Below, piece after piece: positions 1 through 64,000 of a stretch of DNA of 64,000 bases. The translations under genes were made by a program, and so were the position numbers. The stretch lies in the NCBI GenBank assembly GCA_017652765.1, contig JAGCAJ010000011.1, positions 1-64,000 on the forward strand, read 5' to 3'. The notes beneath the pieces are model-generated. The model made no database searches and was not told the origin of the DNA. It saw only the letters and a program-made list of their open reading frames with translations. This DNA is from Candidatus Saccharimonadota bacterium. Its GTDB lineage: Bacteria > Patescibacteriota > Saccharimonadia > Saccharimonadales > Saccharimonadaceae. Position 1 is the first letter of the stretch, and each line of letters begins with the position of its first letter.

Positions 1-1925
1 ATGAATTAAATGCAGTTACGGTTTTTGCAAATAACAACGGGGAATTAAACTATTCAATCTATGACGGCTCCGCTCAGCAGATGAGCCAGCCGCAAGAAGT
101 ATTTGGTCATGACGGCCAAGAGTTTGACGCTAAGTTCACAAAAGGTTTTTACCCAGGCCAATCTTATCTCGTATGGCGACGCCTCACAAACGACGGCAGT
201 AACGGTGCTACCTTAACTGAAGTTGCAAAGAGTGGCGAAATCATGGTTGCTAAATTCGACCCTGACACCAACACTTTTGAGGGCCAAGAACAAGTCACGT
301 CAGATTCATATTATATTTACGGTGGCGTTGGCGTAACTACTGGTAGAAACGAAGACGATCGCGAACCATATATCTTTGCTTATACCAACGACGACGCCGA
401 TCCAGAAGGTCTAGTTGATGGCGAACGCAAAATCATGCTCTTCCGCAAAAACGGCGATGGATGGGATAGTAATGTAATCAAAAGTAATATATGGGGAACG
501 ATTGCCTCTTTCGATGTAGGCATTTATGATGGCAAGCCAAGCGCAGCATACACTGTTTGGAACGATTTCGCAGACGTAATTATTACTTACGTAATTGATG
601 CCGAAGGCAATATAGTAGCTAACTTTACGAACGCTTGGGGTGCTCAGTTTGTCAATAAAAATGGTGAACCAGTACTAACATTCATAGAAGACGGCAAACT
701 CTACAGTTCCACAAAAGCCAGCGAGAAAATTCTCGAATTTGGCGACGACAATCATTCCCTCCCATATGCTCCGTTCAAGATTATCGGTGATTTGAATGAA
801 ACATTCATGGTTTCCTATCTTTCCAATGTCGACTCTCGCCAGAATCTCGTTGGTTACGTCAAAGCTAATGGCGAGTGCAACTATGACCCTGTATTAGTCA
901 CGAACGTAGATGAAAATTCCAACGTAACTTACTATGCTGGGCTCTTTGTTGGCAACAATGTCATTTCTGGTAGTACCGCCGTTCCGTTTATTATCTACAC
1001 AGCACAAAACTACGAATACGTTGACCCGGATTGGGTAGAAGGTCAAGCCGACATGTACGCAATGTCAGGTGCAGCTACAAATCACATTTCAATTCTCGCA
1101 GCCGACATCACCAATTTAAGAAACCTAGGTGTCGACACCAACGTAGCAAAAGTCGACGTGCTATTAAAAAACACTGGTTTGTTCCACGTCGATAAATTCT
1201 CACTATATTTGAAGAACGAAGGCGAATCTAGCGATAAGTACGTCAAGCTAGCAGATTATGACATTCCAACTCTCAGCCCAGGTGATACCTACCAGCTTGA
1301 GTTAGATCTTCCAGCAGCCGACTACAATAACCCTCACACCTACATACTAGGCGCTACTAGCCGCGACAGCGATTATGCCGACATCGGCGTGCAATCAGAA
1401 TACGTAGTCGATGCCAGCGAAGGTCAAGTCCAAATAACTAACTTGAAATACGATTTTCACGATCGTGGCAACCACGATGCCTACACCGTAACCGCCAAAT
1501 CGCTAGGCCCAGGCCACAAGAGCGGAAAACTAGTATATTATAATACGGTCAACAAAACAGTCTACAAAGAAGTCCCATTCAGCAATCTTGCTCCAGGCGA
1601 AGAGATTACGGATACTATCGTGAACCCTGACGATATGCTAAGCGCTAACCACGAATACTTAGCTGTTCGCGTCGCAAGTGCCGGTGACGAAGCAAGTAAC
1701 GGCGATACCTGGCCAACCGAAAAATTCCGCAACATGGAACTCCTTCCTGCTTGGTTCAAAGGTCACATCAACCGAATCGGCGGCCGCAACATTGACGAAA
1801 TTAATCCCGCAACACCAGATACCGGTGCTTTCACAAGAGTTGCCACCGTGGCACTTAGCAGTATATCATTTGCTGCCCTAGGCGCCATAGCGAGCACGCT
1901 TTGGTTCATACGCAGAAGAAAATAA
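1..1925 (+). CDS. Cell-surface protein with C-terminal wall-anchor signal (5' end cut by window)
   Basis: The frame is open from base 3 and has no convincing start, so the N-terminus lies upstream. The visible part of about 640 residues begins with acidic, aromatic-rich sequence resembling a beta-propeller or sugar-binding ectodomain. The middle (around 1080-1400) reads like a CARDB-type beta-sandwich, with phrases such as VLLKNTG and LSPGDTYQLELDL. The C-terminus has the order expected of a sortase substrate: a TPDTG motif (an LPxTG variant), a hydrophobic stretch of about 22 residues and a final RRRK. I infer an exported, wall- or membrane-anchored protein facing the host. No sortase gene is visible here. 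The ligand is unknown. Confidence 0.75.
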   Translation, partial: ELNAVTVFANNNGELNYSIYDGSAQQMSQPQEVFGHDGQEFDAKFTKGFYPGQSYLVWRRLTNDGSNGATLTEVAKSGEIMVAKFDPDTNTFEGQEQVTSDSYYIYGGVGVTTGRNEDDREPYIFAYTNDDADPEGLVDGERKIMLFRKNGDGWDSNVIKSNIWGTIASFDVGIYDGKPSAAYTVWNDFADVIITYVIDAEGNIVANFTNAWGAQFVNKNGEPVLTFIEDGKLYSSTKASEKILEFGDDNHSLPYAPFKIIGDLNETFMVSYLSNVDSRQNLVGYVKANGECNYDPVLVTNVDENSNVTYYAGLFVGNNVISGSTAVPFIIYTAQNYEYVDPDWVEGQADMYAMSGAATNHISILAADITNLRNLGVDTNVAKVDVLLKNTGLFHVDKFSLYLKNEGESSDKYVKLADYDIPTLSPGDTYQLELDLPAADYNNPHTYILGATSRDSDYADIGVQSEYVVDASEGQVQITNLKYDFHDRGNHDAYTVTAKSLGPGHKSGKLVYYNTVNKTVYKEVPFSNLAPGEEITDTIVNPDDMLSANHEYLAVRVASAGDEASNGDTWPTEKFRNMELLPAWFKGHINRIGGRNIDEINPATPDTGAFTRVATVALSSISFAALGAIASTLWFIRRRK

Positions 1926-1941
1926 TCCGACTATTCGAAAA

Positions 1942-1990
1942 CAGAAGCCGTCTAGCGATGCACGAAAAAACACCGCATAAGCGGCTTCTG
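1942..1990. terminator. Hairpin downstream of the surface-protein gene
   Basis: A 9-bp perfect stem pairs 1942-1950 with 1982-1990 (CAGAAGCCG/CGGCTTCTG). Nested in it on the minus strand is CCGC-TTAT-GCGG followed by a six-T run (1965-1984), which has the form of a Rho-independent terminator pointing left. It belongs to the repeat element described at 1999-2127. Confidence 0.5.
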
Positions 1991-1998
1991 ATTCAAAT

Positions 1999-2127
1999 GT
2001 TGGCGAGGGGGCGAGAGACTACCTTATTCGGCTTTGCATGGTGGTGGACTGGCGTATGGCTTAACTGGAACCGTAGAGGTCTAAAACAATGACAACGAAG
2101 AAGATAAAAGAAATGCAATGCCAATGA
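1999..2127. repeat. Dispersed intergenic element, copy 1
   Basis: About 130 bp closely similar to 3408-3534 and to the split copy at 4901-5157. Shared blocks in order are GTTGGYGAGG, CGGCTTTGCATGGTGGTGGA, AACTGGA, TAAAACAATGAC, and a purine-rich end AAAAGAAATGCAATGYCAATG. It lies between the surface-protein gene and the CDF transporter gene, and its right end runs into the promoter of the latter. On the minus strand it ends in a CGCCCCCTCGCCA-like sequence followed by a terminator, resembling a tRNA 3' end, but no cloverleaf folds. Confidence 0.7.
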
Positions 2128-2165
2128 TGGGATTGTCTTTATGGTATAATAGAAAATGCTCACAT

Positions 2166-3278
2166 ATGAAAAACAATCGCGAAAAAACAATAGTTAAAAC
2201 CAGTATTATAAGCATCTGCGCAAATTTGATGCTAGTGGGATTCAAAGCGACAGTAGGTCTACTATCAAACTCTATCGCAATTATTACGGATGCCGTTAAT
2301 AACCTTAGCGATGCACTATCGAGCATTGTCACAATCGTTGGCACGAAACTTGCTGGCAAAGCTCCAGACAAAAAACATCCGTACGGGTACGGGCGCATTG
2401 AATATATTACTTCACTCGTAGTTTCCGCCATCGTGCTCTATGCGGGCATCACTGCATTTATTGAATCCGTAAAAAAGATTATTGCACCAGAGGAAGTAGA
2501 CTATGATGTCACGACTTTAATCGTTCTGATTGGCAGCATTATCATTAAGTTCGTACTTGGGCTATATGTCAAGAAAAAAGGACGCGCCATAAAATCCGAC
2601 TCTCTGGTTGCAAGTGGAGCAGACGCTTTTAATGATGCCATTCTTTCTATCTCCGTACTTGCATCGGCAATTGTCTATATGATTTTTAATGTAAATCTCG
2701 AAGCATACGTCGGTGCATTAGTATCAGTTTTTATCATTAAAGCCGGCATAGAACTCATTAAAGAATCTATCAATAATGTACTTGGCACACGCATAGAAAG
2801 TAGCTTAGCAAAGTTAATTAAGAAAGAAGTCTTAAAGGAAAAGAACGTTAAAGGCGCTTTTGATCTGGTTCTAAATGATTATGGCCCAGATAAATATCTT
2901 GGCTCAATCCACATCGAAGTAGAAGATACGTTGTCTGTGGCAGATATTGATAAAATTTCTCGCCGCATCACGAAACAAGTATCGCAAAAATATGGAGTAG
3001 CTCTTCACACCATCGGCGTTTATTCTATCAACACCAAGGACAAAACTATCATCGAGGCAAAGAAAAAGGTCGAGAAGATTGTCTTTTCTCACAAAGAAAT
3101 CTTACAAATGCACGGCTTTTATTTAGACACCAAAGACGAAACATTGAGCTTTGACATCATCATCGACTTCAAAGCCGAGGATCGCGAAAAGATTTATCAA
3201 GACATTTACGACACGGTCCAAAAAGAGTTCAAGGACTATAAGATTGCAATCACGCTAGACGTCGACGTAAGCGATTAA
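2166..3278 (+). CDS. Cation diffusion facilitator (CDF) metal exporter
   Basis: An inner-membrane proton-coupled exporter of divalent metals (Zn, Mn or Fe). The N-terminal half has about six hydrophobic segments. The metal-site helix carries DAVNNLSDA, the following loop HPYGYGRIEY, and the paired helix ASGADAFNDA. The absence of His in the two D-rich sites is more like Mn/Fe-type CDFs than classical Zn exporters (inference). The C-terminal half is the cytoplasmic ferredoxin-like domain, here extended by a second copy-like segment. I chose ATG 2166 (MKNNREK) because TATAAT at 2145-2150 lies inside the longer open frame that starts at 2118. Confidence 0.88.
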   Translation: MKNNREKTIVKTSIISICANLMLVGFKATVGLLSNSIAIITDAVNNLSDALSSIVTIVGTKLAGKAPDKKHPYGYGRIEYITSLVVSAIVLYAGITAFIESVKKIIAPEEVDYDVTTLIVLIGSIIIKFVLGLYVKKKGRAIKSDSLVASGADAFNDAILSISVLASAIVYMIFNVNLEAYVGALVSVFIIKAGIELIKESINNVLGTRIESSLAKLIKKEVLKEKNVKGAFDLVLNDYGPDKYLGSIHIEVEDTLSVADIDKISRRITKQVSQKYGVALHTIGVYSINTKDKTIIEAKKKVEKIVFSHKEILQMHGFYLDTKDETLSFDIIIDFKAEDREKIYQDIYDTVQKEFKDYKIAITLDVDVSD

Positions 3279-3319
3279 GTGTTGATGATATATTAAAATC
3301 GAGCCGACGAAGGGGCTCG

Positions 3320-3413
3320 AAATTGATGCACAAAAAAGGGTGATTTTTGAGATTAAATCACCATTTAATTTGCGTCTATAACCTGAGTTTTCCACAGGTT
3401 CACCTGTTGGTGA
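3320..3413. repeat. Left 94-bp direct repeat of the island
   Basis: This aligns without gaps to 13638-13731, with about 79 of 94 positions identical by eye. Mismatches cluster in the terminator loop and in one 8-nt block. Both copies contain, on the minus strand, a terminator stem (GGTGATTT/AAATCACC followed by six T) and an AACCTG/CAGGTT hairpin, and both end with TTGGTGA. In the right copy that end is the 3' end of tRNA-Lys. The geometry (tRNA 3' end plus a distant copy 10.3 kb away) is that of an integrated element's att sites, although I see no integrase inside. Confidence 0.7.
3332..3362 (-). terminator. Minus-strand intrinsic terminator within left repeat
   Basis: The stem pairs 3339-3346 (GGTGATTT) with 3355-3362 (AAATCACC). 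On the minus strand it is followed by a run of six T (3332-3337). It matches the terminator of tRNA-Lys at 13650-13680, although no functional RNA is obvious upstream of this copy. Confidence 0.55.
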
Positions 3414-3534
3414 GGGGCGACCAGACGTTGTTGCTCGGCTTTGCATGGTGGTGGACTGGTGTATTGCCTAACTGGAGCTGGAGAGGCTTAAAACAATGAC
3501 GATGGAGAAAATAAAAGAAATGCAATGTCAATGG
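3408..3534. repeat. Dispersed intergenic element, copy 2
   Basis: The best-preserved copy of the roughly 130-bp family also at 1999-2127 and 4901-5157. It continues directly from the left island repeat, so it occupies the position that the tRNA-Lys body occupies at the right repeat. Its right end (AAATGCAATGTCAATGG) runs into a TATAAT at 3535-3540, the likely -10 of the zinc-ribbon gene. Whether it is an RNA gene, a decayed tRNA or a recombination site cannot be decided by reading. Confidence 0.7.
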
Positions 3535-3566
3535 TATAATCATAGTAAGTAAACAAAGGATCTTTT

Positions 3567-3824
3567 ATGGAACAAACTATTTGCCAAAGCTGTGCAATGC
3601 CACTAACTTCAGAAGATATGTACTCTACTGAAAAAGATGGCAGTATTAATAAAGATTATTGCAAGTGGTGCTACAAAGATGGTGAATTTGTAGATAAAGT
3701 TTCTATGGAAGAATATATCGAGATGTGCTCAAAGTTTGGCGAACAGGCCGGTATGACGAACGAGCAAATGAAAGAATATTGCACGAAAGTTTTTCCAACA
3801 CTCAAGAGATGGAAGAAAGCGTAA
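3567..3824 (+). CDS. Small zinc-ribbon protein
   Basis: An 85-residue protein with two Cys pairs, CQSC near residue 6 and CKWC near residue 32, forming a C4 zinc ribbon. A helical C-terminus follows (MEEYIEMCSKFGEQAGMTNEQMKEYC). This is the arrangement of the 'putative zinc ribbon' family (PF12674-like), often annotated as transcriptional regulators without direct proof. The preceding TTTT-ATGG context has AAAGGA as ribosome-binding site, and TATAAT at 3535-3540 supplies a -10. It ends one base before the TfoX-like gene, so the two are surely cotranscribed. Confidence 0.75.
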   Translation: MEQTICQSCAMPLTSEDMYSTEKDGSINKDYCKWCYKDGEFVDKVSMEEYIEMCSKFGEQAGMTNEQMKEYCTKVFPTLKRWKKA

Positions 3825-3825
3825 T

Positions 3826-4107
3826 ATGGCAAGCACCAAAGAATATCGCGATTTTATCTTAGAACAACTGTCGGAAGCGCCGAACATTACTTGCCAGCCG
3901 ATGATGGGCGAGTTCTTGCTCTATTCTAATAATGTCCTATTTGGTGGCATTTATGATGACCGTTTGTTAGTAAAAATTGTTCCAGAAAACGCGAAGTACG
4001 GCATATCCACCGAGGTTCCCTACCCCGGCGCCAAGCCAATGCATCTCATCGAGGACGTCGATGATAAAGCCAAACTTGCGAAAATAATCAATGCAGCTGT
4101 AAAATAA
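3826..4107 (+). CDS. TfoX/Sxy N-terminal-domain protein
   Basis: A 93-residue protein starting MASTKEYRDFILEQLSEAPNITCQPMMGEF and containing GGIYDDRLLVKI. This is the typical TfoX_N fold pattern (MMGEYLLYxxGxxFGxIxDDxLLLK). Full-length TfoX/Sxy proteins regulate competence in gammaproteobacteria, but stand-alone N domains in other phyla have no established role. Translation is coupled to the zinc-ribbon gene (1-nt gap). The pair is commonly mobile in gut bacteria, consistent with cargo (inference). Confidence 0.8.
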   Translation: MASTKEYRDFILEQLSEAPNITCQPMMGEFLLYSNNVLFGGIYDDRLLVKIVPENAKYGISTEVPYPGAKPMHLIEDVDDKAKLAKIINAAVK

Positions 4108-4256
4108 CCGAGCATTAGCCAGTTAGCCACTTTCTGGCAATCTAGGTTACGTCAACTATTATAAAATAGCACAAGCATTATAAGCAACCGAACAATATAG
4201 GTAATAAGAAACTGAACAATTTTTAAAATATAGAGACAAAAATATCCATTAACGGC

Positions 4257-4285
4257 TTGACTTCAACAGAAATATTTGCTAAAAT
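4257..4285 (+). promoter_or_regulatory. Sigma70-type promoter of the HNH leader
   Basis: TTGACT at 4257-4262, an exact 17-nt spacer and TAAAAT at 4280-4285. Transcription should start near 4292, which is immediately before the first strand of the pseudoknot described for the leader. Confidence 0.75.
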
Positions 4286-4291
4286 ATACGT

Positions 4292-4467
4292 AAGAGATAA
4301 GTGGAGGTTCCCGCAATCACTTGTCTCGAGCGGGAATAGTACAAAAGATAAGTCGCCGATATCTTCAGCGACGAATCCTCGTAACATTTGAACAATGCAC
4401 TTCTATTGTACTCGATATTTACTAAAAAGTCAAACGAGGATGGCATGCCATAAGAAAGGAAAAATAT
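4292..4467 (+). ncRNA. Structured 5' leader with H-type pseudoknot upstream of HNH gene
   Basis: About 175 nt separate the predicted start site from the ATG. Helix 1 pairs 4294-4303 with 4318-4327 (10 bp, one G-U). Helix 2 pairs 4308-4314 (TTCCCGC, inside loop 1) with 4330-4336 (GCGGGAA), giving an H-type pseudoknot at the very 5' end. Then come GTCGC/GCGAC (4352-4356/4368-4372), an 8-bp stem ATCCTCGT/ACGAGGAT (4375-4382/4434-4441) enclosing ACAAT/ATTGT, the palindrome TGGCATGCCA (4441-4450), and a ribosome-binding site (AAAGGA). I do not recognise it as a known riboswitch. It could be cis-regulatory or a stand-alone RNA. Confidence 0.55.
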
Positions 4468-4812
4468 ATGGCAAATCAATATAAAAATTGGTCTGATGAG
4501 CAAATCAAGGCAGTTTGGGAAAAGGGTACGATTGTGCCTGGTTATGACCCAGACAAATTTCGACAAGATATCGCCGGGGCATGGATAGAGTATTCTAAAC
4601 ATGGCAAAACAGGCAACGAGCTTGGCCTAGGTTGGGAAATAGATCACCGTAAGCCAGAATCCAGAGACGGCAAAACAGAACTAGCAAATCTTCGCCCACT
4701 CCAATGGGCGAACAATCGCGCAAAAGGCGACAATTATCCAAATTGGTCGTCAGTCGTCAGCTCTGAAGATGACAAAAATATCAGAAAAAACAAAAGCTGG
4801 ATTATAAAGTAA
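4468..4812 (+). CDS. Small HNH-endonuclease-like protein
   Basis: A 114-residue protein. The core is WEIDHRKPESRDGKTELANL followed by RPLQWANNRAKGD, giving the HNH pattern D-H ... N-L ... N-x-x-K. The N-terminal part (VWEKGTIVPGYDPDKFRQDIAGAWIEYSKHG) is typical of a family of single-domain HNH proteins that are usually annotated only as HNH signature proteins. It probably cleaves or nicks nucleic acid, but the substrate is unknown. It is monocistronic, with its own strong promoter and long folded leader, suggesting regulation at the RNA level. It lies inside the island and may be a homing-type or defence nuclease. Confidence 0.72.
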   Translation: MANQYKNWSDEQIKAVWEKGTIVPGYDPDKFRQDIAGAWIEYSKHGKTGNELGLGWEIDHRKPESRDGKTELANLRPLQWANNRAKGDNYPNWSSVVSSEDDKNIRKNKSWIIK

Positions 4813-4834
4813 TAATCGCCTTAATTAAATCCCC

Positions 4835-4861
4835 TCTCAGTCCATGCTGTTTGGGGATTTT
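4835..4861 (+). terminator. Hairpin after HNH gene
   Basis: AAATCCCC at about 4836-4843 pairs with GGGGATTT around 4853-4860, ending in a short T run. It probably terminates the HNH transcript and lies where the other repeat copies also carry a hairpin. Confidence 0.5.
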
Positions 4862-4900
4862 CGCAATACTATTCATGGCAACCCAAACCCAGCGTAAAAG

Positions 4901-5157
4901 CCTGCTGGTGAGGAGCGAGTAGCGATACTTACTCGGTTATGCATGGTTGTAGACTGGTGTATTGACCACCCCGAATACACGGCGAAGATCAAGGTTATAC
5001 CTAAAAAAGACTACCCGGTGCTAATGCCGTGCGAGTTCTGAGGTATACATATACAGGCAAAGAGATTCGAACTTTTAAGAAAAAATAGCTTTACTGGAGC
5101 CACAGAGGCCTTAAACAATGACAATGAAGAAAATAAAAGAAATGCAATGTCAATGGC
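4901..5157. repeat. Dispersed intergenic element, copy 3, split by a 127-bp insertion
   Basis: The left part (4901-4965) and right part (5093-5157) match copies 1 and 2. Between them, 4966-5092 has no counterpart in the other copies. The insertion can be read as the end of a protein (DHPEYTAKIKVIPKKDYP, then VLMPCEF and stop at about 5040), which looks like a gene tail brought in by recombination. This, together with 5158-5196, accounts for the 420-bp gap before the Fic gene. Confidence 0.6.
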
Positions 5158-5196
5158 ATAGATTCTGTAGCTTTACGTTTAAAATTATCTCCAACC

Positions 5197-5231
5197 TTGA
5201 TTTTTAACGCAAAGTTTGATATAATAAAGAT
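5197..5231 (+). promoter_or_regulatory. Leaderless promoter of the Fic gene
   Basis: TTGATT at 5197-5202, a 17-nt spacer and TATAAT at 5220-5225, then exactly 6 nt to the ATG at 5232. The expected start of transcription is the A of the ATG. Confidence 0.75.
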
Positions 5232-6119
5232 ATGATAAATCAAGTTACAAGAGATAGAATTAATAGCTTATCTGAGGAATATCGTAAGCTAGCCGTCAAG
5301 TATAAAGAAGCCATCAAAGAGCTTACTATTTCTGAACTTCCGGAAATGGTTTATAACTCAAACGCCATTGAGAATTCTACTCTTACACTTGAAGACACTG
5401 AAGATATTCTAATTCGCAATCAAATACGTACTGATCACGAAATTCGCGAGATTTATGAAGCAAAGAACCTCGCTAGCGCCATTGAATACCTAATGGATAA
5501 CCCAGAGAAAGAGATTTCAGTAGAATTAATCTTGAAATTGCACAAAACCCTACTTACAAATATTCGTGACGAGATCGCTGGTCGTTTTCGTTCCGGTAAA
5601 GAGTGGGTACGTGTCGGTACGCATATTGGCGCTAACCCAGAATTCGTAAATGGTTTTATGTATGATTTGGTTAGAGATTACAACTCTGATAATGGTGAGT
5701 ATTTCTTGGAGAAAATTGCCTACTTCCACGCAGAATTCGAAAACATTCACCCATTCGGCGATGGTAATGGCCGCATTGGACGTTTGCTTACAAACGAACA
5801 ACTAGACATGCTTGGTTTGCCGCCAATTATTATTCCGAATAAATCGAAGTTTGATGAATATTACCCTGCTCTTGACGAATATACAAAAACCAATAAAGCA
5901 GATAAGCTAACTGAGCTATTTGCGAGCCTTTTGATCGAAGCGCTGTATCGTCGTATCGCTAAACTTACCGCCAAGAAAATCGTTCCAGTTGCCGACTGGG
6001 CCAAGAATAATAGCATTAATCTCCAATCTGCAACCAATAAGGCTATTCGCGGAACCATACCAGCCTTTAGGGTTAGGGGGCATTGGATGATTGACGGGGA
6101 GTATATAGATGCACGATGA
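5232..6119 (+). CDS. Fic-domain AMP-transferase with N-terminal inhibitory helix
   Basis: A 295-residue protein with the complete catalytic motif HPFGDGNGRIGR (His173 to Arg184), so it should transfer AMP or a related group to target proteins. Near residue 43 it has SNAIEN, matching the (S/T)xxxE(G/N) inhibitory motif of class II Fic proteins, so it is probably self-restrained. The C-terminal 45 residues (VADWAKNNSINLQSATNKAI...) look like a winged-helix or excisionase-type DNA-binding segment, suggesting autoregulation. It overlaps the following HEPN-like gene by 11 bp, so the two are a unit. Target proteins are unknown. It could serve as a toxin or as a signalling enzyme. Confidence 0.88.
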   Translation: MINQVTRDRINSLSEEYRKLAVKYKEAIKELTISELPEMVYNSNAIENSTLTLEDTEDILIRNQIRTDHEIREIYEAKNLASAIEYLMDNPEKEISVELILKLHKTLLTNIRDEIAGRFRSGKEWVRVGTHIGANPEFVNGFMYDLVRDYNSDNGEYFLEKIAYFHAEFENIHPFGDGNGRIGRLLTNEQLDMLGLPPIIIPNKSKFDEYYPALDEYTKTNKADKLTELFASLLIEALYRRIAKLTAKKIVPVADWAKNNSINLQSATNKAIRGTIPAFRVRGHWMIDGEYIDAR

Positions 6120-6855
6120 TCACTACTGGAAATCCTATCTAGAATTAGAATCTCAAATACTTAAACTGTCAAGAAGTATTGAGTTTGACGATACGAATTT
6201 TGACCACAATGTTCATTCCGTCGCTATTGCAAACCTCATCTTGCAATGTGCAGCCAATATCGAAAGTATCGCTAAAGACTTGTATATTAAAAATAACACG
6301 AACAATACTCAAATTGATCGCGATAAAATACACTATGATTATGATTGCATTATGTGGCTTATTAATAATTGGGGCCTTAAAATGCGCGAAATTGTCTGCA
6401 AACCAGTTTCGGAAAAGAGCAAAGAACGTAACCGAAATTATAGGCCTTTCGACAACAGAAGAAAATGCAAACAATGGCATAAGCAAACATATCCATCTTG
6501 GAGGTGGAACGAAGCATACCAATCTATAAAACATGATTATATTAATGCTATTGCAAGCGACGCCACTCTACACAATCTGGTTGAAACACTAGCGGCTTTT
6601 TATATTTTAGTGCTTTATTATGAGAACATAGAACTATTACCTAATACAAATATAACTGGGTATAGCTACGATATGTCGAATACTCATTTAGACACCGATT
6701 TGTTTTCGCCGTCAATATTCGGTATATATAAGCCAGAAGATATAAAGAAATTTAAGAAGTTTAAAAAAAGGTGCATTTTTGTTGTCGAAGAAGGCGACTT
6801 TGTAAAGAATGGTTGGGGCGTGCCACAAAGATTAGTTCTGAATAAAGAATTATAG
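6109..6855 (+). CDS. HEPN-like protein coupled to Fic
   Basis: A 248-residue protein with no recognised family name. Residues 25-80 form helices with buried aromatic residues. Around residues 140-185 it has WNEAYQSIKHDYINAI, then a long helix ending AAFYILVLYY. This KHxxxxx pattern followed by a conserved long helix resembles HEPN-fold proteins of abortive-infection and RNase systems, but the canonical Rx4-6H motif is not clear (KHDYIN only). The C-terminal 60 residues are beta-rich. Translational coupling to Fic suggests joint function in defence or as toxin plus modulator. This is inference. Confidence 0.5.
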   Translation: MHDDHYWKSYLELESQILKLSRSIEFDDTNFDHNVHSVAIANLILQCAANIESIAKDLYIKNNTNNTQIDRDKIHYDYDCIMWLINNWGLKMREIVCKPVSEKSKERNRNYRPFDNRRKCKQWHKQTYPSWRWNEAYQSIKHDYINAIASDATLHNLVETLAAFYILVLYYENIELLPNTNITGYSYDMSNTHLDTDLFSPSIFGIYKPEDIKKFKKFKKRCIFVVEEGDFVKNGWGVPQRLVLNKEL

Positions 6856-6876
6856 CTTTCTCCGAACGACGTATAA

Positions 6877-7332
6877 TTATGTGTGCTTCTTCTCCGAAAT
6901 CCAAAAATCATGTTCTTTGTCTAAAAATACTATGAAAAACGTATTCCCTTGAATAAAGCCACCCAAGACAACTCTTCCCATTATGTGCAATGCACACCAG
7001 TTAACGTCTTCTTCGATATGTTTTGGGTGTACAAAATTGCTTTTAGATGGGAATTCACCATATTCCTTAAAGTTTTTACCTTGTTTTTCAATTACGCGTT
7101 CTTTGCAATAATACGATAAAGCATCAAACGTTTTTGCCAACAATCCACTTTTCTCCCAATCAACAAACGATTGACCCTGATCTCGATCAAGAAACTCGAA
7201 ACTAAATCTAAAATTCTTAGAATACTTATCGTCACTTACGAGGCTGGTAGACTGCCCTGCAAGTAGACTCTTATCTCGTCGCGACTGATGTTTTAGCTTT
7301 TTGTTGTTTTTTGACATCAAGTCGTGCTCCAT
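6877..7332 (-). CDS. Candidate toxin partner of the Panacea antitoxin
   Basis: A 151-residue basic-then-mixed protein downstream of, and overlapping by 62 bp, the Panacea/SocA gene. The start may be 7332 or the internal ATG at 7317 (MSKNNKK). Distinctive phrases are FSFEFLDRDQGQSFVDWE, WCALHIMGRVVLGGFIQGN and the terminal FFIVFLDKEHDFW. The paired FLDRD and FLDKEH motifs look like a conserved compact domain, perhaps an inhibitor of DNA replication or translation. I cannot assign an activity. By known Panacea (PanAT) organisation, the variable gene next to the antitoxin is normally the toxin. Confidence 0.6.
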   Translation of the reverse strand: MEHDLMSKNNKKLKHQSRRDKSLLAGQSTSLVSDDKYSKNFRFSFEFLDRDQGQSFVDWEKSGLLAKTFDALSYYCKERVIEKQGKNFKEYGEFPSKSNFVHPKHIEEDVNWCALHIMGRVVLGGFIQGNTFFIVFLDKEHDFWISEKKHT

Positions 7333-7765
7333 AGTAAGTCTTCATTAGGCCCTTGTCGAGCGTTTTATTTGCGCTCGCCCACGCTTTTTGCCAAGGTTCT
7401 TCTTCGTGAGTCAAGTTTTCAAGGTAATATCCAGTCTTATCTCCGTATTCATCCAAAACATCATTAATTAAATCTTTCTGTTCATCAGATAAATCACTCT
7501 CGCACTCTTCACAAGCCTCAAGCTCGTTATATAAAATTGAATATTTCTTAAAATGATGCCACACAGATTCTAAAACTGGGCCATGCTGCCAAGCCTTTAT
7601 ATCTTCGTTAAAAATAGGAGAATCAAAGAACACCAAATGCCAAGCCTCTATATAGTAAAGCAGTTTTTGAAGCTTCAAATGGTTAACGCTTTTACCGCGC
7701 TTTTTAAGATATTTAATTACGTAGTTCGCAACGTCAATTGCGTCTACCGTCTTCTCTTTTTCCAT
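7271..7765 (-). CDS. Panacea/SocA-type antitoxin (DUF4065)
   Basis: A 164-residue protein with the hallmark start of the family: VDAIDVANYVIKYLKKRG, then LKLQKLLYYIEAWHL, then the AWQHGPVLESVWHHF segment. SocA in Caulobacter is a proteolytic adaptor that neutralises SocB, and Panacea domains act as antitoxins to many unrelated toxins. It has a good ribosome-binding site (AAAGGGAG) and lies first in the two-gene minus-strand operon. The last 15 residues (KKQQKAKTSVATR) are encoded in the overlap with the partner gene. The upstream GTATA/TATAC inverted repeat near 7838-7854 could be an operator. Confidence 0.82.
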   Translation of the reverse strand: MEKEKTVDAIDVANYVIKYLKKRGKSVNHLKLQKLLYYIEAWHLVFFDSPIFNEDIKAWQHGPVLESVWHHFKKYSILYNELEACEECESDLSDEQKDLINDVLDEYGDKTGYYLENLTHEEEPWQKAWASANKTLDKGLMKTYYGARLDVKKQQKAKTSVATR

Positions 7766-7799
7766 CGCAGCTCCCTTTCTTATTTAGATTTACTATTTT

Positions 7800-7855
7800 A
7801 CACTTTTCGGGAAGAATTGCAATCATAAGCCTAACTGTATACTTTTATTATACCA
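7800..7855 (-). promoter_or_regulatory. Promoter region of the Panacea toxin-antitoxin operon
   Basis: On the minus strand there is TGG-TATAAT (about 7848-7853) and, further down, TTGCAA followed by TGTAAAAT near 7796-7822. A short inverted repeat, GTATA...TATAC, overlaps the first -10 and may bind the antitoxin. Which -10 is used is undecided. Confidence 0.4.
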
Positions 7856-7907
7856 TAAGCAGAATAATAGGTAGTAAAATAAACTTATACCGTTCTCCTA
7901 GAGCGCA

Positions 7908-7925
7908 ACCTCAAAAAAACGAGGT
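7908..7925 (+). promoter_or_regulatory. Hairpin covering the ribosome-binding site of the 92-residue gene
   Basis: ACCTC (7908-7912) can pair with GAGGT (7921-7925), which is the ribosome-binding site for the ATG at 7931. The loop is eight A/C residues. If it forms, translation would need unwinding or upstream ribosomes. Confidence 0.4.
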
Positions 7926-7930
7926 AAACT

Positions 7931-8209
7931 ATGGCAAAACGCCACCCATTCAAGAAAATTAAACCTGGCGAACCGATACCGATTACTGCTCATGAGCTCG
8001 AAAGTTTCATGCTCGAACATAACGGCAGATTCAACTCGCGCGATTACGATAAGTTTGAGCGTATGGAGCTAATGGAGTCGCCCGTTCGCGACGCGATTCA
8101 CGAATTAAAGACTTATTCCCTAGAAACGCTAGCACAGCGCTTCGATGTACGCCTTTTGGGGCGCGGTAAGCGCGTTTTTGCGAGGCTAGACGCCGAAGAC
8201 GACAAATAG
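7931..8209 (+). CDS. Small protein of unknown function
   Basis: A 92-residue hydrophilic protein, MAKRHPFKKIKPGEPIPITA at the start, predicted mostly helical, with a basic C-terminal turn (RLLGRGKRVFARLDAEDDK). The pattern 'YSLETLAQRFDVRLLGRGKRVFARL' could be a small DNA-binding unit, but I do not recognise a family. GAGGT precedes the ATG by 5 nt. It sits between the toxin-antitoxin pair and gene remnants and reads divergently from the former. Confidence 0.55.
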   Translation: MAKRHPFKKIKPGEPIPITAHELESFMLEHNGRFNSRDYDKFERMELMESPVRDAIHELKTYSLETLAQRFDVRLLGRGKRVFARLDAEDDK

Positions 8210-8211
8210 AC

Positions 8212-8379
8212 TACTTTTCCCTCGCATACATTCCACGCGCCTTAAATAACCGCGATGTAAATGATGCAATAATTCAGATGTTCTTCATTGGTAAATGGAA
8301 AGTAGACAAACTTTCACTTTGGGCAGAGCCGGAAGATATCGCCCACTTTGGTCACGACTCCAATAAAACATTTTGGTAA
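8212..8379 (+). pseudogene. Degraded coding tail (ends ...DSNKTFW)
   Basis: An open frame without a good start reads YFSLAYIPRALNNRDVNDAI and ends KLSLWAEPEDIAHFGHDSNK-TFW, stop at 8377-8379. It starts at the end of the 92-residue gene in another frame. A diverged copy of its last 25 codons occurs at 9497-9570, there interrupted by a stop (SLWAEP*DINHYGNDSNKTFY). The conservation of the reading frame between copies suggests an ancestral protein C-terminus that was duplicated and decayed. Its family is not recognised. Confidence 0.45.
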
Positions 8380-8468
8380 TTCGTCAATAGGTGACATCCA
8401 CTTGATCGCAATCGGGTTTTGAAAGTTATTGTGCAAGAATCAGGGGTGGGATTTTTTCTTGACACGAA
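8310..8468. repeat. 159-bp direct repeat, copy A (upstream of DUF4268 gene)
   Basis: Aligns gaplessly with 9497-9655 and is roughly four-fifths identical by eye. The longest identical block is AATCGGGTTTTGAAAGTTAT plus TGTGCA. It includes the decayed coding tail and runs up to a TTGACA (8459-8464). Together the copies flank the DUF4268 gene. Confidence 0.75.
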
Positions 8469-8537
8469 ACAGTGTAATATCGCCAAAATATGTTATAATA
8501 TTCCTATTACTATCTATTTAAAAATAGGACAACTGGA

Positions 8538-9473
8538 ATGGATTTAGGAGAACTCGTGGAGGTTCCACTAAGAGAAATATGGAATAATGAGCAATACGAT
8601 TTTTCGCCATGGCTCAGTAAACCAGATAATATTAGAAAGCTTGGCAACAAAATCGGCATCGATATTACAGTCGACGGAACCGAAGTACCAGTTGGTTCTA
8701 AGTTCTGGATCGATATTTATGGCCATGAAACCGATAACGACGAAAATAGGATCATTATCGAGAATCAGCTTGAAGATACGAACCACGATCATTTAGGAAA
8801 AGTGATTACTTACGCGTCCGGAAAAGACGCTAGAACGATGATTTGGGTAGTTAAGCGCGCCCAAGACGAACATAGGCAAGCAGTTGACTGGCTTAATGCT
8901 CATACGGATAGTGATTTAAACTTCTTTTTAGTTGAAGTGAAAGCATATAAGATCGGAGATTCTAAGGCCGCACCTCTATTTAATGTTGTATGCAAGCCAA
9001 ATGACTGGGGCCGAGCACAAAGAACCGCAAGTAGCAATATCACTCCAGGTAAAAAACTTCACTTAGAGTATTGGCAAAGCTTCAACGAATATCTTGCAGA
9101 ACACGATACAATCAACTCCGAAATCAGCCAGAAAAAAGCAACAACCGACCATTGGTACTCGGTTTATCTTGGATCTTCTGATTATAAAATCTCGCTTATT
9201 TGCAATACGGATAAATCATTAGCTTCGGTTTATTTTGAAGTTAAGAATGACAATAAAGACGCTTACGACACTTTATTTAATAAAAAGGATAAGATCGAAG
9301 AAGAAACTGGGCTAAAATTTAAATGGGAAAAGAACGAAAATAAAAAAACAAGCTTTATCAAAACGAATATAAAAGCTGATTGGAATAATCGCGAAAAGTG
9401 GGATGACTATTCTAAATGGCTTTGCGAGACTGCTATCTGTATAAAAAAGACATTTCTAGAAATATTAAAGTAG
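8538..9473 (+). CDS. DUF4268-type protein with nuclease-like N-terminal domain
   Basis: A 311-residue protein. Residues 35-110 contain GIDITVDGTEVPVGSKFWID, then IIIENQLEDTNHDHLGKVIT and YASG. This D ... E-x-Q pattern with NHDHLG is characteristic of a PD-(D/E)xK-like nuclease module found in restriction and defence proteins. The C-terminal part (EYWQSFNEYLAEH ... HWYSVYLGSSDYKISLIC) is the DUF4268 domain. I infer a DNA-directed accessory of the restriction locus. The ATG at 8538 is preceded by AGGACAACTGGA. TGT-TATAAT near 8492-8500 is the likely -10. The gene sits exactly between the two 159-bp repeats, so it may be a cassette. Confidence 0.7.
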   Translation: MDLGELVEVPLREIWNNEQYDFSPWLSKPDNIRKLGNKIGIDITVDGTEVPVGSKFWIDIYGHETDNDENRIIIENQLEDTNHDHLGKVITYASGKDARTMIWVVKRAQDEHRQAVDWLNAHTDSDLNFFLVEVKAYKIGDSKAAPLFNVVCKPNDWGRAQRTASSNITPGKKLHLEYWQSFNEYLAEHDTINSEISQKKATTDHWYSVYLGSSDYKISLICNTDKSLASVYFEVKNDNKDAYDTLFNKKDKIEEETGLKFKWEKNENKKTSFIKTNIKADWNNREKWDDYSKWLCETAICIKKTFLEILK

Positions 9474-9496
9474 AGCTAGCTATGGCGCCTCCACAA

Positions 9497-9655
9497 AGTT
9501 TCGCTCTGGGCCGAGCCGTAAGATATCAACCATTATGGCAACGATTCTAATAAAACATTCTATCATTTAGTCAATAGATAGTATCCACTTGGACACAATC
9601 GGGTTTTGAAAGTTATTGTGCAGAAAATAGGGGTAGGATTTTTTATTGACATGAA
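9497..9655. repeat. 159-bp direct repeat, copy B (upstream of the methylase gene)
   Basis: Second copy of the repeat at 8310-8468, 1,187 bp downstream. It fills most of the 270-bp gap before the restriction-modification gene. Like copy A it ends in ATTGACA, here followed by ATGAAGCGATAAAA. Confidence 0.75.
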
Positions 9656-9743
9656 GCGATAAAAATTATGCATTTTCGAAAAAACACTACAATATTATAC
9701 AAAATTGTTGCGTTTTGTGATATTATGATATTAGGAAAAGCTT

Positions 9744-11567
9744 ATGCTAAAAGGAAAAACAAACATGGCAAAATTTAAAACAGAAGACGAAGTTCGTGAC
9801 ACGGACAAAATAGCTCTCGGCTTTAATACCCAGGAACAACATGTTAAGCAAGGTACTGGTCAACTTACGACATTCAATCAATTAGGGTTTGTCGGCATTA
9901 ACGATAAACCTGACGGTTGGTATATCCCCGAAAATAAAAATGCGGTAGCCATTTTACTTGAAACGAAAAATAGCGACGAAGATATAGAATCTCAAAAGTG
10001 CATAAATGAGGTCAAAAAGAACTGCACTGTTCTCATAAATAGCGGTTATTCTAAAGTAGTAGGTATCCTGCATAACGGAGAAGAAGCTCTTGGCTTCTTA
10101 AACAACGAGCCTATTGAAATTCCTAGCGAAATCCAAAACAAGAAATATTATATCGACCTCGTAAATAACCAGGTTCTTGATAAAGAAAAAATCTACACAA
10201 TTACTGCACGAATTAATAATAATCTTCATACTGAATTCGGAATCAAGAACCTATATCATCGTATGATTTTTACCGCCTGTGCTTTAGTGGCTGAAAGATA
10301 TGGAGCAAAGCTTCAAAATGTAAAAGACATGGGATATAACGTATTCCGCAACCGTGTCTTCGATGTTCTCTCGAAGTCACTCGAAACAGATAAAAACCAG
10401 AATTCAAAAATTGGAATTTTGCTCGATGTGTATTCCGAAATCAGAATGAATATTTCAGAAAACCAAACAGCAATCAATAACTTTATTGATTGTGTTTGTG
10501 AGATTTCTGATTGTATTAATTCGAATGAATGGCGCGGTGAAGACGTAATGGGTATTTTCTTCAACGAATTTAACCGTTACAAAAAGAAATCTGAGGCCGG
10601 ACAGATTTTTACACCAGATCATATAACTTCGTTCATGTATCGGCTTATTGGCATCACAGAAAATGATTATGTTGGTGATTTTTGTTGTGGTTCCGGAGCA
10701 TTCTTAGTGAAAAGCATGTCGAATATGATGAAACAAGCTGGCGGATATGACACAATTAAATCGCGAGAAATACGCAGAGAACATTTGTTTGGTATTGAAT
10801 TTGATCGTGAAATTTATGCTCTTGCTTGCGCAAATATGATGATTCATAAGGATGGTAAAACTAACCTTGAACAGATGGATACTAGAAGCGAAAAAGCTTG
10901 TGAATGGATTGCTTCAAAACCGATTACAAAAGTCTTGATGAATCCACCATATGAGAATAAATATGGCTGTATCGAAATTGTAAAAAATGTTCTTGATAAC
11001 GTTAAACCAGGAACACAATGTGCCTTTATTCTGCCAGATAAAAAACTCGAAAAAGTTTCAAAGAAGGTCGTTAGCCATATTTTGAAATATCATAGGCTTA
11101 CTAAAATAATTAAATTACCAGAGCCTCTATTTAGTGCTGGAATAACAACTTCTGTTTTTGTGTTTACTGCATGGAAACCACAAAATAATCAAGAAATTTT
11201 TGGTTGTTATATGGAAGATGATGGTCTTGAAACGGTAAAGAATCAGGGTAGACATGACGTAAAAAATAAATGGCAAGCAATTGAAGACTATTGGGTTGAT
11301 ACTGTTTATAAACAAAGAGATGAAAAATATCATACTGACCAGTGGATAAAACCTAGCGAGCATTTATCATATCAAATGCCCGAAAAGCCTTTTGAGATTT
11401 CAGAAGAAGATTTCAAGAAGACTGCTATGGATTATATCTGTTTCAAGAATGGCATTGATACCAAGGAGTTCGGTGAGAAATTGCTTAATGCTACTCTGTA
11501 TAGTAGTGAAGTAACATCTGATGATACTGGTGTTAATATCAAGATAGGCGGTGGTTCAAATGATTGA
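9744..11567 (+). CDS. BcgI-like restriction-modification subunit (nuclease plus N6-adenine methylase)
   Basis: A 607-residue protein combining two activities. Near the N-terminus, D57 and the E73-T-K75 triplet (AILLETKN) form a PD-(D/E)xK-like nuclease site. Residues 275-450 are an N6-adenine methylase: FYRLIG region, then GDFCCGSGAFL (motif I, AdoMet binding) and VLMNPPYENK (motif IV, NPPY). Size and order match the A subunit of type IIB/IIG enzymes such as BcgI, where cleavage and methylation share one chain. No HsdR translocase is present, which argues against classical type I. A second ATG at 9765 (MAKFKTED) also has a good ribosome-binding site (AAAAGGA). It overlaps the S gene. Confidence 0.82.
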   Translation: MLKGKTNMAKFKTEDEVRDTDKIALGFNTQEQHVKQGTGQLTTFNQLGFVGINDKPDGWYIPENKNAVAILLETKNSDEDIESQKCINEVKKNCTVLINSGYSKVVGILHNGEEALGFLNNEPIEIPSEIQNKKYYIDLVNNQVLDKEKIYTITARINNNLHTEFGIKNLYHRMIFTACALVAERYGAKLQNVKDMGYNVFRNRVFDVLSKSLETDKNQNSKIGILLDVYSEIRMNISENQTAINNFIDCVCEISDCINSNEWRGEDVMGIFFNEFNRYKKKSEAGQIFTPDHITSFMYRLIGITENDYVGDFCCGSGAFLVKSMSNMMKQAGGYDTIKSREIRREHLFGIEFDREIYALACANMMIHKDGKTNLEQMDTRSEKACEWIASKPITKVLMNPPYENKYGCIEIVKNVLDNVKPGTQCAFILPDKKLEKVSKKVVSHILKYHRLTKIIKLPEPLFSAGITTSVFVFTAWKPQNNQEIFGCYMEDDGLETVKNQGRHDVKNKWQAIEDYWVDTVYKQRDEKYHTDQWIKPSEHLSYQMPEKPFEISEEDFKKTAMDYICFKNGIDTKEFGEKLLNATLYSSEVTSDDTGVNIKIGGGSND

Positions 11568-12606
11568 TACATGCACTTGGACAAAATTTAAGGTTTCAGA
11601 TATATTTGTTACTGAAAAACACGGTTCAGGTCTGCAAGTACCGACAGGTGCTATGATGTCAAAGAAAGACCTTGTAGAAGGTAATATTCCCCGTGTGACA
11701 GTATCTAATTTTAATAATGGTATTACAGGATTTTACGCTGATTTAGACGATAAGAACTATCGTACATATCAGAACTTTATAAGTGTAAGTTTTCTTGGTA
11801 CAGTATTCTATCAGCCTGATAAAGTATCTTTGGATATGAAAGTTCATTGTCTGAAACCGTTAGATTATGAATTGAATGTATATTCAGCAGGATATATTGT
11901 ATCTATTATTCGTAAGGCTATATCAAACTTTGCATATTCAGACCAGTTATCAAGTACCGTTTTGGCTGAATTGGAGTTTGCACTTCCTGCCACATCAGAT
12001 GGTCAGCCTGATTGGGATTATATGGAATCCTATATGAAGGCTGTAATGGAAGAATCCGAAAAGACTCTTTCGAATCTGAAAAAAGCCGATGATACAAAGC
12101 ATCTGATTGATGTGAGCCGATGGGGTGAGTTCAGGATTGGTGATGTTTTTGATGTGATTAAAGGAAGCCGTTTGACTAAGGCAGATATGAGGGACGGAGT
12201 AATAAAATTTATTGGCTCTTCTGCTATAAATAATGGCGAAACACATAGAATAGCAAATGACGAGAAAATACATCCCGCTAATACCATTACCGTATGTTAC
12301 AACGGCAGTGTGGGCGAAACATTTTATCAAGACGAACGATTTTGGGCTTCTGATGACGTAAATGTCTTGTACCCAAAATTTAATATGACGAAGCTAGTGG
12401 CGATGTTTATTTGTCCTATTATTAAGTCAATTGGTCAAAAATATGCGTTTATCGATAAGTGGAAGCAGGAGGATATGAAGAATGATATTATTAAGCTTCC
12501 CACCACATCAACAGGCGAACCTGATTGGCAGTATATGGAAAAATATATGAAAGGCCAGTTCGAAAAATCTGAATTGGTCATTAAGGAATTGCGATCGAGA
12601 ATATAA
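11560..12606 (+). CDS. Restriction-modification specificity subunit (HsdS/BcgIB-like)
   Basis: About 348 residues with two target-recognition modules. Each has the phrase W..F.V.DIF (residues about 5-15) or WGEFRIGDVFDVIKGSRLTK (around 190) and each ends with LPATSDGQPDWDYMESYMK or LPTTSTGEPDWQYMEKYMK, the coiled linker repeats. This twofold symmetry gives a bipartite target site. I chose ATG 11560 (MIDTCTW) because AGGCGGTGG sits just upstream, giving an 8-bp overlap with the methylase stop. GTG 11551 is an alternative. Codon use in the first half (TTATCAAGTACCGTT-like AT-rich codons) differs from chromosomal genes, consistent with transfer. Confidence 0.85.
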   Translation: MIDTCTWTKFKVSDIFVTEKHGSGLQVPTGAMMSKKDLVEGNIPRVTVSNFNNGITGFYADLDDKNYRTYQNFISVSFLGTVFYQPDKVSLDMKVHCLKPLDYELNVYSAGYIVSIIRKAISNFAYSDQLSSTVLAELEFALPATSDGQPDWDYMESYMKAVMEESEKTLSNLKKADDTKHLIDVSRWGEFRIGDVFDVIKGSRLTKADMRDGVIKFIGSSAINNGETHRIANDEKIHPANTITVCYNGSVGETFYQDERFWASDDVNVLYPKFNMTKLVAMFICPIIKSIGQKYAFIDKWKQEDMKNDIIKLPTTSTGEPDWQYMEKYMKGQFEKSELVIKELRSRI

Positions 12607-12608
12607 AT

Positions 12609-13262
12609 ATGAAAGACGATTATTATAATGGCGCGCTTGGAGACAATATTGATGGCTTCAACGAAGAATTATTCGAACGTGCTTTAGATAGATGGACGGA
12701 ACGACCGCAACTTGGTGAAGGATATGATAAAAGAACCCTCAGACTTTACGATGCCTTAATTTGGACGCGTGTCGAAAACACCAAAGATAAGTTAGAGCAA
12801 ATAAAAGGATCCGTAGAAGAACGTAGCAAGATTAGAGAAAAAGATGGTAATTATTTATCAAAAATTTTAACACCGACGACGAACGATGATCTTTTATCGA
12901 AACTTGATAAAATAAGTAGAGACGTTGAGAGTTGGAAGTATACCGGAGAAGTGTACTGTGTTGTTGATTGTAGAAAGCACGAAGTTGAGTATCACAGATT
13001 AATTGCTTCATGGGTTAGTGACATTGAAGCTTTTAAGTCTTTTAACCATCTTTGTAAAAAATCTAAGTACACTTTTTTGATAGGTGATACTAGCAGAGAT
13101 TGGGCTTTTGATGTCAATAAATATAGAAAGTATATAAATAATAGACATCAATACACCGAGCACGAATCAGAGATTATTTTGCCGATGGACGAAGAATATG
13201 TTACTGATATGTTCTATGGAACACTTGAAGAATTTTATAAATATATTAAGACAAAAGAGTAG
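12609..13262 (+). CDS. Unknown protein in the restriction operon
   Basis: A 217-residue soluble protein starting 2 nt after the specificity gene, so cotranscribed. The central part is helical (KDKLEQIKGSVEERSKIREK). The C-terminal half alternates strands and helices, with CVVDCRKHEVEYHRLIASWV and TFLIGDTSRDWAFDVNKY. I see no known catalytic motif. Position suggests an accessory of the restriction system, or a passenger. An S-adenosyl or nuclease function cannot be claimed. Confidence 0.55.
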   Translation: MKDDYYNGALGDNIDGFNEELFERALDRWTERPQLGEGYDKRTLRLYDALIWTRVENTKDKLEQIKGSVEERSKIREKDGNYLSKILTPTTNDDLLSKLDKISRDVESWKYTGEVYCVVDCRKHEVEYHRLIASWVSDIEAFKSFNHLCKKSKYTFLIGDTSRDWAFDVNKYRKYINNRHQYTEHESEIILPMDEEYVTDMFYGTLEEFYKYIKTKE

Positions 13263-13264
13263 CT

Positions 13265-13429
13265 ATGGCGCGCGCAAAAAAGAACGGGGAGTTTGTAAAC
13301 TGCAAAGTCAGGCAAGATATTGCCGATAGGCTCAACGCTTATTCTGAAAAAACTATGATCCCCAAAACTGCTATTGTTGAAAAAGCAATCGAAGAATATC
13401 TCGATAAGATTAAATCCGATACTAAATAA
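13265..13429 (+). CDS. Small ribbon-helix-helix-like protein
   Basis: 54 residues: MARAKKNGEFVNCKVRQDIA, then DRLNAYSEKTMIPKTAIVEK, then AIEEYLDKIK. A short beta strand (FVNCKV) followed by two helices is the CopG/Arc fold, with the usual K-T-A-I-V-E-K-A dimer helix. It starts 2 nt after the 217-residue gene. Likely an autoregulator of the restriction operon or an orphan antitoxin (inference). Confidence 0.65.
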   Translation: MARAKKNGEFVNCKVRQDIADRLNAYSEKTMIPKTAIVEKAIEEYLDKIKSDTK

Positions 13430-13477
13430 TCGTCAAAAAAATATCACTATAGCTCTTCGCTCTCTACGAGGACAAAT

Positions 13478-13637
13478 ATGTTAATCAATCGCGGCTATCA
13501 TCGCAGGGTGTCCGTATTTAACCTTACTTACGCGACAATTGCAAGCTCGAACTCGCTAAATTCGCTAATTAACAGATTAGAAAAAGGAGATCTCGTCGAA
13601 AAGGACATTTTGGTCAGAAATATGGTTTCGAACCTTA
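13478..13637 (+). pseudogene. Truncated coding fragment ending at the right island repeat
   Basis: GAGGACAAAT precedes an ATG that opens MLINRGYHRRVSVFNLTYAT, then NSLNSLINRLEKGDLVEKDI. The frame then continues without a stop through the 94-bp repeat and antisense to tRNA-Lys until 13783, which cannot be natural. The first 53 codons have protein-like composition. I infer a gene fragment joined to the repeat by the event that formed the island boundary. No family recognised. Confidence 0.35.
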
Positions 13638-13731
13638 AAATTGATGCACAAAAAAGGGTGATTTACAGATATAAATCACCATTTAATTTCATCTTCGAAC
13701 CTGAGTTTTCCACAGGTTCCCCTGTTGGTGA
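13638..13731. repeat. Right 94-bp direct repeat, overlapping tRNA-Lys 3' end
   Basis: Partner of 3320-3413, at a distance of 10,318 bp. It covers the last six bases of tRNA-Lys (TCACCA on the minus strand) and the tRNA's terminator. Identity is highest in GATGCACAAAAAAGGGTGAT and CCTGAGTTTTCCACAGGTT. Confidence 0.7.
13650..13680 (-). terminator. Intrinsic terminator of tRNA-Lys
   Basis: Minus strand: GGTGATTTA (13672-13680 complement) pairs with TAAATCACC (13657-13665 complement), 9 bp perfect, followed by C and six T (13650-13655). Confidence 0.75.
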
Positions 13732-13802
13732 TCCGGGTGGGACTCGAACCCACGACACCAAGCTTAAGAGGCTCGTGCTCTAACCAGCTGAGCTACCGGA
13801 CC
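13726..13802 (-). tRNA. tRNA-Lys(CTT)
   Basis: 77 nt with CCA encoded. Acceptor GGTCCGG/CCGGATC, D arm GCTC/GAGC, anticodon stem CGAGC/GCTTG around loop CTCTTAA (anticodon CTT), T arm GTGGG-TTCGAGT-CCCAC. TATATT lies six bases before its first base on the minus strand. Its 3' end forms one boundary of the 10.3-kb island. Confidence 0.93.
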
Positions 13803-13923
13803 AAATCTAATATAATCGGTTACCAAATCATTTTACCACATTTCTCATAAAAAGTCTAGGCCAAAATTAAAAGACGTGGCCCAAAGGTAAAAGTTCAATA
13901 TCCCTCGACTACCAAATTACCCC

Positions 13924-13951
13924 TTGCAATTTTTCAATAATTTAGTATAAT
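13924..13951 (+). promoter_or_regulatory. Promoter of rplS
   Basis: TTGCAA (13924-13929), 16-nt spacer, TATAAT (13946-13951). A leader of about 25 nt with AAAGGTTTAATT precedes the ATG, so this gene is led by a ribosome-binding site, unlike most genes here. Confidence 0.6.
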
Positions 13952-13981
13952 GATAAGAAGTGTTAATATAAAGGTTTAATT

Positions 13982-14500
13982 ATGAGTTTTTCTATTCTAA
14001 AGAAAATCGGTGACGAACAGAAAAAGAAAGCTGTTGTTGATGTCCGTTCTGGTGATACCGTTAAAGTCACTCAGAGAATCAAAGAGGGTGACAAGTCTCG
14101 TCTCCAGGTTTTTGAAGGCGTAGTTATTCGTGCAGATCGCAAAGAATCTCACACTGCTCGCATTACCGTTCGCAAGATCGCTTCCGGTGTTGGCGTAGAG
14201 AAATCTTTCCTTCTTCATAGTCCACTCGTAGAGAAAATTGAAATCACTAAGCGCGCCAAGGTCCGCAGAAACAACCTTAGCTACCTCCGCGCTCGCTCTG
14301 GTAAGTCTGCTCGTCTAGCTGGCAAAGATTTTGACCGCGCAGCCGTCAACGATATCACCGTCCCAGGTGAAGACGAAGTCGCAGAAACCGCAGAAACCGC
14401 CGAGGTCGCAACCGAAGCTCCGGCAGAAGAGCCAAAAACAGGAGAAAAAGCTACCGAAGCCTCAAAAGCTGAAGAAAAGTCTGAAGAAAAAGCCGAATAA
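13982..14500 (+). CDS. rplS: Ribosomal protein L19 with acidic tail
   Basis: Residues 1-115 are a standard L19 of the large ribosomal subunit (SGDTVKVTQRIKEG, VFEGVVIRADRK, KVRRNNLSYLRARSGKSARL). L19 is normally about 115 residues. Here a tail of roughly 50 residues follows, made almost only of E, A, K and T. Such low-complexity tails occur on ribosomal proteins of reduced bacteria but have no proven role. The stop TAA shares its last A with the ATG of the RNase HII gene, so the genes are translationally coupled. Confidence 0.95.
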   Translation: MSFSILKKIGDEQKKKAVVDVRSGDTVKVTQRIKEGDKSRLQVFEGVVIRADRKESHTARITVRKIASGVGVEKSFLLHSPLVEKIEITKRAKVRRNNLSYLRARSGKSARLAGKDFDRAAVNDITVPGEDEVAETAETAEVATEAPAEEPKTGEKATEASKAEEKSEEKAE

Positions 14501-15657
14501 TGGCAATTCTAGGGATTGACGAAGTTGGAAGAGGCCCTTGGGCAGGGCCTCTTGTTGTTGGAGCTTGCGTTCTGAATTCCCGTTTTGACGAAAAGGAAAA
14601 CGAGATCGAAGCAGAAACTTGGCAAGACGAGCTAAACGATTCCAAAAAACTCACCGCCAAAAAACGTGAAAACCTCGCACCAATCATTAAAGAAAAAGCC
14701 AAAGCGACGGGCCTTGGTTGGGCATCATCAAGGGAACTAGATAGCATCGGCTTAGCCGAGGCTCTAAAGCTTGCCACTCGTCGCGCCGTTTGCGAGCTAA
14801 TCAAAAAGTCAAACGGCGTTAAACTAGACGAAAATACTCTAAAAAATCTACCAGAAAAGCTACCTTTTGACGAAATCATCATTGATGGCACATCTAATTT
14901 CTTAAAAGGCACCGATCTAGAAAACCTAGTTTCTGTCCTTCCAAAGGCCGATGCCAAGATTAAGGAGGTCTCCGGCGCCTCTATCATCGCCAAAGTCGCC
15001 CGTGATAATTACATGGTTAGTCTTGCCGAAAAATACCCCGGCTATGGCTTTGAAAAACACGTCGGCTATGGCACCGCGCTCCACAAAAAGGCCCTAACAG
15101 AACTTGGCCCCTGCCCCGAACATCGCCATTCGTTCAAGCCAGTGTATGAAGCGTGGCAAAGCTTCTCCAAGGAAGATAAGCGACGCCACGAGGAGCGTCA
15201 CAGCGAGCGATACCCCTGTGACGACAGGGGTAGCGCGTGGCGTTTCCGAGGAGGAGCTTTGCACGCTTCGTCTATGAGTGCCCGTGGCGCGCGTGCGAGA
15301 CTCGCTGGCTATTATGCTGAAGGTATCGTTGCAGATTACCTGAAGCGCCAGGGCCACACAATTATTGCTAGAAACTACAAGACTAAATTCTACGAAATTG
15401 ACATCGTCTCCGCAACAACCGACCACATTTATTTTACAGAAGTAAAATACAGACAAACCGATTCTCACGGCGCCCCGCTTGACTTCATCGATGCCAAGAA
15501 AAAACAAAAAATCACCTTCGCATCAAACGCTTTTATGCAATTTTTAAGCAAAAAATTAAACCGCGATTTAGATGATATGCCGTCGCCAATTCTCGCCGTC
15601 GCCTCCGTTTCTGGCCCAGACTTCAAGTTGGACAAGTGGCTAGAGTTGGTGGTATAA
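14500..15657 (+). CDS. rnhB: RNase HII fused to YraN-type endonuclease
   Basis: Residues 1-215 are RNase HII: catalytic D7-E8 in GIDEVGRGPWAGPL, SKKLTAKKRE, DGTSNF and KVARDNYM. It removes RNA from RNA-DNA hybrids and ribonucleotides from DNA. Residues 259-385 are a YraN/UPF0102 domain (GYYAEGIVADYLKRQGHTII, then EIDIVSATTD and FTEVKYR), a Holliday-junction-resolvase-like fold. The ATG at 15274 could also start YraN alone. The linker (residues about 228-250, RRHEERHSERYPCDDRG...) is encoded by a 61-bp inverted repeat. These genes are adjacent in many bacteria, but fusion is unusual. Confidence 0.88.
   Translation: MAILGIDEVGRGPWAGPLVVGACVLNSRFDEKENEIEAETWQDELNDSKKLTAKKRENLAPIIKEKAKATGLGWASSRELDSIGLAEALKLATRRAVCELIKKSNGVKLDENTLKNLPEKLPFDEIIIDGTSNFLKGTDLENLVSVLPKADAKIKEVSGASIIAKVARDNYMVSLAEKYPGYGFEKHVGYGTALHKKALTELGPCPEHRHSFKPVYEAWQSFSKEDKRRHEERHSERYPCDDRGSAWRFRGGALHASSMSARGARARLAGYYAEGIVADYLKRQGHTIIARNYKTKFYEIDIVSATTDHIYFTEVKYRQTDSHGAPLDFIDAKKKQKITFASNAFMQFLSKKLNRDLDDMPSPILAVASVSGPDFKLDKWLELVV
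15183..15243. repeat. Palindromic element inside the RnhB-YraN linker
   Basis: Outer arms ACGCCACG (15183-15190) and CGTGGCGT (15236-15243). Inner arms TACCCCTGT (15211-15219) and ACAGGGGTA (15224-15232) around GACG. It is read through in frame. This resembles protein-coding palindromic elements such as the Rickettsia RPE. Confidence 0.6.
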
Positions 15658-15666
15658 TATACTAAT

Positions 15667-17436
15667 ATGTTCAAACTCTTAAAGAACCTAAAAAAGCGCG
15701 ACATTCTGCTATTCCTAGTTGTGGTAGCAGGTATTTGTTTCCAGGTTTGGCTCGATCTAAAACTCCCGGACTACATGTCAGAAATTACCCGCTTAGTCCA
15801 GACCGAAGGCAGCGAATTTTCTGCCATTATATATAACGGTGCTATGATGATGGCCTGCGCATTCGGGAGTCTTGCTGGCGCATTTCTAGTCGGGTATTTG
15901 ACCGCCAACATTTCTGCTAGCTTTTCAAAAAACGTTAGAAAAACCCTATTCTCCAAAGTAGAAAACTTAAGTATGGCCGAAATCAAAAAGTTTTCCGTTG
16001 CCTCGCTTATTACCCGTACTACTAATGACATTACCCAGGTCCAAATGTTCCTCGCTATGGGTATGCAAATGCTAATCAAGGCTCCGATTACCGCCGTCTG
16101 GGCAGTTACCAAAATATTGAATAAATCTTGGGAATGGAGCACTGCCACAGCTGTCACGGTAGTGATTCTACTTTCTATTGTTATTACTATTATGGTTATC
16201 GTCATCCCCCGTTTTAAAATTATCCAAAAACTCACCGACCGCCTTAACGATGTCACGCGTGAGAATCTTACTGGTATCCGCGTCGTCCGCGCGTTTAACG
16301 CAGAGAGATACGAAGAGAAAAAGTTCAAAAAAGCTAACGACGATTTAACCGATACCCAAATTTTTGTCCAACGTATGCTCTCGATTTTGAGCCCTACGAT
16401 TTTCTTCTTTATGCATTCTATTACGGTCGTGATTTATGTCATCGGCACTTACCTAATTAGCGACGCCGACCAAATGGGCAAGCTCACGATTTTTTCCAAC
16501 ATGGTAGTTTTTTCTAGCTACGCTATGCAGGTTATCATGTCATTTCTCATGCTCGCCTTTACATTTATGATGATTCCGCGCGCCCAAGTTTCTGCCGTCC
16601 GCATTAACGAGGTTCTAGATACCGACCTCAGTATTAAGGAAGGGAAACAGAACATAAAACAGACCGCCGAAACCGGTACCGTAGAATTCAAAAACGTCAG
16701 CTTTAAATATCCAGACGCCGAAGAATATATTCTGGAAAATATCTCATTTAAGGCTGAGAAGGGCCAGACTATCGCCTTCATTGGTTCTACTGGTTCTGGT
16801 AAGTCCACTCTAATTAATCTCATTCCGCGTTTCTATGATGCTACCGAAGGTGAAGTTTTAGTTGATGATGTTAACGTAAAGGATTACACTTTTGAATCGC
16901 TTTATAATAAACTCGGCTACATCCCCCAAAAAGCCGTAATGTTCTCTGGTACAGTTTCTTCTAACGTTGGTTTTGGCGACAATGGTAAAGGCAAAATCTC
17001 TCCAGAAAAAATCGTAAATGCCATTAAAGTCGCCCAGGGCGAGGCCTTTGTAAAAAAGCTAGACAAAACCTACTTTGCGCATATCGCGCAGGGTGGTACT
17101 AATGTTTCTGGCGGGCAAAAACAGCGCCTCGCTATCGCCCGCGCCATTGCTCGCGACCCAGAAATCTACATTTTTGACGATTCATTTTCTGCGCTCGACT
17201 ACAAAACCGACGCCGCACTTAGAAAAGCTCTAAAGGCTCATACTAAGAATGCTACTTCTCTCATTGTCGCACAACGCATTGGTACTATTATGAACGCCGA
17301 CCAAATTCTAGTATTAGATCAGGGTAAATGCGTCGGTCAGGGCACTCATTCTGAGCTTCTAAAAACCTGCCCAGTCTATCGCCAAATCGCCGAGTCTCAA
17401 CTTGCTCCAGAAGAATTACAAAAAGGAGGTAAATAA
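15667..17436 (+). CDS. ABC exporter half-transporter, degenerate ATPase site
   Basis: 589 residues: six-helix membrane domain (about 1-310) and nucleotide-binding domain with Walker A GSTGSGKST, Q-loop, signature VSGGQKQR, and Walker B ending IFDDS. The catalytic Glu after Walker B is Asp, as in the non-catalytic partner of heterodimeric exporters such as TM287/288 or BmrCD. It pairs with the next gene, overlapping by one base after a perfect AAAGGAGGT. Exported substrate unknown (drug, lipid or peptide). TATAAT at 15653-15658 lies 8 nt before the ATG, with TGG in front. Confidence 0.9.
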   Translation: MFKLLKNLKKRDILLFLVVVAGICFQVWLDLKLPDYMSEITRLVQTEGSEFSAIIYNGAMMMACAFGSLAGAFLVGYLTANISASFSKNVRKTLFSKVENLSMAEIKKFSVASLITRTTNDITQVQMFLAMGMQMLIKAPITAVWAVTKILNKSWEWSTATAVTVVILLSIVITIMVIVIPRFKIIQKLTDRLNDVTRENLTGIRVVRAFNAERYEEKKFKKANDDLTDTQIFVQRMLSILSPTIFFFMHSITVVIYVIGTYLISDADQMGKLTIFSNMVVFSSYAMQVIMSFLMLAFTFMMIPRAQVSAVRINEVLDTDLSIKEGKQNIKQTAETGTVEFKNVSFKYPDAEEYILENISFKAEKGQTIAFIGSTGSGKSTLINLIPRFYDATEGEVLVDDVNVKDYTFESLYNKLGYIPQKAVMFSGTVSSNVGFGDNGKGKISPEKIVNAIKVAQGEAFVKKLDKTYFAHIAQGGTNVSGGQKQRLAIARAIARDPEIYIFDDSFSALDYKTDAALRKALKAHTKNATSLIVAQRIGTIMNADQILVLDQGKCVGQGTHSELLKTCPVYRQIAESQLAPEELQKGGK

Positions 17437-19220
17437 TGCCAGGACCAATTCGTGGCGAAGTAGAAAAAGCCAAGAATTTCAAAGTCGCCATCACGCGCAT
17501 GATTAAGGAACTTAAACCTTTTTATATTCCATCATTTTTTGCTACGCTTTTTGCTTCCGTTGGCTCCATCATTGCCATTATCACGCCAAACAAATTATCC
17601 GAACTTACCGACGAAATCACTAATGGCCTCACCGGTCAAATGAATTTTGACGCGGTCTGGAGTATCGTTATTGTTGTTGCGATTCTCTTTGTTACGAGCC
17701 TAGTTTTTGAAATTATTGAAGCTTTCCTTATGACGGATGTTTCTAATAACTTTGCTCGGCTCCTCCGCACCCAAATTTCCGAAAAAATCAATCGCCTCCC
17801 GCTCAAATTCTTTGATAATCATCAAACCGGCGACACGCTTTCTCGCGTTACCAATGACGTTGATTCTGTCGCTCAGAGTCTTAACGAATCTTTATCTACT
17901 TTAGTCTCCGCGGTTACTTTGTTAGTCGGTGTAATTATTATGATGTTTGTCACGAACGGCATTATGGCAATCACCTCGATTATCTCCGGTCTGATTGGTT
18001 TCTTCTTTGTCTTTATCGTGCTTAAACGTTCGCAAAAATATTTCACCATGCGACAAAAAGAGCTAGGCAATCTAAACTCCCACATTGAAGAAATTTATTC
18101 TGGTCTTAACGTTGTTCGTGCTTATAATGGCAAAAAAGAATCCGACCAAGAATTTGATAAATTAAATAAAAAAGTTTACGACGCTAACCGTAAGTCTCAA
18201 TTCCTCTCCGGCCTCATGCCACCAATGATGGGATTTATTGGTAACCTTGGCTATGTCGCGGTCTGTGTTGTTGGTGCAATCATGGTTATGAATCATGCCA
18301 TTACATTCGGTTCCATCATCGCCTTTATTATCTACGTCCGTATGTTCACTTCGCCACTTTCCCAAATCGCCCAGGCTTTGAACTACTTACAGCTTTCTGC
18401 CGCCGCCTCCGAGCGTGTCTTTGAATTCCTAGACACCAAAGAAATGCCGGACCAAAAAGATGCCACTATGCGTCTAGACAAAGATAAAGTCAAAGGCAAG
18501 ATTGAATTCAAGAATGTTAAATTCGGCTACAAAAAAGACCAGCTCATTATCAAAGATTTTTCTGCCAGTATTAAACCCGGACAGAAAATTGCTATCGTCG
18601 GTCCGACCGGTGCTGGCAAGACCACCATGGTAAATCTTCTCATGAAATTTTATGATATCAATTCCGGTAGCATTTCAATTGACGACGTTCCGATTAATAA
18701 ACTTACTCGCGAAAATGTCCACGAATTATTCACTATGGTTTTGCAGGACACCTGGCTATTTTCTGGCACGATTAAAGAAAACATTGTCTACAACCGCACT
18801 CACATTTCTGACGCGCGCGTTAAAGAAGTCTGCGATACTATTGGTCTAACACATTTTATCAAAACCCTTCCACACGGATTTAATTCCGAAATTTCCGAAA
18901 ACGAGTCCGTCTCCGCCGGCCAACGTCAGCTTCTCACTATCGCTCGTGGTATGGTAGAAGATGCCCCGTTCCTTATCCTCGACGAAGCCACTTCTAGCGT
19001 TGATACGCGCACAGAAGAATTAGTCCAAAAAGCCATGGACAAACTCATGCAGGGAAGGACCTCATTCATTATCGCGCACCGTCTTTCCACCATTAAAAAT
19101 GCTGATTTAATTCTCGTCATGAAAGACGGTAACATTGTCGAATCCGGCAAGCACAAAGAGCTAATCGAAAAGAACGGTTTCTACGCCGAACTCTACAACT
19201 CCCAATTCCAAAATGCTTAA
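17436..19220 (+). CDS. ABC exporter half-transporter, catalytic partner
   Basis: 594 residues with the same layout as the upstream gene: membrane domain to about 330, Walker A GPTGAGKTT, Walker B LILDEATSSVD with intact catalytic Glu, H-loop IIAHRLSTI. The signature is VSAGQRQ rather than LSGGQ, as often seen opposite the degenerate site. Together with the preceding subunit it forms an asymmetric inner-membrane exporter. Starts with ATGCCAGG directly at the stop of its partner. Confidence 0.92.
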   Translation: MPGPIRGEVEKAKNFKVAITRMIKELKPFYIPSFFATLFASVGSIIAIITPNKLSELTDEITNGLTGQMNFDAVWSIVIVVAILFVTSLVFEIIEAFLMTDVSNNFARLLRTQISEKINRLPLKFFDNHQTGDTLSRVTNDVDSVAQSLNESLSTLVSAVTLLVGVIIMMFVTNGIMAITSIISGLIGFFFVFIVLKRSQKYFTMRQKELGNLNSHIEEIYSGLNVVRAYNGKKESDQEFDKLNKKVYDANRKSQFLSGLMPPMMGFIGNLGYVAVCVVGAIMVMNHAITFGSIIAFIIYVRMFTSPLSQIAQALNYLQLSAAASERVFEFLDTKEMPDQKDATMRLDKDKVKGKIEFKNVKFGYKKDQLIIKDFSASIKPGQKIAIVGPTGAGKTTMVNLLMKFYDINSGSISIDDVPINKLTRENVHELFTMVLQDTWLFSGTIKENIVYNRTHISDARVKEVCDTIGLTHFIKTLPHGFNSEISENESVSAGQRQLLTIARGMVEDAPFLILDEATSSVDTRTEELVQKAMDKLMQGRTSFIIAHRLSTIKNADLILVMKDGNIVESGKHKELIEKNGFYAELYNSQFQNA

Positions 19221-19228
19221 AAATATGT

Positions 19229-19240
19229 TATAATATATAT
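19229..19240 (+). promoter_or_regulatory. Leaderless promoter of the NifS-MnmA gene
   Basis: TGT-TATAAT at 19229-19234, then six bases and ATG at 19241. The upstream gene ends at 19220, so the whole promoter fits in 20 bp. Confidence 0.75.
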
Positions 19241-21463
19241 ATGATATATTTGGATCACGCATCAGCTACTCCAATGAAAAAACAGGTGATAGATGCTATG
19301 GCCCCGTTTTTTGCGGACCAGTTTTTTAATCCGTCTGCGCCATATCTTCCAGCTAAGCGTGTCCGCGAAATTTACGAAAACGCCAAGGATGATATTGCCC
19401 ACACTATCGGCGCCAAAGGTAATGATATTATTATTACAGCCGGCGCGACGGAGGCTAATAATCTAGCGTTTTCTGCAGTTCAAAATTCTGAAGTCCTAGT
19501 CCTAGAAACTGAGCATGCTTCCGTTTTGAATCTCGCCAAAAACTATAAATACCAGACAATCAAAGTCGACAAGAACGGTCGGATTGACCTCAAAGATTTT
19601 CAAAAAAAGCTGACAGAAAAAGTTGGTTTTGTTTCTGTTTCTCTAGCTAATAACGAGCTTGGCACTATTCAGCCAATCACAGAAATATCGGAAATTATCC
19701 GTACAGAAAAACAAAAGCGTCTATCGCTCGATAATCCGCTTCCGCTTATTTTTCATACTGACGCTTCTCAGGCACAGAATTTAATTAATATCAATGTTAC
19801 ACGTCTTGGCGCAGATTTAATGACGATTAACTCCGCCAAAGTTTATGGGCCAAAAGGCGTAGGCGCACTATATGTCGCGCATGGTGTTAAGCTAAAACCA
19901 GTATCTTATGGTGGTGGTCAGGAAATGGGGCTTCGCTCCGGTACGGAAAATGTAGCTGGAGTAGTCGGTTTTGCTATGGCCTCTAAACTCGCCAAGGAAC
20001 ATATAAACGGCAACATTAAAAAGTACGAGAAGCTCTCTAAACTTTTCCGCGAAGAGCTAAAGAAAAATCTAGACGGAATTATAGAACCAAAATTTTTAGG
20101 GAATTCTAAGAAACAACTAGTTAATTTTGTACCAGTTTGTTTTCCGGGCGTCGACGCGGAGCGCTTAATTTATATGTTAGAAATGCAAGAAATTTACGCC
20201 TCTACTGGTGCAGCTTGTGCCGCTAGCAAGGGCGAGAAGTCTCACGTACTCTCTGCTATTGGCCTAACTGATACAGAAATTGCTGGCTCCCTCCGCATTA
20301 GTATGGGCGCCGACAATACGGAAGATGACATTAAAATTTCTGCCAAGAAGATTGCCGAAGCGGTTAAGCACGAGCTCACCCGTGTAAATGAGAATACTAA
20401 CAAGAAAACCGTTTTTGTAGGTATGTCTGGTGGTGTAGATTCTAGTGTTTCCGCCAAGCTCTTAAAAGACCAGGACTATCACGTTGTTGGCGTTTATATG
20501 AAAAACTGGAGTCGCGATCTCCCAGGTATGAAATGTCCATGGGCTGACGATCTTTCTGACGCTAAACGTATTGCCGTAAATCTAGATATTGATTTTAAAG
20601 TTTTTGACTTTGAAAAAGATTACAAGCAGAAAGTTGTAGATTATATGCTGGACGAGTTTAAACTTGGTCGCACGCCAAATCCTGATATTATGTGTAACCA
20701 AGAAATTAAGTTTAAATTATTCTATGACGTTGCGCGTGAACAAGGCGCAGATTTCATCGCTACTGGCCACTATGCTAAGACCGACGGCGACAAACTTCTC
20801 CGTGCCAAGGATGAGAACAAAGACCAAACTTATTTCCTGTACCGTATTTCTAAGGACGCTATTGCTCACACAATTTTTCCGCTTGGCGACATGCTAAAAC
20901 CTGATGTAAAAAAGCTAGCAAGTGAATTTGGCTTTCATAATGCATATAAAAAAGAATCTATGGGCGTGTGTTTTGTGGGTGAAGTCGGGATTAAAGATTT
21001 CCTAAAAGAATATGTTAAAGAAAAACGCGGAGAAATTCGTGAAACAGAAACCGACAAAGTAGTCGGGTTCCACGAGGGCGCAATCTTCTATACTGTCGGC
21101 CAGCGTCACGGACTAAATATCGGTGGCGGGCTGCCATACTACGTAACTGGAAAAGATATGAAAAATAACATTGTCTATGTTAGTAAAAACCTCAATAATA
21201 AAAATCTATGGACTAAGGAGCTAAAACTCACGGATGTAATTTTACGCGACAAGCCGTCAGTAAATGTGATGGTGAGATTGCGCCATCGCGCTCCACTAGT
21301 TCCTGCCAAAATTAGCACAAACGACTTAAAAAATAGCAAAAGCGTTTCTGCTACACTAGAATTTGAACAGGAAATTAAAGCTCCAGCCATTGGTCAATCT
21401 GCCGTAATTTATGACGGCAAAAACGCCGAGATTTGTCTCGGCGGTGGGATTATCTCGCGCTAA
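19241..21463 (+). CDS. mnmA: Cysteine desulfurase fused to tRNA 2-thiouridylase MnmA
   Basis: Residues 1-385 are a NifS/IscS-type desulfurase: MIYLDHASATP at the start, PLP-lysine near 200 in NSAKVYGPKGVG (the usual His before Lys is Ala here), catalytic Cys325 in STGAACAASKG. Residues about 391-740 are MnmA: PP-loop SGGVDSSV, NPDIMCNQEIKF and GVCFVGE with the two catalytic cysteines. The desulfurase supplies persulfide sulfur that MnmA inserts at U34 of tRNA-Lys, Glu and Gln. In Bacillus the same pair are neighbours (YrvO-MnmA), and here they are one chain, so sulfur could pass within one protein without TusA-E carriers. Confidence 0.92.
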   Translation: MIYLDHASATPMKKQVIDAMAPFFADQFFNPSAPYLPAKRVREIYENAKDDIAHTIGAKGNDIIITAGATEANNLAFSAVQNSEVLVLETEHASVLNLAKNYKYQTIKVDKNGRIDLKDFQKKLTEKVGFVSVSLANNELGTIQPITEISEIIRTEKQKRLSLDNPLPLIFHTDASQAQNLININVTRLGADLMTINSAKVYGPKGVGALYVAHGVKLKPVSYGGGQEMGLRSGTENVAGVVGFAMASKLAKEHINGNIKKYEKLSKLFREELKKNLDGIIEPKFLGNSKKQLVNFVPVCFPGVDAERLIYMLEMQEIYASTGAACAASKGEKSHVLSAIGLTDTEIAGSLRISMGADNTEDDIKISAKKIAEAVKHELTRVNENTNKKTVFVGMSGGVDSSVSAKLLKDQDYHVVGVYMKNWSRDLPGMKCPWADDLSDAKRIAVNLDIDFKVFDFEKDYKQKVVDYMLDEFKLGRTPNPDIMCNQEIKFKLFYDVAREQGADFIATGHYAKTDGDKLLRAKDENKDQTYFLYRISKDAIAHTIFPLGDMLKPDVKKLASEFGFHNAYKKESMGVCFVGEVGIKDFLKEYVKEKRGEIRETETDKVVGFHEGAIFYTVGQRHGLNIGGGLPYYVTGKDMKNNIVYVSKNLNNKNLWTKELKLTDVILRDKPSVNVMVRLRHRAPLVPAKISTNDLKNSKSVSATLEFEQEIKAPAIGQSAVIYDGKNAEICLGGGIISR

Positions 21464-21464
21464 T

Positions 21465-22454
21465 TTAGACGTTAAATTTAAACTCTACCACGTCACCATC
21501 TTGCATAATATAAGTTTTGCCTTCGGTGCGGAGCTTGCCGGCAGCTTTTACGGCTTGTTCGCTACCGAGCGCCTTTAAGTCGTCATAATTACAAATATTG
21601 GCCGCAATAAATCCGCGTTCAAAATCCGTATGAATCGTACCGGCAGCTTCTGGCGCGGTAGCACCTTGTTTGATGGTCCAAGCACGACATTCTTTTTTGC
21701 CGGCAGTAAGGAAACTCTGTAATCCTAGCGTTTTATACACGGCCTTAATCAGCTCGCCGAGCGCATCGTCTTTTACGCCATAACTTTCTAGAAATTCTTT
21801 TCTCTCGTCACGGTTCATGCCAGACATTTCTTCTTCTAGTTTTGCATTTACAAAAATCGCTTCAGCAGGCTCTACTAGCTTGTGCAATTTTTCTTGTAGA
21901 TCCTTATCCGTCAGGCCATTTTCGTCCACATTAAACATATAAATTACGGGTTTATCGGTTAGGAATGGAATATTTTCGTCATTTGGATCTTTCTTGCGTT
22001 TTGCTTCAATTTTGGCCTTAGTTTCGTCGTCAGCTAGTTGCAATTCTAGATTAATAATATCAATATCGTCTTTGGCCTGTGCAATAATGTCCTCTTCAAT
22101 TTTGTTGTCAGCGCGCACGATGTCATTGTTTACAAATGCTCGCACAACGTGGCAAATTGCTTGACACTCGCGAATATGAGCGAGAAACTTATTGCCGAGC
22201 CCTTCGCCTTTGCTTGCTCCGGCTACTAACCCAGCAATATCTACAAATTCTACTGTTGCTGGCACAATTTTTTCTGTCTCATACATTTTGCCAAGCACAT
22301 CTAGTCTCTCGTCCGGCACCGGCACAATACCAACATTCGGCTCAATTGTCGCAAAAGGATAATTCGCAGCAAGTGCGCCCGCGTTTGTTAATGCATTAAA
22401 AAGTGTTGATTTTCCAACATTTGGTAATCCCACAATTCCGATCTTTAAATTCAA
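21465..22454 (-). CDS. ychF: Ribosome-binding ATPase YchF (Obg family)
   Basis: About 329 residues: G1 [10 protein letters not shown]3 [17 protein letters not shown], the YchF-typical N-x-D region (MFNVDENG) and a C-terminal TGS-like domain ([26 protein letters not shown]). YchF binds the 70S ribosome and hydrolyses ATP, and tunes start-codon choice on leaderless mRNAs in E. coli, which may matter in this genome. The start is TTG. I prefer 22454 (MNLKIGIVG), six bases after AGAAAGG, over TTG 22460. It converges with MnmA, with one base between the stops. TGC-TATAAT at 22486-22491 (minus) is the promoter. Confidence 0.93.
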
Positions 22455-22559
22455 AACCAACCTTTCTATCTGTTATTATTGTATAATTATAGCATAATTT
22501 TGCGAGATGAAAAAGCACTTGTTAACGAAATCTACGGTGTTTTTTTGAGGTTAAATTTA

Positions 22560-23531
22560 TTATTTGACAATTTTTTCTGCTTCTAGTTTGCGACGCAATT
22601 CAACTGCCCTGTCTATCTTTTCTTTTCTTGCTTCGTCAAAAAATTTATCGTTATATTCGCCATTTACTTTATCGGTATAAACCCCATCGCGAGAAGTATG
22701 TTCATAACTTAACTTGTGATGCCCGTACCCATAATCTTTTGAATATGCAGCTTCCAATGCTTTTTGCAATTTAGTGTTTGCTCTTGAGGCACTTTGTTCT
22801 GCTTTGGTCTGAGGTTGACGATTAGCTAAATTGTATAATCTGTTGTATTCTTTGTTGCGAAAATTTACATAAAGAGCTTTCTTAAGCTTACCAAATATTC
22901 CATGTTCAATTTCATCTAGTTTGCTTTTAGCTTTACTTCTTTCTTGTTCTAGTGTTGCCTTTTCTGCTTGCTCTGCTTCAATTGTCGTGGATTCTCCAGC
23001 TGCTCTCCAATCGGATTCTGCAGAGATAATATCATCAGCCATACCTAGCGTCAATTCTCTATCCACATATCTATCTTGCCAACCATCTTTATAATTACCA
23101 TTTAATTCTTCATCATGAAAATTTTTTCCAGTAGCGGTTTCATAAATTTGACCAACTATCCTACCCTCCTTACCAGAGTAGCCATTATTATACACTTGTA
23201 GGTTGCCTTTTGCATCATATTCCGCAGCACGACTAGATTTGCCTTCGGCGCTAGTAAAGTTTGAACTTAAATCCATTAGTAAGTCCAAATACTCTTTTGA
23301 GGCTTCTTCAGGAGTTAATTCTTCAACTGATTTCTTTTCAGGTTTTTTAGAGAGAACTTCTAGATGAGTTGAAGTTGCGGATTCTGGTTTTTTAGGTTTA
23401 TCTCGTTCTGCAAGACTTTTTGCTTTATTTGGGTCAAATTTACCACTCATTTCAGTTAGGACTTCGAGATGGCTTGCTACTCCTGCATTTTCAGCGGACT
23501 TTTCACCGCCAGTTTTAAGTGTTTCTGACAT
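22560..23531 (-). CDS. Lineage-specific hydrophilic protein behind a structured leader
   Basis: A 323-residue charged protein without signal peptide or membrane segment. The first 70 residues hold two copies of a short motif, SHLEVLTEM and THLEVLSKK, separated by about 35 residues. The remainder is helical and Lys/Glu-rich with likely coiled coil (EAEQAEKATLEQERSKAKSK). No known family recognised. The ribosome-binding site GGAGG lies at 23537-23541. Nearly 200 nt of folded leader precede it, so it is probably regulated at the RNA level. A role cannot be assigned. Confidence 0.6.
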   Translation of the reverse strand: MSETLKTGGEKSAENAGVASHLEVLTEMSGKFDPNKAKSLAERDKPKKPESATSTHLEVLSKKPEKKSVEELTPEEASKEYLDLLMDLSSNFTSAEGKSSRAAEYDAKGNLQVYNNGYSGKEGRIVGQIYETATGKNFHDEELNGNYKDGWQDRYVDRELTLGMADDIISAESDWRAAGESTTIEAEQAEKATLEQERSKAKSKLDEIEHGIFGKLKKALYVNFRNKEYNRLYNLANRQPQTKAEQSASRANTKLQKALEAAYSKDYGYGHHKLSYEHTSRDGVYTDKVNGEYNDKFFDEARKEKIDRAVELRRKLEAEKIVK

Positions 23532-23724
23532 AATTACCTCCAGCGGAATCCGCTTATTATTTTTATAATCTCCAAAACCAAGTGGAACACTCGTTATGGA
23601 GTGTTCTGAACTTCATTTTCTACAGTAAGTAATTAAACCAACTGGAGCGAGTGCTCCACGCAGGGTTTAATTCTTTGCGTGCCTTGTTTAGAGGTAACTT
23701 ACAATAGAATTGAAATTCAGAACA
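23532..23724 (-). ncRNA. Pseudoknot-capable structured 5' leader
   Basis: Minus-strand RNA starting at about 23724. Helices in plus coordinates: P1 23602-23610/23716-23724 (9 bp), P2 23625-23630/23697-23702 (6 bp), P3 23631-23639/23664-23672 (9 bp), an inner hairpin 23643-23648/23653-23658, and a pseudoknot 23657-23662/23676-23681 joining the P3 loop to the strand outside. A terminal hairpin 23585-23592/23599-23606 (8 bp) shares five bases with P1, so the two exclude each other. A last hairpin 23542-23546/23550-23554 touches the ribosome-binding site. This is the logic of a riboswitch. I do not recognise the class. Confidence 0.6.
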
Positions 23725-23729
23725 ATTAA

Positions 23730-23738
23730 ATTATATCA
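23730..23738 (-). promoter_or_regulatory. Extended -10 promoter of the structured leader
   Basis: Minus strand TGA-TATAAT with the hexamer at 23730-23735. The predicted first nucleotide (23723-23724) coincides with the start of helix P1. No clear -35. Confidence 0.65.
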
Positions 23739-23767
23739 TAATAAGCCTATAAAAAATATTTTGCTAC

Positions 23768-23917
23768 CTAGATTATATTGCCAGAAACTAAATCTGCATC
23801 TTTGCTGTAGACTCTTTTTCTTACCTTATTTATGTACGAATTAGAAAAGCCACGCTTTCCGTGGTCTGGTTTTGATAGTCGAACTTTAATGGAGAATGGT
23901 ATATATGGAGTCATTGG
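23768..23917 (-). CDS. Possible 49-residue basic protein
   Basis: ATG at 23917 opens MTPYIPFSIKVRLSKPDHGK, then RGFSNSYINKVRKRVYSKDA and a stop at 23768. Composition is protein-like (basic, few rare codons), but there is no strong ribosome-binding site and no recognised family. It may be the end of a degraded gene in the 600-bp low-content region 23532-24136. Confidence 0.25.
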   Translation of the reverse strand, partial: PMTPYIPFSIKVRLSKPDHGKRGFSNSYINKVRKRVYSKDADLVSGNII

Positions 23918-23963
23918 TTGGTTTAGAAATTCAAGATTCCAATTTTCAAATTCATATCTGTAA

Positions 23964-24089
23964 TTATACCAGATTTTCCAGAATCTTGCACACAAGGACA
24001 ACAAAATCGTGATTATTGTTACGCACTCGCGCCAAGTCGCCAAGATTGCCGACAAAATTCTCACTCTCCGCCGTGGCAAACTCAGCTAA
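23964..24089 (+). pseudogene. Remnant of an ABC transporter ATPase C-terminus
   Basis: The open frame after a stop reads LYQIFQNLAHKDNKIVIIVT, then HSRQVAKIADKILTLRRGKL and S-stop. This is the H-loop (VTHS) and C-terminal tail of a MacB/LolD-like ATP-binding protein. Everything upstream of the H-loop is missing, so the gene has been deleted except for its last 42 codons. A clean terminator follows at 24095. Confidence 0.7.
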
Positions 24090-24094
24090 ATAAG

Positions 24095-24122
24095 AAAAGA
24101 CCGCAAAACTTGCGGTCTTTTT
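24095..24122. terminator. Bidirectional intrinsic terminator
   Basis: AAAAGACCGCAA (24095-24106) pairs with TTGCGGTCTTTT (24110-24121), loop AAC, with A and T runs on both sides. It once served the lost ABC gene and now also closes the minus-strand gene that ends at 24137. Confidence 0.85.
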
Positions 24123-24136
24123 AAGTAAATTTGGAG

Positions 24137-24697
24137 TTATAACAGTAGATATTCAAAGAATTCCTGACTCACCACTACGCGATTTCCGTCCGGGCCTTCT
24201 ATCCATACCGGATTAAATACTGTTCCAGCATTCTCATTTATGGTATGTCCATAAAAATCCAGCATCCCAAACACCTTGCCGTTTCTAAACTTCGGCCTAA
24301 GCCTCACCAGCTCTTCCAGTATATAGGATGTCTCTGGCTTTTGCATCATATAATACAGACGCTCCGTATAATCCGTCCAGAAAATATAGTGTAAATAGAG
24401 GCGCTCCGTGTCTGGAAAAAGCTTGTTGCTATACGCTGTAAAAGACATCTTTTTCCAATCGGAACAATAGTCTATCACCCAGCGTTTCTCGCAAGCATCC
24501 CTATATTCCACCCAGGCGTGGGACATTTCCGCGCCGTGATTTAGGGAGCCGTGCACTAGCGCCGTGGAAGTATTGCTCTTTAGCTCTAGCATTACGACTA
24601 TAGACAGCTCAAAGCTTAGGTCTAGGCCGTGCTCTTTGGCTCGCTGTGGCAACTTCCTCTCCAGAATAGTTTCTATCGGATATCCACATAAATACAT
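24137..24697 (-). CDS. Unknown protein with transglutaminase/papain-like hints
   Basis: About 186 residues. LVHGSLNHGAEMSHAWVEYR and RWVIDYCSDW give an H-x-W-V-E ... W-V-x-D spacing reminiscent of the His and Asp of transglutaminase-like or papain-like folds, with Cys in YLCGYPIETIL near the N-terminus as possible nucleophile. This is only suggestive. The ATG at 24697 has a near-perfect AGGAGGTGG upstream. The longer frame from GTG 24706 starts inside that ribosome-binding site. No export signal. Confidence 0.5.
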   Translation of the reverse strand: MYLCGYPIETILERKLPQRAKEHGLDLSFELSIVVMLELKSNTSTALVHGSLNHGAEMSHAWVEYRDACEKRWVIDYCSDWKKMSFTAYSNKLFPDTERLYLHYIFWTDYTERLYYMMQKPETSYILEELVRLRPKFRNGKVFGMLDFYGHTINENAGTVFNPVWIEGPDGNRVVVSQEFFEYLLL

Positions 24698-24774
24698 ATC
24701 CCCCACCTCCTTTATAATTTGCTAGCAACATTTGCTCATAGGGATATCATATCACATTATGTTATAATCGCACT

Positions 24775-25500
24775 ATGACCTACCGTACCCGCCGTATCAT
24801 CTTCGCACTTGTTCCGCTAGCCCTGTTAGCAACCTGGCTAGTTATTAACCCTGCAAACTATGAAGCAGTCCCCGCCGACGCTCCGGAGAGCGTCGAACCT
24901 CTAGGTATTACAACAGAGACCCCATCCGACCCTAACACTAAACTTGCTAGAGACGTCCTAGAAACTCTAGAAGTTAAAGGTCGCGCGCCTAAAACCGGCT
25001 ACTCGCGCGAGGAATTTTATAAGACTTGGCCAAACGTAAACGGCTGTAGTCTCCGCCAGATTATTATTAAGCGCGAAGTTGGCGACAGCGCCAAAATGGA
25101 CGGATGCGACGTTATCGCTGGAACTTTTGTAGAGCCATATACGGGCCAGACTTTTACAGGCGCGCAAAAATCCGACTTTAGTAAACATATTCAGATAGAT
25201 CACGTTGTTGCCTTGTCCGACGCCTGGCAAAAGGGCGCCCAGTACAAGACTAAAGAAGAACGCTATGCTATGGCTACTGACCCGCTAAATCTTCTCGCTG
25301 TAGATTCTAGTGCTAATCAGCAGAAATCTGATGGCGACGCTGCTACTTGGCTTCCGAGTAATAAGGCTTTTCGGTGTCAGTACGTTGCCCGCCAAATCTC
25401 TGTTAAATCTAAATACGCCCTCTGGGTTACGCAGGCAGAGCATGACGCTATTGCCGGCGTGTTAGAAAATTGCCCAAGAGAGCCGGCGGTTGGTGTATAA
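24775..25500 (+). CDS. Secreted or membrane-anchored HNH nuclease
   Basis: 241 residues. N-terminal basic-hydrophobic signal anchor (residues 1-25), Pro/Glu-rich spacer, then an HNH domain of the DUF1524/GmrSD-C type: IQIDHVVALSDAW, DPLNLLAVDSSANQQKSDGD and the WLPSNKAFRCQYVARQI tail. Such exported nucleases are common in episymbiotic Saccharibacteria and probably degrade external DNA or RNA for nucleotide salvage or uptake (inference). Two Cys pairs could form disulfides. Leaderless start: TATAAT at 24763-24768, six bases, ATG. Confidence 0.85.
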   Translation: MTYRTRRIIFALVPLALLATWLVINPANYEAVPADAPESVEPLGITTETPSDPNTKLARDVLETLEVKGRAPKTGYSREEFYKTWPNVNGCSLRQIIIKREVGDSAKMDGCDVIAGTFVEPYTGQTFTGAQKSDFSKHIQIDHVVALSDAWQKGAQYKTKEERYAMATDPLNLLAVDSSANQQKSDGDAATWLPSNKAFRCQYVARQISVKSKYALWVTQAEHDAIAGVLENCPREPAVGV

Positions 25501-25507
25501 TATACTT
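25496..25507 (+). promoter_or_regulatory. Leaderless promoter fixing the pgi start
   Basis: TATAAT at 25496-25501 overlaps the stop codon of the nuclease gene. Six bases later is the ATG at 25508. This excludes the longer upstream in-frame start at 25490, which would lie upstream of the promoter. Confidence 0.75.
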
Positions 25508-26788
25508 ATGATTAAATTTATTACCGACACTACACTTCGTATTGATGATTTTTCTCCAGCCAAGAATGCGCTGGACAATATCAAAAATGACCCTATGGCT
25601 GGATGGCTTACTGTGCCGAGCGACGCTACCGAGATTGCTAATATTCGCACGGCCGCTGCCAAGATTCGTAATAACTCCTCCTATCTGATTTGTATCGGTA
25701 TTGGTGGCTCGTATTTAGGCCACAAGGCTATTATCGATATGCTAGGCAACCGCAGTAATACCAAGATTGTCTACGCCGGCAATAATATTAGCTCCTATGA
25801 ATTAGAAAAGCTATTTACGGAGATTGGTACAAGCGACTTTTCCGTCAATGTTATTTCTAAATCCGGCACTACCACAGAACCTGCTATTGCTTTCCGGTTA
25901 ATCAAGGCTGGCCTGATTGCTAAGTATGGCGAAAAAGGTGCTGCCGAGCGTATTTATGTTACTACCGACGCAGACAAGGGCGCACTCCACGACGAGGCTA
26001 TCGCCAAAGGCTATACACGTTTTGTTATTCCTAATGATATTGGCGGACGCTATTCCGTTCTTACTCCAGTTGGGCTTCTTCCGATGGCTGTAGCTGGTAT
26101 TAACATTGAGGCACTCCTCACTGGCGCCAAGAATGCTTCAATTGGCATTAATGCAGAATTTTCTATCAATGTTAGCAACGCTACGGTAGACACCTCTGCT
26201 TCTACTGTCCGCGAGGCTGCACGCTACGCTTTAACTCGCCAGATGCTTCGGAGCGACCGCGGTATCGACACGGAGATTCTAGCTTCATTTGAACCACGCA
26301 TGGCCACGTTTAATGAATGGTGGAAACAGCTCTTTGGTGAATCCGAAGGGAAGAACAACCAGGGTATTTTCCCGGCCTCTGTGATTTATACTACTGACCT
26401 CCATTCTATGGGCCAATACATTCAACAAGGTCGCCGCAACATTATGGAAACTGTTGTAAAAATTACAACGCCTAATACTCGCTCTATCATCGTCCCAGAA
26501 GAAAAGTCCGATCTAGACGGGCTGAATTACCTCGCTGGCAAGAGCCTAGACTATATTAATGCCAAAGCTCTTGAGGCTACCGTTCGTGCACATCGTCTTG
26601 GTGGCATCCCGGTCTTTGAGCTAGAAGTTCCAGACTTCTCCGAACAAACCGTAGGCGAGCTGATTTATTTCTTTGAACTATCTTGCGCAATTTCCGCTAC
26701 TGTTTCCGGCGTCAATCCGTTTGACCAGCCCGGCGTAGAAACCTACAAACAGAATATGTTCAGCCTTCTTGGCAAACTGGGGTTTTAG
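25508..26788 (+). CDS. pgi: Glucose-6-phosphate isomerase
   Basis: Interconverts glucose 6-phosphate and fructose 6-phosphate at the head of glycolysis. About 426 residues. Sugar-phosphate site IGIGGSYLGHKA and SKSGTTTEPA, GGRYSVLTPVGLLP signature, and the catalytic region FGESEGKNNQGIFP with the substrate His/Lys further on. The size matches the shorter Firmicutes-type enzymes (about 450) rather than the 550-residue E. coli type. Followed by gpmI with its own ribosome-binding site. Confidence 0.95.
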   Translation: MIKFITDTTLRIDDFSPAKNALDNIKNDPMAGWLTVPSDATEIANIRTAAAKIRNNSSYLICIGIGGSYLGHKAIIDMLGNRSNTKIVYAGNNISSYELEKLFTEIGTSDFSVNVISKSGTTTEPAIAFRLIKAGLIAKYGEKGAAERIYVTTDADKGALHDEAIAKGYTRFVIPNDIGGRYSVLTPVGLLPMAVAGINIEALLTGAKNASIGINAEFSINVSNATVDTSASTVREAARYALTRQMLRSDRGIDTEILASFEPRMATFNEWWKQLFGESEGKNNQGIFPASVIYTTDLHSMGQYIQQGRRNIMETVVKITTPNTRSIIVPEEKSDLDGLNYLAGKSLDYINAKALEATVRAHRLGGIPVFELEVPDFSEQTVGELIYFFELSCAISATVSGVNPFDQPGVETYKQNMFSLLGKLGF

Positions 26789-26835
26789 CGGTATAATAAT
26801 CATATATACTAACTAAAAGGAGTGGGCAACAACTT

Positions 26836-28452
26836 ATGAAACTAAATTATAACGGTCCCGTAGTTCTGGCAGTGCTAGATGGCGTAGGTTTGCGCCGTGA
26901 TTTGGCTGGCAACGCCGTAAAACAAGCTCACACCGAATTTTTGAATTTTGCAGTCGGCAATTATAAAACTACCGCTCTTGCAGCTTCCGGCGAAGCCGTC
27001 GGTATTCTTCCTGGTAGCATGGGTAATAGCGAAGTTGGCCATAATGCCCTAGGTTCAGGCCAAATCATCAAACAGGGTGTCTCTGGCATTAACGAAGCTA
27101 TTAACTCTGGCGAAATTTGGGAATCTCCTGTCTGGAAAGAAATTATTGAGAGATTAAAGGAGCGCGGTTCTACGCTTCATTTTTCTGGTATTTTTTCTGA
27201 TGGCAACGTCCACTCTAGTATTTATCACCTAGAGCGCATGATTGACCAGGCTCACAACGAGGGTGTTGAGCACATTCGCATTCATCTAGTCCTAGACGGT
27301 CGCGATACTCCGCCACAATCTTCTTTGCAATATATCGCCGAGCTAGAATCATTTATTAACACTTATCCAGATCACCCAGATTATCGTATTGCTTCTGGCG
27401 GTGGACGCATGGTTTTTGTTGCAGACCGCTACGAGAGCAACTGGGACGTAGTTAAAGCCGGCTGGGATGCTATGGTTAACGGCGTTGCCCCGCACCAATT
27501 TAATTCTGCCACTTCCGCTATTAACACTTTTAGAGAAAAAGATCCTAATATCCAGGATCAATATATTCCACCATTTGTGATTTTTGAAAATGGCCAACCT
27601 GTCGGTCTAGTAAAAGACGGCGACTGCTTTATTTATTACGATTTCCGCGCCGATCGCGCTATCGAAATCGCCCAAGCTTTTACATATGACGATTTCCCAT
27701 ATTTTGAACGCGTCTATTATGATAAAGACGAGAACAAGCACGTTGGTAAGCCTGACGTATATTTTGCCGGTCTCACCGAATATAACTCCGATACTCACGT
27801 ACCGGAACATCAGCTAGTCGCTCCAATTACAATTAAAGATACGCTTAATACCTATTTAGCAGACCGTGGCGTTTCTCAGCTCGCCATTTCCGAGACTGTC
27901 AAATTCGGCCACATTACATATTACTTTAATGGTAATAGTTACGAAAAAGCTGATAAAGAAGAGCATATCGAGATTCCATCCGACACTATGCCGTTTGATA
28001 CTCGCCCGTGGATGAAATCCGCCGAGACTACCGACGAAGTCATCAAAAATATTGAGGAATATAAATTCATCCGTATTAACTACCCGGGTGGAGACATGGT
28101 AGGACACTTTGCCGAACTAGAGCCGACTATTACTGCTATAGAGTCTATTGACATTCAGCTTGCCCGTATCGCCAAAGAAGTTGATCGCCTGGGTGGCGTC
28201 CTAGTCATTACTGCCGACCACGGTAACGCCGAAGAGCTTACCGATGCCGACGGCAATAGCAAGACTGCCCACACTACTAACCCTGTTCCGTTCATCATTT
28301 ACGACAACACAGAGAACAAATCTCTCTATGAGTTTGATAATAATATTCCTGACGCCGGCCTCTCTAACGTTGCCCCTACTCTTGCTAACTTACTCGGATT
28401 CGACGATTTGCCAGCAACCTGGCGCGCCTCTCTTATCAAGCCTACCGAATAA
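26836..28452 (+). CDS. gpmI: 2,3-bisphosphoglycerate-independent phosphoglycerate mutase
   Basis: 538 residues. Alkaline-phosphatase fold with metal ligands in LAVLDGVG and the nucleophile Ser in GSMGNSEVGHNALG. DGRDTPP and ITADHGNAEE complete the two Mn sites. It interconverts 3- and 2-phosphoglycerate in lower glycolysis. Preceded by AAAGGAGTGGG. Together with Pgi, Pyk and Pgk in this window it indicates an operating glycolysis from hexose phosphate to pyruvate. Confidence 0.96.
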   Translation: MKLNYNGPVVLAVLDGVGLRRDLAGNAVKQAHTEFLNFAVGNYKTTALAASGEAVGILPGSMGNSEVGHNALGSGQIIKQGVSGINEAINSGEIWESPVWKEIIERLKERGSTLHFSGIFSDGNVHSSIYHLERMIDQAHNEGVEHIRIHLVLDGRDTPPQSSLQYIAELESFINTYPDHPDYRIASGGGRMVFVADRYESNWDVVKAGWDAMVNGVAPHQFNSATSAINTFREKDPNIQDQYIPPFVIFENGQPVGLVKDGDCFIYYDFRADRAIEIAQAFTYDDFPYFERVYYDKDENKHVGKPDVYFAGLTEYNSDTHVPEHQLVAPITIKDTLNTYLADRGVSQLAISETVKFGHITYYFNGNSYEKADKEEHIEIPSDTMPFDTRPWMKSAETTDEVIKNIEEYKFIRINYPGGDMVGHFAELEPTITAIESIDIQLARIAKEVDRLGGVLVITADHGNAEELTDADGNSKTAHTTNPVPFIIYDNTENKSLYEFDNNIPDAGLSNVAPTLANLLGFDDLPATWRASLIKPTE

Positions 28453-28455
28453 TGA

Positions 28456-28467
28456 TATAATAGCGCT
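28456..28467 (+). promoter_or_regulatory. Leaderless promoter of the ZIP gene
   Basis: TGA-TATAAT at 28456-28461, six bases, ATG 28468. The TGA element overlaps the stop region of gpmI. Confidence 0.75.
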
Positions 28468-29175
28468 ATGCTAGAAGTTCTGCTGATTATTGTTATTACC
28501 GTCGCCACTGCGCTGATTTCTTTGGCTGGCGGATTTCTCCTGCTTTCCGGCTCTAAATTTGCTAAACTTTTCCAAAAATACGGCACGGTTTTTGCATCTA
28601 TCGTTTTGCTTTATGCAGTCTTTGGTGATATTGTTCCAGAAGTCCTAGAAGAGCTCCCAGTCTGGCAGGTCGCGCTCCTTATTACTGTTGGCACCGCCAT
28701 CTGTACTGGCATTAGTTTTGTCGTTGGGCATTTCCACAAACACGGCGACAAAAAGACTTTCAAAGACAAAAAACAGGCCTATGCCATGCTCATTGTCGAT
28801 AGTCTACATACTGCGATGGACGGCATCGTTATTGGTACGTCTTTTGCTTCCGGCATCCCTACTGGTTTTACCTCCTCGCTTGCCACTGCCGCCCACGAAA
28901 TCCCCCAAGAAGTCGGTGATTTCTCCATTATGATTCGTTCCAAAATGGAAAAGAAAAAGATTATCAAATACCAAGTTTGCTCTGCACTTATCCTTGTTCC
29001 GTTCGCGCTACTATCCTATTTCATCGGCGATTTATTAGAGACCGAGCTTCCCGCTCTACTTTCTCTCATCGCTGGATTCTTTTTGTATATTGCGCTAGGA
29101 GAAATTTGGAGTATTATAAGATTAATATGGGAAAAGGCTAAAACAGGTAGCCTCAAAGTTAAGGAGATAAAATAA
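28468..29175 (+). CDS. ZIP-family metal transporter
   Basis: 235 residues with about seven membrane helices. Transport-site helix 4 has HTAMDGIVIG and helix 5 has AAHEIPQEVGDF, the canonical HxxxD and HEIPxE metal ligands of ZIP proteins that import Zn, Fe or Mn. The intracellular loop is short (HKHGDKKTFKDKK). The stop TAA shares its last base with the ATG of the nucleotidyltransferase gene downstream. Confidence 0.92.
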   Translation: MLEVLLIIVITVATALISLAGGFLLLSGSKFAKLFQKYGTVFASIVLLYAVFGDIVPEVLEELPVWQVALLITVGTAICTGISFVVGHFHKHGDKKTFKDKKQAYAMLIVDSLHTAMDGIVIGTSFASGIPTGFTSSLATAAHEIPQEVGDFSIMIRSKMEKKKIIKYQVCSALILVPFALLSYFIGDLLETELPALLSLIAGFFLYIALGEIWSIIRLIWEKAKTGSLKVKEIK

Positions 29176-30014
29176 TGCCAAAAATCACCAAAGCTATTAT
29201 TCCAGTTGCTGGCTGGGGTACCCGTCGTTTGCCAATTACAAAAATTATCGAGAAATCTATGCTCCCAGTTGGGAATCGCCCGCTCGTGGATTATTCTGTC
29301 CAAGAATTGATTTCTGCCGGCGTGACGGATATTTATATGGTGATTTCTAACGTCGAGCCTTGCCAAGTTCGCGAATTTTATAAAGACAATATCGCGCTTA
29401 ACAAATATCTCGAAGATCGTGGCAAGATGGACCGTCTCGCTCTAGCCAAGACTCTACCAGAAAACGTCAAAATCCACTATGTTTCCCAGGACCCTTCCGC
29501 CAAATACGGTACCGCCGTACCAGTTGCTATGGTCGCAGAAGAATACAACATCAACGAGCCAGTCTTCGTTTTCTTTGGTGATGATTTCATCTGGAATCCA
29601 GGTGGAGAATCTTCCGCAGAGAGCCTACTAAATTCCATAAAAAGCGAGGATGAGTCCGCTATCCTAGGCGTGGAAGTCCCGCGTGAAGAAGTAGTAAAAT
29701 ACGGCATGATTGATGTCGCCGACGGCAAACTTACCAAGATTGTAGAAAAGCCAGATTTGTCCCAAGTTACTTCTAATCTTGTCCATGTCTCTAAATACAT
29801 TATGTCTCCTCAGCTTATCCAAGAGATGGTAAAATACGTCAATTCCCATGATTTTGGCCCCAAGGATCAAGAATACATGGCTACCGACCCGCTAGAAACC
29901 TTCATTAAAAGTGGCGGTGTTGTCCGCGTTGCCCCAACTACCGGCGAATACCTAGACGGTGGCTCCCTAGAGGGTTGGGTCCACGCCAACGATGTCGTGT
30001 GCAAAAATTCTTAA
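29175..30014 (+). CDS. galU: UTP-glucose-1-phosphate uridylyltransferase-like enzyme
   Basis: 279 residues. N-terminal nucleotide-binding signature PVAGWGTRRLPITKIIEKSM, sugar-binding LPVGNRPLVDYS, and FFGDDFIW in place of the usual DDxx metal site, then VEKPDLSQVTSNL. It probably makes UDP-glucose for surface glycans or teichoic-like polymers. It ends with the GalU-type PTTGEYLDGGSLEGWV. Substitution of the usual G-x-G-T-R-F by GTRR is minor. It is coupled by a 1-bp overlap to the ZIP gene without obvious biochemical link. Confidence 0.88.
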   Translation: MPKITKAIIPVAGWGTRRLPITKIIEKSMLPVGNRPLVDYSVQELISAGVTDIYMVISNVEPCQVREFYKDNIALNKYLEDRGKMDRLALAKTLPENVKIHYVSQDPSAKYGTAVPVAMVAEEYNINEPVFVFFGDDFIWNPGGESSAESLLNSIKSEDESAILGVEVPREEVVKYGMIDVADGKLTKIVEKPDLSQVTSNLVHVSKYIMSPQLIQEMVKYVNSHDFGPKDQEYMATDPLETFIKSGGVVRVAPTTGEYLDGGSLEGWVHANDVVCKNS

Positions 30015-30045
30015 CAAATTATTCATCTCATGATATAATTTTTAT

Positions 30046-31596
30046 ATGAGTAAACAAAAGTCCAAGAAGACCTATCAACAGGAGATCGGTGGCGTTGTTT
30101 CCCATCTTCGCACCGACAAGGGTATGACCCAAGCAGAGCTTGCCAAGGCTCTCGGCACATCCCAGTCTACTATTTATCGTATCGAGCGTGGCCGTCAGAA
30201 TGTCTCGCTAGACATGGTGCGAAAATTGTCCAAGGCTCTAGGTAGCCCAATTCTCTCTGTTAATACCTCTGTTTCTCAGAGCCTTTATATTGAGGGGGGA
30301 AAGGAACTTCACGGCGAAATTACAATTAACACATCCAAAAACGCCGCTGTTGGTCTACTTTGTGCTAGTTTATTAAATTCCGGTAGGACCACATTAAAGC
30401 ACCTCGCCCGCATAGAAGAAGTCTTTAGGATTATAGAAGTTCTAGAATCTATTGGCGTTAAATGTCGCTGGACTAACCGCCACAGAGATTTAGAGATTAT
30501 ACCACCACATGAATTAAAATTACAAAATCTAGATATTTCTGCTGCCCGTAGAACCCGCTCTATTATCATGTTTCTCGGTCCGCTTCTTCATAAATACAAG
30601 AAATTTAAGCTTCCGTATGCTGGCGGTTGTTCGCTTGGCGTTCGCACTGTAGAGCCACATCTTCGCGCGCTCAGCTCCTTTGGTCTAGAAGTCGACGGCC
30701 GGACAGAGAGTGGTTTTTATCTTGCCACCATCAAAAAGACCGATAACGGACCTCGCCGTATCGTTCTGACCGAGCGTGGCGATACCGTAACAGAAAATAT
30801 CTTAATGGCCTCCGCTCTCCATCCAGGCAAGACTACTATCGTTGGCGCCTCCCCTAACTATATGGTCCAGGACGTCTGTTTCTTCCTGCAGTCTCTCGGA
30901 GTGAAGATTGAGGGGATCGGTACTACTACTCTTGTCGTTCATGGTAAAGATTCTATCAACGAAGATATAGAATACTCCCCATCCGAAGACCCAATCGAAG
31001 CCATGTCTTTTATTGCTACTGCACTTACTACTCATTCCGAAATCACCATCCGCCGCGCCCCGATAGAGTTCCTAGAGATCGAGCTAGAAATTCTAAAGAG
31101 CATGAATGCTGACATTAGACGAAGCCGTGAATACCGTGCCGACAACGGCCATACCCGTCTAGTAGACCTTAGCATTAAAAAATCCGACCTTGTCGCTCCA
31201 ACCGACAAAATCCACCCTATGCCTTTCCCGGGTCTCAATATTGATAACCTCCCATTCTTTTCCGTTATCGCTGCTTCGGCTCGTGGGCGTACGTTGATTC
31301 ACGACTGGGTTTTTGAAAATCGTGCCGTCTATACTACCGACCTTACCAAACTCAATGCTCGTGTAGAGCTATTAGACGCCCACCGCGTCTATGTAGAAGG
31401 ACCAACTAATTGGCGTCCAGCCGAGCTCGTCGCTCCACCCGCACTTCGTCCTGCTGTGGTAATTTTAATTGCTATGCTCGCTGCACCAGGCGCCTCGATT
31501 TTGCGTAACACCTACCCAATCGATCGTGGCTACCAAGATTTTGCTGCCCGCCTTCGCCAACTTGGCGCCGACATCGCCCCCCTTGCCGGTATTTAA
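30046..31596 (+). CDS. murA: XRE-type DNA-binding domain fused to MurA
   Basis: Residues 10-72 are a helix-turn-helix XRE domain (GMTQAELAKALGTSQSTIYR). Residues 80-516 are UDP-N-acetylglucosamine 1-carboxyvinyltransferase, first committed step of peptidoglycan synthesis: NTSKNAAVG (substrate Lys/Asn), GGCSLGVRT with the catalytic Cys that binds PEP and fosfomycin, and IDRGYQDFAARL. Normal MurA is about 420 residues and has no DNA-binding part. The fusion suggests that an enzyme senses wall precursors and regulates transcription, or that the domain has been co-opted. Leaderless: TATAAT 30034-30039, six bases, ATG. Confidence 0.88.
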   Translation: MSKQKSKKTYQQEIGGVVSHLRTDKGMTQAELAKALGTSQSTIYRIERGRQNVSLDMVRKLSKALGSPILSVNTSVSQSLYIEGGKELHGEITINTSKNAAVGLLCASLLNSGRTTLKHLARIEEVFRIIEVLESIGVKCRWTNRHRDLEIIPPHELKLQNLDISAARRTRSIIMFLGPLLHKYKKFKLPYAGGCSLGVRTVEPHLRALSSFGLEVDGRTESGFYLATIKKTDNGPRRIVLTERGDTVTENILMASALHPGKTTIVGASPNYMVQDVCFFLQSLGVKIEGIGTTTLVVHGKDSINEDIEYSPSEDPIEAMSFIATALTTHSEITIRRAPIEFLEIELEILKSMNADIRRSREYRADNGHTRLVDLSIKKSDLVAPTDKIHPMPFPGLNIDNLPFFSVIAASARGRTLIHDWVFENRAVYTTDLTKLNARVELLDAHRVYVEGPTNWRPAELVAPPALRPAVVILIAMLAAPGASILRNTYPIDRGYQDFAARLRQLGADIAPLAGI

Positions 31597-31599
31597 TGC

Positions 31600-31611
31600 T
31601 ATAATTATTAA
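31600..31611 (+). promoter_or_regulatory. Leaderless promoter of the helicase gene
   Basis: TGC-TATAAT at 31600-31605, six bases, ATG 31612. It starts 4 nt after the murA stop. Confidence 0.75.
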
Positions 31612-33648
31612 ATGAATTCTAAGGATACTCCAGCTCATATTTTGGCGGGCTTGAATCCTGCCCAAAAAGAAGCGGCCAAAACCATGAGTGGTCCGCTCCT
31701 GATTTTGGCTGGCGCTGGCTCCGGCAAGACCAAGACGCTTACTCATCGCATCGCCAATCTTCTTGCACACGGCGTCCCCGAGCGTAACATCCTCGCCGTC
31801 ACCTTCACCAACAAAGCCGCCAACGAGATGCGCACTCGCCTATGGAAAATAATGGGAGGGACTGGTCTTCCGCCACGTTCATTTATGTTATACATGGGCA
31901 CGTTTCACTCTATTTGCGTCCGCATTCTTCATATGGAACATGACCCTGCCGGTCTTGACGCTAATTTTGTAATTTATGACTCCGACGACCAAGTTTCTCT
32001 CATTCGTCGCATTATGAAAGAACACCATTTCGAGAGTAAATCTTTAAAGCCTAAATCTGTCCAATCCTCTATTTCTACCGCCAAGAACAATGGCATTATG
32101 CCAGACGAATATCTCGCTTCCGCCATGTATCCTAACCAAAAGCAGACCGCAAAAATCTACGACCTCTACGAGAAGGAAAAACACAAAGCTTCTGCGCTTG
32201 ATTTTGATGATTTATTATTAGAAACCGTTAAGCTTTTCCGCGAACATCCCGACATTAGAAAAAAGTGGCAGGATAGATTCCAGCACATCCTAATTGACGA
32301 GTACCAGGATACTAACTCTGTCCAGTATCATTTAGTAAAATACCTAGTGGGGAAGGACCAGAATATCTGCGTAGTGGGTGATGACTGGCAGAGCATTTAT
32401 TCTTGGCGTGGCGCAGATTTTACTAATATTTTGAATTTTGAAAAAGATTTTCCTGGCGCCAAAGTTATTAAACTAGAACAAAATTATCGTAGTACCGGCA
32501 ACATTCTAAAGGCTTCGCAGAAGATTATCCAAAACAACCAAACTCGCACCGACAAAGCGCTCTTTACGGAGGCTGGAGATGGTGATCCTATCACTATTCA
32601 GGGTCTCTCTGACGAGAATATGGAAGCATCTTGGGTCGCTACCCAGATTATGTTATTAAAAGCCAAAAGGCATTGTGAATATTCTGATTTTGCCGTCCTC
32701 TATCGTACCAATGCTCAATCCTACGCTTTTGAAAAAGCTTTCATTGCTAATCGTTTGCCATACAAAATTATCGGTGGCGTGCGTTTTTATGATAGGAAAG
32801 AAGTAAAAGACGTCCTCGCAATTCTAAAAACTCTAGTTAATCCGCACGACCGTGTTAGTCTAGAGCGTATTATAAAAAACGTTTTGTCCGGTATCGGCGA
32901 CGCTAGCCTCAAGAAAATTTTTGAGCGTATTGACGCTATCGTTGCCTCGCACCCTTCCGAAAACCCACTCATAAATGATGACCTGGCCGACGGATTAACC
33001 TCTCGTGCCAAAACTGCCCTAGTCCGCTTGCAGAATTTTTATAGAACCGCCAAAAACAAAGACCGCACCCCTTCAGAAATCGTGCAATACGCTGTATCAT
33101 ATTTTGATTTCCAGACGCTACTAGACGACGGCACTCCGGCCGGCATAGATCGCCTAGAAAACTTGAATGTTCTCGCTGGCAACGCTTTGCCTTACGAAAC
33201 TCTAGAAGATTTCCTAGCCGATTCCGCTCTGATGTCTTCTGCGGACGAAACTTCAGAAAAACATTCCGTGACGCTAATGACCTTGCATTCTGCCAAAGGT
33301 CTAGAATTTCCAGTTGTTTTTATGGTAGGCATGGAGGATGGGCTGTTTCCTAGTGACCGTTCTGACAGTATTGCCGACATCGAGGAGGAGCGTCGCCTAG
33401 CCTACGTTGGTATGACGCGCGCTAGGGAAGAGCTGTTCCTCACTTTTGCTAAATCCCGGTTCACTTTTGGCTCGCGCAACTTATCATCTCCATCTCGCTT
33501 CTTATTAGAGCTCGGATTTAATCCTTATGGTAGTAACGATTTTGACGACGCTCCTAAAAATTCCAAAAAGCCTTTTGATCCATGGAGCGACGACACCGAA
33601 TTTTTTGACGACGATCCCTTCCCGGATGACGTCCCAATTTATAACTAG
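31612..33648 (+). CDS. UvrD/PcrA-family DNA helicase
   Basis: 678 residues, superfamily 1A. Motif Ia/Walker A LILAGAGSGKTKTLTHRI, motif II LIDEYQDTN, QNYRST (motif IV), and VTLMTLHSAKGLEFPVVFMV with YVGMTRARE (motifs V and VI). It unwinds DNA 3' to 5' in repair and replication restart. The C-terminal tail after 610 is acidic (DDDPFPDDVPIYN), unlike the Tudor-type tail of PcrA. Whether it is PcrA, UvrD or Rep orthologue cannot be decided. Confidence 0.94.
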   Translation: MNSKDTPAHILAGLNPAQKEAAKTMSGPLLILAGAGSGKTKTLTHRIANLLAHGVPERNILAVTFTNKAANEMRTRLWKIMGGTGLPPRSFMLYMGTFHSICVRILHMEHDPAGLDANFVIYDSDDQVSLIRRIMKEHHFESKSLKPKSVQSSISTAKNNGIMPDEYLASAMYPNQKQTAKIYDLYEKEKHKASALDFDDLLLETVKLFREHPDIRKKWQDRFQHILIDEYQDTNSVQYHLVKYLVGKDQNICVVGDDWQSIYSWRGADFTNILNFEKDFPGAKVIKLEQNYRSTGNILKASQKIIQNNQTRTDKALFTEAGDGDPITIQGLSDENMEASWVATQIMLLKAKRHCEYSDFAVLYRTNAQSYAFEKAFIANRLPYKIIGGVRFYDRKEVKDVLAILKTLVNPHDRVSLERIIKNVLSGIGDASLKKIFERIDAIVASHPSENPLINDDLADGLTSRAKTALVRLQNFYRTAKNKDRTPSEIVQYAVSYFDFQTLLDDGTPAGIDRLENLNVLAGNALPYETLEDFLADSALMSSADETSEKHSVTLMTLHSAKGLEFPVVFMVGMEDGLFPSDRSDSIADIEEERRLAYVGMTRAREELFLTFAKSRFTFGSRNLSSPSRFLLELGFNPYGSNDFDDAPKNSKKPFDPWSDDTEFFDDDPFPDDVPIYN

Positions 33649-33685
33649 TATGGTATAATATATAATACCTAAGGAGTTTTTTATT

Positions 33686-35593
33686 GTGGCAAATTCTAAC
33701 AACCAGAAAAAATCGAATCAGAACAAAAGCAATAATATTAGGAGAGTTCTCTTTTTCTTTGTTCTACTTATCACCTGTCTAGCATTAGTTTCATTTTTGA
33801 CTCCAAATTCCAAAATCGAAGATGTCCCACTGTCCGAAGTCATCACTCGTGCCAACGACGAGAATGGCAATATTAAAAAAATCACCGTCTCCGGCTCCGA
33901 GCTCCTCATCACACTAAAAGACAAAGACCAGCCTACTCAGAAATCTCGCAAAGATTCTTCTGGCACGCTCTATGAACAAGGCCTCATTAATTACTGTGAA
34001 GGCAAAAACGGTGATGAGCTTAAATCCTGCCAAGAAAAATATCCTGTCATAGAATATACCGAGCCTTCTAATTTCTGGAACAACTTCTTAGATATCGCCC
34101 TTATCGTCGGCCCAATCATCATTATTGCTGGCTTCTTTATCTTTATGATGCGCCAGGCTCAGTCTATGAATAATCAATCCATGGGATTCGGCAAGGCCAA
34201 GGCTAAGCTCTATGGCCCAGACAAAAAGAAAGTTAAATTTGAAGACGTCGCAGGGAACGAAAGTGCTAAACAAGATTTAACAGAAATCGTCGACTTCTTG
34301 AAGAATCCTAAAAAATACGAGAAACTCGGTGCTAAAATCCCTCGTGGCGTTCTTTTGGCTGGCGACCCTGGTACTGGCAAGACTCTCATGGCTCGCGCCG
34401 TTGCCGGCGAGGCCAATGTCCCATTCTTCTCGATTTCCGGTTCAGAATTCGCCGAAATGTTCGTCGGCGTTGGTGCTTCTCGCGTTCGCGATTTATTCAG
34501 TAAAGCCAAGAAAAACGCCCCATCCATCATCTTTATCGATGAAATCGACGCCGTCGCCCACAAGCGCGATGCTCGTGGTGGCGCTGGTCGCGAAGACGAA
34601 CAAACCCTGAACCAGATTCTAGTAGAAATGGATGGCTTTGACAACGATTCTGGCGTTATTGTGATGGCTGCTACTAACCGCGTTGATATGCTAGACAAAG
34701 CGCTTCTTCGCCCGGGCCGTTTCGACCGCCATGTCAATGTTACTCTTCCAGAGAGAAAAGATCGCTTAGAGATTCTAAAGGTCCACTTCAAAAACAAACC
34801 TACCGAGAAAGACGTTGATCTTAATGCTTTGGCCAAGAAAACCGCCGGATCTTCTGGTGCCGATTTAGCCAACATCGCCAACGAGGCTGCCATTACTGCT
34901 GCTCGCGAGGGTCACAAGGCTATTACTAATAACGATCTCACTGAAGCTTTTGAGCGTGTCGCTATTGGCCCACAAAGAAAAAGCAAGGTTATGAGTGATG
35001 AAGAAAAGAAAATTACCGCCTATCATGAGGCTGGGCACGCCGTTGTCGGTCACGTTCTCCCGGATTCCGACCCAGTCCACAAAATCACCATTATTCCACG
35101 TGGCGGTACCGGTGGTGTTACCTGGTTCCTCCCTCCAGAAGACAGGAGCTACAAGAGTGTCTATGATTTGAAAGACGTCCTTGCTCGTGCTATGGGTGGA
35201 CGTGTTGCCGAGAAGCTTATCTTTGGCGAAGACGCTATTACTACTGGTGCCTCCTCCGATCTCAAACACGTCGCCGAGCTTTCTAAAGACATGATTATCT
35301 CAGAAGGTATGGGCTCTGGCACTCGTAACCAAGTTTTCCCAGAAGAATCCACAGGCTACTACACTATTTCCACTGGTAAGCCATACTCAGAAAAAACCGC
35401 CGAGTTAATCGACGCCGAGATTAAGAAGCTTACCGACGAAGCCGGAAAGCGTGCCGAAGCCGTGTTAAAGGCTAATACTAAGGTTCTCGACCGTGTCGCT
35501 ACCGCCCTCCTAGAAAAAGAAACTCTAGAAGAATCTGATATTGCTCCACTCATGAAGGACGCAACCCTACCGCCAAGCGCCAAACTTCATTAA
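33686..35593 (+). CDS. ftsH: ATP-dependent membrane zinc protease FtsH
   Basis: 635 residues, start GTG, led by AAGGAG. Two membrane segments (about 20-38 and 130-152) bracket a periplasmic or extracytoplasmic loop. The AAA domain has [18 protein letters not shown] and the second region [20 protein letters not shown]. The protease site is [12 protein letters not shown]. It degrades misfolded membrane proteins and short-lived regulators. TATAAT near 33653-33658 lies upstream. The N-terminal tail is basic and Asn-rich. Confidence 0.96.
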
Positions 35594-35601
35594 TATTGTG
35601 T

Positions 35602-35614
35602 TATAATAATCCTA
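35602..35614 (+). promoter_or_regulatory. Near-leaderless promoter of murJ
   Basis: TGT-TATAAT at 35602-35607, seven bases, ATG 35615. Confidence 0.7.
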
Positions 35615-37240
35615 ATGAAATCGCCAAAGTTCAAGTCTATTGTTGCACTTGCCAATGCTCGCCTCTCTATCAAAGCTTCTGCTGTGATTTTGGCGAGCTC
35701 CACCCTTGTCTCTGCTCTGCTTGGCATCTTTCGCGACCGCTTGCTTAACTCGTATTACCTAGACACTTACCCTACCGGTATTGACGCCTATACTGCAGCA
35801 TTTACTATCCCAGATTTTATGTTCTTTATCCTGACTTCCGGTGCGCTCGCTGTATCATTTATCCCGGTTTTTAATCAGCGTCTCGTTACTGGTAACAAAA
35901 AATCTGCCTGGGAGCTTTCGTCCTCGGTACTAAACTTGATGGCTCTAGTTACACTTATTGCTAGTATTTTGATTATGATTTTTGCTGACCCTCTAGTCCG
36001 CTATGTTGTCGGTCCGGGCCTCGACGAGCCTGGCACTATCCTCGCTATTAATATGATGCGCGTTATCGCAATTAATCCGTTCCTGATGTCTATTTCTACG
36101 GTGCTTTCCTCTATCCAACAAGCTGTTGGGCGCTTCGTCTTCTATGCTCTCGCTCCAGCCGTATACAATATTGGCATTCTCATTGGTATTGTCTGGTTTA
36201 CTAATGGTATTAATATTTTTGGCGTCCAAATTTTCGACGGCGGCATTATGGGCGTAGCTCTTGGCGTAGTCTTTGGCGCGGTGTTACAGGTTATCATTTC
36301 TCTTATCGGCCTCATTGGACTTGGCGTGGATTATGAGTTTAAGATTTACTGGAAAAATCACGGCTTCCGCTCCGTTCTGGGTCTTCTCCCGGCTCGCTCC
36401 CTAGACCAGGGAATCGACTATGTTAATACTATCGTTAATACTAACCTTTCCTCTCGTATGGGTGCCGGCGCAATGCGTAGCTTCCAACAAGCTACTAGCT
36501 TGCATCAGATGCCGGTCAACCTCATCGGCGTAGCAATCTCTACCGCTTTCTTCCCCAAGATGACCGAAAACATTGGCGAAGGCAAGAACGAGGAATTTCT
36601 TGCTACTTTCCGCACCGCGCTCCGTACTATTATTTGGATTTCTCTCCCTGTCGCGATTATCGCCTACTTTGCTCGTGGCTACGTTGTCTCATTTATCAAA
36701 AATGGTGGCGACCCGCTCATTGCGTCCGTCCTTGGTACGCTCGTTTTGGCGATTTTTGCGCGCTCTGTTTTTCATATTGCTTCGCGTGGGTTTTATGCCC
36801 GCCAGGATACCAAGACCCCGTTCATCGTCAGTATCGTTGCTGTTGGTCTTTCTACTGTCCTCGCCGTTCTCTTTACGATTTGGGGTTTTGGCCCAGAGGG
36901 CTTAGGTTATGCACAGTCTATCGGCGCCGTCCTAGAAATCATTATCTTGCTCGGCCTGCTTAACCGTATTAGTCGCCACCGGCTATTTGATAAATCTTTC
37001 TGGCGTGGCATTACGCGTATGCTAATTGCTACCGCTATTACCGGTGCAGTCTGCTATTCTATGACTAAATTCTTCCCGCTCCGTTCCACCGACGTTTCTC
37101 TCCTCTCAATCTTGCCAAAGTTCTTGCTTATTACTGGCGTTTCTACGGTTACATACATTATAGCTGGTTATTTTCTTGATCTTCCTGAGGTTCAGCCTAT
37201 TGTCCAGAAAGCCAAGAAGTTACTCTTCAGAAATGTTTAA
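35615..37240 (+). CDS. murJ: Lipid II flippase MurJ (MviN)
   Basis: 541 residues with 13-14 predicted membrane helices. The N-terminal part contains the MOP-family pattern LLGIFRDRLLNSYY. MurJ flips lipid II across the inner membrane for peptidoglycan assembly. With MurA and DacA it shows that this cell builds its own wall. Start at ATG 35615, seven bases from the -10. Confidence 0.92.
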   Translation: MKSPKFKSIVALANARLSIKASAVILASSTLVSALLGIFRDRLLNSYYLDTYPTGIDAYTAAFTIPDFMFFILTSGALAVSFIPVFNQRLVTGNKKSAWELSSSVLNLMALVTLIASILIMIFADPLVRYVVGPGLDEPGTILAINMMRVIAINPFLMSISTVLSSIQQAVGRFVFYALAPAVYNIGILIGIVWFTNGINIFGVQIFDGGIMGVALGVVFGAVLQVIISLIGLIGLGVDYEFKIYWKNHGFRSVLGLLPARSLDQGIDYVNTIVNTNLSSRMGAGAMRSFQQATSLHQMPVNLIGVAISTAFFPKMTENIGEGKNEEFLATFRTALRTIIWISLPVAIIAYFARGYVVSFIKNGGDPLIASVLGTLVLAIFARSVFHIASRGFYARQDTKTPFIVSIVAVGLSTVLAVLFTIWGFGPEGLGYAQSIGAVLEIIILLGLLNRISRHRLFDKSFWRGITRMLIATAITGAVCYSMTKFFPLRSTDVSLLSILPKFLLITGVSTVTYIIAGYFLDLPEVQPIVQKAKKLLFRNV

Positions 37241-37261
37241 TTTTAAGATATAATATAGGTT

Positions 37262-38026
37262 ATGAGTAAGAAAGTTAAAGGGAAATCCATTTCCGATTAT
37301 AATGGATATGATTACAAAAAAATCTTTTGGGAAGACGCCGACAGAAAATACGAAGACACTGCTGATCGTATGGCTGTCCGTAAGCTCCTCCCACGTCACA
37401 TGGAAAACTTCGCCGACATTGCCGGAGGCTACGGTCGTCTTGCGGACGAATATCTCCCCCGCGCCAAGAAGGCTACTCTCTTTGATTTTAGTCAGACCGA
37501 GCTAGACCAAGCTAAAGAAAAATACGGCAAGAAGCTAAACACTATCCAAGGCGATATTTATAGCTTACCATTTAAGGATGGGGAACTAACCACTCTTCTC
37601 ATGGTTCGTGCCACCCACCATTTCAAGGACATTGACAAGGTCCTAAAGGAACTTTACCGTGTACTCGCTCCTGGCGGTATCGCCGTTATAGAAGTTGCTA
37701 ACAAGCGCACGCTCCCTCGTATCGCTCGCTACTTCACCGGCAAGACCAAGGTTTCTCCATTCACCCACTCCGTAGTAAACTTATCCGAGATTGACAAAGA
37801 CGGTTTCTTTAATTATCACCCAAAGTACATAGAGAATCTGTTTAAGAAAACCGGATTCAAGATTGACAAAGTTCTTTCCGTTTCTAACTTTCGCTCCGCC
37901 GGACTTAAAAAGGTCTTTGGCACCAAGAATCTCGTCAGAATGGAAAAGGGTGCCCAGAATCTCCTTGCTCCTATTCGCTTCGCCCCGTCTATCTATTACA
38001 GACTAGAAAAGCCAGGCGACAAATAA
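37262..38026 (+). CDS. Class I SAM-dependent methyltransferase
   Basis: 254 residues. Motif I is FADIAGGYGRLADEYLP (AdoMet binding), the acidic end of strand 2 is LFDFSQTELDQAK, and RATHHFKDIDKVLKELYRVLAPGG is the post-motif region found in UbiE-like enzymes. The substrate is not clear. It could methylate a lipid, quinone or small molecule. Bounded on the right by a strong terminator. TATAAT 37249-37254, seven bases, ATG. Confidence 0.85.
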   Translation: MSKKVKGKSISDYNGYDYKKIFWEDADRKYEDTADRMAVRKLLPRHMENFADIAGGYGRLADEYLPRAKKATLFDFSQTELDQAKEKYGKKLNTIQGDIYSLPFKDGELTTLLMVRATHHFKDIDKVLKELYRVLAPGGIAVIEVANKRTLPRIARYFTGKTKVSPFTHSVVNLSEIDKDGFFNYHPKYIENLFKKTGFKIDKVLSVSNFRSAGLKKVFGTKNLVRMEKGAQNLLAPIRFAPSIYYRLEKPGDK

Positions 38027-38041
38027 TAAAACTCGCCATAT

Positions 38042-38069
38042 AAAAATCCCCCCGCAGAGGGGGATTTTT
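38042..38069. terminator. Bidirectional terminator between methyltransferase and pilin
   Basis: AAAAATCCCCC (38042-38052) pairs with GGGGGATTTTT (38059-38069). It serves both convergent genes. Confidence 0.9.
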
Positions 38070-38091
38070 ATTAGGCTATGCAGTGTAGGTA

Positions 38092-38721
38092 TTATACCTC
38101 GCCACAATAGAAGCCAGAACCTTCAAGTTTGTAGATGAAGGCAAGCTTACGAGTGGAACCGCTGGTAGATTTCTCAACCGTACCTTCAGTAGTGCCACAG
38201 ATGGCGCCGTGATAAACGTGGATAATGAAGTCCATTTCGGTAAGTGGTTTACCGCTAGCGTCGGACTGTGTGATTGGATCACCACTTGGGCTTAGCTTAG
38301 AGAATAGACCGTGGTCACCGACAGCATATGGAGTACCACCTGGATCGGTGAAGTCGTCGTTTGCTGCCCACATATAGCTATCTAGGAATGCACCCCAGCT
38401 ACCAGTCTTGTTGTCTTTGTTTAGAGTAAGCTTGTCGGCAGGGTCTTTTTGTACGTTAGAGCCCAAATCCGCGTGATCGCTAGTAGTTACCCAGAGCCCA
38501 GGATTAGCATCGGTATCAGGTACGCGTCCACGGTTGTTGGTCTGATACTGTGCGATTTGCGCTGCAAACCTCGCCATATCATCGCGCCTTTGTGTATCAC
38601 GCTGAGAACGTTGCAAAGCAGGTAGCGCCAAGAACACCATCATAAAGATAAGACCGGCGATAGCAAGCACAAGCACGACCTCGATGATCGTAAACCCTTT
38701 TTTATTATATTGTGTTGACAT
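38092..38721 (-). CDS. Type IV pilin-like prepilin
   Basis: 209 residues. Leader MSTQYNKKG ends before FTIIEVVLVLAIAGLIFMMV, the class III signal cleaved by prepilin peptidase at G/F, with the conserved Glu at mature position 5. After the hydrophobic helix comes a soluble globular domain with Cys at the C-terminus (YCGEV) and another in GAICGTT. Likely a major or minor pilin for host attachment or twitching, as reported for Saccharibacteria. Preceded by AAAGGACAATA and located next to the peptidase gene. Confidence 0.88.
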   Translation of the reverse strand: MSTQYNKKGFTIIEVVLVLAIAGLIFMMVFLALPALQRSQRDTQRRDDMARFAAQIAQYQTNNRGRVPDTDANPGLWVTTSDHADLGSNVQKDPADKLTLNKDNKTGSWGAFLDSYMWAANDDFTDPGGTPYAVGDHGLFSKLSPSGDPITQSDASGKPLTEMDFIIHVYHGAICGTTEGTVEKSTSGSTRKLAFIYKLEGSGFYCGEV

Positions 38722-38815
38722 TATTGTCCTTTCTTTAGCATTTATGCTTATTATTTATATCATAGGTTAAAATTAGGGAAAAAGCAAGTGGTTTTTCTTT
38801 TAGGGTTAACGGTGT

Positions 38816-38827
38816 TATAATTGGCGT
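38816..38827 (+). promoter_or_regulatory. Leaderless promoter of the prepilin peptidase gene
   Basis: TGT-TATAAT at 38816-38821, six bases, ATG 38828. Confidence 0.75.
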
Positions 38828-39685
38828 ATGGAACCATATTATAGAATTCTCGTCCTCATTATCCTGTTTTTCTTTGGTGCAATACTTGGCAGTTTTGCCT
38901 GTTGCCAAGCTTGGCGTATTCGTTTGAAGGAGCAGGGAAAGAAATCCCCTGGCAAATGGTCGGTTTGTCTTACCTGCGGTAAGCGCCTCAAGACTTCCGA
39001 GAATATCCCACTTTTGTCTTGGCTGGCCCAACGTGGCAAGTGCAAGAAATGTGGCGCTAAAATTGGTGCCTCAGAAATCCTTTCTGAATTCACCTTTGCA
39101 TTGGCGCTCCCAGCAGTAGGAAATGTCTTCTACGACCAGTTCACAGACATACTTGCCGAAGGTAATTTTCTTAAACTGGCTGTGCTTATTTTTACAGCGC
39201 TTATGCTTGTCGTTAGCATAAGCATTATGTGGATTTTGCTGATTTACGACGCTAAATGGCAGAAGCTCCCGACCTTCCTCTTGACAATTCTAAACATAAG
39301 TGCTATAATCTATCTAATCCTACAAATCGTAGGCCTGATTCTTAATTCTGCCGAAATTTCAGAAATCGGCGTCTCCCTTCTTAAAACTCTAGGTGCGGTC
39401 GCTATTCTTCCAGCGCCATATTTTCTGCTTTCTACTCTATCTCATGAGAAGCTTGTTGGCTCTGGCGACTGGCTCGTAGCGCTCCCTATCGCCCTTATCC
39501 TCGGTCACTGGTGGCTAGCGCTTATCGCACTCTTCCTCGCTAACTTTCTCGGCAGTATTTTTGGCGTGTTCCAGCGCGTCAAAAAAGGCGCCCGCCAAAT
39601 CCCATTTGGCCCGTTCTTAATTTTTGCTTTTATAATCGTCTACGCGCTCCAATTTTGGCTACTTAAACTTATTGTTATAGTCTAA
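38828..39685 (+). CDS. pilD: Prepilin leader peptidase (A24 family)
   Basis: 285 residues, about eight membrane helices. The cytoplasmic N-terminal domain has two CxxC pairs (CLTCGKRL, CKKCGAKI) binding zinc. The catalytic aspartates are in IYDAKWQKLP and GSGDWLVALP. It cleaves and may N-methylate pilins such as those at 38092 and 53106. Its 3' end overlaps the convergent recombinase gene by 4 bp. Confidence 0.92.
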   Translation: MEPYYRILVLIILFFFGAILGSFACCQAWRIRLKEQGKKSPGKWSVCLTCGKRLKTSENIPLLSWLAQRGKCKKCGAKIGASEILSEFTFALALPAVGNVFYDQFTDILAEGNFLKLAVLIFTALMLVVSISIMWILLIYDAKWQKLPTFLLTILNISAIIYLILQIVGLILNSAEISEIGVSLLKTLGAVAILPAPYFLLSTLSHEKLVGSGDWLVALPIALILGHWWLALIALFLANFLGSIFGVFQRVKKGARQIPFGPFLIFAFIIVYALQFWLLKLIVIV

Positions 39686-40626
39686 TTTGTCTCGGAATGG
39701 AACTTTTTGTGTACGTCTTTTAGGTGCGTATCGGTGATATGTGTATAAATTTGTGTCGTAGAAATATTACTGTGGCCCAGTAGTGACTGCACTGCTCTTA
39801 GGTCTGCTCCATTCATAAGTAAATCCGTCGCAAACGAATGTCGCAAAGTATGTGGTGTAACATGCTTAGTAATCCCCGCCGCTCGCGTATATTTCTCAAT
39901 AATCCGCTGTATACTTCGTGGGGTTAGCCGGCGATAGTCTCCAGACGTAGAAGTCGCCCCAGAATTTTTACTGTTATTTAAGAACAATGCCGGCAAACTA
40001 TCGTGTCGTACGCAGAGATAATCTTTTACTCGGGCAGCTGCGCTGTCGTCGATGAATATCGGCCGGTCCTTACTACCCTTTCCGCGCACCACAAATTCTT
40101 TCCGTTCTAGGTTAATGTCATCCCGGTTTAGGTTACAAAGCTCCGACACGCGTAATCCTCCAGAAAACAGTAGCTCTATAATTGCCCTGTCCCTGAGTCC
40201 AGCTTCTGTGTCTAGGTCAATCTCGTCCAACATCGCCTGCACCTCATCAAAATGTAGGAACGTTACCTGTGGGCGGTGTGTTTTTGGCAAATCTACTAGC
40301 GCCGGGTCTAGCGATTCTATTCCACGCCTGGCCAAATATTTCAGGAATCCGCGCAAGGCAATTAAGTAATACGCCTGCGTCTGCGCAGTTAGCCTGCTTC
40401 CTTTTTCGTCGACCACGTACCGGTTTAGCTTTAGTCTATATTTTCGGAGCATTTCCTCATCGATATCGCTTGGTTTCATCTCGTGGTTTAGACTCTCGCC
40501 ACATAGCTCATAAAACCGGTTGAGGTATAGTTCGTAATTTCGTACTGTATTTAGCGACCTCCCCATCTCAATCTCTACGTGTTGCAAGAAATCTTGAATT
40601 AGGTCGATCACATAAACATCTTTCAT
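39682..40626 (-). CDS. Tyrosine recombinase (XerC/XerD-like)
   Basis: About 314 residues. N-terminal SAM-like core-binding domain (SLNTVRNYELYLNRFYELCG), catalytic domain with R in LFSGGLRVSELCNL, K in GKGSKDRPIF, HTLRHSFATDLL, LLGHSNISTTQIYTH (His and Tyr nucleophile). It resembles the single Xer protein used for chromosome dimer resolution, but could also act on mobile elements like the 10-kb island. I set the start at 40626, because TATAAT (40633-40638 minus) stands six bases before it. The longer frame to 40839 has no support. Confidence 0.87.
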   Translation of the reverse strand: MKDVYVIDLIQDFLQHVEIEMGRSLNTVRNYELYLNRFYELCGESLNHEMKPSDIDEEMLRKYRLKLNRYVVDEKGSRLTAQTQAYYLIALRGFLKYLARRGIESLDPALVDLPKTHRPQVTFLHFDEVQAMLDEIDLDTEAGLRDRAIIELLFSGGLRVSELCNLNRDDINLERKEFVVRGKGSKDRPIFIDDSAAARVKDYLCVRHDSLPALFLNNSKNSGATSTSGDYRRLTPRSIQRIIEKYTRAAGITKHVTPHTLRHSFATDLLMNGADLRAVQSLLGHSNISTTQIYTHITDTHLKDVHKKFHSETN

Positions 40627-40632
40627 AATTCT

Positions 40633-40638
40633 ATTATA
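40633..40638 (-). promoter_or_regulatory. Leaderless promoter of the recombinase gene
   Basis: Minus-strand TATAAT (ATTATA on plus), six bases, ATG at 40626. It lies back to back with the ndk promoter (TATAAT 40654-40659 plus). Confidence 0.75.
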
Positions 40639-40681
40639 TACCGTTAGATGTGTTATAATAACAAAAAGGAGTTTTATTTTT

Positions 40682-41197
40682 ATGGGAAAAGAGAAAGATC
40701 TCATCCAAAGAAGTCTAGTAGTTTGTAAGCCTGACGCCGTCCAGCGTGGTATCGTCGGCGAAATCCTAACTCGCTTTGAGCGTGTCGGCCTCAAAATCGT
40801 TGGTATGAAAATGGTTATGCCAGATGAAGACCAATACAAGGAACATTACGAAGGTATCGGCCAGATGATTACTCGTCGTGGCGAGACCGCTTTCCGCTAT
40901 AACCTTAACTACATGCTTTCTGGCCCAGTTATCGCTATGGTATTAGAGGGCGTAGAAGCTGTTCCTCTAGTTAGAAAAATCGTCGGTTCCACCGAGCCAA
41001 AGGCTGCAGATATGGGTACCATCCGCGGAGATTATGCCCACATGAGTTTTGGTTATTCTGATGCTAAGCAGGTTGGTGTGCCTAACCTCGTCCACGCTTC
41101 CGGCTCTCCAGAAGAAGCCAAAAAAGAAGTCGCCCTCTGGTTCAAGCCTGATGAGCTTTACGACTATTCCGACCTAAACGAAAAATACACTCGTTAA
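40682..41197 (+). CDS. ndk: Nucleoside diphosphate kinase
   Basis: 171 residues, longer than the usual 140-150 by a C-terminal extension (LWFKPDELYDYSDLNEKYTR). Substrate-binding KPDAVQRG, R in MITRRG, active-site phospho-His in NLVHASGSPEEAKKEV. It converts NDPs to NTPs, which matters in an organism that probably imports nucleotides. TATAAT 40654-40659 and AAAAGGAG precede the ATG. Confidence 0.95.
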   Translation: MGKEKDLIQRSLVVCKPDAVQRGIVGEILTRFERVGLKIVGMKMVMPDEDQYKEHYEGIGQMITRRGETAFRYNLNYMLSGPVIAMVLEGVEAVPLVRKIVGSTEPKAADMGTIRGDYAHMSFGYSDAKQVGVPNLVHASGSPEEAKKEVALWFKPDELYDYSDLNEKYTR

Positions 41198-41231
41198 CAA
41201 TTAGTTTCCCGGCCTCGCGCCGGGACCACGT

Positions 41232-41308
41232 GCCCTCGTAGCTCAATTGGATAGAGCAGTTCCGTCCTAAGGAAAAGGTTGTGAGTTCGACTCTCGCCGA
41301 GGGTACCA
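41232..41308 (+). tRNA. tRNA-Arg(CCT)
   Basis: 77 nt with CCA encoded. Acceptor GCCCTCG/CGAGGGT, D arm GCTC/GAGC, anticodon stem GTTCC/GGAAA (first pair G27-A43 mismatched), loop GTCCTAA (anticodon CCT), T arm GTGAG-TTCGACT-CTCGC. A CCCGGC/GCCGGG hairpin at about 41211-41226 precedes it. Confidence 0.9.
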
Positions 41309-41317
41309 TTTTTAGTG

Positions 41318-41329
41318 TATAATATAACT
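41318..41329 (+). promoter_or_regulatory. Leaderless promoter of the PH-domain gene
   Basis: TATAAT 41318-41323, six bases, ATG 41330. This decides against the in-frame ATG at 41315. Confidence 0.75.
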
Positions 41330-41818
41330 ATGAGCGAATTAGCGTTTGATGGTCAACGCGAAGGCGAAAAAGTCGCATTTATTTTTCGTCGCCACATTTC
41401 CACCGCTAGAAAAGGTCTCTTTTTTCTAATAATTATGATTGGCCTTGGTATCGTGCCGATGGTCTTGTGGCCGGATAACGCCTATATGTTTTGGGTTTTT
41501 CTAGGCTGTGTGATTGTAGGCCTACTTGGAGCGGGATACTCCTACCTCCTCTGGTATTTCTCGATTTTTATCGTTACTAATGAGCGTATCCGCCAGATTA
41601 GCCAGAAGGGCCTATTCCAAAAAACCGTAATAGACCTCGGTCTCGACAAAATCCAAAGCATTTCCGTCAACGTCCCCGGCGCTATCGCTGGCATCTTTGG
41701 TTATGGTACTATTTTAATCCAGACTGCTGTCGGCGACTTGATTATCTCTCAAGTCCCGAAGCCAAACGTAATACATAATAAATTGCAAGATATTGCAAGG
41801 AAAGCAGAGTATGAGTAA
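41330..41818 (+). CDS. Membrane protein with bacterial PH domain
   Basis: About 162 residues. Two hydrophobic segments (near 30-50 and 55-75) are followed by a bPH2-type beta domain (IVTNERIRQISQKGLFQKTV, IDLGLDKIQSISVNVPG, YGTILIQTAVGD). Related to the YdbS/YdbT proteins, whose functions are poorly known but relate to membrane stress. The last 8 bases overlap the SurA-like gene (ATGAGTAA), so translation is coupled. Confidence 0.82.
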   Translation: MSELAFDGQREGEKVAFIFRRHISTARKGLFFLIIMIGLGIVPMVLWPDNAYMFWVFLGCVIVGLLGAGYSYLLWYFSIFIVTNERIRQISQKGLFQKTVIDLGLDKIQSISVNVPGAIAGIFGYGTILIQTAVGDLIISQVPKPNVIHNKLQDIARKAEYE

Positions 41819-42875
41819 AATCGCCACCGCGATTAAGAAAAAACTACCAAAAAAGCCCGAGCACAAGACCGAGAAAGAAAAACTCGATGAGCGCAGGGAA
41901 GAGATTCTCTCAAAGGGTCGTAAGTTTAAATATCCAATGCAGTTCGCTAAGCACCGCCTAGTCTTTTTGACGATTGCGATTGCATTTATCGCCCTAATTG
42001 GCGTAGGCGTTTTTGGCTACGTTTCACTATACAAGACCCAGAACACTAGCGATATCCTTTATCGTTTTACGACGGTTCTACCGCTTCCAGTCGCCAAGAT
42101 TGATGGCGAGCCAGTCCGCTATAGTGACTATCTGATGATCTATAGAAGCAGTATCACTCCTGTCGAACAACAGAACGGTACATTTTCTGACAACCAGACC
42201 GACGCCAACTCTCTACGCGATTATTACAAGCGCACCGCCCTGACCGACGCCGAGGATTATACTTACGCTATTAAACTAGCCAAGCAGATGGATATTAAAG
42301 TTACCGACGAAATGATTGACCAGGCTTTTGATACGCATCGCAAACTTGGTGGCGTCGAGCGTAGCCGTGAGGGTTTCCTTAAGGTTATTAAAGACAATTT
42401 TGACCTCTCCGAGAAAGAATATCGTCGCATGCTCTATCTTTCGCTGGTCAAAGAAGAAGTTTCCAAAAAAATCGACACCGAAGCCACTTCTAAGGCTGAA
42501 CATGCTCTTGCTCAAGCCAAAACCGCTGGCGATAACCTCAAACCTATCGCAGACCGCTTCGGCCTAGAATACGAAGACACTGGTGGATTAATTGACGTGA
42601 TGAACGTTGACGGCGGTCGTTCCGATGTGGCTTATAGTATGACCCCAGGTACGCTTAGCGACATTATCACCTCTAGCAACGGCGACGCTTATTATATCAT
42701 CTACCTCAAAGAAAAGGCCGAATCCAAGGTTAACTACGCTTCAATTAAAATTCCATTCACGGAACTAAACCGGCGCCTAGAAAACGTCCGTGAGGAGAAT
42801 CGCGTCGACGAATACATTACTATCGGCGAATATAGCGACTCCGAAGTTGAAACAATCGAGTCTGATAATCAGTAG
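41811..42875 (+). CDS. Membrane-anchored SurA/PrsA-like chaperone
   Basis: About 354 residues. A basic cytoplasmic tail of 50 residues is followed by one membrane helix (FLTIAIAFIALIGVGVFGYV) and an extracytoplasmic part with a SurA_N-like helical region (VAKIDGEPVRYSDYL ... ITDEMIDQAFD) and a reduced rotamase-like end (LKEKAESKVNYASIKIPF). It probably folds exported proteins such as pilins or surface proteins. The canonical peptidyl-prolyl isomerase signature is not clear, so it may be chaperone only. Confidence 0.75.
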   Translation: MSKIATAIKKKLPKKPEHKTEKEKLDERREEILSKGRKFKYPMQFAKHRLVFLTIAIAFIALIGVGVFGYVSLYKTQNTSDILYRFTTVLPLPVAKIDGEPVRYSDYLMIYRSSITPVEQQNGTFSDNQTDANSLRDYYKRTALTDAEDYTYAIKLAKQMDIKVTDEMIDQAFDTHRKLGGVERSREGFLKVIKDNFDLSEKEYRRMLYLSLVKEEVSKKIDTEATSKAEHALAQAKTAGDNLKPIADRFGLEYEDTGGLIDVMNVDGGRSDVAYSMTPGTLSDIITSSNGDAYYIIYLKEKAESKVNYASIKIPFTELNRRLENVREENRVDEYITIGEYSDSEVETIESDNQ

Positions 42876-42898
42876 ATATGATATAATAGTATCTACTA

Positions 42899-42973
42899 GC
42901 GGGTATCGTATAACGGCTACTATGCATCCTTCCCAAGGATGAGATCGGGGTCCGACTCCCCGTACCCGCACCA
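42899..42973 (+). tRNA. tRNA-Gly(CCC)
   Basis: 75 nt with CCA. Acceptor GCGGGTA/TACCCGC, anticodon stem CATCC/GGATG around TTCCCAA (anticodon CCC), T arm CGGGG-TCCGACT-CCCCG. TATAAT at about 42882-42887 lies 11 bases before it. The CIRCE element of clpC begins 22 bases after it. Confidence 0.9.
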
Positions 42974-42994
42974 GAATACGGCAGAGAGAAGCAA

Positions 42995-43021
42995 TTAGCA
43001 CTCTTGACATGAGAGTGCTAA
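42995..43021. promoter_or_regulatory. CIRCE operator (HrcA site)
   Basis: TTAGCACTC at 42995-43003, nine-base spacer, GAGTGCTAA at 43013-43021: a perfect match to the consensus CIRCE inverted repeat. The spacer itself contains the -35 TTGACA (43004-43009), so HrcA binding would block RNA polymerase directly. Confidence 0.93.
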
Positions 43022-43038
43022 TTTGCTATCATAGGGGT
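43004..43038 (+). promoter_or_regulatory. Leaderless clpC promoter
   Basis: TTGACA 43004-43009, exactly 17 bases, TATCAT 43027-43032, exactly six bases, ATG 43039. This removes the in-frame start at 43009, which would be inside the -35. Confidence 0.85.
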
Positions 43039-45516
43039 ATGCAAGATGAATTTAATGAAATCATGAGCCATCTTTCCGAAAACGCTCGTTTTGCTATCCA
43101 AAAAGCGGATACATACAGCAAGCGCTACAACAATGGCTACATGAGTACTGAACACCTTCTCCTTGGCATCTTAGATATGGATAATTCCACTGGTGCCCAC
43201 GTCCTAGCCAACGAAGGAATCGAACTTTCCGACGTCGAAAAATCTATTAACGCCACCGCCGTAGAAGTCCCTAGCTCCCAGATGGCGATGATGTCCTTGT
43301 CAGAAGCCGCAGTTTTGACTCTCCGTATTGCTAATGGCTTCGCCCGTGAATACGGCCTAGATGTAGTCGGCACCGAGCATATTTTATATGCCCTAGTTAC
43401 TCAGCCAAACTCCCGCGCTGCTCTTATTCTAGAGGGGCTAAAAGTCGATATTAACGACGTCGCCAAAACTATTGAAGATCTAGTAACTACCCAGGCCGAG
43501 TCCGCCAAAAAGGCCAAGACTAAAGAAAAATACACTAATCGCCCTAGACTTAAATGGCTCTCTCGCTACGGCGAAGACCTAACCGAACTTGCCAAATCTG
43601 GAAAATTAGACACTGTCATCGGTCGCGACAAAGAAATTGAGCGCGTTGTCACCGTCCTCTGCCGTCGTACTAAGTCTAATCCAGTCTTGATTGGCGAGGC
43701 TGGCGTCGGTAAGACTGCTATCGTAGAGGGCTTAGCTTCTCGTATTGCGAAGAATGATGTCCCAGGTAACCTTATTGGTAAGCACGTCTATCAGGTAGAT
43801 TTGTCGTCCCTAGTTGCCGGCACTAAACTTCGTGGTGAATTCGAGGAGCGTATTAAGGGTGTCATTGACGAAGCTGTTTCTAATCCGTCTATTATTCTGT
43901 TTATCGACGAGCTTCATCTCCTTGCCGGCGCCGGCGCCGGTAGTGAAGGCACGATGGACGCTGCCAACATATTAAAGCCTGCCCTTGCTCGCGGTAATAT
44001 CCACCTCATTGGTGCAACTACTCTAGATGAATATAGAAAGAACATAGAAAAAGATAAAGCCCTAGCTCGTCGTTTCCAGACCGTGCTCGTAGAGGAGCCA
44101 AGCGACGCTGTTACTCTCCGTATCTTGAAGGGCATTAAATCCCACTACGAGAAACATCATGGCGTAGAAATCCCAGACAAAATTCTAGAAACCGCTATTA
44201 ATATGTCTGGTCGTTATATTAATGATCGTTTTATGCCAGATAAGGTCATTGATGTTATTGACGAAGCTTCCGCCATCGCCAAAGTCGCCGAAGACAAAAA
44301 AGGTGGTAGTCGCTACAAAAAACTAAAGATTGAAGAAAAAGACCTAAACGAAAAAATAGAAGCCTCTGCCGAAGAAGAAGATTTTGAAAAAGCTGCGCTC
44401 TATAAAACTCGTCTAGCAAAGCTACGAGAAGAAATCAAAAAGCTAGAAAAAGCCGGCTTTGGCAAAGAAAAAACCCCAAAGCTAACCGAAGAACATCTCG
44501 CTAAGGCAATTTCTCTAAAAACTGGCATCCCAGTCTCCAAAGTCCACGGCTCAGAAATGGAATTATTACTAAAACTAGAAGACCACATAGACAAGGCTAT
44601 CATTGGTCAAGACGAAGCTGTTCACGCTGTAGCTAAGGCTATTCGTCGCGGTCGTTCTGGTATTGCTAATAGCAATCGCCCGATTGGTTCCTTCCTCTTT
44701 ATGGGGCCTACCGGCGTTGGTAAGACCGAGCTAGCTCGCGTTATTGCACGCGAAGTTTTTGGCGGAGAAAACGCCCTAATTAAGATTGATATGTCCGAAT
44801 TCGGCGAAAAACACAACGTCTCCCGTCTAGTTGGCGCTCCGGCTGGCTACATCGGCTATGATGACGGTGGCAAACTCACCGAAGCTGTGCGTCGTCGCCC
44901 ATATTCCGTCGTCCTCTTTGACGAGGTAGAAAAGGCCCACCCAGACGTCTTTAACTTACTCCTCCAAATTCTAGAAGACGGCGTCTTAACTGACGGCCAG
45001 GGAAACAAGATTAAATTTAACAACACTGTAATCATCTTGACCTCTAACCTTGGCGCCGAAGGCATGTATCAGGACGATGATTTTGGCTTCTCTGCCCATC
45101 GTGATTCCGACAAAAAATCTCGCGAAGCCGAGTACGAGCTCCAGAAATCCGTAGCGCATCGCGCCTTGAAAAAGGCCATGCGCCCAGAACTAATTAACCG
45201 TCTAGACGCCATCCTTGTCTTCCACCCACTCACTAAAAAACAAGTCGAACAGATTTTTGACAACTTAATAGAAGATTTAAGAAAACGTCTCGTCGCAAAG
45301 CACCTCGGTATTAAGGTTACAGACCGTGCCAAGGCTTGGCTTATCGATGTTGGCTACGATCCAAAAAACGGTGCCCGTCCACTCCGTCGCGCCATCGAGG
45401 ACAACGTAGAATCTCTAATTTCTGACGCGATTATTGCCGGCAAAGTCAAACCCGGCGACATCATTAACATCGATCTAAAAAACAAAGAGCTAAAACTAAC
45501 CATAGTAAAGGAGTAA
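43039..45516 (+). CDS. clpC: ClpC-type AAA+ unfoldase
   Basis: About 825 residues. N-domain repeats (residues 10-145), first ATPase [14 protein letters not shown], a middle UVR-like helix ([20 protein letters not shown]), second ATPase [12 protein letters not shown] and sensor region up to [15 protein letters not shown]. It unfolds proteins for ClpP or acts as chaperone. The presence of a UVR-like rather than a long ClpB coiled coil supports ClpC. HrcA-CIRCE control makes it heat inducible. First gene of an operon with the metalloprotease-like gene and clpP. Confidence 0.93.
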
Positions 45517-45517
45517 C

Positions 45518-46498
45518 ATGAAAAAACAAATCCTAAGATTTCTTCCCGCCGTCATCGTTGTAGTGACGGGTCTCTTGGGGCTTCTCGCCTACCAGAACCG
45601 GGTTTATCTTTCGGATTTGTTCCTAAGCCTCCAATATTCTGTCTCACCAGAATTGTCTAGCCTAGAAAACAATCTAGAGCTAACCGACTCCGCCGAGCTC
45701 ATTCTCCACGCTTCGCACCCCTCACTAGAATCGCGCGACTCGTTTAATACCTTTTGCGATTCCCACGACGAGCAAATTTCTATCCTGGGATGTTACACGG
45801 ACAGAAAAATCTACATCTACAACATCGAAGAATCTGAGCTCTCCGGAATCAAAGAATCCACTCTAGCGCACGAGCTCCTACACGCAGTCTGGGCGCGCAC
45901 TCCGTCTGCCGAGCGCGACTATATCTCTCGTCTCCTCGCCGAAGTCTACAATCAGGAAGCCTATCACGACCAGTTAGCAGAAGATTTAGAAACTTATGAC
46001 GATGCCGAGCGCGTAGAGGAGCTTCATTCCCGCGTTGGTACAGAAATCGCCGACCTCCCGGCCGAGCTAGAATCCCACTACGCCAAATATTTCAAAAACC
46101 AAGACAAAGTCGTAGATTTTTATGAGAACTACATCACTCCGTTCCGTGAATTATCCGAAGAAATCGACGCTCTCTCCGTCGAGCTAGAAAAGCTAAACCA
46201 AGAAATCGAAGAAAAAACCAAATCCTATTATGCAGACGCTGAGAAACTTTCTGCCGAGATTGACGAATTTAATAATTGCGCTAGGACTTCAGGCTGTTTT
46301 GTTACAGAATACGCATTTAATGTTCGCAGGAACCAGCTCCTCGCTAGCCAGTCCGAAGTAGAATCCACTTATGACAAATTAAACAACATGATTAACGACT
46401 ATAACAAACTCGTCAAAGAATACAATGCCAATATCATTCGTGGCGAAACCCTAGAATCCGTAATTAATAGTAATGCAAAAGTCGAAGGAATTAAATAA
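45518..46498 (+). CDS. Membrane-anchored protein with HExxH motif and coiled coil
   Basis: 326 residues. N-terminal membrane anchor (residues 8-26). Around residue 117 is [13 protein letters not shown], an HExxH zinc-protease motif with a following helix; [20 protein letters not shown] could supply the third ligand. Residues 215-315 form a long coiled coil with one Cys pair (CARTSGC). Located in the clpC-clpP operon, starting one base after the clpC stop with AAGGAG. I infer an extracytoplasmic protease or quality-control factor. Its family is not recognised. Confidence 0.7.
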
Positions 46499-46508
46499 AG
46501 GAGAAATT

Positions 46509-47108
46509 ATGAAATCACCAAAAACCGACTACCTAGTCCCAACCGTCGTAGAAGAAACCGCTAAAGGCGAGCGTGCTTACGATATTTATTCTCGCCTGCT
46601 TAACGATCGCATCGTCTTCTTGGGTGAAGATGTCAACCCTCACACGGCTAACCTCGTTGTAGCCCAGCTTCTTTTCTTGGCTCACGAAGACCCTAAAAAA
46701 GATATCAAACTCTACATCAACTCCCCAGGTGGCTCCGTTTATGATGGCCTCGCCATTATTGATACCATGAATTATATCGAGCCAGATGTCCAGACTATCG
46801 GCATCGGCCTCCAGGCTTCTATGGGCGCCATGCTTCTATCTGCCGGCGCCAAGGGTAAACGTTTTGTTTTGCCAAATTCTCGCATTATGATTCATCAGCC
46901 GTCCTATGACTCTCCACAGAGCAAGGTTACCGACCAAGAAATCGAATTAAGAGAAGGGCTACTTCTAAAGAAGCTTCTTATTGAGATGCTCGCCAAAAAC
47001 ACCGGCAAAGACATCAAACAAGTAGAAAAAGATATGGACCGCGACAACTGGATGTCCGCCGAAGAAGCCAAAAAATACGGCATCATCGACGACGTCATCA
47101 CTAAATAG
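46509..47108 (+). CDS. clpP: ATP-dependent Clp protease proteolytic subunit
   Basis: About 199 residues. Catalytic Ser in [14 protein letters not shown], His in RIMIHQPS and Asp in the C-terminal [11 protein letters not shown] region. Forms the 14-subunit proteolytic chamber with ClpC. The start ATG at 46509 is preceded by AAAGGAGAAATT; the longer in-frame start lies in the gene before. Third gene of the CIRCE-controlled operon. Confidence 0.96.
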
Positions 47109-47137
47109 CTTACGCTCGCAAATATGACCCCTAGTGC

Positions 47138-47149
47138 TATAATGGGGAT
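47138..47149 (+). promoter_or_regulatory. Leaderless promoter of radA
   Basis: TGC-TATAAT 47138-47143, six bases, ATG 47150. Confidence 0.75.
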
Positions 47150-48502
47150 ATGGTAAAGCGTAAAACAAATTTTGTCTGTCAAAGTTGTGGGGCTAGTTTT
47201 TCTAAGTGGAACGGCAAGTGCGAAAACTGTGGTGAATGGAATACGCTAGTGGAGCAGGTCGGCGCAGAAGAAACTGGCAAAAACGCCGTATCTCAAGGCC
47301 GTCTTTCTGGCAAAATCCTAGATAGCGTTTCTATTAATGATATTATTCCGTCTGATTCTTCGGCGCGACTTTTGACCGGATTCAAAGACCTGGACGCAGT
47401 ACTTGGCGGAGGATTTTTACAAGGTTCTGTGTCGCTTCTTACTGGCCAGCCAGGTATCGGAAAATCTACGCTTCTGATGCAAATTTGTTCTAAGATTTCT
47501 GAGGAGCACCCAGTGCTTTATATTTCTGGCGAGGAATCTGCCGGACAAGTCAAGCTCCGTGCGGAGCGCCTCGGCGCTAGCTCGGACAAGTTGAATTTTG
47601 CTAGTAGTACTTCCGGGAATGACATTGCAAAAACCATAGAATCTGGCGAGTTCAAATTTGTAGTGGTAGACTCTATTCAGACTTTGTCCTTAGCGGAGCT
47701 TACTTCTGCGCCGGGAAATGTGTCGCAAGTAACCAACTGTGGCAACCTCATTATCCGCGCGGCCAAAACATCCGATACGGCCGTGGTTATCGTCGGCCAC
47801 GTCACAAAAGACGGCACGCTGGCCGGGCCAAAAGTTTTGGAACATCTAGTGGACGTGGTAATCAACTTTGAGGGTGATCGCTACGGCGGATTTAAAACCG
47901 TGCGCGCAATTAAAAACCGTTTTGGCTCTACGATGGAAGTAGCGATTTTTGAGATGGGGCAGCTAGGCCTAGCCGAAGTAAAAGACCCGTCCGCGGCGCT
48001 CCTAGCCGAACGCCAAAATACTGATGGTTCTATTATTTTATCCACGTTAGAAGGCAACCGCCCGCTCTTAGTAGAAATCCAGGCGCTAGCCACGACGTCT
48101 TCTTTTGGCTATCCAAAACGCGCATGCTCCGGATTTGATATTAATCGCCTAAACCTACTTATTGCGGTACTAGAACGCCGAACTAAGCTAAAATTATCCG
48201 ACCTAGACATTTTTATTAACGTAGTTGGCGGAATAAAAGTCCAAGATTCTGCGGCAGACCTAGCGGTATGTCTAGCCATCGCTTCTGCCGTAGCCAAGCG
48301 AAAATTATCAGAAAAATATGTTGTTTTTGGCGAAGTTGGACTAGGCGGAGAAATTCGTTCTGCATTTCGTCCAGACCAGCGTATTTCTGAGGCAAAAAAG
48401 CTAGGGTTTACCCATGCTATTGCTCCGGCCACAGTCAAAGACCCATTTGTCTTGCCAGTAAAAGACTTGCGCAATACTTTGATAAAATATATGAACCACT
48501 AA
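47150..48502 (+). CDS. radA: DNA repair protein RadA
   Basis: 450 residues. N-terminal zinc finger (CQSCGASFSKWNGKCENCGEW), RecA-like ATPase with Walker A GQPGIGKSTL, KNRFG motif and a Lon-like C-terminal domain (DLAVCLAIASAVAKRK). RadA drives branch migration in homologous recombination and, in naturally competent bacteria, helps integrate incoming DNA. It starts a cluster of recombination genes with ruvA, ruvC and ruvB. Confidence 0.96.
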   Translation: MVKRKTNFVCQSCGASFSKWNGKCENCGEWNTLVEQVGAEETGKNAVSQGRLSGKILDSVSINDIIPSDSSARLLTGFKDLDAVLGGGFLQGSVSLLTGQPGIGKSTLLMQICSKISEEHPVLYISGEESAGQVKLRAERLGASSDKLNFASSTSGNDIAKTIESGEFKFVVVDSIQTLSLAELTSAPGNVSQVTNCGNLIIRAAKTSDTAVVIVGHVTKDGTLAGPKVLEHLVDVVINFEGDRYGGFKTVRAIKNRFGSTMEVAIFEMGQLGLAEVKDPSAALLAERQNTDGSIILSTLEGNRPLLVEIQALATTSSFGYPKRACSGFDINRLNLLIAVLERRTKLKLSDLDIFINVVGGIKVQDSAADLAVCLAIASAVAKRKLSEKYVVFGEVGLGGEIRSAFRPDQRISEAKKLGFTHAIAPATVKDPFVLPVKDLRNTLIKYMNH

Positions 48503-48504
48503 AT

Positions 48505-49083
48505 CTAGCGGTTTTTTAGCGCCTGTTTGATGCGTTCTTCTACGGAGAGGGACACATCTACTTTTGATAGTGCATCAGTAGCTTCTTTTAGCGGGAAGCC
48601 GAGTGCCATGAGGGCGTCTAGGGCTTCGTCAGACTCGTCGGATTTGATTACGCCGACTACATCCGTGGCGCCATATTTGGACGGCAAGCCAACTTTGTCA
48701 CGCAAATCTACTACTACGCGTTCGGCGGATTTTTTGCCGACGCCAGAAGCTTTGGAGATAAAAGCGGTGTCTGCGTTTGCGATTGCGTTTCTAACTTCTT
48801 CTGGTGGGGCGAGCGACAAAATCGCCATACCAGCCTTCGGCCCGACGCCATTAACAGAAATTAAAAGTTCAAAAATTTTTTTGGCGGAAAGTGTAGAAAA
48901 ACCATAGAGCTCTTCGGCGTTTTCTGATATTTTGTGATAAGTGTAATATTTCTTTTCTTCGTCTAACTTAGCATCTTCATAATCAAGCGCAGACAAGGCA
49001 ATTTCGTAACCAACACCATTCACGTCCACGATGACGGACGTGTTGAATTTTTCTGCAATTATTCCTTTAACGTGTGCAATCAT
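48505..49083 (-). CDS. ruvA: Holliday junction DNA-binding protein RuvA
   Basis: 192 residues. OB-fold domain (residues 1-62), two helix-hairpin-helix motifs (ELLISVNGVGPKAGMAIL and ISKASGVGKKSAERVVVDL) and the small C-terminal domain that activates RuvB. Tetramers hold the four-way junction. It converges with radA (two bases between stops) and diverges from ruvC with only 32 bp between start codons. Confidence 0.95.
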   Translation of the reverse strand: MIAHVKGIIAEKFNTSVIVDVNGVGYEIALSALDYEDAKLDEEKKYYTYHKISENAEELYGFSTLSAKKIFELLISVNGVGPKAGMAILSLAPPEEVRNAIANADTAFISKASGVGKKSAERVVVDLRDKVGLPSKYGATDVVGVIKSDESDEALDALMALGFPLKEATDALSKVDVSLSVEERIKQALKNR

Positions 49084-49089
49084 AGGGAT

Positions 49090-49109
49090 ATTATATCACG
49101 TGCTATAAT
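49090..49109. promoter_or_regulatory. Divergent leaderless promoters of ruvA and ruvC
   Basis: The 32-bp gap holds TATAAT on the minus strand (49090-49095) and on the plus strand (49104-49109), each exactly six bases from its ATG and each preceded by TGN (TGA, TGC). The two hexamers are eight bases apart, with CACGTG between, so polymerases must exclude each other. Confidence 0.85.
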
Positions 49110-49115
49110 TTAGAT

Positions 49116-49589
49116 ATGAGAATTCTAGGGATAGACCCAGGTACGGGGATTTGCGGGTTTGGCGTGATTGATTTTAAGCGCGGAAAAGCTTCGTTAGTGG
49201 ACGCGGGTGTGATTGCTACTCCGCCACATACGCCTTTGCCGGAGCGCCTAGAAGATATTTATGATTCGCTAAACGAGATTATCGACCTAAATAAGCCTGA
49301 TGTTGTTAGCATAGAAAAATTGTTTTTTATGCAAAACGTTACCACGGGTATTTCCGTAGCAGAAGCGCGCGGAGTGTGCATATTGGTCGCAAAACAGCAT
49401 AAACTTCCAATCTACGAATACAGTCCAAACGAAATCAAAAGCACCATGACAGGCTATGGCCACGCCGACAAAAAACAAATGCAGGAAGTAGTAAAAAGGC
49501 ACCTGAATTTAACTCAAGTGCCAAAGCCAGACGATGCGGCAGACGCCCTAGCTGCGGCTATCTGCCACTCCCTGCACCACAAGTTCTAG
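49116..49589 (+). CDS. ruvC: Holliday junction resolvase RuvC
   Basis: 157 residues. Catalytic acidic residues in ILGIDPGTGICGFGVID (Asp7), SIEKLFF (Glu), and DAADALAAAICH (two Asp). It cleaves Holliday junctions after RuvAB branch migration. The end overlaps the convergent rubrerythrin gene by four bases. Confidence 0.95.
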   Translation: MRILGIDPGTGICGFGVIDFKRGKASLVDAGVIATPPHTPLPERLEDIYDSLNEIIDLNKPDVVSIEKLFFMQNVTTGISVAEARGVCILVAKQHKLPIYEYSPNEIKSTMTGYGHADKKQMQEVVKRHLNLTQVPKPDDAADALAAAICHSLHHKF

Positions 49590-50128
49590 TAATTCACGGC
49601 GCGAATCTCAAAGAAACTTTGTGGATGCGCGCATACTGGGCATACTTCCGGTGCTTTTTCGCCAGTAAATAAATAACCACAGTTCCTACATTTCCAGACT
49701 GTTACTTTTGGCGACTTAAACACTACGTCATCATCAATGTTTTTGAGTAGCTTCTTATAGCGCTCTTCGTGGTCTTTTTCTATTGCGCCTACGCCCTCAA
49801 ATTTCTGGGCAATTTCCTCAAATCCTTCCTCGCGCGCGACTTTAGCGAATTCTTTGTACATTTTGTTAGTTTCATAATCTTCGCCCGCAATCGCGTCTTC
49901 TAGGTTGTCCGTCGTGTCCGGCATCTCATCGCCATGGAGCATCTTGAACCAAATCTTGCCGTGTTCTTTTTCGTTCATTGCGGTTTCTTCAAATAGCGCA
50001 CCGATTTGTTCGTAACCATCTTTTTTAGCTTTGCTCGCATAGTACATGTATTTTGTATAGGCCTGCGCCTCGCCAGCAAACGCCGTCTGTAAATTTTTGT
50101 AAGTCTTAGAATCTTTAAAATCAGCCAT
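49586..50128 (-). CDS. rbr: Rubrerythrin
   Basis: 180 residues. Ferritin-like diiron domain (FAGEAQAYTKYMYYASKAKK, EETAMNEKEHGKIWF, EGVGAIEKDHEERYK) and C-terminal rubredoxin (CRNCGYLF ... CPVCAHP). It reduces hydrogen peroxide in anaerobes or microaerophiles. GGAGG and TATAAT precede the ATG. It points to a low-oxygen niche with peroxide stress from the host or community. Confidence 0.95.
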   Translation of the reverse strand: MADFKDSKTYKNLQTAFAGEAQAYTKYMYYASKAKKDGYEQIGALFEETAMNEKEHGKIWFKMLHGDEMPDTTDNLEDAIAGEDYETNKMYKEFAKVAREEGFEEIAQKFEGVGAIEKDHEERYKKLLKNIDDDVVFKSPKVTVWKCRNCGYLFTGEKAPEVCPVCAHPQSFFEIRAVNY

Positions 50129-50232
50129 ATTCCTCCTTTTGTCCTCTAATTATAACACAGCCATCCCCACCCCGTAATTCTGGCCAAACATTGTGGAAAA
50201 CTTGCAATTTCAAAAAAGCATAAAAATTGTGC

Positions 50233-50264
50233 TTGACAAAAGCGTTCGGGGGGGGGGGTATTAT
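50233..50264 (+). promoter_or_regulatory. Poly-G promoter, likely phase variable
   Basis: TTGACA 50233-50238 and TATTAT 50259-50264 are separated by 20 bases, of which the last 11 are G (50248-50258). The optimal spacing of 17 would need eight G. Slippage in the G tract would change promoter strength. The arrangement equals that of Neisseria porA. Confidence 0.75.
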
Positions 50265-50319
50265 GAGAATACAAAAGGTCATAAATATAAAAACTGACAT
50301 AAAGAAAGGAACAAACACT

Positions 50320-51192
50320 ATGTCCAAAACTACAAAAATCATTGCTGCCCTCGGCGTTGTCGCCAGCCTCGGCGTCGCCGCCTTGCCAGCATTTACATAT
50401 GCAACCAGCACTACTGGTGATGTGCAAGTTGTTGTAGAAGTTGATTCAGCTATCGCTATGACAATTGAAGGAAATAACGATTCTGGCAGTCATAAGCCAG
50501 AGTCATACACTGTAGTTGCAGAACCTGATTCCGGATCGATGGGGAGCTACTACGAACGCTCTGGAGCAGAAGGCTCTTATGCTTACACTCTCACAGAGGA
50601 TTCAACACCAGCTAGCGGAAAAACTTATTATACTAAGGACGCAGATTTGAGCTACGCTAAAGTCGACAACGCTGCCCCTACATCCCCAGTTAGCGTAGCC
50701 GGCAAGACGCTTGACGGACATTCTATCCCAGCAACGCTTGTACCTGGCACATCATCTTCTTATGCTAGCCTACTTCCAAACTCTACCGTTGCAGGCGGAG
50801 AATTCAAGTCTACGATTACGGTCTTCACTAATAATGCCACTGGTTACAGCCTAACCGTTAAAGATAAAGACGCAAACACCGCGCTAACCAGCTCTAACGG
50901 CTCCACTATTGCAGCTGGCACAAACATTGCGGCAGGCACTTCCGCTTGGGCCTACAGAGTCGCCAGTATAAACGGCTCCGCTGATGGTACGACGCGTCCA
51001 GGTACCGCCATTCAAGACCCAGTTTGGGTAGCAGTGAATCCATCCACTGGCCAAGATGCTGAAATCACCCGTCTAGATACCAAGACTTCTGGTGGTGATC
51101 AGACAGTTGTTGAATATGGCGTATCAACTTCCGGCGACCAAGCTACTGGTATCTATGGCGACGTTATCGTCTATACCGCAACGACCAAATAA
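50320..51192 (+). CDS. Secreted surface protein under a poly-G promoter
   Basis: About 290 residues. Signal peptide MSKTTKIIAALGVVASLGVA with cleavage probably after the TYA near residue 30. The mature part is Ser/Thr/Gly-rich, beta-type, with the phrase YYERSGAEGSYAYTLTED then GKTYYTKD, resembling repeated units of surface adhesins, and FTNNATGYSLTVKD resembling WxL-type domains. No anchor is visible at the C-terminus (YGDVIVYTATTK). The ribosome-binding site is AAAGAAAGGA. Function unknown, probably an antigen or adhesin. Confidence 0.75.
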   Translation: MSKTTKIIAALGVVASLGVAALPAFTYATSTTGDVQVVVEVDSAIAMTIEGNNDSGSHKPESYTVVAEPDSGSMGSYYERSGAEGSYAYTLTEDSTPASGKTYYTKDADLSYAKVDNAAPTSPVSVAGKTLDGHSIPATLVPGTSSSYASLLPNSTVAGGEFKSTITVFTNNATGYSLTVKDKDANTALTSSNGSTIAAGTNIAAGTSAWAYRVASINGSADGTTRPGTAIQDPVWVAVNPSTGQDAEITRLDTKTSGGDQTVVEYGVSTSGDQATGIYGDVIVYTATTK

Positions 51193-51295
51193 TTAATCTA
51201 GCTCACGCGCATGAGCGGGTGCGAATTTAAAAACTTTCTATAATATTTGTTATATGACCAAAACTAACTGATATTATATTTAGGACACGCATCCG

Positions 51296-51324
51296 GAAAA
51301 TCCCCTGTTCACCAGGGGATTTTC
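51296..51324. terminator. Terminator after the secreted protein, abutting the ruvB promoter
   Basis: GAAAATCCCCTG (51296-51307) pairs with CAGGGGATTTTC (51313-51324). The ruvB extended -10 (TGC-TATAAT, 51332-51337) starts five bases later. Confidence 0.85.
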
Positions 51325-51347
51325 AATGTGCTATAATAAGAGAAGTT

Positions 51348-52379
51348 ATGGGAATAGAACGCATCGTCAGTACTACCGTTTCAGAAAATGACACCGAAGA
51401 AGAGGTAATTGAAAAATCTCTTCGCCCGCTTTCTTTTGATGAATACATCGGCCAAGACCGTATGAAATCTAACCTCAAAATTGCCATTGACGCCGTCAAA
51501 AAACGTAAGGCCGAAGGCGACACCGACGCTCCTGGCGCTACATTAGACCATATATTATTATATGGTCCTCCAGGGTTGGGTAAGACCACTATGGCTAACG
51601 TCATCGCTCACGAAATGAACGCCAATCTCAAGATTACTTCCGGCCCAGCCATTGAGCGCGCTGGCGACCTCGCTAGTATTCTTACTAATCTCCAGGATGG
51701 CGACGTTCTCTTTATCGACGAAATCCACCGTCTCCGTCGCACCGTAGAAGAAGTATTATATTCCGCAATGGAGGACTTTAAGCTGGACATTACTATCGGC
51801 AAGGGTCCAGCCGCCCGCTCCGTCCGGCTAGACCTCCCAGGTTTCACCGTGATTGGCGCTACTACTCGCACCGGCTCCCTCGCTGGCCCGCTTCGCGACC
51901 GTTTTGGTATGCTTCACCGCCTAGAATATTACAAAGAGGGCGAGATTGAACAGATTATTGCTCGTACCGCCAACATCCTTAATACACGGATAGAGGACGA
52001 CGCAGTTAAGCTCCTTGCTACTCGCTCCCGACGCACCCCGCGTATTGCTAACCGCCTCGTCCGTCGCGTGCGTGATTACGCCGACGTTAACGGCGACGGC
52101 ATTATAGATACCAGCATCGCCAAATCCGCCCTAGATTTAATGGAAATTGACGAGCTCGGCCTAGACCCAGCAGACAGAAATATGCTAAAGCTAATGGAAG
52201 AAAACTACGGCGATCGCCCCGTCGGGCTTAATACTATCGCCGCGCTCACTGGCGACGAAGCCACTACTATTGAAGATTATAACGAACCTTACCTCTTACA
52301 GATCGGTTTTATTGAGCGTACTCCGCGTGGCCGTCGTATTACCGCCAAGGCTAGAGAGCACTTAAAGCATAGCCACTAG
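51348..52379 (+). CDS. ruvB: Holliday junction helicase RuvB
   Basis: 343 residues. AAA+ domain with [28 protein letters not shown] and sensor [17 protein letters not shown], then a winged-helix DNA-binding domain ([18 protein letters not shown]). It drives branch migration with RuvA. It is separated from ruvA-ruvC by rubrerythrin and the surface gene. The start is ten bases from the -10. Confidence 0.96.
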
Positions 52380-52428
52380 TAATTTTTGCTATTTTGTGCT
52401 ATAATTAGACTAAGAAAGGGAAATTTGT

Positions 52429-53082
52429 ATGAAGAAAGAACTAATCAAACTTCATCACGCGCGTAGCGCCAAGGATTTTCCTGAGCTTAAACTTGAAGAA
52501 AACGAGTTCGTAGAGCTAGCTATCTCTCGCTCTAAGCTAGGTGTTGTTTTGATGTGGGGTGCCGCCGGTTTTGGCTACCTAGCCCTCTTTATTGCGATTT
52601 TATTCCTAGAGTTTAGTGTTGGTGGCGACGAAATTGTCGCATTTAATGGCTTCGCCAAATCCTATCTCTATCTAATTATCCTAGTATTATTCGGCATTAT
52701 TACGATTGCTACTTTAATTGGCACTAAGGTCTATAATGCTAACCGTCTTTACGTCACCAACAAACGCCTTATTCATCACCAAGCCAACTCTCTTTTTTCC
52801 AAATCTGTTAATGTGATTGAGCTTCTTTCTATTGAAGACGTCTCCTTCCAACAAGAAAACATCGGCGACCATATTTTCAAACTTGGCACTATTCGTATGT
52901 CTACCATTGGTGACGAAACTACCTATATTTTTAAATACGTCAATACCCCAAAAGACGAGCTAGACACCATTACTCACCTCGTCCACATGGAAAAAGAAAA
53001 GACCAAACGTCGCCACCGCCGTCCAGAAGAAGACCGCGAGACCGACGACGAAGACGAATCCGAGTCTACCGACAAAAAATAA
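52429..53082 (+). CDS. Membrane protein with PH-like domain
   Basis: 217 residues. Two hydrophobic segments (about 42-62 and 85-105), then a bPH domain (LYVTNKRLIHHQANSLFSKS, VIELLSIEDVSFQ) and a highly charged C-terminal tail (RRHRRPEEDRETDDEDESES). A paralogue of the 41330 gene in architecture. AAAGGG lies upstream of the ATG, with TGC-TATAAT near 52400. Its stop codon is inside the following terminator stem. Confidence 0.75.
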   Translation: MKKELIKLHHARSAKDFPELKLEENEFVELAISRSKLGVVLMWGAAGFGYLALFIAILFLEFSVGGDEIVAFNGFAKSYLYLIILVLFGIITIATLIGTKVYNANRLYVTNKRLIHHQANSLFSKSVNVIELLSIEDVSFQQENIGDHIFKLGTIRMSTIGDETTYIFKYVNTPKDELDTITHLVHMEKEKTKRRHRRPEEDRETDDEDESESTDKK

Positions 53083-53107
53083 CCCCCTATTTCAGGGGGT
53101 TATTTTT
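53077..53107. terminator. Bidirectional terminator
   Basis: AAATAACCCCCT (53077-53088) pairs with AGGGGGTTATTT (53094-53105). It serves the convergent PH-domain and pilin-like genes. Confidence 0.88.
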
Positions 53108-53495
53108 AGTTACGATTTTTCTTGATGTAGTCGTCTTCTTTTTCTAGTACGGCGCGAAGCGTATATTCTTTACACTCGCCATCTTCGCAGTTAGCTGCTT
53201 CATAAGTATAAGAACATCCAGGCTCCCCGACCACAATTCCAGACGGGTCAGAAAACAGTTGCGGGTCAATCACTTTTAGATTACTCTCAGAAATAGTTTC
53301 TGGATAATATCCATTCTGCTGATAATACCCTTCTTCTAGCGCATAATACATTGCATTAATCGCGATCTTTCTATCTTTGTCGCGGTTCATTGCGTCGATG
53401 TTGATTTTTTGCAAAAAGAACAGCACTACGGCTAGGCTTGCAAAAGCAATTACGATAATAAGTTCTAAGATTGTAAATCCAGATTTGTTTCTCAT
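53106..53495 (-). CDS. Type IV pilin-like protein
   Basis: About 129 residues. Short basic leader MRNKSG, then FTILELIIVIAFASLAVVLF with Glu5 of the mature form, followed by a globular domain with three or four Cys (GCSYTYEAANCEDGEC) likely disulfide-bonded. Probably a minor pilin. Leaderless start: TATAAT at 53502-53507 (minus), six bases, ATG at 53495. Confidence 0.88.
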   Translation of the reverse strand: MRNKSGFTILELIIVIAFASLAVVLFFLQKINIDAMNRDKDRKIAINAMYYALEEGYYQQNGYYPETISESNLKVIDPQLFSDPSGIVVGEPGCSYTYEAANCEDGECKEYTLRAVLEKEDDYIKKNRN

Positions 53496-53544
53496 AAAAT
53501 AATTATAACACAAAGAGGGAATTATGTGTTATAATATAACAAGT

Positions 53545-53621
53545 GGCAACGTAGCTCAGTTGGTTAGAGCGTGGGACTCATAAGCCCAAGGTCACTGGTT
53601 CGATCCCAGTCGTTGCTACCA
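53545..53621 (+). tRNA. tRNA-Met(CAT), elongator type
   Basis: 77 nt with CCA. Acceptor GGCAACG/CGTTGCT, D arm GCTC/GAGC, anticodon stem TGGGA/GCCCA (A31-G39 mismatched), loop CTCATAA (CAT), T arm ACTGG-TTCGATC-CCAGT. Overall like the E. coli elongator tRNA. TATAAT stands nine bases before it. Confidence 0.88.
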
Positions 53622-53625
53622 TTTT

Positions 53626-54795
53626 TTATTGCCTTTCCCACCCAAACACGTGCCACAGTCTTTCCCAGAACGTCGGCTCTTTTGGAAAATCTTCCACCGC
53701 AAGTCTTGTTGTATACTCCGTTTCTTCGCTCGTTAGTTTTAGTTCGCTTGCCTCCTCATTCATTTCTGTCTTTATACTAGAAATTACTACTCCAGAAACA
53801 TTTTCCGTCGCCACGATTGGCACTTTCCCGGTCCACCAAGATTCATAATATCCCACTTCTTCTCCCTCGCGTACCAGCTCGCGAGTTTTTATTTGCTCTC
53901 TTGCCTTTGCCATTAATTCTTGCGTCGCCGTAAACGACGTTTGTCTAGCCGGCGCACCCATCACGGCCATTGTTACAATTTCTTCACCTTCTTTATATCC
54001 CGAAGCTAGACAATACCCCGACTCATCGCCGTTATAACCAGTTTTTACGCCGATAATTCCGTCTATGCCGAGTAGCTTATTAGTGTTTTCTATCCTCCCC
54101 GCTACCGGTACATCCGCCGTCGCCTTTCCTACGATTTCTGCTAGCACCGGTTGTCGGAGTACTGCATTAGCTAGAATTACCAAATCTTCTGACGTTCCCG
54201 TTGTTTTTGTATTGAATCCACTTGCATCCGGCCCGATCGTAATAGTACTAGCACCGAGCTTCCGTACCATTTCCGTCGCATATTCACGATAATTATCAAT
54301 AGACCCAAACGCCCACATCGCCAGCGCGTCCGCCATATTATTAGACGACGGAAGCATTGCCGAGGTCAGCGCGTCATATTCAGAAATCTCCTCACCCAGT
54401 GTTACTTTAGAGGTGGAGCCATTGTTCGTGTTGTACCATATATAATTATTATATAGTTCCGGTGTAATAGTAATCGTCTCGCCAGCCTCGCCCAGCGCAA
54501 ACGGCTTTTTCTCCATTACGGCCAGCGCCATAATCATTTTGGCCGTACTAGCAATCGGTTTTATTTCTGTGTCCATACTACTTTCTGCTACTACTTTTCC
54601 ATTTAGCGCTATGGACCATTGTCCAAACCCAGGACTGTATTCTATCCCGCGATAGTCTACTGTCGGTGCTACGTATGTGAAATAGCGTGCAATTTCTGTG
54701 TCCATCATCGCCATGCGTAATGCCACAAAACTAAAAAAGCCCGCCAAAATCAGGCAGGGAAATATCCAAATTTTTCTGTATCGTCTTTGTGTCAT
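53626..54795 (-). CDS. dacA: D-alanyl-D-alanine carboxypeptidase (low-molecular-weight PBP)
   Basis: About 389 residues. N-terminal membrane anchor (residues 10-28). Active-site STAKM (SxxK), SSNNMAD (SxN) and VKTGYNG (KTG). It trims pentapeptide side chains in peptidoglycan. The C-terminal part is the PBP5-type beta domain. The start is ATG 54795; the open frame upstream runs antisense-like through tRNA-Ser. There is no promoter, and the ATG lies six bases after the tRNA-Ser CCA (GGAACT). Confidence 0.92.
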   Translation of the reverse strand: MTQRRYRKIWIFPCLILAGFFSFVALRMAMMDTEIARYFTYVAPTVDYRGIEYSPGFGQWSIALNGKVVAESSMDTEIKPIASTAKMIMALAVMEKKPFALGEAGETITITPELYNNYIWYNTNNGSTSKVTLGEEISEYDALTSAMLPSSNNMADALAMWAFGSIDNYREYATEMVRKLGASTITIGPDASGFNTKTTGTSEDLVILANAVLRQPVLAEIVGKATADVPVAGRIENTNKLLGIDGIIGVKTGYNGDESGYCLASGYKEGEEIVTMAVMGAPARQTSFTATQELMAKAREQIKTRELVREGEEVGYYESWWTGKVPIVATENVSGVVISSIKTEMNEEASELKLTSEETEYTTRLAVEDFPKEPTFWERLWHVFGWERQ

Positions 54796-54801
54796 AGTTC
54801 C

Positions 54802-54887
54802 TGGCGGAAGGGACAGGATTCGAACCTGCGGAGCTTTCACTCTCTGGTTTTCAAGACCAGTGCCATCAACCACTCGGCCACCCTTCC
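54802..54887 (-). tRNA. tRNA-Ser(TGA)
   Basis: 86 nt with CCA. Acceptor GGAAGGG/CCCTTCC, anticodon stem CTGGT/ACCAG around CTTGAAA (TGA), long variable arm, T arm GCAGG-TTCGAAT-CCTGT. It is ten bases from tRNA-Arg and six from dacA on the same strand. Confidence 0.92.
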
Positions 54888-54897
54888 AGAAAATAAC

Positions 54898-54972
54898 TGG
54901 TACCCCGGGTTGGAATCGAACCAGCATTGTATCCTTAGAGGGGATATGTCCTATCCGTTGAACGACCGGGGC
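54898..54972 (-). tRNA. tRNA-Arg(TCT) with C33
   Basis: 75 nt with CCA. Acceptor GCCCCGG/CCGGGGT, D arm GTTC/GGAC, anticodon stem TATCC/GGATA around CCTCTAA, so the base before the anticodon is C instead of the near-universal U33. T arm GCTGG-TTCGATT-CCAAC with one mismatch. TATAAT (54982-54987 minus) is nine bases upstream. Confidence 0.85.
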
Positions 54973-55158
54973 ACTCTCTATATTATAACTAAAAATCGCC
55001 CAAAATACAAGTTCTGCTAATCTTAGGCGTATTCAAACCGCTCTTGCTTGCCGTATCTGTCTAACAGTGGTAAAATATCCACCAATGGGCGTTGAGGAGC
55101 GCGCATTTTTATTGTATCTATAAACTTGCACATTAAAACATTAAAGGGGGTAGTAAAC

Positions 55159-57381
55159 ATGACAGTATACTATGCAGTAGTCGCAATAGCAATATTGGCT
55201 CTTATAGTATTGGCTAGAAACTTTGTCGACTTAAAAGCACACGACGAAGGCACGGAGGAGATGAAAGACCTTGCACAGATTATTAGAGACGGTGCAAAAA
55301 CCTTCTTGAGCAGGGAATACCGCATCATTGTCCCGACAGCAATTGTTGTCGCACTAATCTATACTACGTTCATGGAAGTAACTTCTGGTCTGACATTTGT
55401 GTTGGGCGCACTCATGAGTTCTTGCGCTTGCCTTGTTGGTATGCGCGGTGGTACTTATGGTAACGTCCGTACTACTAACGCCGCCAGAGTTACTGGCTAC
55501 ATGAGTAGAACTATCCGTATCGCTCTAATGAGCGGTAGTATTAGTGGATTTGCGGTTCCAGCTTTTGGAATTTTGGGCGCCTCTATTGTCTGGATTTTGT
55601 CCGGCGGCCTTGACGCCAACGTAGCTGGCAAGAGCTTGATAGAAATCGTCACCGGGCTTGACCTGGGAACTTCTGCTAGCTCACTCGCTATGCGTCTGAC
55701 CACATATTCACTTGGCTGTTCTACTGTAGCAATGTTTAACCGTGTTGCTGGTGGTAACTACACCAAGGCCGCAGACATCTCTGCGGATATCGTCGGCAAA
55801 AACGTAATGAATCTTCCCGAAGACGATTCTCGTATGCCTAACACTATCGCTGACTTTATTGGTGACTGTGTTAATGATATTGCCGGCAACCTTTCTGACT
55901 TGCAAGAATCATTTGTGGCCACTCCCGTAGCGGTCGTCCTGGTTTCCCTGCAGAGCTTTGGTGCTAGAGCGGACCTCTTAGCGGCAGCCTGCGTTTATCC
56001 GTTCATCTTAGCGGGTGGCGGACTTTTAGCTAGTGTTATCGGCGTTAACTATATCATCTTAAAGAACCGTAAACAAATTAAGGTGATAGACGGCGTAGAA
56101 ACCGAAGTTTCTCGCGAAGATGTTGACCCCGAAGACGAGCTTAATCGCGCTACAATAGTTTCTGCTATTGCAGTTGCTTTGATCGGTCTGTTCTCCGCTA
56201 GAGCAGTCTTTGGCGATATCGCTCTGCCTAATTCGTTTAGGGTTGGTTGGATTTCTCCTTGCGTGGCAGCAGTACTTGGTATGATTAGCTCTGTTGCAGT
56301 CGGCAAGTTGACCGAAGTCTATACTAGTCTTAAGTCTAGACACGTTAAGCGCCTGGCTTACATGTCTCTAGAGGGAGAAGCTTTTGTCGTTACAGAAGGT
56401 GATGCTATTGGTTCTCTTTCTGTGCTTGCACCTTCCGCTGTAATCGTTGTTTCAATGATTATCTCATGCTCGCTTTGCGGAGCATATGGTATCGCTATCG
56501 CCGCTCTTGGCATGCTTAGCTTTGTTGGTACTACTGTTTCTATTGACGCTTTTGGGCCTGTTGCAGATAACGCCGGCGGTATTGCCGAATCTTGTCACTT
56601 GGATCCCGAAGTTAGAGCTATCACCGACGAGCTTGATGCCGTAGGCAACACTACTGCCGCTATCGGTAAAGGTAACGCTATCGGCGCGGCCGCTTTTGCT
56701 ACGGTCGCACTGATTATGTCATTCATCGGCTCATTCCCGCTTCCGGACTTCTCCGAAGCTATGACCTGGGTTATGATACTCGGCGGAATCTTCATTGGTG
56801 GCGCTCTGATAGAATTCTTTATTTCTATCCTGACTAGAAACACCATTTCCGCAGCTAAGGATTTGGCCGACGCTGGCGCTAGACAGCTCAATAATAATCC
56901 CAAGATTCTTACCGGCGAAATGCGCCCGGATTACGAGTCTATTATTAGTAAAGCATCAGACGACGCGCTAAGACATATGTTCTTACCTGCTATTCTGGCA
57001 CTGATTGTTCCAGTTGGCTGTGGTTTCTTGTTTGGACCAGTATTTATTCTGGGACTTCTAGTTGGAGCTACGGCTTATGCTATCGGACGAGCCCTGTTTA
57101 TGGGCAACTCTGGTGGTGCATTTGATAACGGCAAAAAGTTCATTGAATGTGGAATGCTCTATCAGCTTGGCGAAGACGGCGAGCCTATCACCGATAAAGA
57201 TGGTAATCATATTGTTATTGGCAAAGGTACTCCCGCTCATAAAGCCGCCGTTACTGGCGATACTGTTGGCGACACCAGAAAAGATGTTGTTGGCGTAGCC
57301 CTGGACATTTTTATCAAGATGATGTCCACCGTTTCAAACAGCTTAGCACCTATGTTTTATGCTTTCCAGCTGTTTAGATAA
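55159..57381 (+). CDS. hppA: Membrane-bound ion-translocating pyrophosphatase
   Basis: About 740 residues, 16 predicted membrane helices. It couples PPi hydrolysis to H+ or Na+ pumping. Conserved parts include the DISADIVGKNVMN catalytic loop, FGPVADNAGGIAES, GNTTAAIGKGNA and GDTVGDTRKDVVG. Ala in GNTTAA places it in the K+-dependent class. Several usually invariant blocks are altered: DVGADLVGK is DISADIVGK, and DNVGDNVGDCAGM is DFIGDCVNDIAGN. The start is ATG 55159 after AAAGGGGGTAG. In a fermenter without obvious respiration it would energise the membrane from PPi. Confidence 0.92.
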   Translation: MTVYYAVVAIAILALIVLARNFVDLKAHDEGTEEMKDLAQIIRDGAKTFLSREYRIIVPTAIVVALIYTTFMEVTSGLTFVLGALMSSCACLVGMRGGTYGNVRTTNAARVTGYMSRTIRIALMSGSISGFAVPAFGILGASIVWILSGGLDANVAGKSLIEIVTGLDLGTSASSLAMRLTTYSLGCSTVAMFNRVAGGNYTKAADISADIVGKNVMNLPEDDSRMPNTIADFIGDCVNDIAGNLSDLQESFVATPVAVVLVSLQSFGARADLLAAACVYPFILAGGGLLASVIGVNYIILKNRKQIKVIDGVETEVSREDVDPEDELNRATIVSAIAVALIGLFSARAVFGDIALPNSFRVGWISPCVAAVLGMISSVAVGKLTEVYTSLKSRHVKRLAYMSLEGEAFVVTEGDAIGSLSVLAPSAVIVVSMIISCSLCGAYGIAIAALGMLSFVGTTVSIDAFGPVADNAGGIAESCHLDPEVRAITDELDAVGNTTAAIGKGNAIGAAAFATVALIMSFIGSFPLPDFSEAMTWVMILGGIFIGGALIEFFISILTRNTISAAKDLADAGARQLNNNPKILTGEMRPDYESIISKASDDALRHMFLPAILALIVPVGCGFLFGPVFILGLLVGATAYAIGRALFMGNSGGAFDNGKKFIECGMLYQLGEDGEPITDKDGNHIVIGKGTPAHKAAVTGDTVGDTRKDVVGVALDIFIKMMSTVSNSLAPMFYAFQLFR

Positions 57382-57394
57382 ACAAATACTCCTC

Positions 57395-57422
57395 AAAAAG
57401 CCCCGATTTTTCGGGGCTTTTT
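57395..57422. terminator. Terminator of the pyrophosphatase gene
   Basis: AAAAAGCCCCGA (57395-57406) pairs with TCGGGGCTTTTT (57411-57422). Confidence 0.9.
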
Positions 57423-57465
57423 CAAGTATTGCAAAAAAATGCCAAATCTGATAAAATAATATTAC

Positions 57466-57540
57466 GGTCTCGTAGTATAACGGTTAGTACATTGGGTTTT
57501 CATCCCAACAACGCGAGTTCGACTCTCGCCGAGATCACCA
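57466..57540 (+). tRNA. tRNA-Glu(TTC)
   Basis: 75 nt with CCA. Acceptor GGTCTCG/CGAGATC, anticodon stem TTGGG/CCCAA around TTTTCAT (TTC), T arm GCGAG-TTCGACT-CTCGC. A substrate of MnmA at U34. Confidence 0.93.
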
Positions 57541-57571
57541 CGTTTTGTCCTTATCCCCACGGGGGATATTT

Positions 57572-58036
57572 TTATTGGTACTCGCAATCATAAGTATATT
57601 TTACTTCATAATCCGTGCGCCCATACGGTGGGTACGGAATAATCTGGATGGCGGTCTGGTTAGTATTGCAATAATACTGCCCATCAAAATACGCTCTAGA
57701 TTTAGCATTTCTCCCATCATCAAACAATAATAACTCACGCAAATATGTCTTTGGGAACCCATATTCGGAATACGTCGTAAACGCTAGTGCATAGTCGCTC
57801 TCTGGGATTTTTTGTGTAAACACATCATAATAATAATTCTCATAATAATCCTTAGCTAATCTCTGTAGCTCGTCCTCGGCGAGCTTTTTTGGGTCAAACA
57901 CCGCGTGCGCCCCTAAGTTAAAGAAGACTAATCCAATACACAAAATAATTGCGAGCGTCGTAAACTTACGCGCAATCGGTTCAATCGGAAAATGAAGCGG
58001 TTCCGCTTTATATGGGTACGAATAATACCTCCGCAT
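57572..58036 (-). CDS. Single-pass membrane protein, unknown
   Basis: 154 residues. Membrane segment at about 25-45 (KFTTLAIILCIGLVFFNLGA), then an extracytoplasmic Tyr-rich domain (DYYENYYYDVF, YYCNTNQT) with a Cys pair (YYCNT ... YDCEYQ) that may be disulfide-linked. Looks lineage-specific. Leaderless: TGG-TAAAAT (58043-58048 minus), six bases, ATG 58036. It diverges from pyk. Confidence 0.65.
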   Translation of the reverse strand: MRRYYSYPYKAEPLHFPIEPIARKFTTLAIILCIGLVFFNLGAHAVFDPKKLAEDELQRLAKDYYENYYYDVFTQKIPESDYALAFTTYSEYGFPKTYLRELLLFDDGRNAKSRAYFDGQYYCNTNQTAIQIIPYPPYGRTDYEVKYTYDCEYQ

Positions 58037-58079
58037 AAGCTAATTTTACCATAAAAATAATAAAACTCCATAATTCTGC

Positions 58080-58091
58080 TATAATAGGGGT
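58080..58091 (+). promoter_or_regulatory. Leaderless promoter of pyk
   Basis: TGC-TATAAT 58080-58085, six bases, ATG 58092. Confidence 0.78.
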
Positions 58092-59525
58092 ATGAGTAAA
58101 TTGTTTAAGAGAACCAAAATCCTTGCCACTATTGGCCCCGCTACCTTTTCTGCCGAAAAAATTGAAGAACTAATTATGGCCGGAGTTAACGGTTGCCGTC
58201 TGAACTTTTCTCACGGCGATTATATTGAACGCGACCAGCAGATCGCCTGGATTCGCGAAGCCGCCGCCAAAAAAGGCCGTTCCGTTGCTATTCTCCAGGA
58301 TCTCCAGGGTCCTAAAATCCGTCTCGGCAACATTAAAGACAACCGCTATGATGTTCACGTTGGCGACGAGCTTATCCTAGACCACGCCGTTACCGAGCAC
58401 GATGGTAGTAATGTCATTCCTATCCAATACAATCTAGCCGAGAAAGTTAAAGTCGGCGAGCCTCTCTCTATGTTTGACGGCAAGATTAAATCCACCGTCA
58501 TAGACATTGTCAGCAAGACCGCCATCAAGGTTAAGATAGAGAACGAAGGCTTCATCATGAGCCACAAGGGTCTCAACCTTCCGGACACCGACTTTGGTGG
58601 TGACATCATTACAGAAAAAGACATGGCCGACATCGAGTTTGGCGCTTCTCGCGACTTTGATTATGTTGCACTTTCCTTTGTCCAGAGCGCAGACGATATT
58701 GATAAACTCCGCCAGATTCTACTATCTCACGGTTCCACCGCCCAGATTATCGCCAAAATAGAGACTAAAAAAGCCATCGAAACCGACGAAGCTATGGAGG
58801 CTATCGTCGAGGCCGCTGATGGTATTATGGTCGCTCGTGGCGATATGGCAGTTGAGGCTGGTGCCGAAGTCGTCCCTATTGTCCAGAGAAAACTAATCGC
58901 GATGTGCCGCGAACACGGCAAGATTTGTATCGTCGCCACCCAGATGATGGGCTCTATGGTAGATAATCCCGCGCCTACTCGCGCCGAGGTTTCCGACGTC
59001 GCTAACGCTGTCATCCAGGGTGCTGATGCCGTCATGCTCTCTGATGAAACCGCTAATGGCCAGTATCCGATAGAAACTGTCAAGGCCATGAAAAAGGTTA
59101 TTCTATATACCCAGAATCACTCCCATGTTTCCCCAATTAACCACGAAGTTACGGGCGAATTCAAAAACTACGATGCTATCGCCGGTGGCGTTACCCAGCT
59201 TGCAGAGAAGATTGGCGCAGACGTCATCGTCTGCCAGACCGCCTCTGGTGCTACCGCGGCCGCTATTGCCGCTCAGCGCCCTAGCCTTCCGCTAATTTCC
59301 GTTACGAGTAACGCCCGCGTTGCCGGTCAGCTCGCCTTAACTTATGCCAACTCTTCCTTTGTCCGCCCATATTCAGAAAATTATGGCTATGATCTAGCCG
59401 TAGAACTAAAGAACTCCGGCTATCTACAGACGGAAGAGGGTAAGAAAGATATCCTTGCCGTCATTATTTCCGGCCACAAAGACGCCGTCGGAGGCTCAGA
59501 CACTATCAAAATCGTCAGAATTTAA
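58092..59525 (+). CDS. pyk: Pyruvate kinase
   Basis: 477 residues. ATP/PEP site TILATIGPATF-type start, RLNFSHGDY, LQDLQGPKIRLG, substrate Lys region IIAKIETKKAIE, VARGDMAVE, ATQMMGSM and the C-terminal regulatory domain. It makes ATP and pyruvate at the end of glycolysis. It stands next to pgk, the other ATP-yielding glycolytic step, with 20 bp between, so probably one operon. Confidence 0.96.
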   Translation: MSKLFKRTKILATIGPATFSAEKIEELIMAGVNGCRLNFSHGDYIERDQQIAWIREAAAKKGRSVAILQDLQGPKIRLGNIKDNRYDVHVGDELILDHAVTEHDGSNVIPIQYNLAEKVKVGEPLSMFDGKIKSTVIDIVSKTAIKVKIENEGFIMSHKGLNLPDTDFGGDIITEKDMADIEFGASRDFDYVALSFVQSADDIDKLRQILLSHGSTAQIIAKIETKKAIETDEAMEAIVEAADGIMVARGDMAVEAGAEVVPIVQRKLIAMCREHGKICIVATQMMGSMVDNPAPTRAEVSDVANAVIQGADAVMLSDETANGQYPIETVKAMKKVILYTQNHSHVSPINHEVTGEFKNYDAIAGGVTQLAEKIGADVIVCQTASGATAAAIAAQRPSLPLISVTSNARVAGQLALTYANSSFVRPYSENYGYDLAVELKNSGYLQTEEGKKDILAVIISGHKDAVGGSDTIKIVRI

Positions 59526-59545
59526 GTTTAATTTTTGGAGGTAAT

Positions 59546-60613
59546 ATGTTTGATAAAGAAGTTATCACGAATGTCAAAATTCGTGGCCAGACTGTTCTGG
59601 TCCGTGTAGATTATAATGTCCCAATCAAAGATGGTGTTATTACGGACGATTTGCGTATCCGTGCCAGTTTCCCGACTCTAGAGCTGTTAGCTAAGAAAGG
59701 TGCCCGCCGTATTGTCCTTATCTCTCATCTTGGTCGCCCAGAAGGGAAAAAGGTAAAAGAACTATCCCTAAAGCCTGTTGCCGATAGACTAAAAGAGCTC
59801 CTGCCGGATAAAAAAGTCTTCTTCGTAGGCGACGTTTCCGGCCCAGATGTAGAAGACGCCGTCGAAGCTCTCCCTGTTGGTGGAATTTTGCTCCTAGAAA
59901 ACCTGCGCTTCTTCCCTGGAGAAGAAAAAGACTCTCCTGAGTTTGCCAAAGAGATTGTCGACGCCACCCATGCTGACATTTTTGTCCAAGACGGATTTGC
60001 CGTAGTCCATCGCGCCCACGCTTCCACCGACGCTATTACCAAGGAGCTTCCATCCGTTGCGGGCTTGCTACTAGAAAAAGAAGTTACTTCTCTCAACAAG
60101 ATTTCTGAGTCTCCCGCCCATCCATTTGTCGTGATTATCGGAGGCGCTAAGGTGGAGGACAAACAGCCTCTTATTGATAAATTTGGCCGTATTGCCGACA
60201 AAATCGTCGTAGGAGGCAAGATTTCTGCGGATGGCTATACCAGCCCACTTGATAGTGTCTACGTCGTAGAGGACTTCTCAGACGCCACCAAGAGCGATTC
60301 CGGTCCAATTTCTACTGCAAAAATCATAGATTTTGTCAAAAACGCCAAAACCGTCCTCTGGAACGGGTTGCTTGGCAAGGCCGAAGAGCCAGAATACGCT
60401 ACCTCTAGCACCGCCCTTGCGGAGTGCCTAGGCGAGCTAAAAAACGTCACCAGTATCATCTGTGGAGGCGACACGAGCGGTTTTGTCGAGAATTTACAAA
60501 AAGAACATAAAGATCTGCACTATTCCCTTGTTTCCACCGGCGGTGGCGCCGCACTAGAACTTCTCTGTGGCAACGACATGCCCGGCATCGACGCCCTAGA
60601 CGACAAAGCCTAA
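59546..60613 (+). CDS. pgk: Phosphoglycerate kinase, shortened
   Basis: 355 residues, about 35-40 fewer than usual. N-domain intact: VLVRVDYNVPIKDG, R residues, LISHLGRPEGKK, LLLENLRFFPGEEKD, QDGFAVVHRAHAS. C-domain ends with ICGGDTSGFVENLQ and STGGGAALELLCG. The block after DKIVVGG (normally G-x-M-A-x-T-F-L-K..., nucleotide-domain helix) is missing. ADP/ATP contacts from that block may be lost or replaced, but the flanking glycine motifs suggest an active enzyme. GGAGGTAAT precedes the ATG. Confidence 0.93.
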   Translation: MFDKEVITNVKIRGQTVLVRVDYNVPIKDGVITDDLRIRASFPTLELLAKKGARRIVLISHLGRPEGKKVKELSLKPVADRLKELLPDKKVFFVGDVSGPDVEDAVEALPVGGILLLENLRFFPGEEKDSPEFAKEIVDATHADIFVQDGFAVVHRAHASTDAITKELPSVAGLLLEKEVTSLNKISESPAHPFVVIIGGAKVEDKQPLIDKFGRIADKIVVGGKISADGYTSPLDSVYVVEDFSDATKSDSGPISTAKIIDFVKNAKTVLWNGLLGKAEEPEYATSSTALAECLGELKNVTSIICGGDTSGFVENLQKEHKDLHYSLVSTGGGAALELLCGNDMPGIDALDDKA

Positions 60614-60729
60614 TTTTTACCCTTGCGCTTTTCTCCAATTTTTGCTATAATAAAGTTACTAATCAATCACTCGTATCTTTTCTCTACAAGAGGTAGTAGA
60701 GATGTTATACATTAAAAGGAATTTTTTAT

Positions 60730-62859
60730 ATGAATCAAAACGAACAAGAACGTCGCGCTAGGTTACTAAACGCGGCCAAAAAGCGCCTTCCAAGTATCAA
60801 AGAACAGTTTGAGGAGGCCCAGAAACGCAATTTTAACAGCAATTTCAAAGAAGGTGGGAAGGATGCCCACTTAGTAGGTAAACCCCGCAAAAACGCATCT
60901 AAAGGCCCAAAAAAGGCAAAACCAGTTTCAAAAACCACCAAAAACGCCAAAAATCAGGCCAAAAACGACAAAAACAAGGTCAATTTGTCTGTTTCTACGC
61001 GTAAGGGCGAGATGGTCCACCATCAGCGGATGCTCTCCCAGGATGTTAATGCTCAGGCTACCCAGCACATTATCGGTATCCCTGTTAATAAATCTAGATA
61101 CAACGGTTATGATGGCGCCCAAGTTACCCACGCCCAGCTAAAGAGCGCTAGACCATCTAACGATTCCGTCCATATTATCCCTATTGGTGGTGTCGGCGAG
61201 TTTGGTATCGGTAAGAATATGACCATTATTGAGTACAAGGGTGAGATGCTCGTAATAGATATGGGTGTACTTTTTGCCGGCAACGATTACCCAGGCGTTA
61301 ACTATATGATTCCAGATATTAAGTATCTTGAGGACAACAGAGACAAAGTTAAGGCCCTGCTCTTTACTCACGCCCATCTTGACCATATTGGCGCCTGTCG
61401 TCATTTGCTCCCAAAGTTCAACCCGCTCACTCCTATTTACGGTACTGATTTTACTATTGGTATGATCAAAAAACAGATGAGCGAGCTAGAAGACGAGCCA
61501 GATTTGAATTACAATGTAATAGACCCATTCAAGCACGAAAAAATCCAGGTTTCTGAGCATCTCTCCGTAGAATTCATCCACGTCCTCCACTCTATCCCAG
61601 GTAGCACCGCTATCGTAGTCCGCACCCCTAACGGTGTAATTTACGTCTCTGGCGACTGGCGCCACGAAGAGCGCCCTTATGGCAAACAGACTGACTATGA
61701 ACGCATTGACGAGATTGTCAAAAACGAGGGAATTGACCTAATGCTTAATGAATCCACTAATATTGACTCTCCAGGCCATCACCCTCACTCCGAATACGAC
61801 GTCGGTGACAACCTCGGTAAGGTCATGGACCACTACGCTAATGGTCGTGTAATTATCTCCTGCTTCTCTTCTCAGGTTTCTCGCATTGAATCCACTCTTC
61901 GCGAGGCTGCTAAGCGTGGGCGCAAGGTAGCTTTTGCCGGCTTTTCTATGATTAACAACGTAGAAGTCGCCCTCCGTACCAAACAAATTAAAGTTCCAAA
62001 AGATGTCATCATGAAAATGGAAGACATCGTCAAACTCCCAGACGACAAAATCACCATTGTCTGTACCGGTTCCCAGGGCGAACTTAACGCCGTGCTTAAC
62101 CGCATGGTTACTGGCGCACATAAATACATTAAGATTAAATCTACCGATACTATCGTATTTTCTTCTAACCCAATCCCGGGTAACGAGCCTCACGTAGTTA
62201 GTACGGTTGACGGCCTCTTGCGTGAAGGTGCCCAAGTTATCCAGAACGGAAAGACCCATCTGACGAATATTGGCCCGCTCCATCTTTCTGGCCACGCTTA
62301 TTACGAGGACCACGTAGATTTTGTTACGCGCCTCCACCCAAAGAATTATATGCCATACCACGGCGAATTCTATATGCTCCAGCACAACGCCGAGATGGCC
62401 GAGAACGTTATCGGTATTCCAAAAGATAATATTATTATTTCCGATGACGGTGATATCGTGGAGTTCACCAAAGACAAAAAGATCAAGAAGACCGGTCGTA
62501 TTCCTGCTGGCAACAAGCTCTATGACGACGCCGACCAGCCTGTCCACGAGGCCGTAGTAAAAGACCGTATCCACATTTCTCGCGAGGGTATCTTTGTGAT
62601 AGTCCTTACTATTTCCAAGAAAACCGGTCGCCTAGTCAAGACCCCAGATATCGTTTCTCGCGCCTTCATCTACCTAGATAATTCCGAGGAGCTAATAGGC
62701 AAGATTCGCCACTACCTCCGCATGAAAACCGAGCGCTCTGTCTCTACGGATGACGCCATGAAAGCTCTAAAAGAGGAAATCAAAGAAGAAGTGACCCACA
62801 TTCTTTATGACGCCACGGGCCATACCCCGATTGTCATTCCAGTAATCAATAAAGTCTAA
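60730..62859 (+). CDS. rnj: Ribonuclease J
   Basis: 709 residues. The first about 145 residues are a Lys/Asn/Ala-rich basic extension, probably disordered and RNA-binding. The metallo-beta-lactamase/beta-CASP core follows: THAHLDHIGACRHL, SGDWRHEERP, CFSSQVSRIE and HLSGHAYYEDH. It is the 5'-to-3' exonuclease and endonuclease that replaces RNase E in many bacteria. It would process the tRNA-mRNA transcripts and leaderless mRNAs seen here. TATAAT near 60648 and AAAAGGA before the ATG, with a leader of about 75 nt. Confidence 0.95.
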   Translation: MNQNEQERRARLLNAAKKRLPSIKEQFEEAQKRNFNSNFKEGGKDAHLVGKPRKNASKGPKKAKPVSKTTKNAKNQAKNDKNKVNLSVSTRKGEMVHHQRMLSQDVNAQATQHIIGIPVNKSRYNGYDGAQVTHAQLKSARPSNDSVHIIPIGGVGEFGIGKNMTIIEYKGEMLVIDMGVLFAGNDYPGVNYMIPDIKYLEDNRDKVKALLFTHAHLDHIGACRHLLPKFNPLTPIYGTDFTIGMIKKQMSELEDEPDLNYNVIDPFKHEKIQVSEHLSVEFIHVLHSIPGSTAIVVRTPNGVIYVSGDWRHEERPYGKQTDYERIDEIVKNEGIDLMLNESTNIDSPGHHPHSEYDVGDNLGKVMDHYANGRVIISCFSSQVSRIESTLREAAKRGRKVAFAGFSMINNVEVALRTKQIKVPKDVIMKMEDIVKLPDDKITIVCTGSQGELNAVLNRMVTGAHKYIKIKSTDTIVFSSNPIPGNEPHVVSTVDGLLREGAQVIQNGKTHLTNIGPLHLSGHAYYEDHVDFVTRLHPKNYMPYHGEFYMLQHNAEMAENVIGIPKDNIIISDDGDIVEFTKDKKIKKTGRIPAGNKLYDDADQPVHEAVVKDRIHISREGIFVIVLTISKKTGRLVKTPDIVSRAFIYLDNSEELIGKIRHYLRMKTERSVSTDDAMKALKEEIKEEVTHILYDATGHTPIVIPVINKV

Positions 62860-63566
62860 CGCTTTTTGCGTTCGGCACGTTTGGCGCGTCGCTTGGCTTT
62901 TCTCTCGGCCTTGCGGCGTGCTTTTTCAATTTTCTTAGCGATTTTTTCCGGTGTCGCAAACAGCTCTTTGATTACTTTTTTAGCATTTTTCTTGATTTCG
63001 GCAGTCTGATCTCCAATTGCTTTGCTAAATTCTTCCATATTCTTAACTTTCATATTGGCATAAGATGAGGCTACTACATCAATTGTATATATCACCAACA
63101 TCACCCCAGCAAGTGTAATTTGTAGCCACTGAGGCAAAAAATCAATACATTTATCCGCTAGGGGTACCAAGAAAGAAATAAAAATACATCCGCCTAGACC
63201 AAACAAAAGGGAATTGCGTAGGCAAATCCGTCCATTAATATTAAACTTATGCGTCTTAGAATAGTCCCACCAGCGTAGATGAAAGATTTTCTCTAGGATA
63301 TAGCTCGTACTATATTCTAGTATCACCCCAATTGCCATCGCGACCAGAAATACTATAAAAAGATTATCCTTTGGGATATCTTTTGATAGCATTATCATTA
63401 TAATTGCGCCGAATCCATAAATCGGCAGATACGGCCCAAAAAGAAATCCCCGGTTACTAATTTTCTTCTTCCGAGGCAAAGTATTAAGTAATTCCACAAA
63501 ATAGCCCATCACCGCAAAAATCGTAAAATACAAAGTATAACGGGTAACGAACATAATTACATCCAT
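62856..63566 (-). CDS. CmpB-like putative ABC-transporter type IV membrane protein
   Basis: About 236 residues. Five or six membrane helices with phrases typical of the family: VMGYFVELLNTLPRKKKISNRG, FLFGPYLPIYGFGAI and EKIFHLRWWDYS, NINGRICLRNSLLFG. The last 45 residues are almost all Lys/Arg/Ala, a cytoplasmic basic tail. Function in the family is unknown. I chose ATG 63566, nine bases after TGG-TATAAT on the minus strand, over the more distal start at 63665. Overlaps the RNase J stop by 4 bp. Confidence 0.75.
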   Translation of the reverse strand: MDVIMFVTRYTLYFTIFAVMGYFVELLNTLPRKKKISNRGFLFGPYLPIYGFGAIIMIMLSKDIPKDNLFIVFLVAMAIGVILEYSTSYILEKIFHLRWWDYSKTHKFNINGRICLRNSLLFGLGGCIFISFLVPLADKCIDFLPQWLQITLAGVMLVIYTIDVVASSYANMKVKNMEEFSKAIGDQTAEIKKNAKKVIKELFATPEKIAKKIEKARRKAERKAKRRAKRAERKKR

Positions 63567-63663
63567 ATGGGCTATATTATACCATACGAATCCGCCTATA
63601 TTTTTATTGGCAAGAAACGCACAAGGCACATTCTTATAAAACGCGAGAAATAATAATTTAATC

Positions 63664-63690
63664 AAAAAACGCCCTTCTGGGAGTTTTTTG
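63664..63690 (-). terminator. Terminator of tRNA-Leu
   Basis: Minus strand ACTCCC-AGAA-GGGCGT stem (one A-G mismatch) followed by six T. Confidence 0.65.
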
Positions 63691-63691
63691 A

Positions 63692-63778
63692 TGGTCCCCG
63701 AGGCAGGACTTGAACCTGTACCTAATTGCTTAGACTAGCACCTGAAGCTAGCGCGTCTACCAATTCCGCCACTCGGGG
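63692..63778 (-). tRNA. tRNA-Leu(CAG)
   Basis: 87 nt with CCA. Acceptor CCCCGAG/CTCGGGG, starting with C1-G72. Anticodon stem CTAGC/GCTAG around TTCAGGT (CAG), long variable arm, T arm ACAGG-TTCAAGT-CCTGC (first pair mismatched). TGG-TACAAT stands nine to ten bases upstream on the minus strand. Confidence 0.9.
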
Positions 63779-63851
63779 ATGACCTCTAAAATTGTACCAT
63801 AACTCTTATAAAATAGCCATCACTTGGCATTTCGTGCTATAATAATTTTGT

Positions 63852-64000
63852 ATGAGACTCCCCAAAAGCCATGTTAAAGTGTCTCTAATTACCTCTGGCG
63901 CAGTTCTTTCTGCCTTCATTTTTGGTACTATTGCATACCATGTTACCTCTAATACTTTTGCTGACGACGGTCCTACTTCGTCCGCCGTTTTGGACTATCA
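63852..64000 (+). CDS. Start of an exported or membrane-anchored protein (3' end cut by window)
   Basis: ATG 63852 follows TGC-TATAAT (63838-63843) by eight bases. The visible 49 residues are MRLPKSHVKVSLITSGAVLS then AFIFGTIAYHVTSNTFADDG, a signal anchor followed by an acidic extracytoplasmic start. The rest lies beyond the window, so the function cannot be told. Confidence 0.65.
   Translation, partial: MRLPKSHVKVSLITSGAVLSAFIFGTIAYHVTSNTFADDGPTSSAVLDY

Follow-up and report, generated by a model that had tools for sequence, protein, structure and literature searches.

The G11 promoter and its gene

The window, that is the whole stretch of 64,000 nt analyzed here, contains a gene for an exported protein of 290 amino acids (50320–51192, + strand), which is flanked by rubrerythrin/ruvC and ruvB and was delineated by its ORF, signal peptide, homologs and structure model. 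Residues 1–28, ending in ...LPAFTYA, constitute the signal peptide (50320–50403, + strand). It is nearly invariant among the homologs, which share the sequence MSKxTKIIAALGVVAGLGVAALPAFTYA, and this bears out the first-pass annotation of the product as an exported protein.

The promoter is located 55 nt 5' of the ATG. Direct reading of the + strand revealed a -35 hexamer TTGACA (50233–50238), which is either TTGACA or TTGACT in homologous promoters, a fixed nine-base spacer part AAAGCGTTC (50239–50247), the G11 tract GGGGGGGGGGG (50248–50258) and the -10 hexamer TATTAT (50259–50264) abutting the 3' end of the tract. The resulting spacer of 9 + 11 = 20 nt is exactly as first described. In tract-bearing relatives the fixed part reads AAAGCGTCT, AAACCGTTC or AAACGGTCT. 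From this reading and the tract lengths of homologous promoters, the G11 tract is predicted to be a length switch. Downstream of the -10 hexamer, homolog comparison identified a conserved leader motif AAGGTCATA (50275–50283, + strand), which is found at the same distance of 12–13 nt from the -10 in other tract-bearing promoters. It is followed by the likely ribosome-binding site AGAAAGGAA (50303–50311, + strand), assigned from the sequence and kept in homologs. A consensus scan of the region just upstream of the gene found no other sigma-70-like promoter with a spacer of 16–18 nt. The G11 tract is the only run of eight or more Gs in the 64-kb window, in which 0.0064 G/C runs of 11 are expected from its GG and CC frequencies.

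An additional element, TGTGGAAAAC (50192–50201, + strand), is present upstream of most homologous promoters. It lies approx. 30 nt 5' of the -35 hexamer and at a similar distance in most genes of the 290-aa protein family; the complement of the element is similar to a DnaA box.

Searches of Pfam assigned no family to the 290-aa protein, and Rfam yielded no RNA family around its gene. Homologs are encoded in 12 of 60 related genomes examined, and paralogs occur in the own genome. An AlphaFold2 model calculated with 20 homologs displayed a beta-sandwich (mean pLDDT 80.8). The matches from fold comparison include TLP-1a/b (Z 7.5), the Csu pilin (Z 7.1) and the TasA fibre (Z 5.9); the best Foldseek E-value was 1.9e-3 and VIA Z scores ranged from 5.9 to 7.6, where values below 8 may reflect just a common arrangement. 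The modeled fold thus vaguely resembles fibre and pilus subunits, below the level that shows kinship. The likeness to TasA-like and chaperone-usher-type fibre subunits is one of fold only, and no sequence relation to them was found. Identity with a PorA porin was ruled out by the lack of a Pfam family together with the beta-sandwich model. The protein is probably located at the surface, where it may form a fibre.

Tract length varies among homologous promoters

Homologous promoters free of a G tract (19 distinct sequences) have spacers of 17 nt in 14 cases, 18 nt in three and 16 nt in two. They share the -35, the -10 and usually the leader motif, 12–15 nt after the -10. Tract-bearing copies were found six times in five assemblies, with spacers of 18–21 nt. 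Besides the G11 of the window, they comprise G9 from water deer ileum (L206), G10 and G11 in tandem genes of one genome from sheep ileum (L205; tandem pair L173/L205), G11 from sheep ileum (L213) and G12 from goat rumen (L202). The genomes of the relatives are named Candidatus Saccharibacteria and come for the most part from the gut of goats, sheep and deer. All six copies are situated between rubrerythrin and ruvB, which are adjacent with nothing between them in two other relatives (L178 and L179).

Across the six copies, -35, -10 and leader are nearly constant, while the tract ranges from 9 to 12; as the lengths were read from metagenome assemblies, they may be wrong by one or more. The two tandem copies differ by one G (G10 vs G11). 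Likewise, the window and L202 have -35, -10 and leader unchanged over approx. 60 nt and a tract that differs by one G. Comparison of tract lengths in relatives had been proposed as a check, and the lengths indeed vary (9, 10, 11, 11, 11, 12) in otherwise near-identical promoters. The earlier suggestion that loss of Gs restores an optimal spacer also agrees with the data, as removal of two to three Gs gives the 17–18 nt of tract-free homologs. In five of the six assembled tract copies the spacer is 19–21 nt, indicating that the predicted ON state is rare among them. Contig ends beside tracts were considered as a sign of length polymorphism and dropped, because at least one such pair of ends is accounted for by a repeat.

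The mature part of the protein is hypervariable

The closest relative is the goat-rumen sequence L202, in which RuvB is 99.7%, RuvA 97%, RuvC 96% and rubrerythrin 94% identical to the proteins of the window. The DNA behind the gene is 97% identical, and little divergence is seen in the DNA of promoter, leader and signal peptide. In contrast, the mature proteins are just 56% identical. Preservation of promoter and signal peptide next to a protein identity of 56% fits the expectation for a variable surface antigen.

Alignment of the cassette (50320–51192) with L202:5001–5867 gave approx. 85–97% DNA identity for the signal peptide and the 3' region, and less than 50% for most of the mature part. 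The neighbouring genes flanking the cassette are 94–100% identical in protein. L202 carries approx. 550 additional bases before ruvB.

G-tract promoters recur in the family and the phylum

The pattern TTGA-N0-14-G8-N0-12-TANNNT was searched in 199 genomes of the family, with the reversed pattern as control. It yielded 178 matches, including a few tracts counted repeatedly, vs 11 for the reversed pattern. The matches are distributed over 39 of the 199 genomes and 24 of 61 genera; the remaining 160 genomes do not have the strict pattern. A poly-C version produced two matches, whereas abutting poly-G tracts with TTGAC number at least 77 among the sites listed. In the phylum, the strict form occurs in 21 of 381 genomes belonging to many families, with one control match. 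Among the abutting sites listed, lengths of 9 or 10 predominate over the shortest accepted length of eight, a distribution that chance runs would not give. Up to approx. 15 sites per genome display the same promoter design in relatives. Pooled spacer counts dip at 17 nt, a dip that follows the mix of promoter families. The fixed spacer part and the tract length are not correlated across sites (Spearman -0.08), and compensation between them is not claimed.

About 20 further G tracts lacking TTGA were inspected in two genomes. Approximately eight still abut a -10 and are preceded at 18–19 nt by a weaker -35 (TTGCAT, TTGCGC, TTGTGC and similar), and several others fall within the first codons of ORFs. 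Both promoter and first-codon G tracts occur in a second family of exported proteins, of approx. 490 aa, in genomes close to that of the window. Tracts of G9–G13 in first ORF codons, members of the 490-aa family included, were noted at L243 and L253 (genome G633), L244 (G628) and L195–L199 (G062); these are candidates for phase variation at the level of translation within this group.

Genes downstream of G-tract promoters

The genes behind 84 sites were classified by a simple hydropathy and motif rule, which is not a trained predictor. They include 11 type IV pilins, 11 collagen-like proteins with the motif LPxPGxDxGxWG and 32 proteins with an N-terminal hydrophobic segment. Outside genus g44, whose exclusion was decided after the data were seen, 54 of 65 genes are of the surface type vs 19 of 56 genes of the window taken as background (Fisher p 3.6e-8). 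The bias is weaker with g44 included (54 of 84, p 5e-4). None of the 19 downstream proteins of g44 (genomes G079, G132 and G156) is N-terminally hydrophobic, which indicates that the poly-G design serves other proteins in this genus. The three of them tested had no Pfam family; the g44 proteins are possibly effectors or another class. Many G-tract promoters were seen in g44 (L101–L114), and its genomes contain tens of tracts of at least nine Gs each.

The collagen-like family consists of a conserved N-terminal segment M(T/P)RLPxPGxDxGxWGxILNDYLSxxH followed by collagen repeats. It is present in multiple copies in genomes G093, G147, G198 and G209 (e.g. L084, L087, L090, L099 and L115), each copy with its own G-tract promoter. 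Pfam Collagen was detected in the member tested, and the family resembles phage tail fibres (PHROGs).

Other long G tracts in the same genome

The genome of the window (748 kb, 21 contigs) contains three tracts of at least nine Gs in total. A G15 tract is part of the promoter-like sequence TTGACT-C-G15-TAAAAT (C21:34047–34074). It lies 3' of tail-like genes and 62 nt from the end of contig C21, by which the gene behind it is cut off. A G9 tract (C9:167–175, - strand) abuts TATAAC upstream of a signal-peptide-like ORF. This locus has three copies in the closest relative, two of which reach into a signal peptide.

Contig C21 (34,136 bp; L074, L075) appears as a temperate phage or prophage contig with genes for terminase, portal, capsid, integrase and collagen-like tail proteins. 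An amidase-like phage ORF (L074:5643–7505) carries an apparent intein- or HINT-like insertion (CLPIDETELLTPDGWKSLSAIEVGD...). No relatives of this phage-like contig were found among viral contigs, and none of the five matches that a general pattern scan returned from viral contigs is tied to the Saccharibacteria group. Searching eleven related genomes with the C21 tail gene recovered its own copy alone. Two near-identical stretches of approx. 100 bases were also noted in the window itself, at 3396 (- strand) and 13714 (- strand): GAACCTGTGGAAAACTCAGGTT...GGTGATTTA...ATCACCCTTTTTTGTGCATCAATTT.

Discussion

With a probability of about 0.86, the G11 promoter is a slipped-strand phase-variable promoter of the porA/opc type. 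The first-pass annotation had named it a candidate of this kind from the sequence; that reading gains support from the variation in tract length, the normal spacing of tract-free promoters, the exported and hypervariable product and the recurrence of the design in the family. Replication slippage would add or remove Gs and thereby change the distance between -35 and -10. Sigma-70 RNA polymerase would read the promoter well at G8–G9 (17–18 nt) and poorly at G11, the assembled state (20 nt). Since G8–G9 restores the normal spacer, G11 is predicted to be weak or OFF. Cells expressing one exported hypervariable surface or fibre protein would then coexist in a population with cells in which its gene is OFF, and the same switch would be used repeatedly in the family, mostly for type IV pilins and exported proteins, with one genus as exception. 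From the comparative data we infer slippage within the population and a transcriptional effect of the tract length. On the same grounds, Saccharibacteria of this family very probably switch surface proteins on and off by slippage.

Homopolymers of such length are expected to change often by slipped-strand mispairing when mismatch repair is lacking. The MutS mismatch-recognition domain was found in none of the 20 genomes searched, including that of the window, and in 11 of 14 control genomes. Because MutS was not found, frequent change of the G tract is expected.

The tract could be real and unstable and still work no switch, if polymerase tolerated spacers of 18–21 nt, the promoter being constitutive or slightly tuned and its length variation neutral. 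Tract promoters do persist with spacers of 18–21 nt, mostly above the 17–18 nt of tract-free ones. Chance retention of unstable poly-G in the spacers of surface-type genes is hardly expected, however, and the enrichment over the reversed and poly-C controls, the enrichment for surface-type genes and the failure to find MutS all make a neutral tract improbable. Even less probable is that the G run acts not via spacing but as a fixed site for protein binding or by folding into a G-quadruplex on the non-template strand. Such an action would suit the location of the tract, almost always on the non-template strand, and the lengths of G11 and G15, barely sufficient for a two- or three-tetrad quadruplex. 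It is at odds with the prevalence of tracts just 8–10 long, with their position directly before the -10 and at promoter spacing from a -35, and with the single-G differences between related copies.

All data derive from metagenome assemblies, and the tracts of several relatives are close to contig ends, as might be seen if poly-G calls of two-colour sequencing chemistry had caused an assembly or sequencing artefact. This explanation is hardly credible given that five independent assemblies show the same tract in this promoter with flanks conserved on both sides, that the tracts are biased in strand and position, and that a shared repeat accounts for at least one pair of the contig ends. We attach just as negligible a probability to translational phase variation at this locus, with the tract inside a longer frame from TTG 50227 and its length setting the frame. 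An in-frame ORF from 50227 does exist, and other G tracts of relatives are found in the first codons of ORFs, but the homologs start at the ATG of MSK..., with a conserved Shine-Dalgarno sequence downstream of the tract, and this start is shared by homologs free of a tract.

A phase-variable promoter of this type has precedents. In Neisseria meningitidis, the porA, opc and fetA promoters contain a homopolymer between -35 and -10, an arrangement thought to alter sigma-factor binding (PMC2791445). The promoter described here likewise has the homopolymer in its spacer, where length would shift the spacing around the optimum, and a product that is probably associated with the cell surface. Unlike the Neisseria systems it belongs to another phylum, to ultrasmall and presumably episymbiotic bacteria, and its switching is predicted from sequence; its product, a predicted beta-sandwich, is unrelated to the Neisseria porin. 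The episymbiotic lifestyle of the source organism is likely from its taxon. Coding-region poly-G contingency loci of Campylobacter jejuni and Neisseria resemble the Saccharibacteria tracts in their length of approx. 8–13 and their association with surface structures, and some Saccharibacteria tracts also lie in first codons. In contrast to these loci, the tract of the window lies in a promoter and should alter transcription, not the reading frame.

Our literature search, outside of which lay preprints and many journals, retrieved no description of phase-variable promoters from Saccharibacteria or other Patescibacteria. The nearest report is on a Gracilibacterium with a hypervariable repeat in a coding region (PMC6851277). 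While the mechanism is already known, its presence and scale in Patescibacteria appear to be new. We lean towards the broader view, taken as a whole, that a large system of contingency loci operates in Saccharibacteria and in scattered other Patescibacteria. It would comprise type IV pilins, collagen-like proteins, signal-peptide proteins and possibly phage genes, each with its own poly-G spacer promoter or first-codon poly-G, in genomes without MutS, and would be combined with a rapid swap of the mature part of the antigen.

It is an open question how ultrasmall episymbionts choose and switch hosts, and in Nanosynbacter lyticus type IV pili are known to play a part in host binding (PMC12206443). 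If the system exists, each cell would carry a random set of contact proteins, which could decide the host bacterium for attachment and could help to evade countermeasures of host or phage. It would also be the first promoter phase variation described in Patescibacteria, as far as the literature searched shows. Promoter slippage is directly testable on existing metagenome reads. If pilin and surface genes switch at random in this way, even a clone would contain cells with different surface types, and this heterogeneity could be at the root of shifts in host range.
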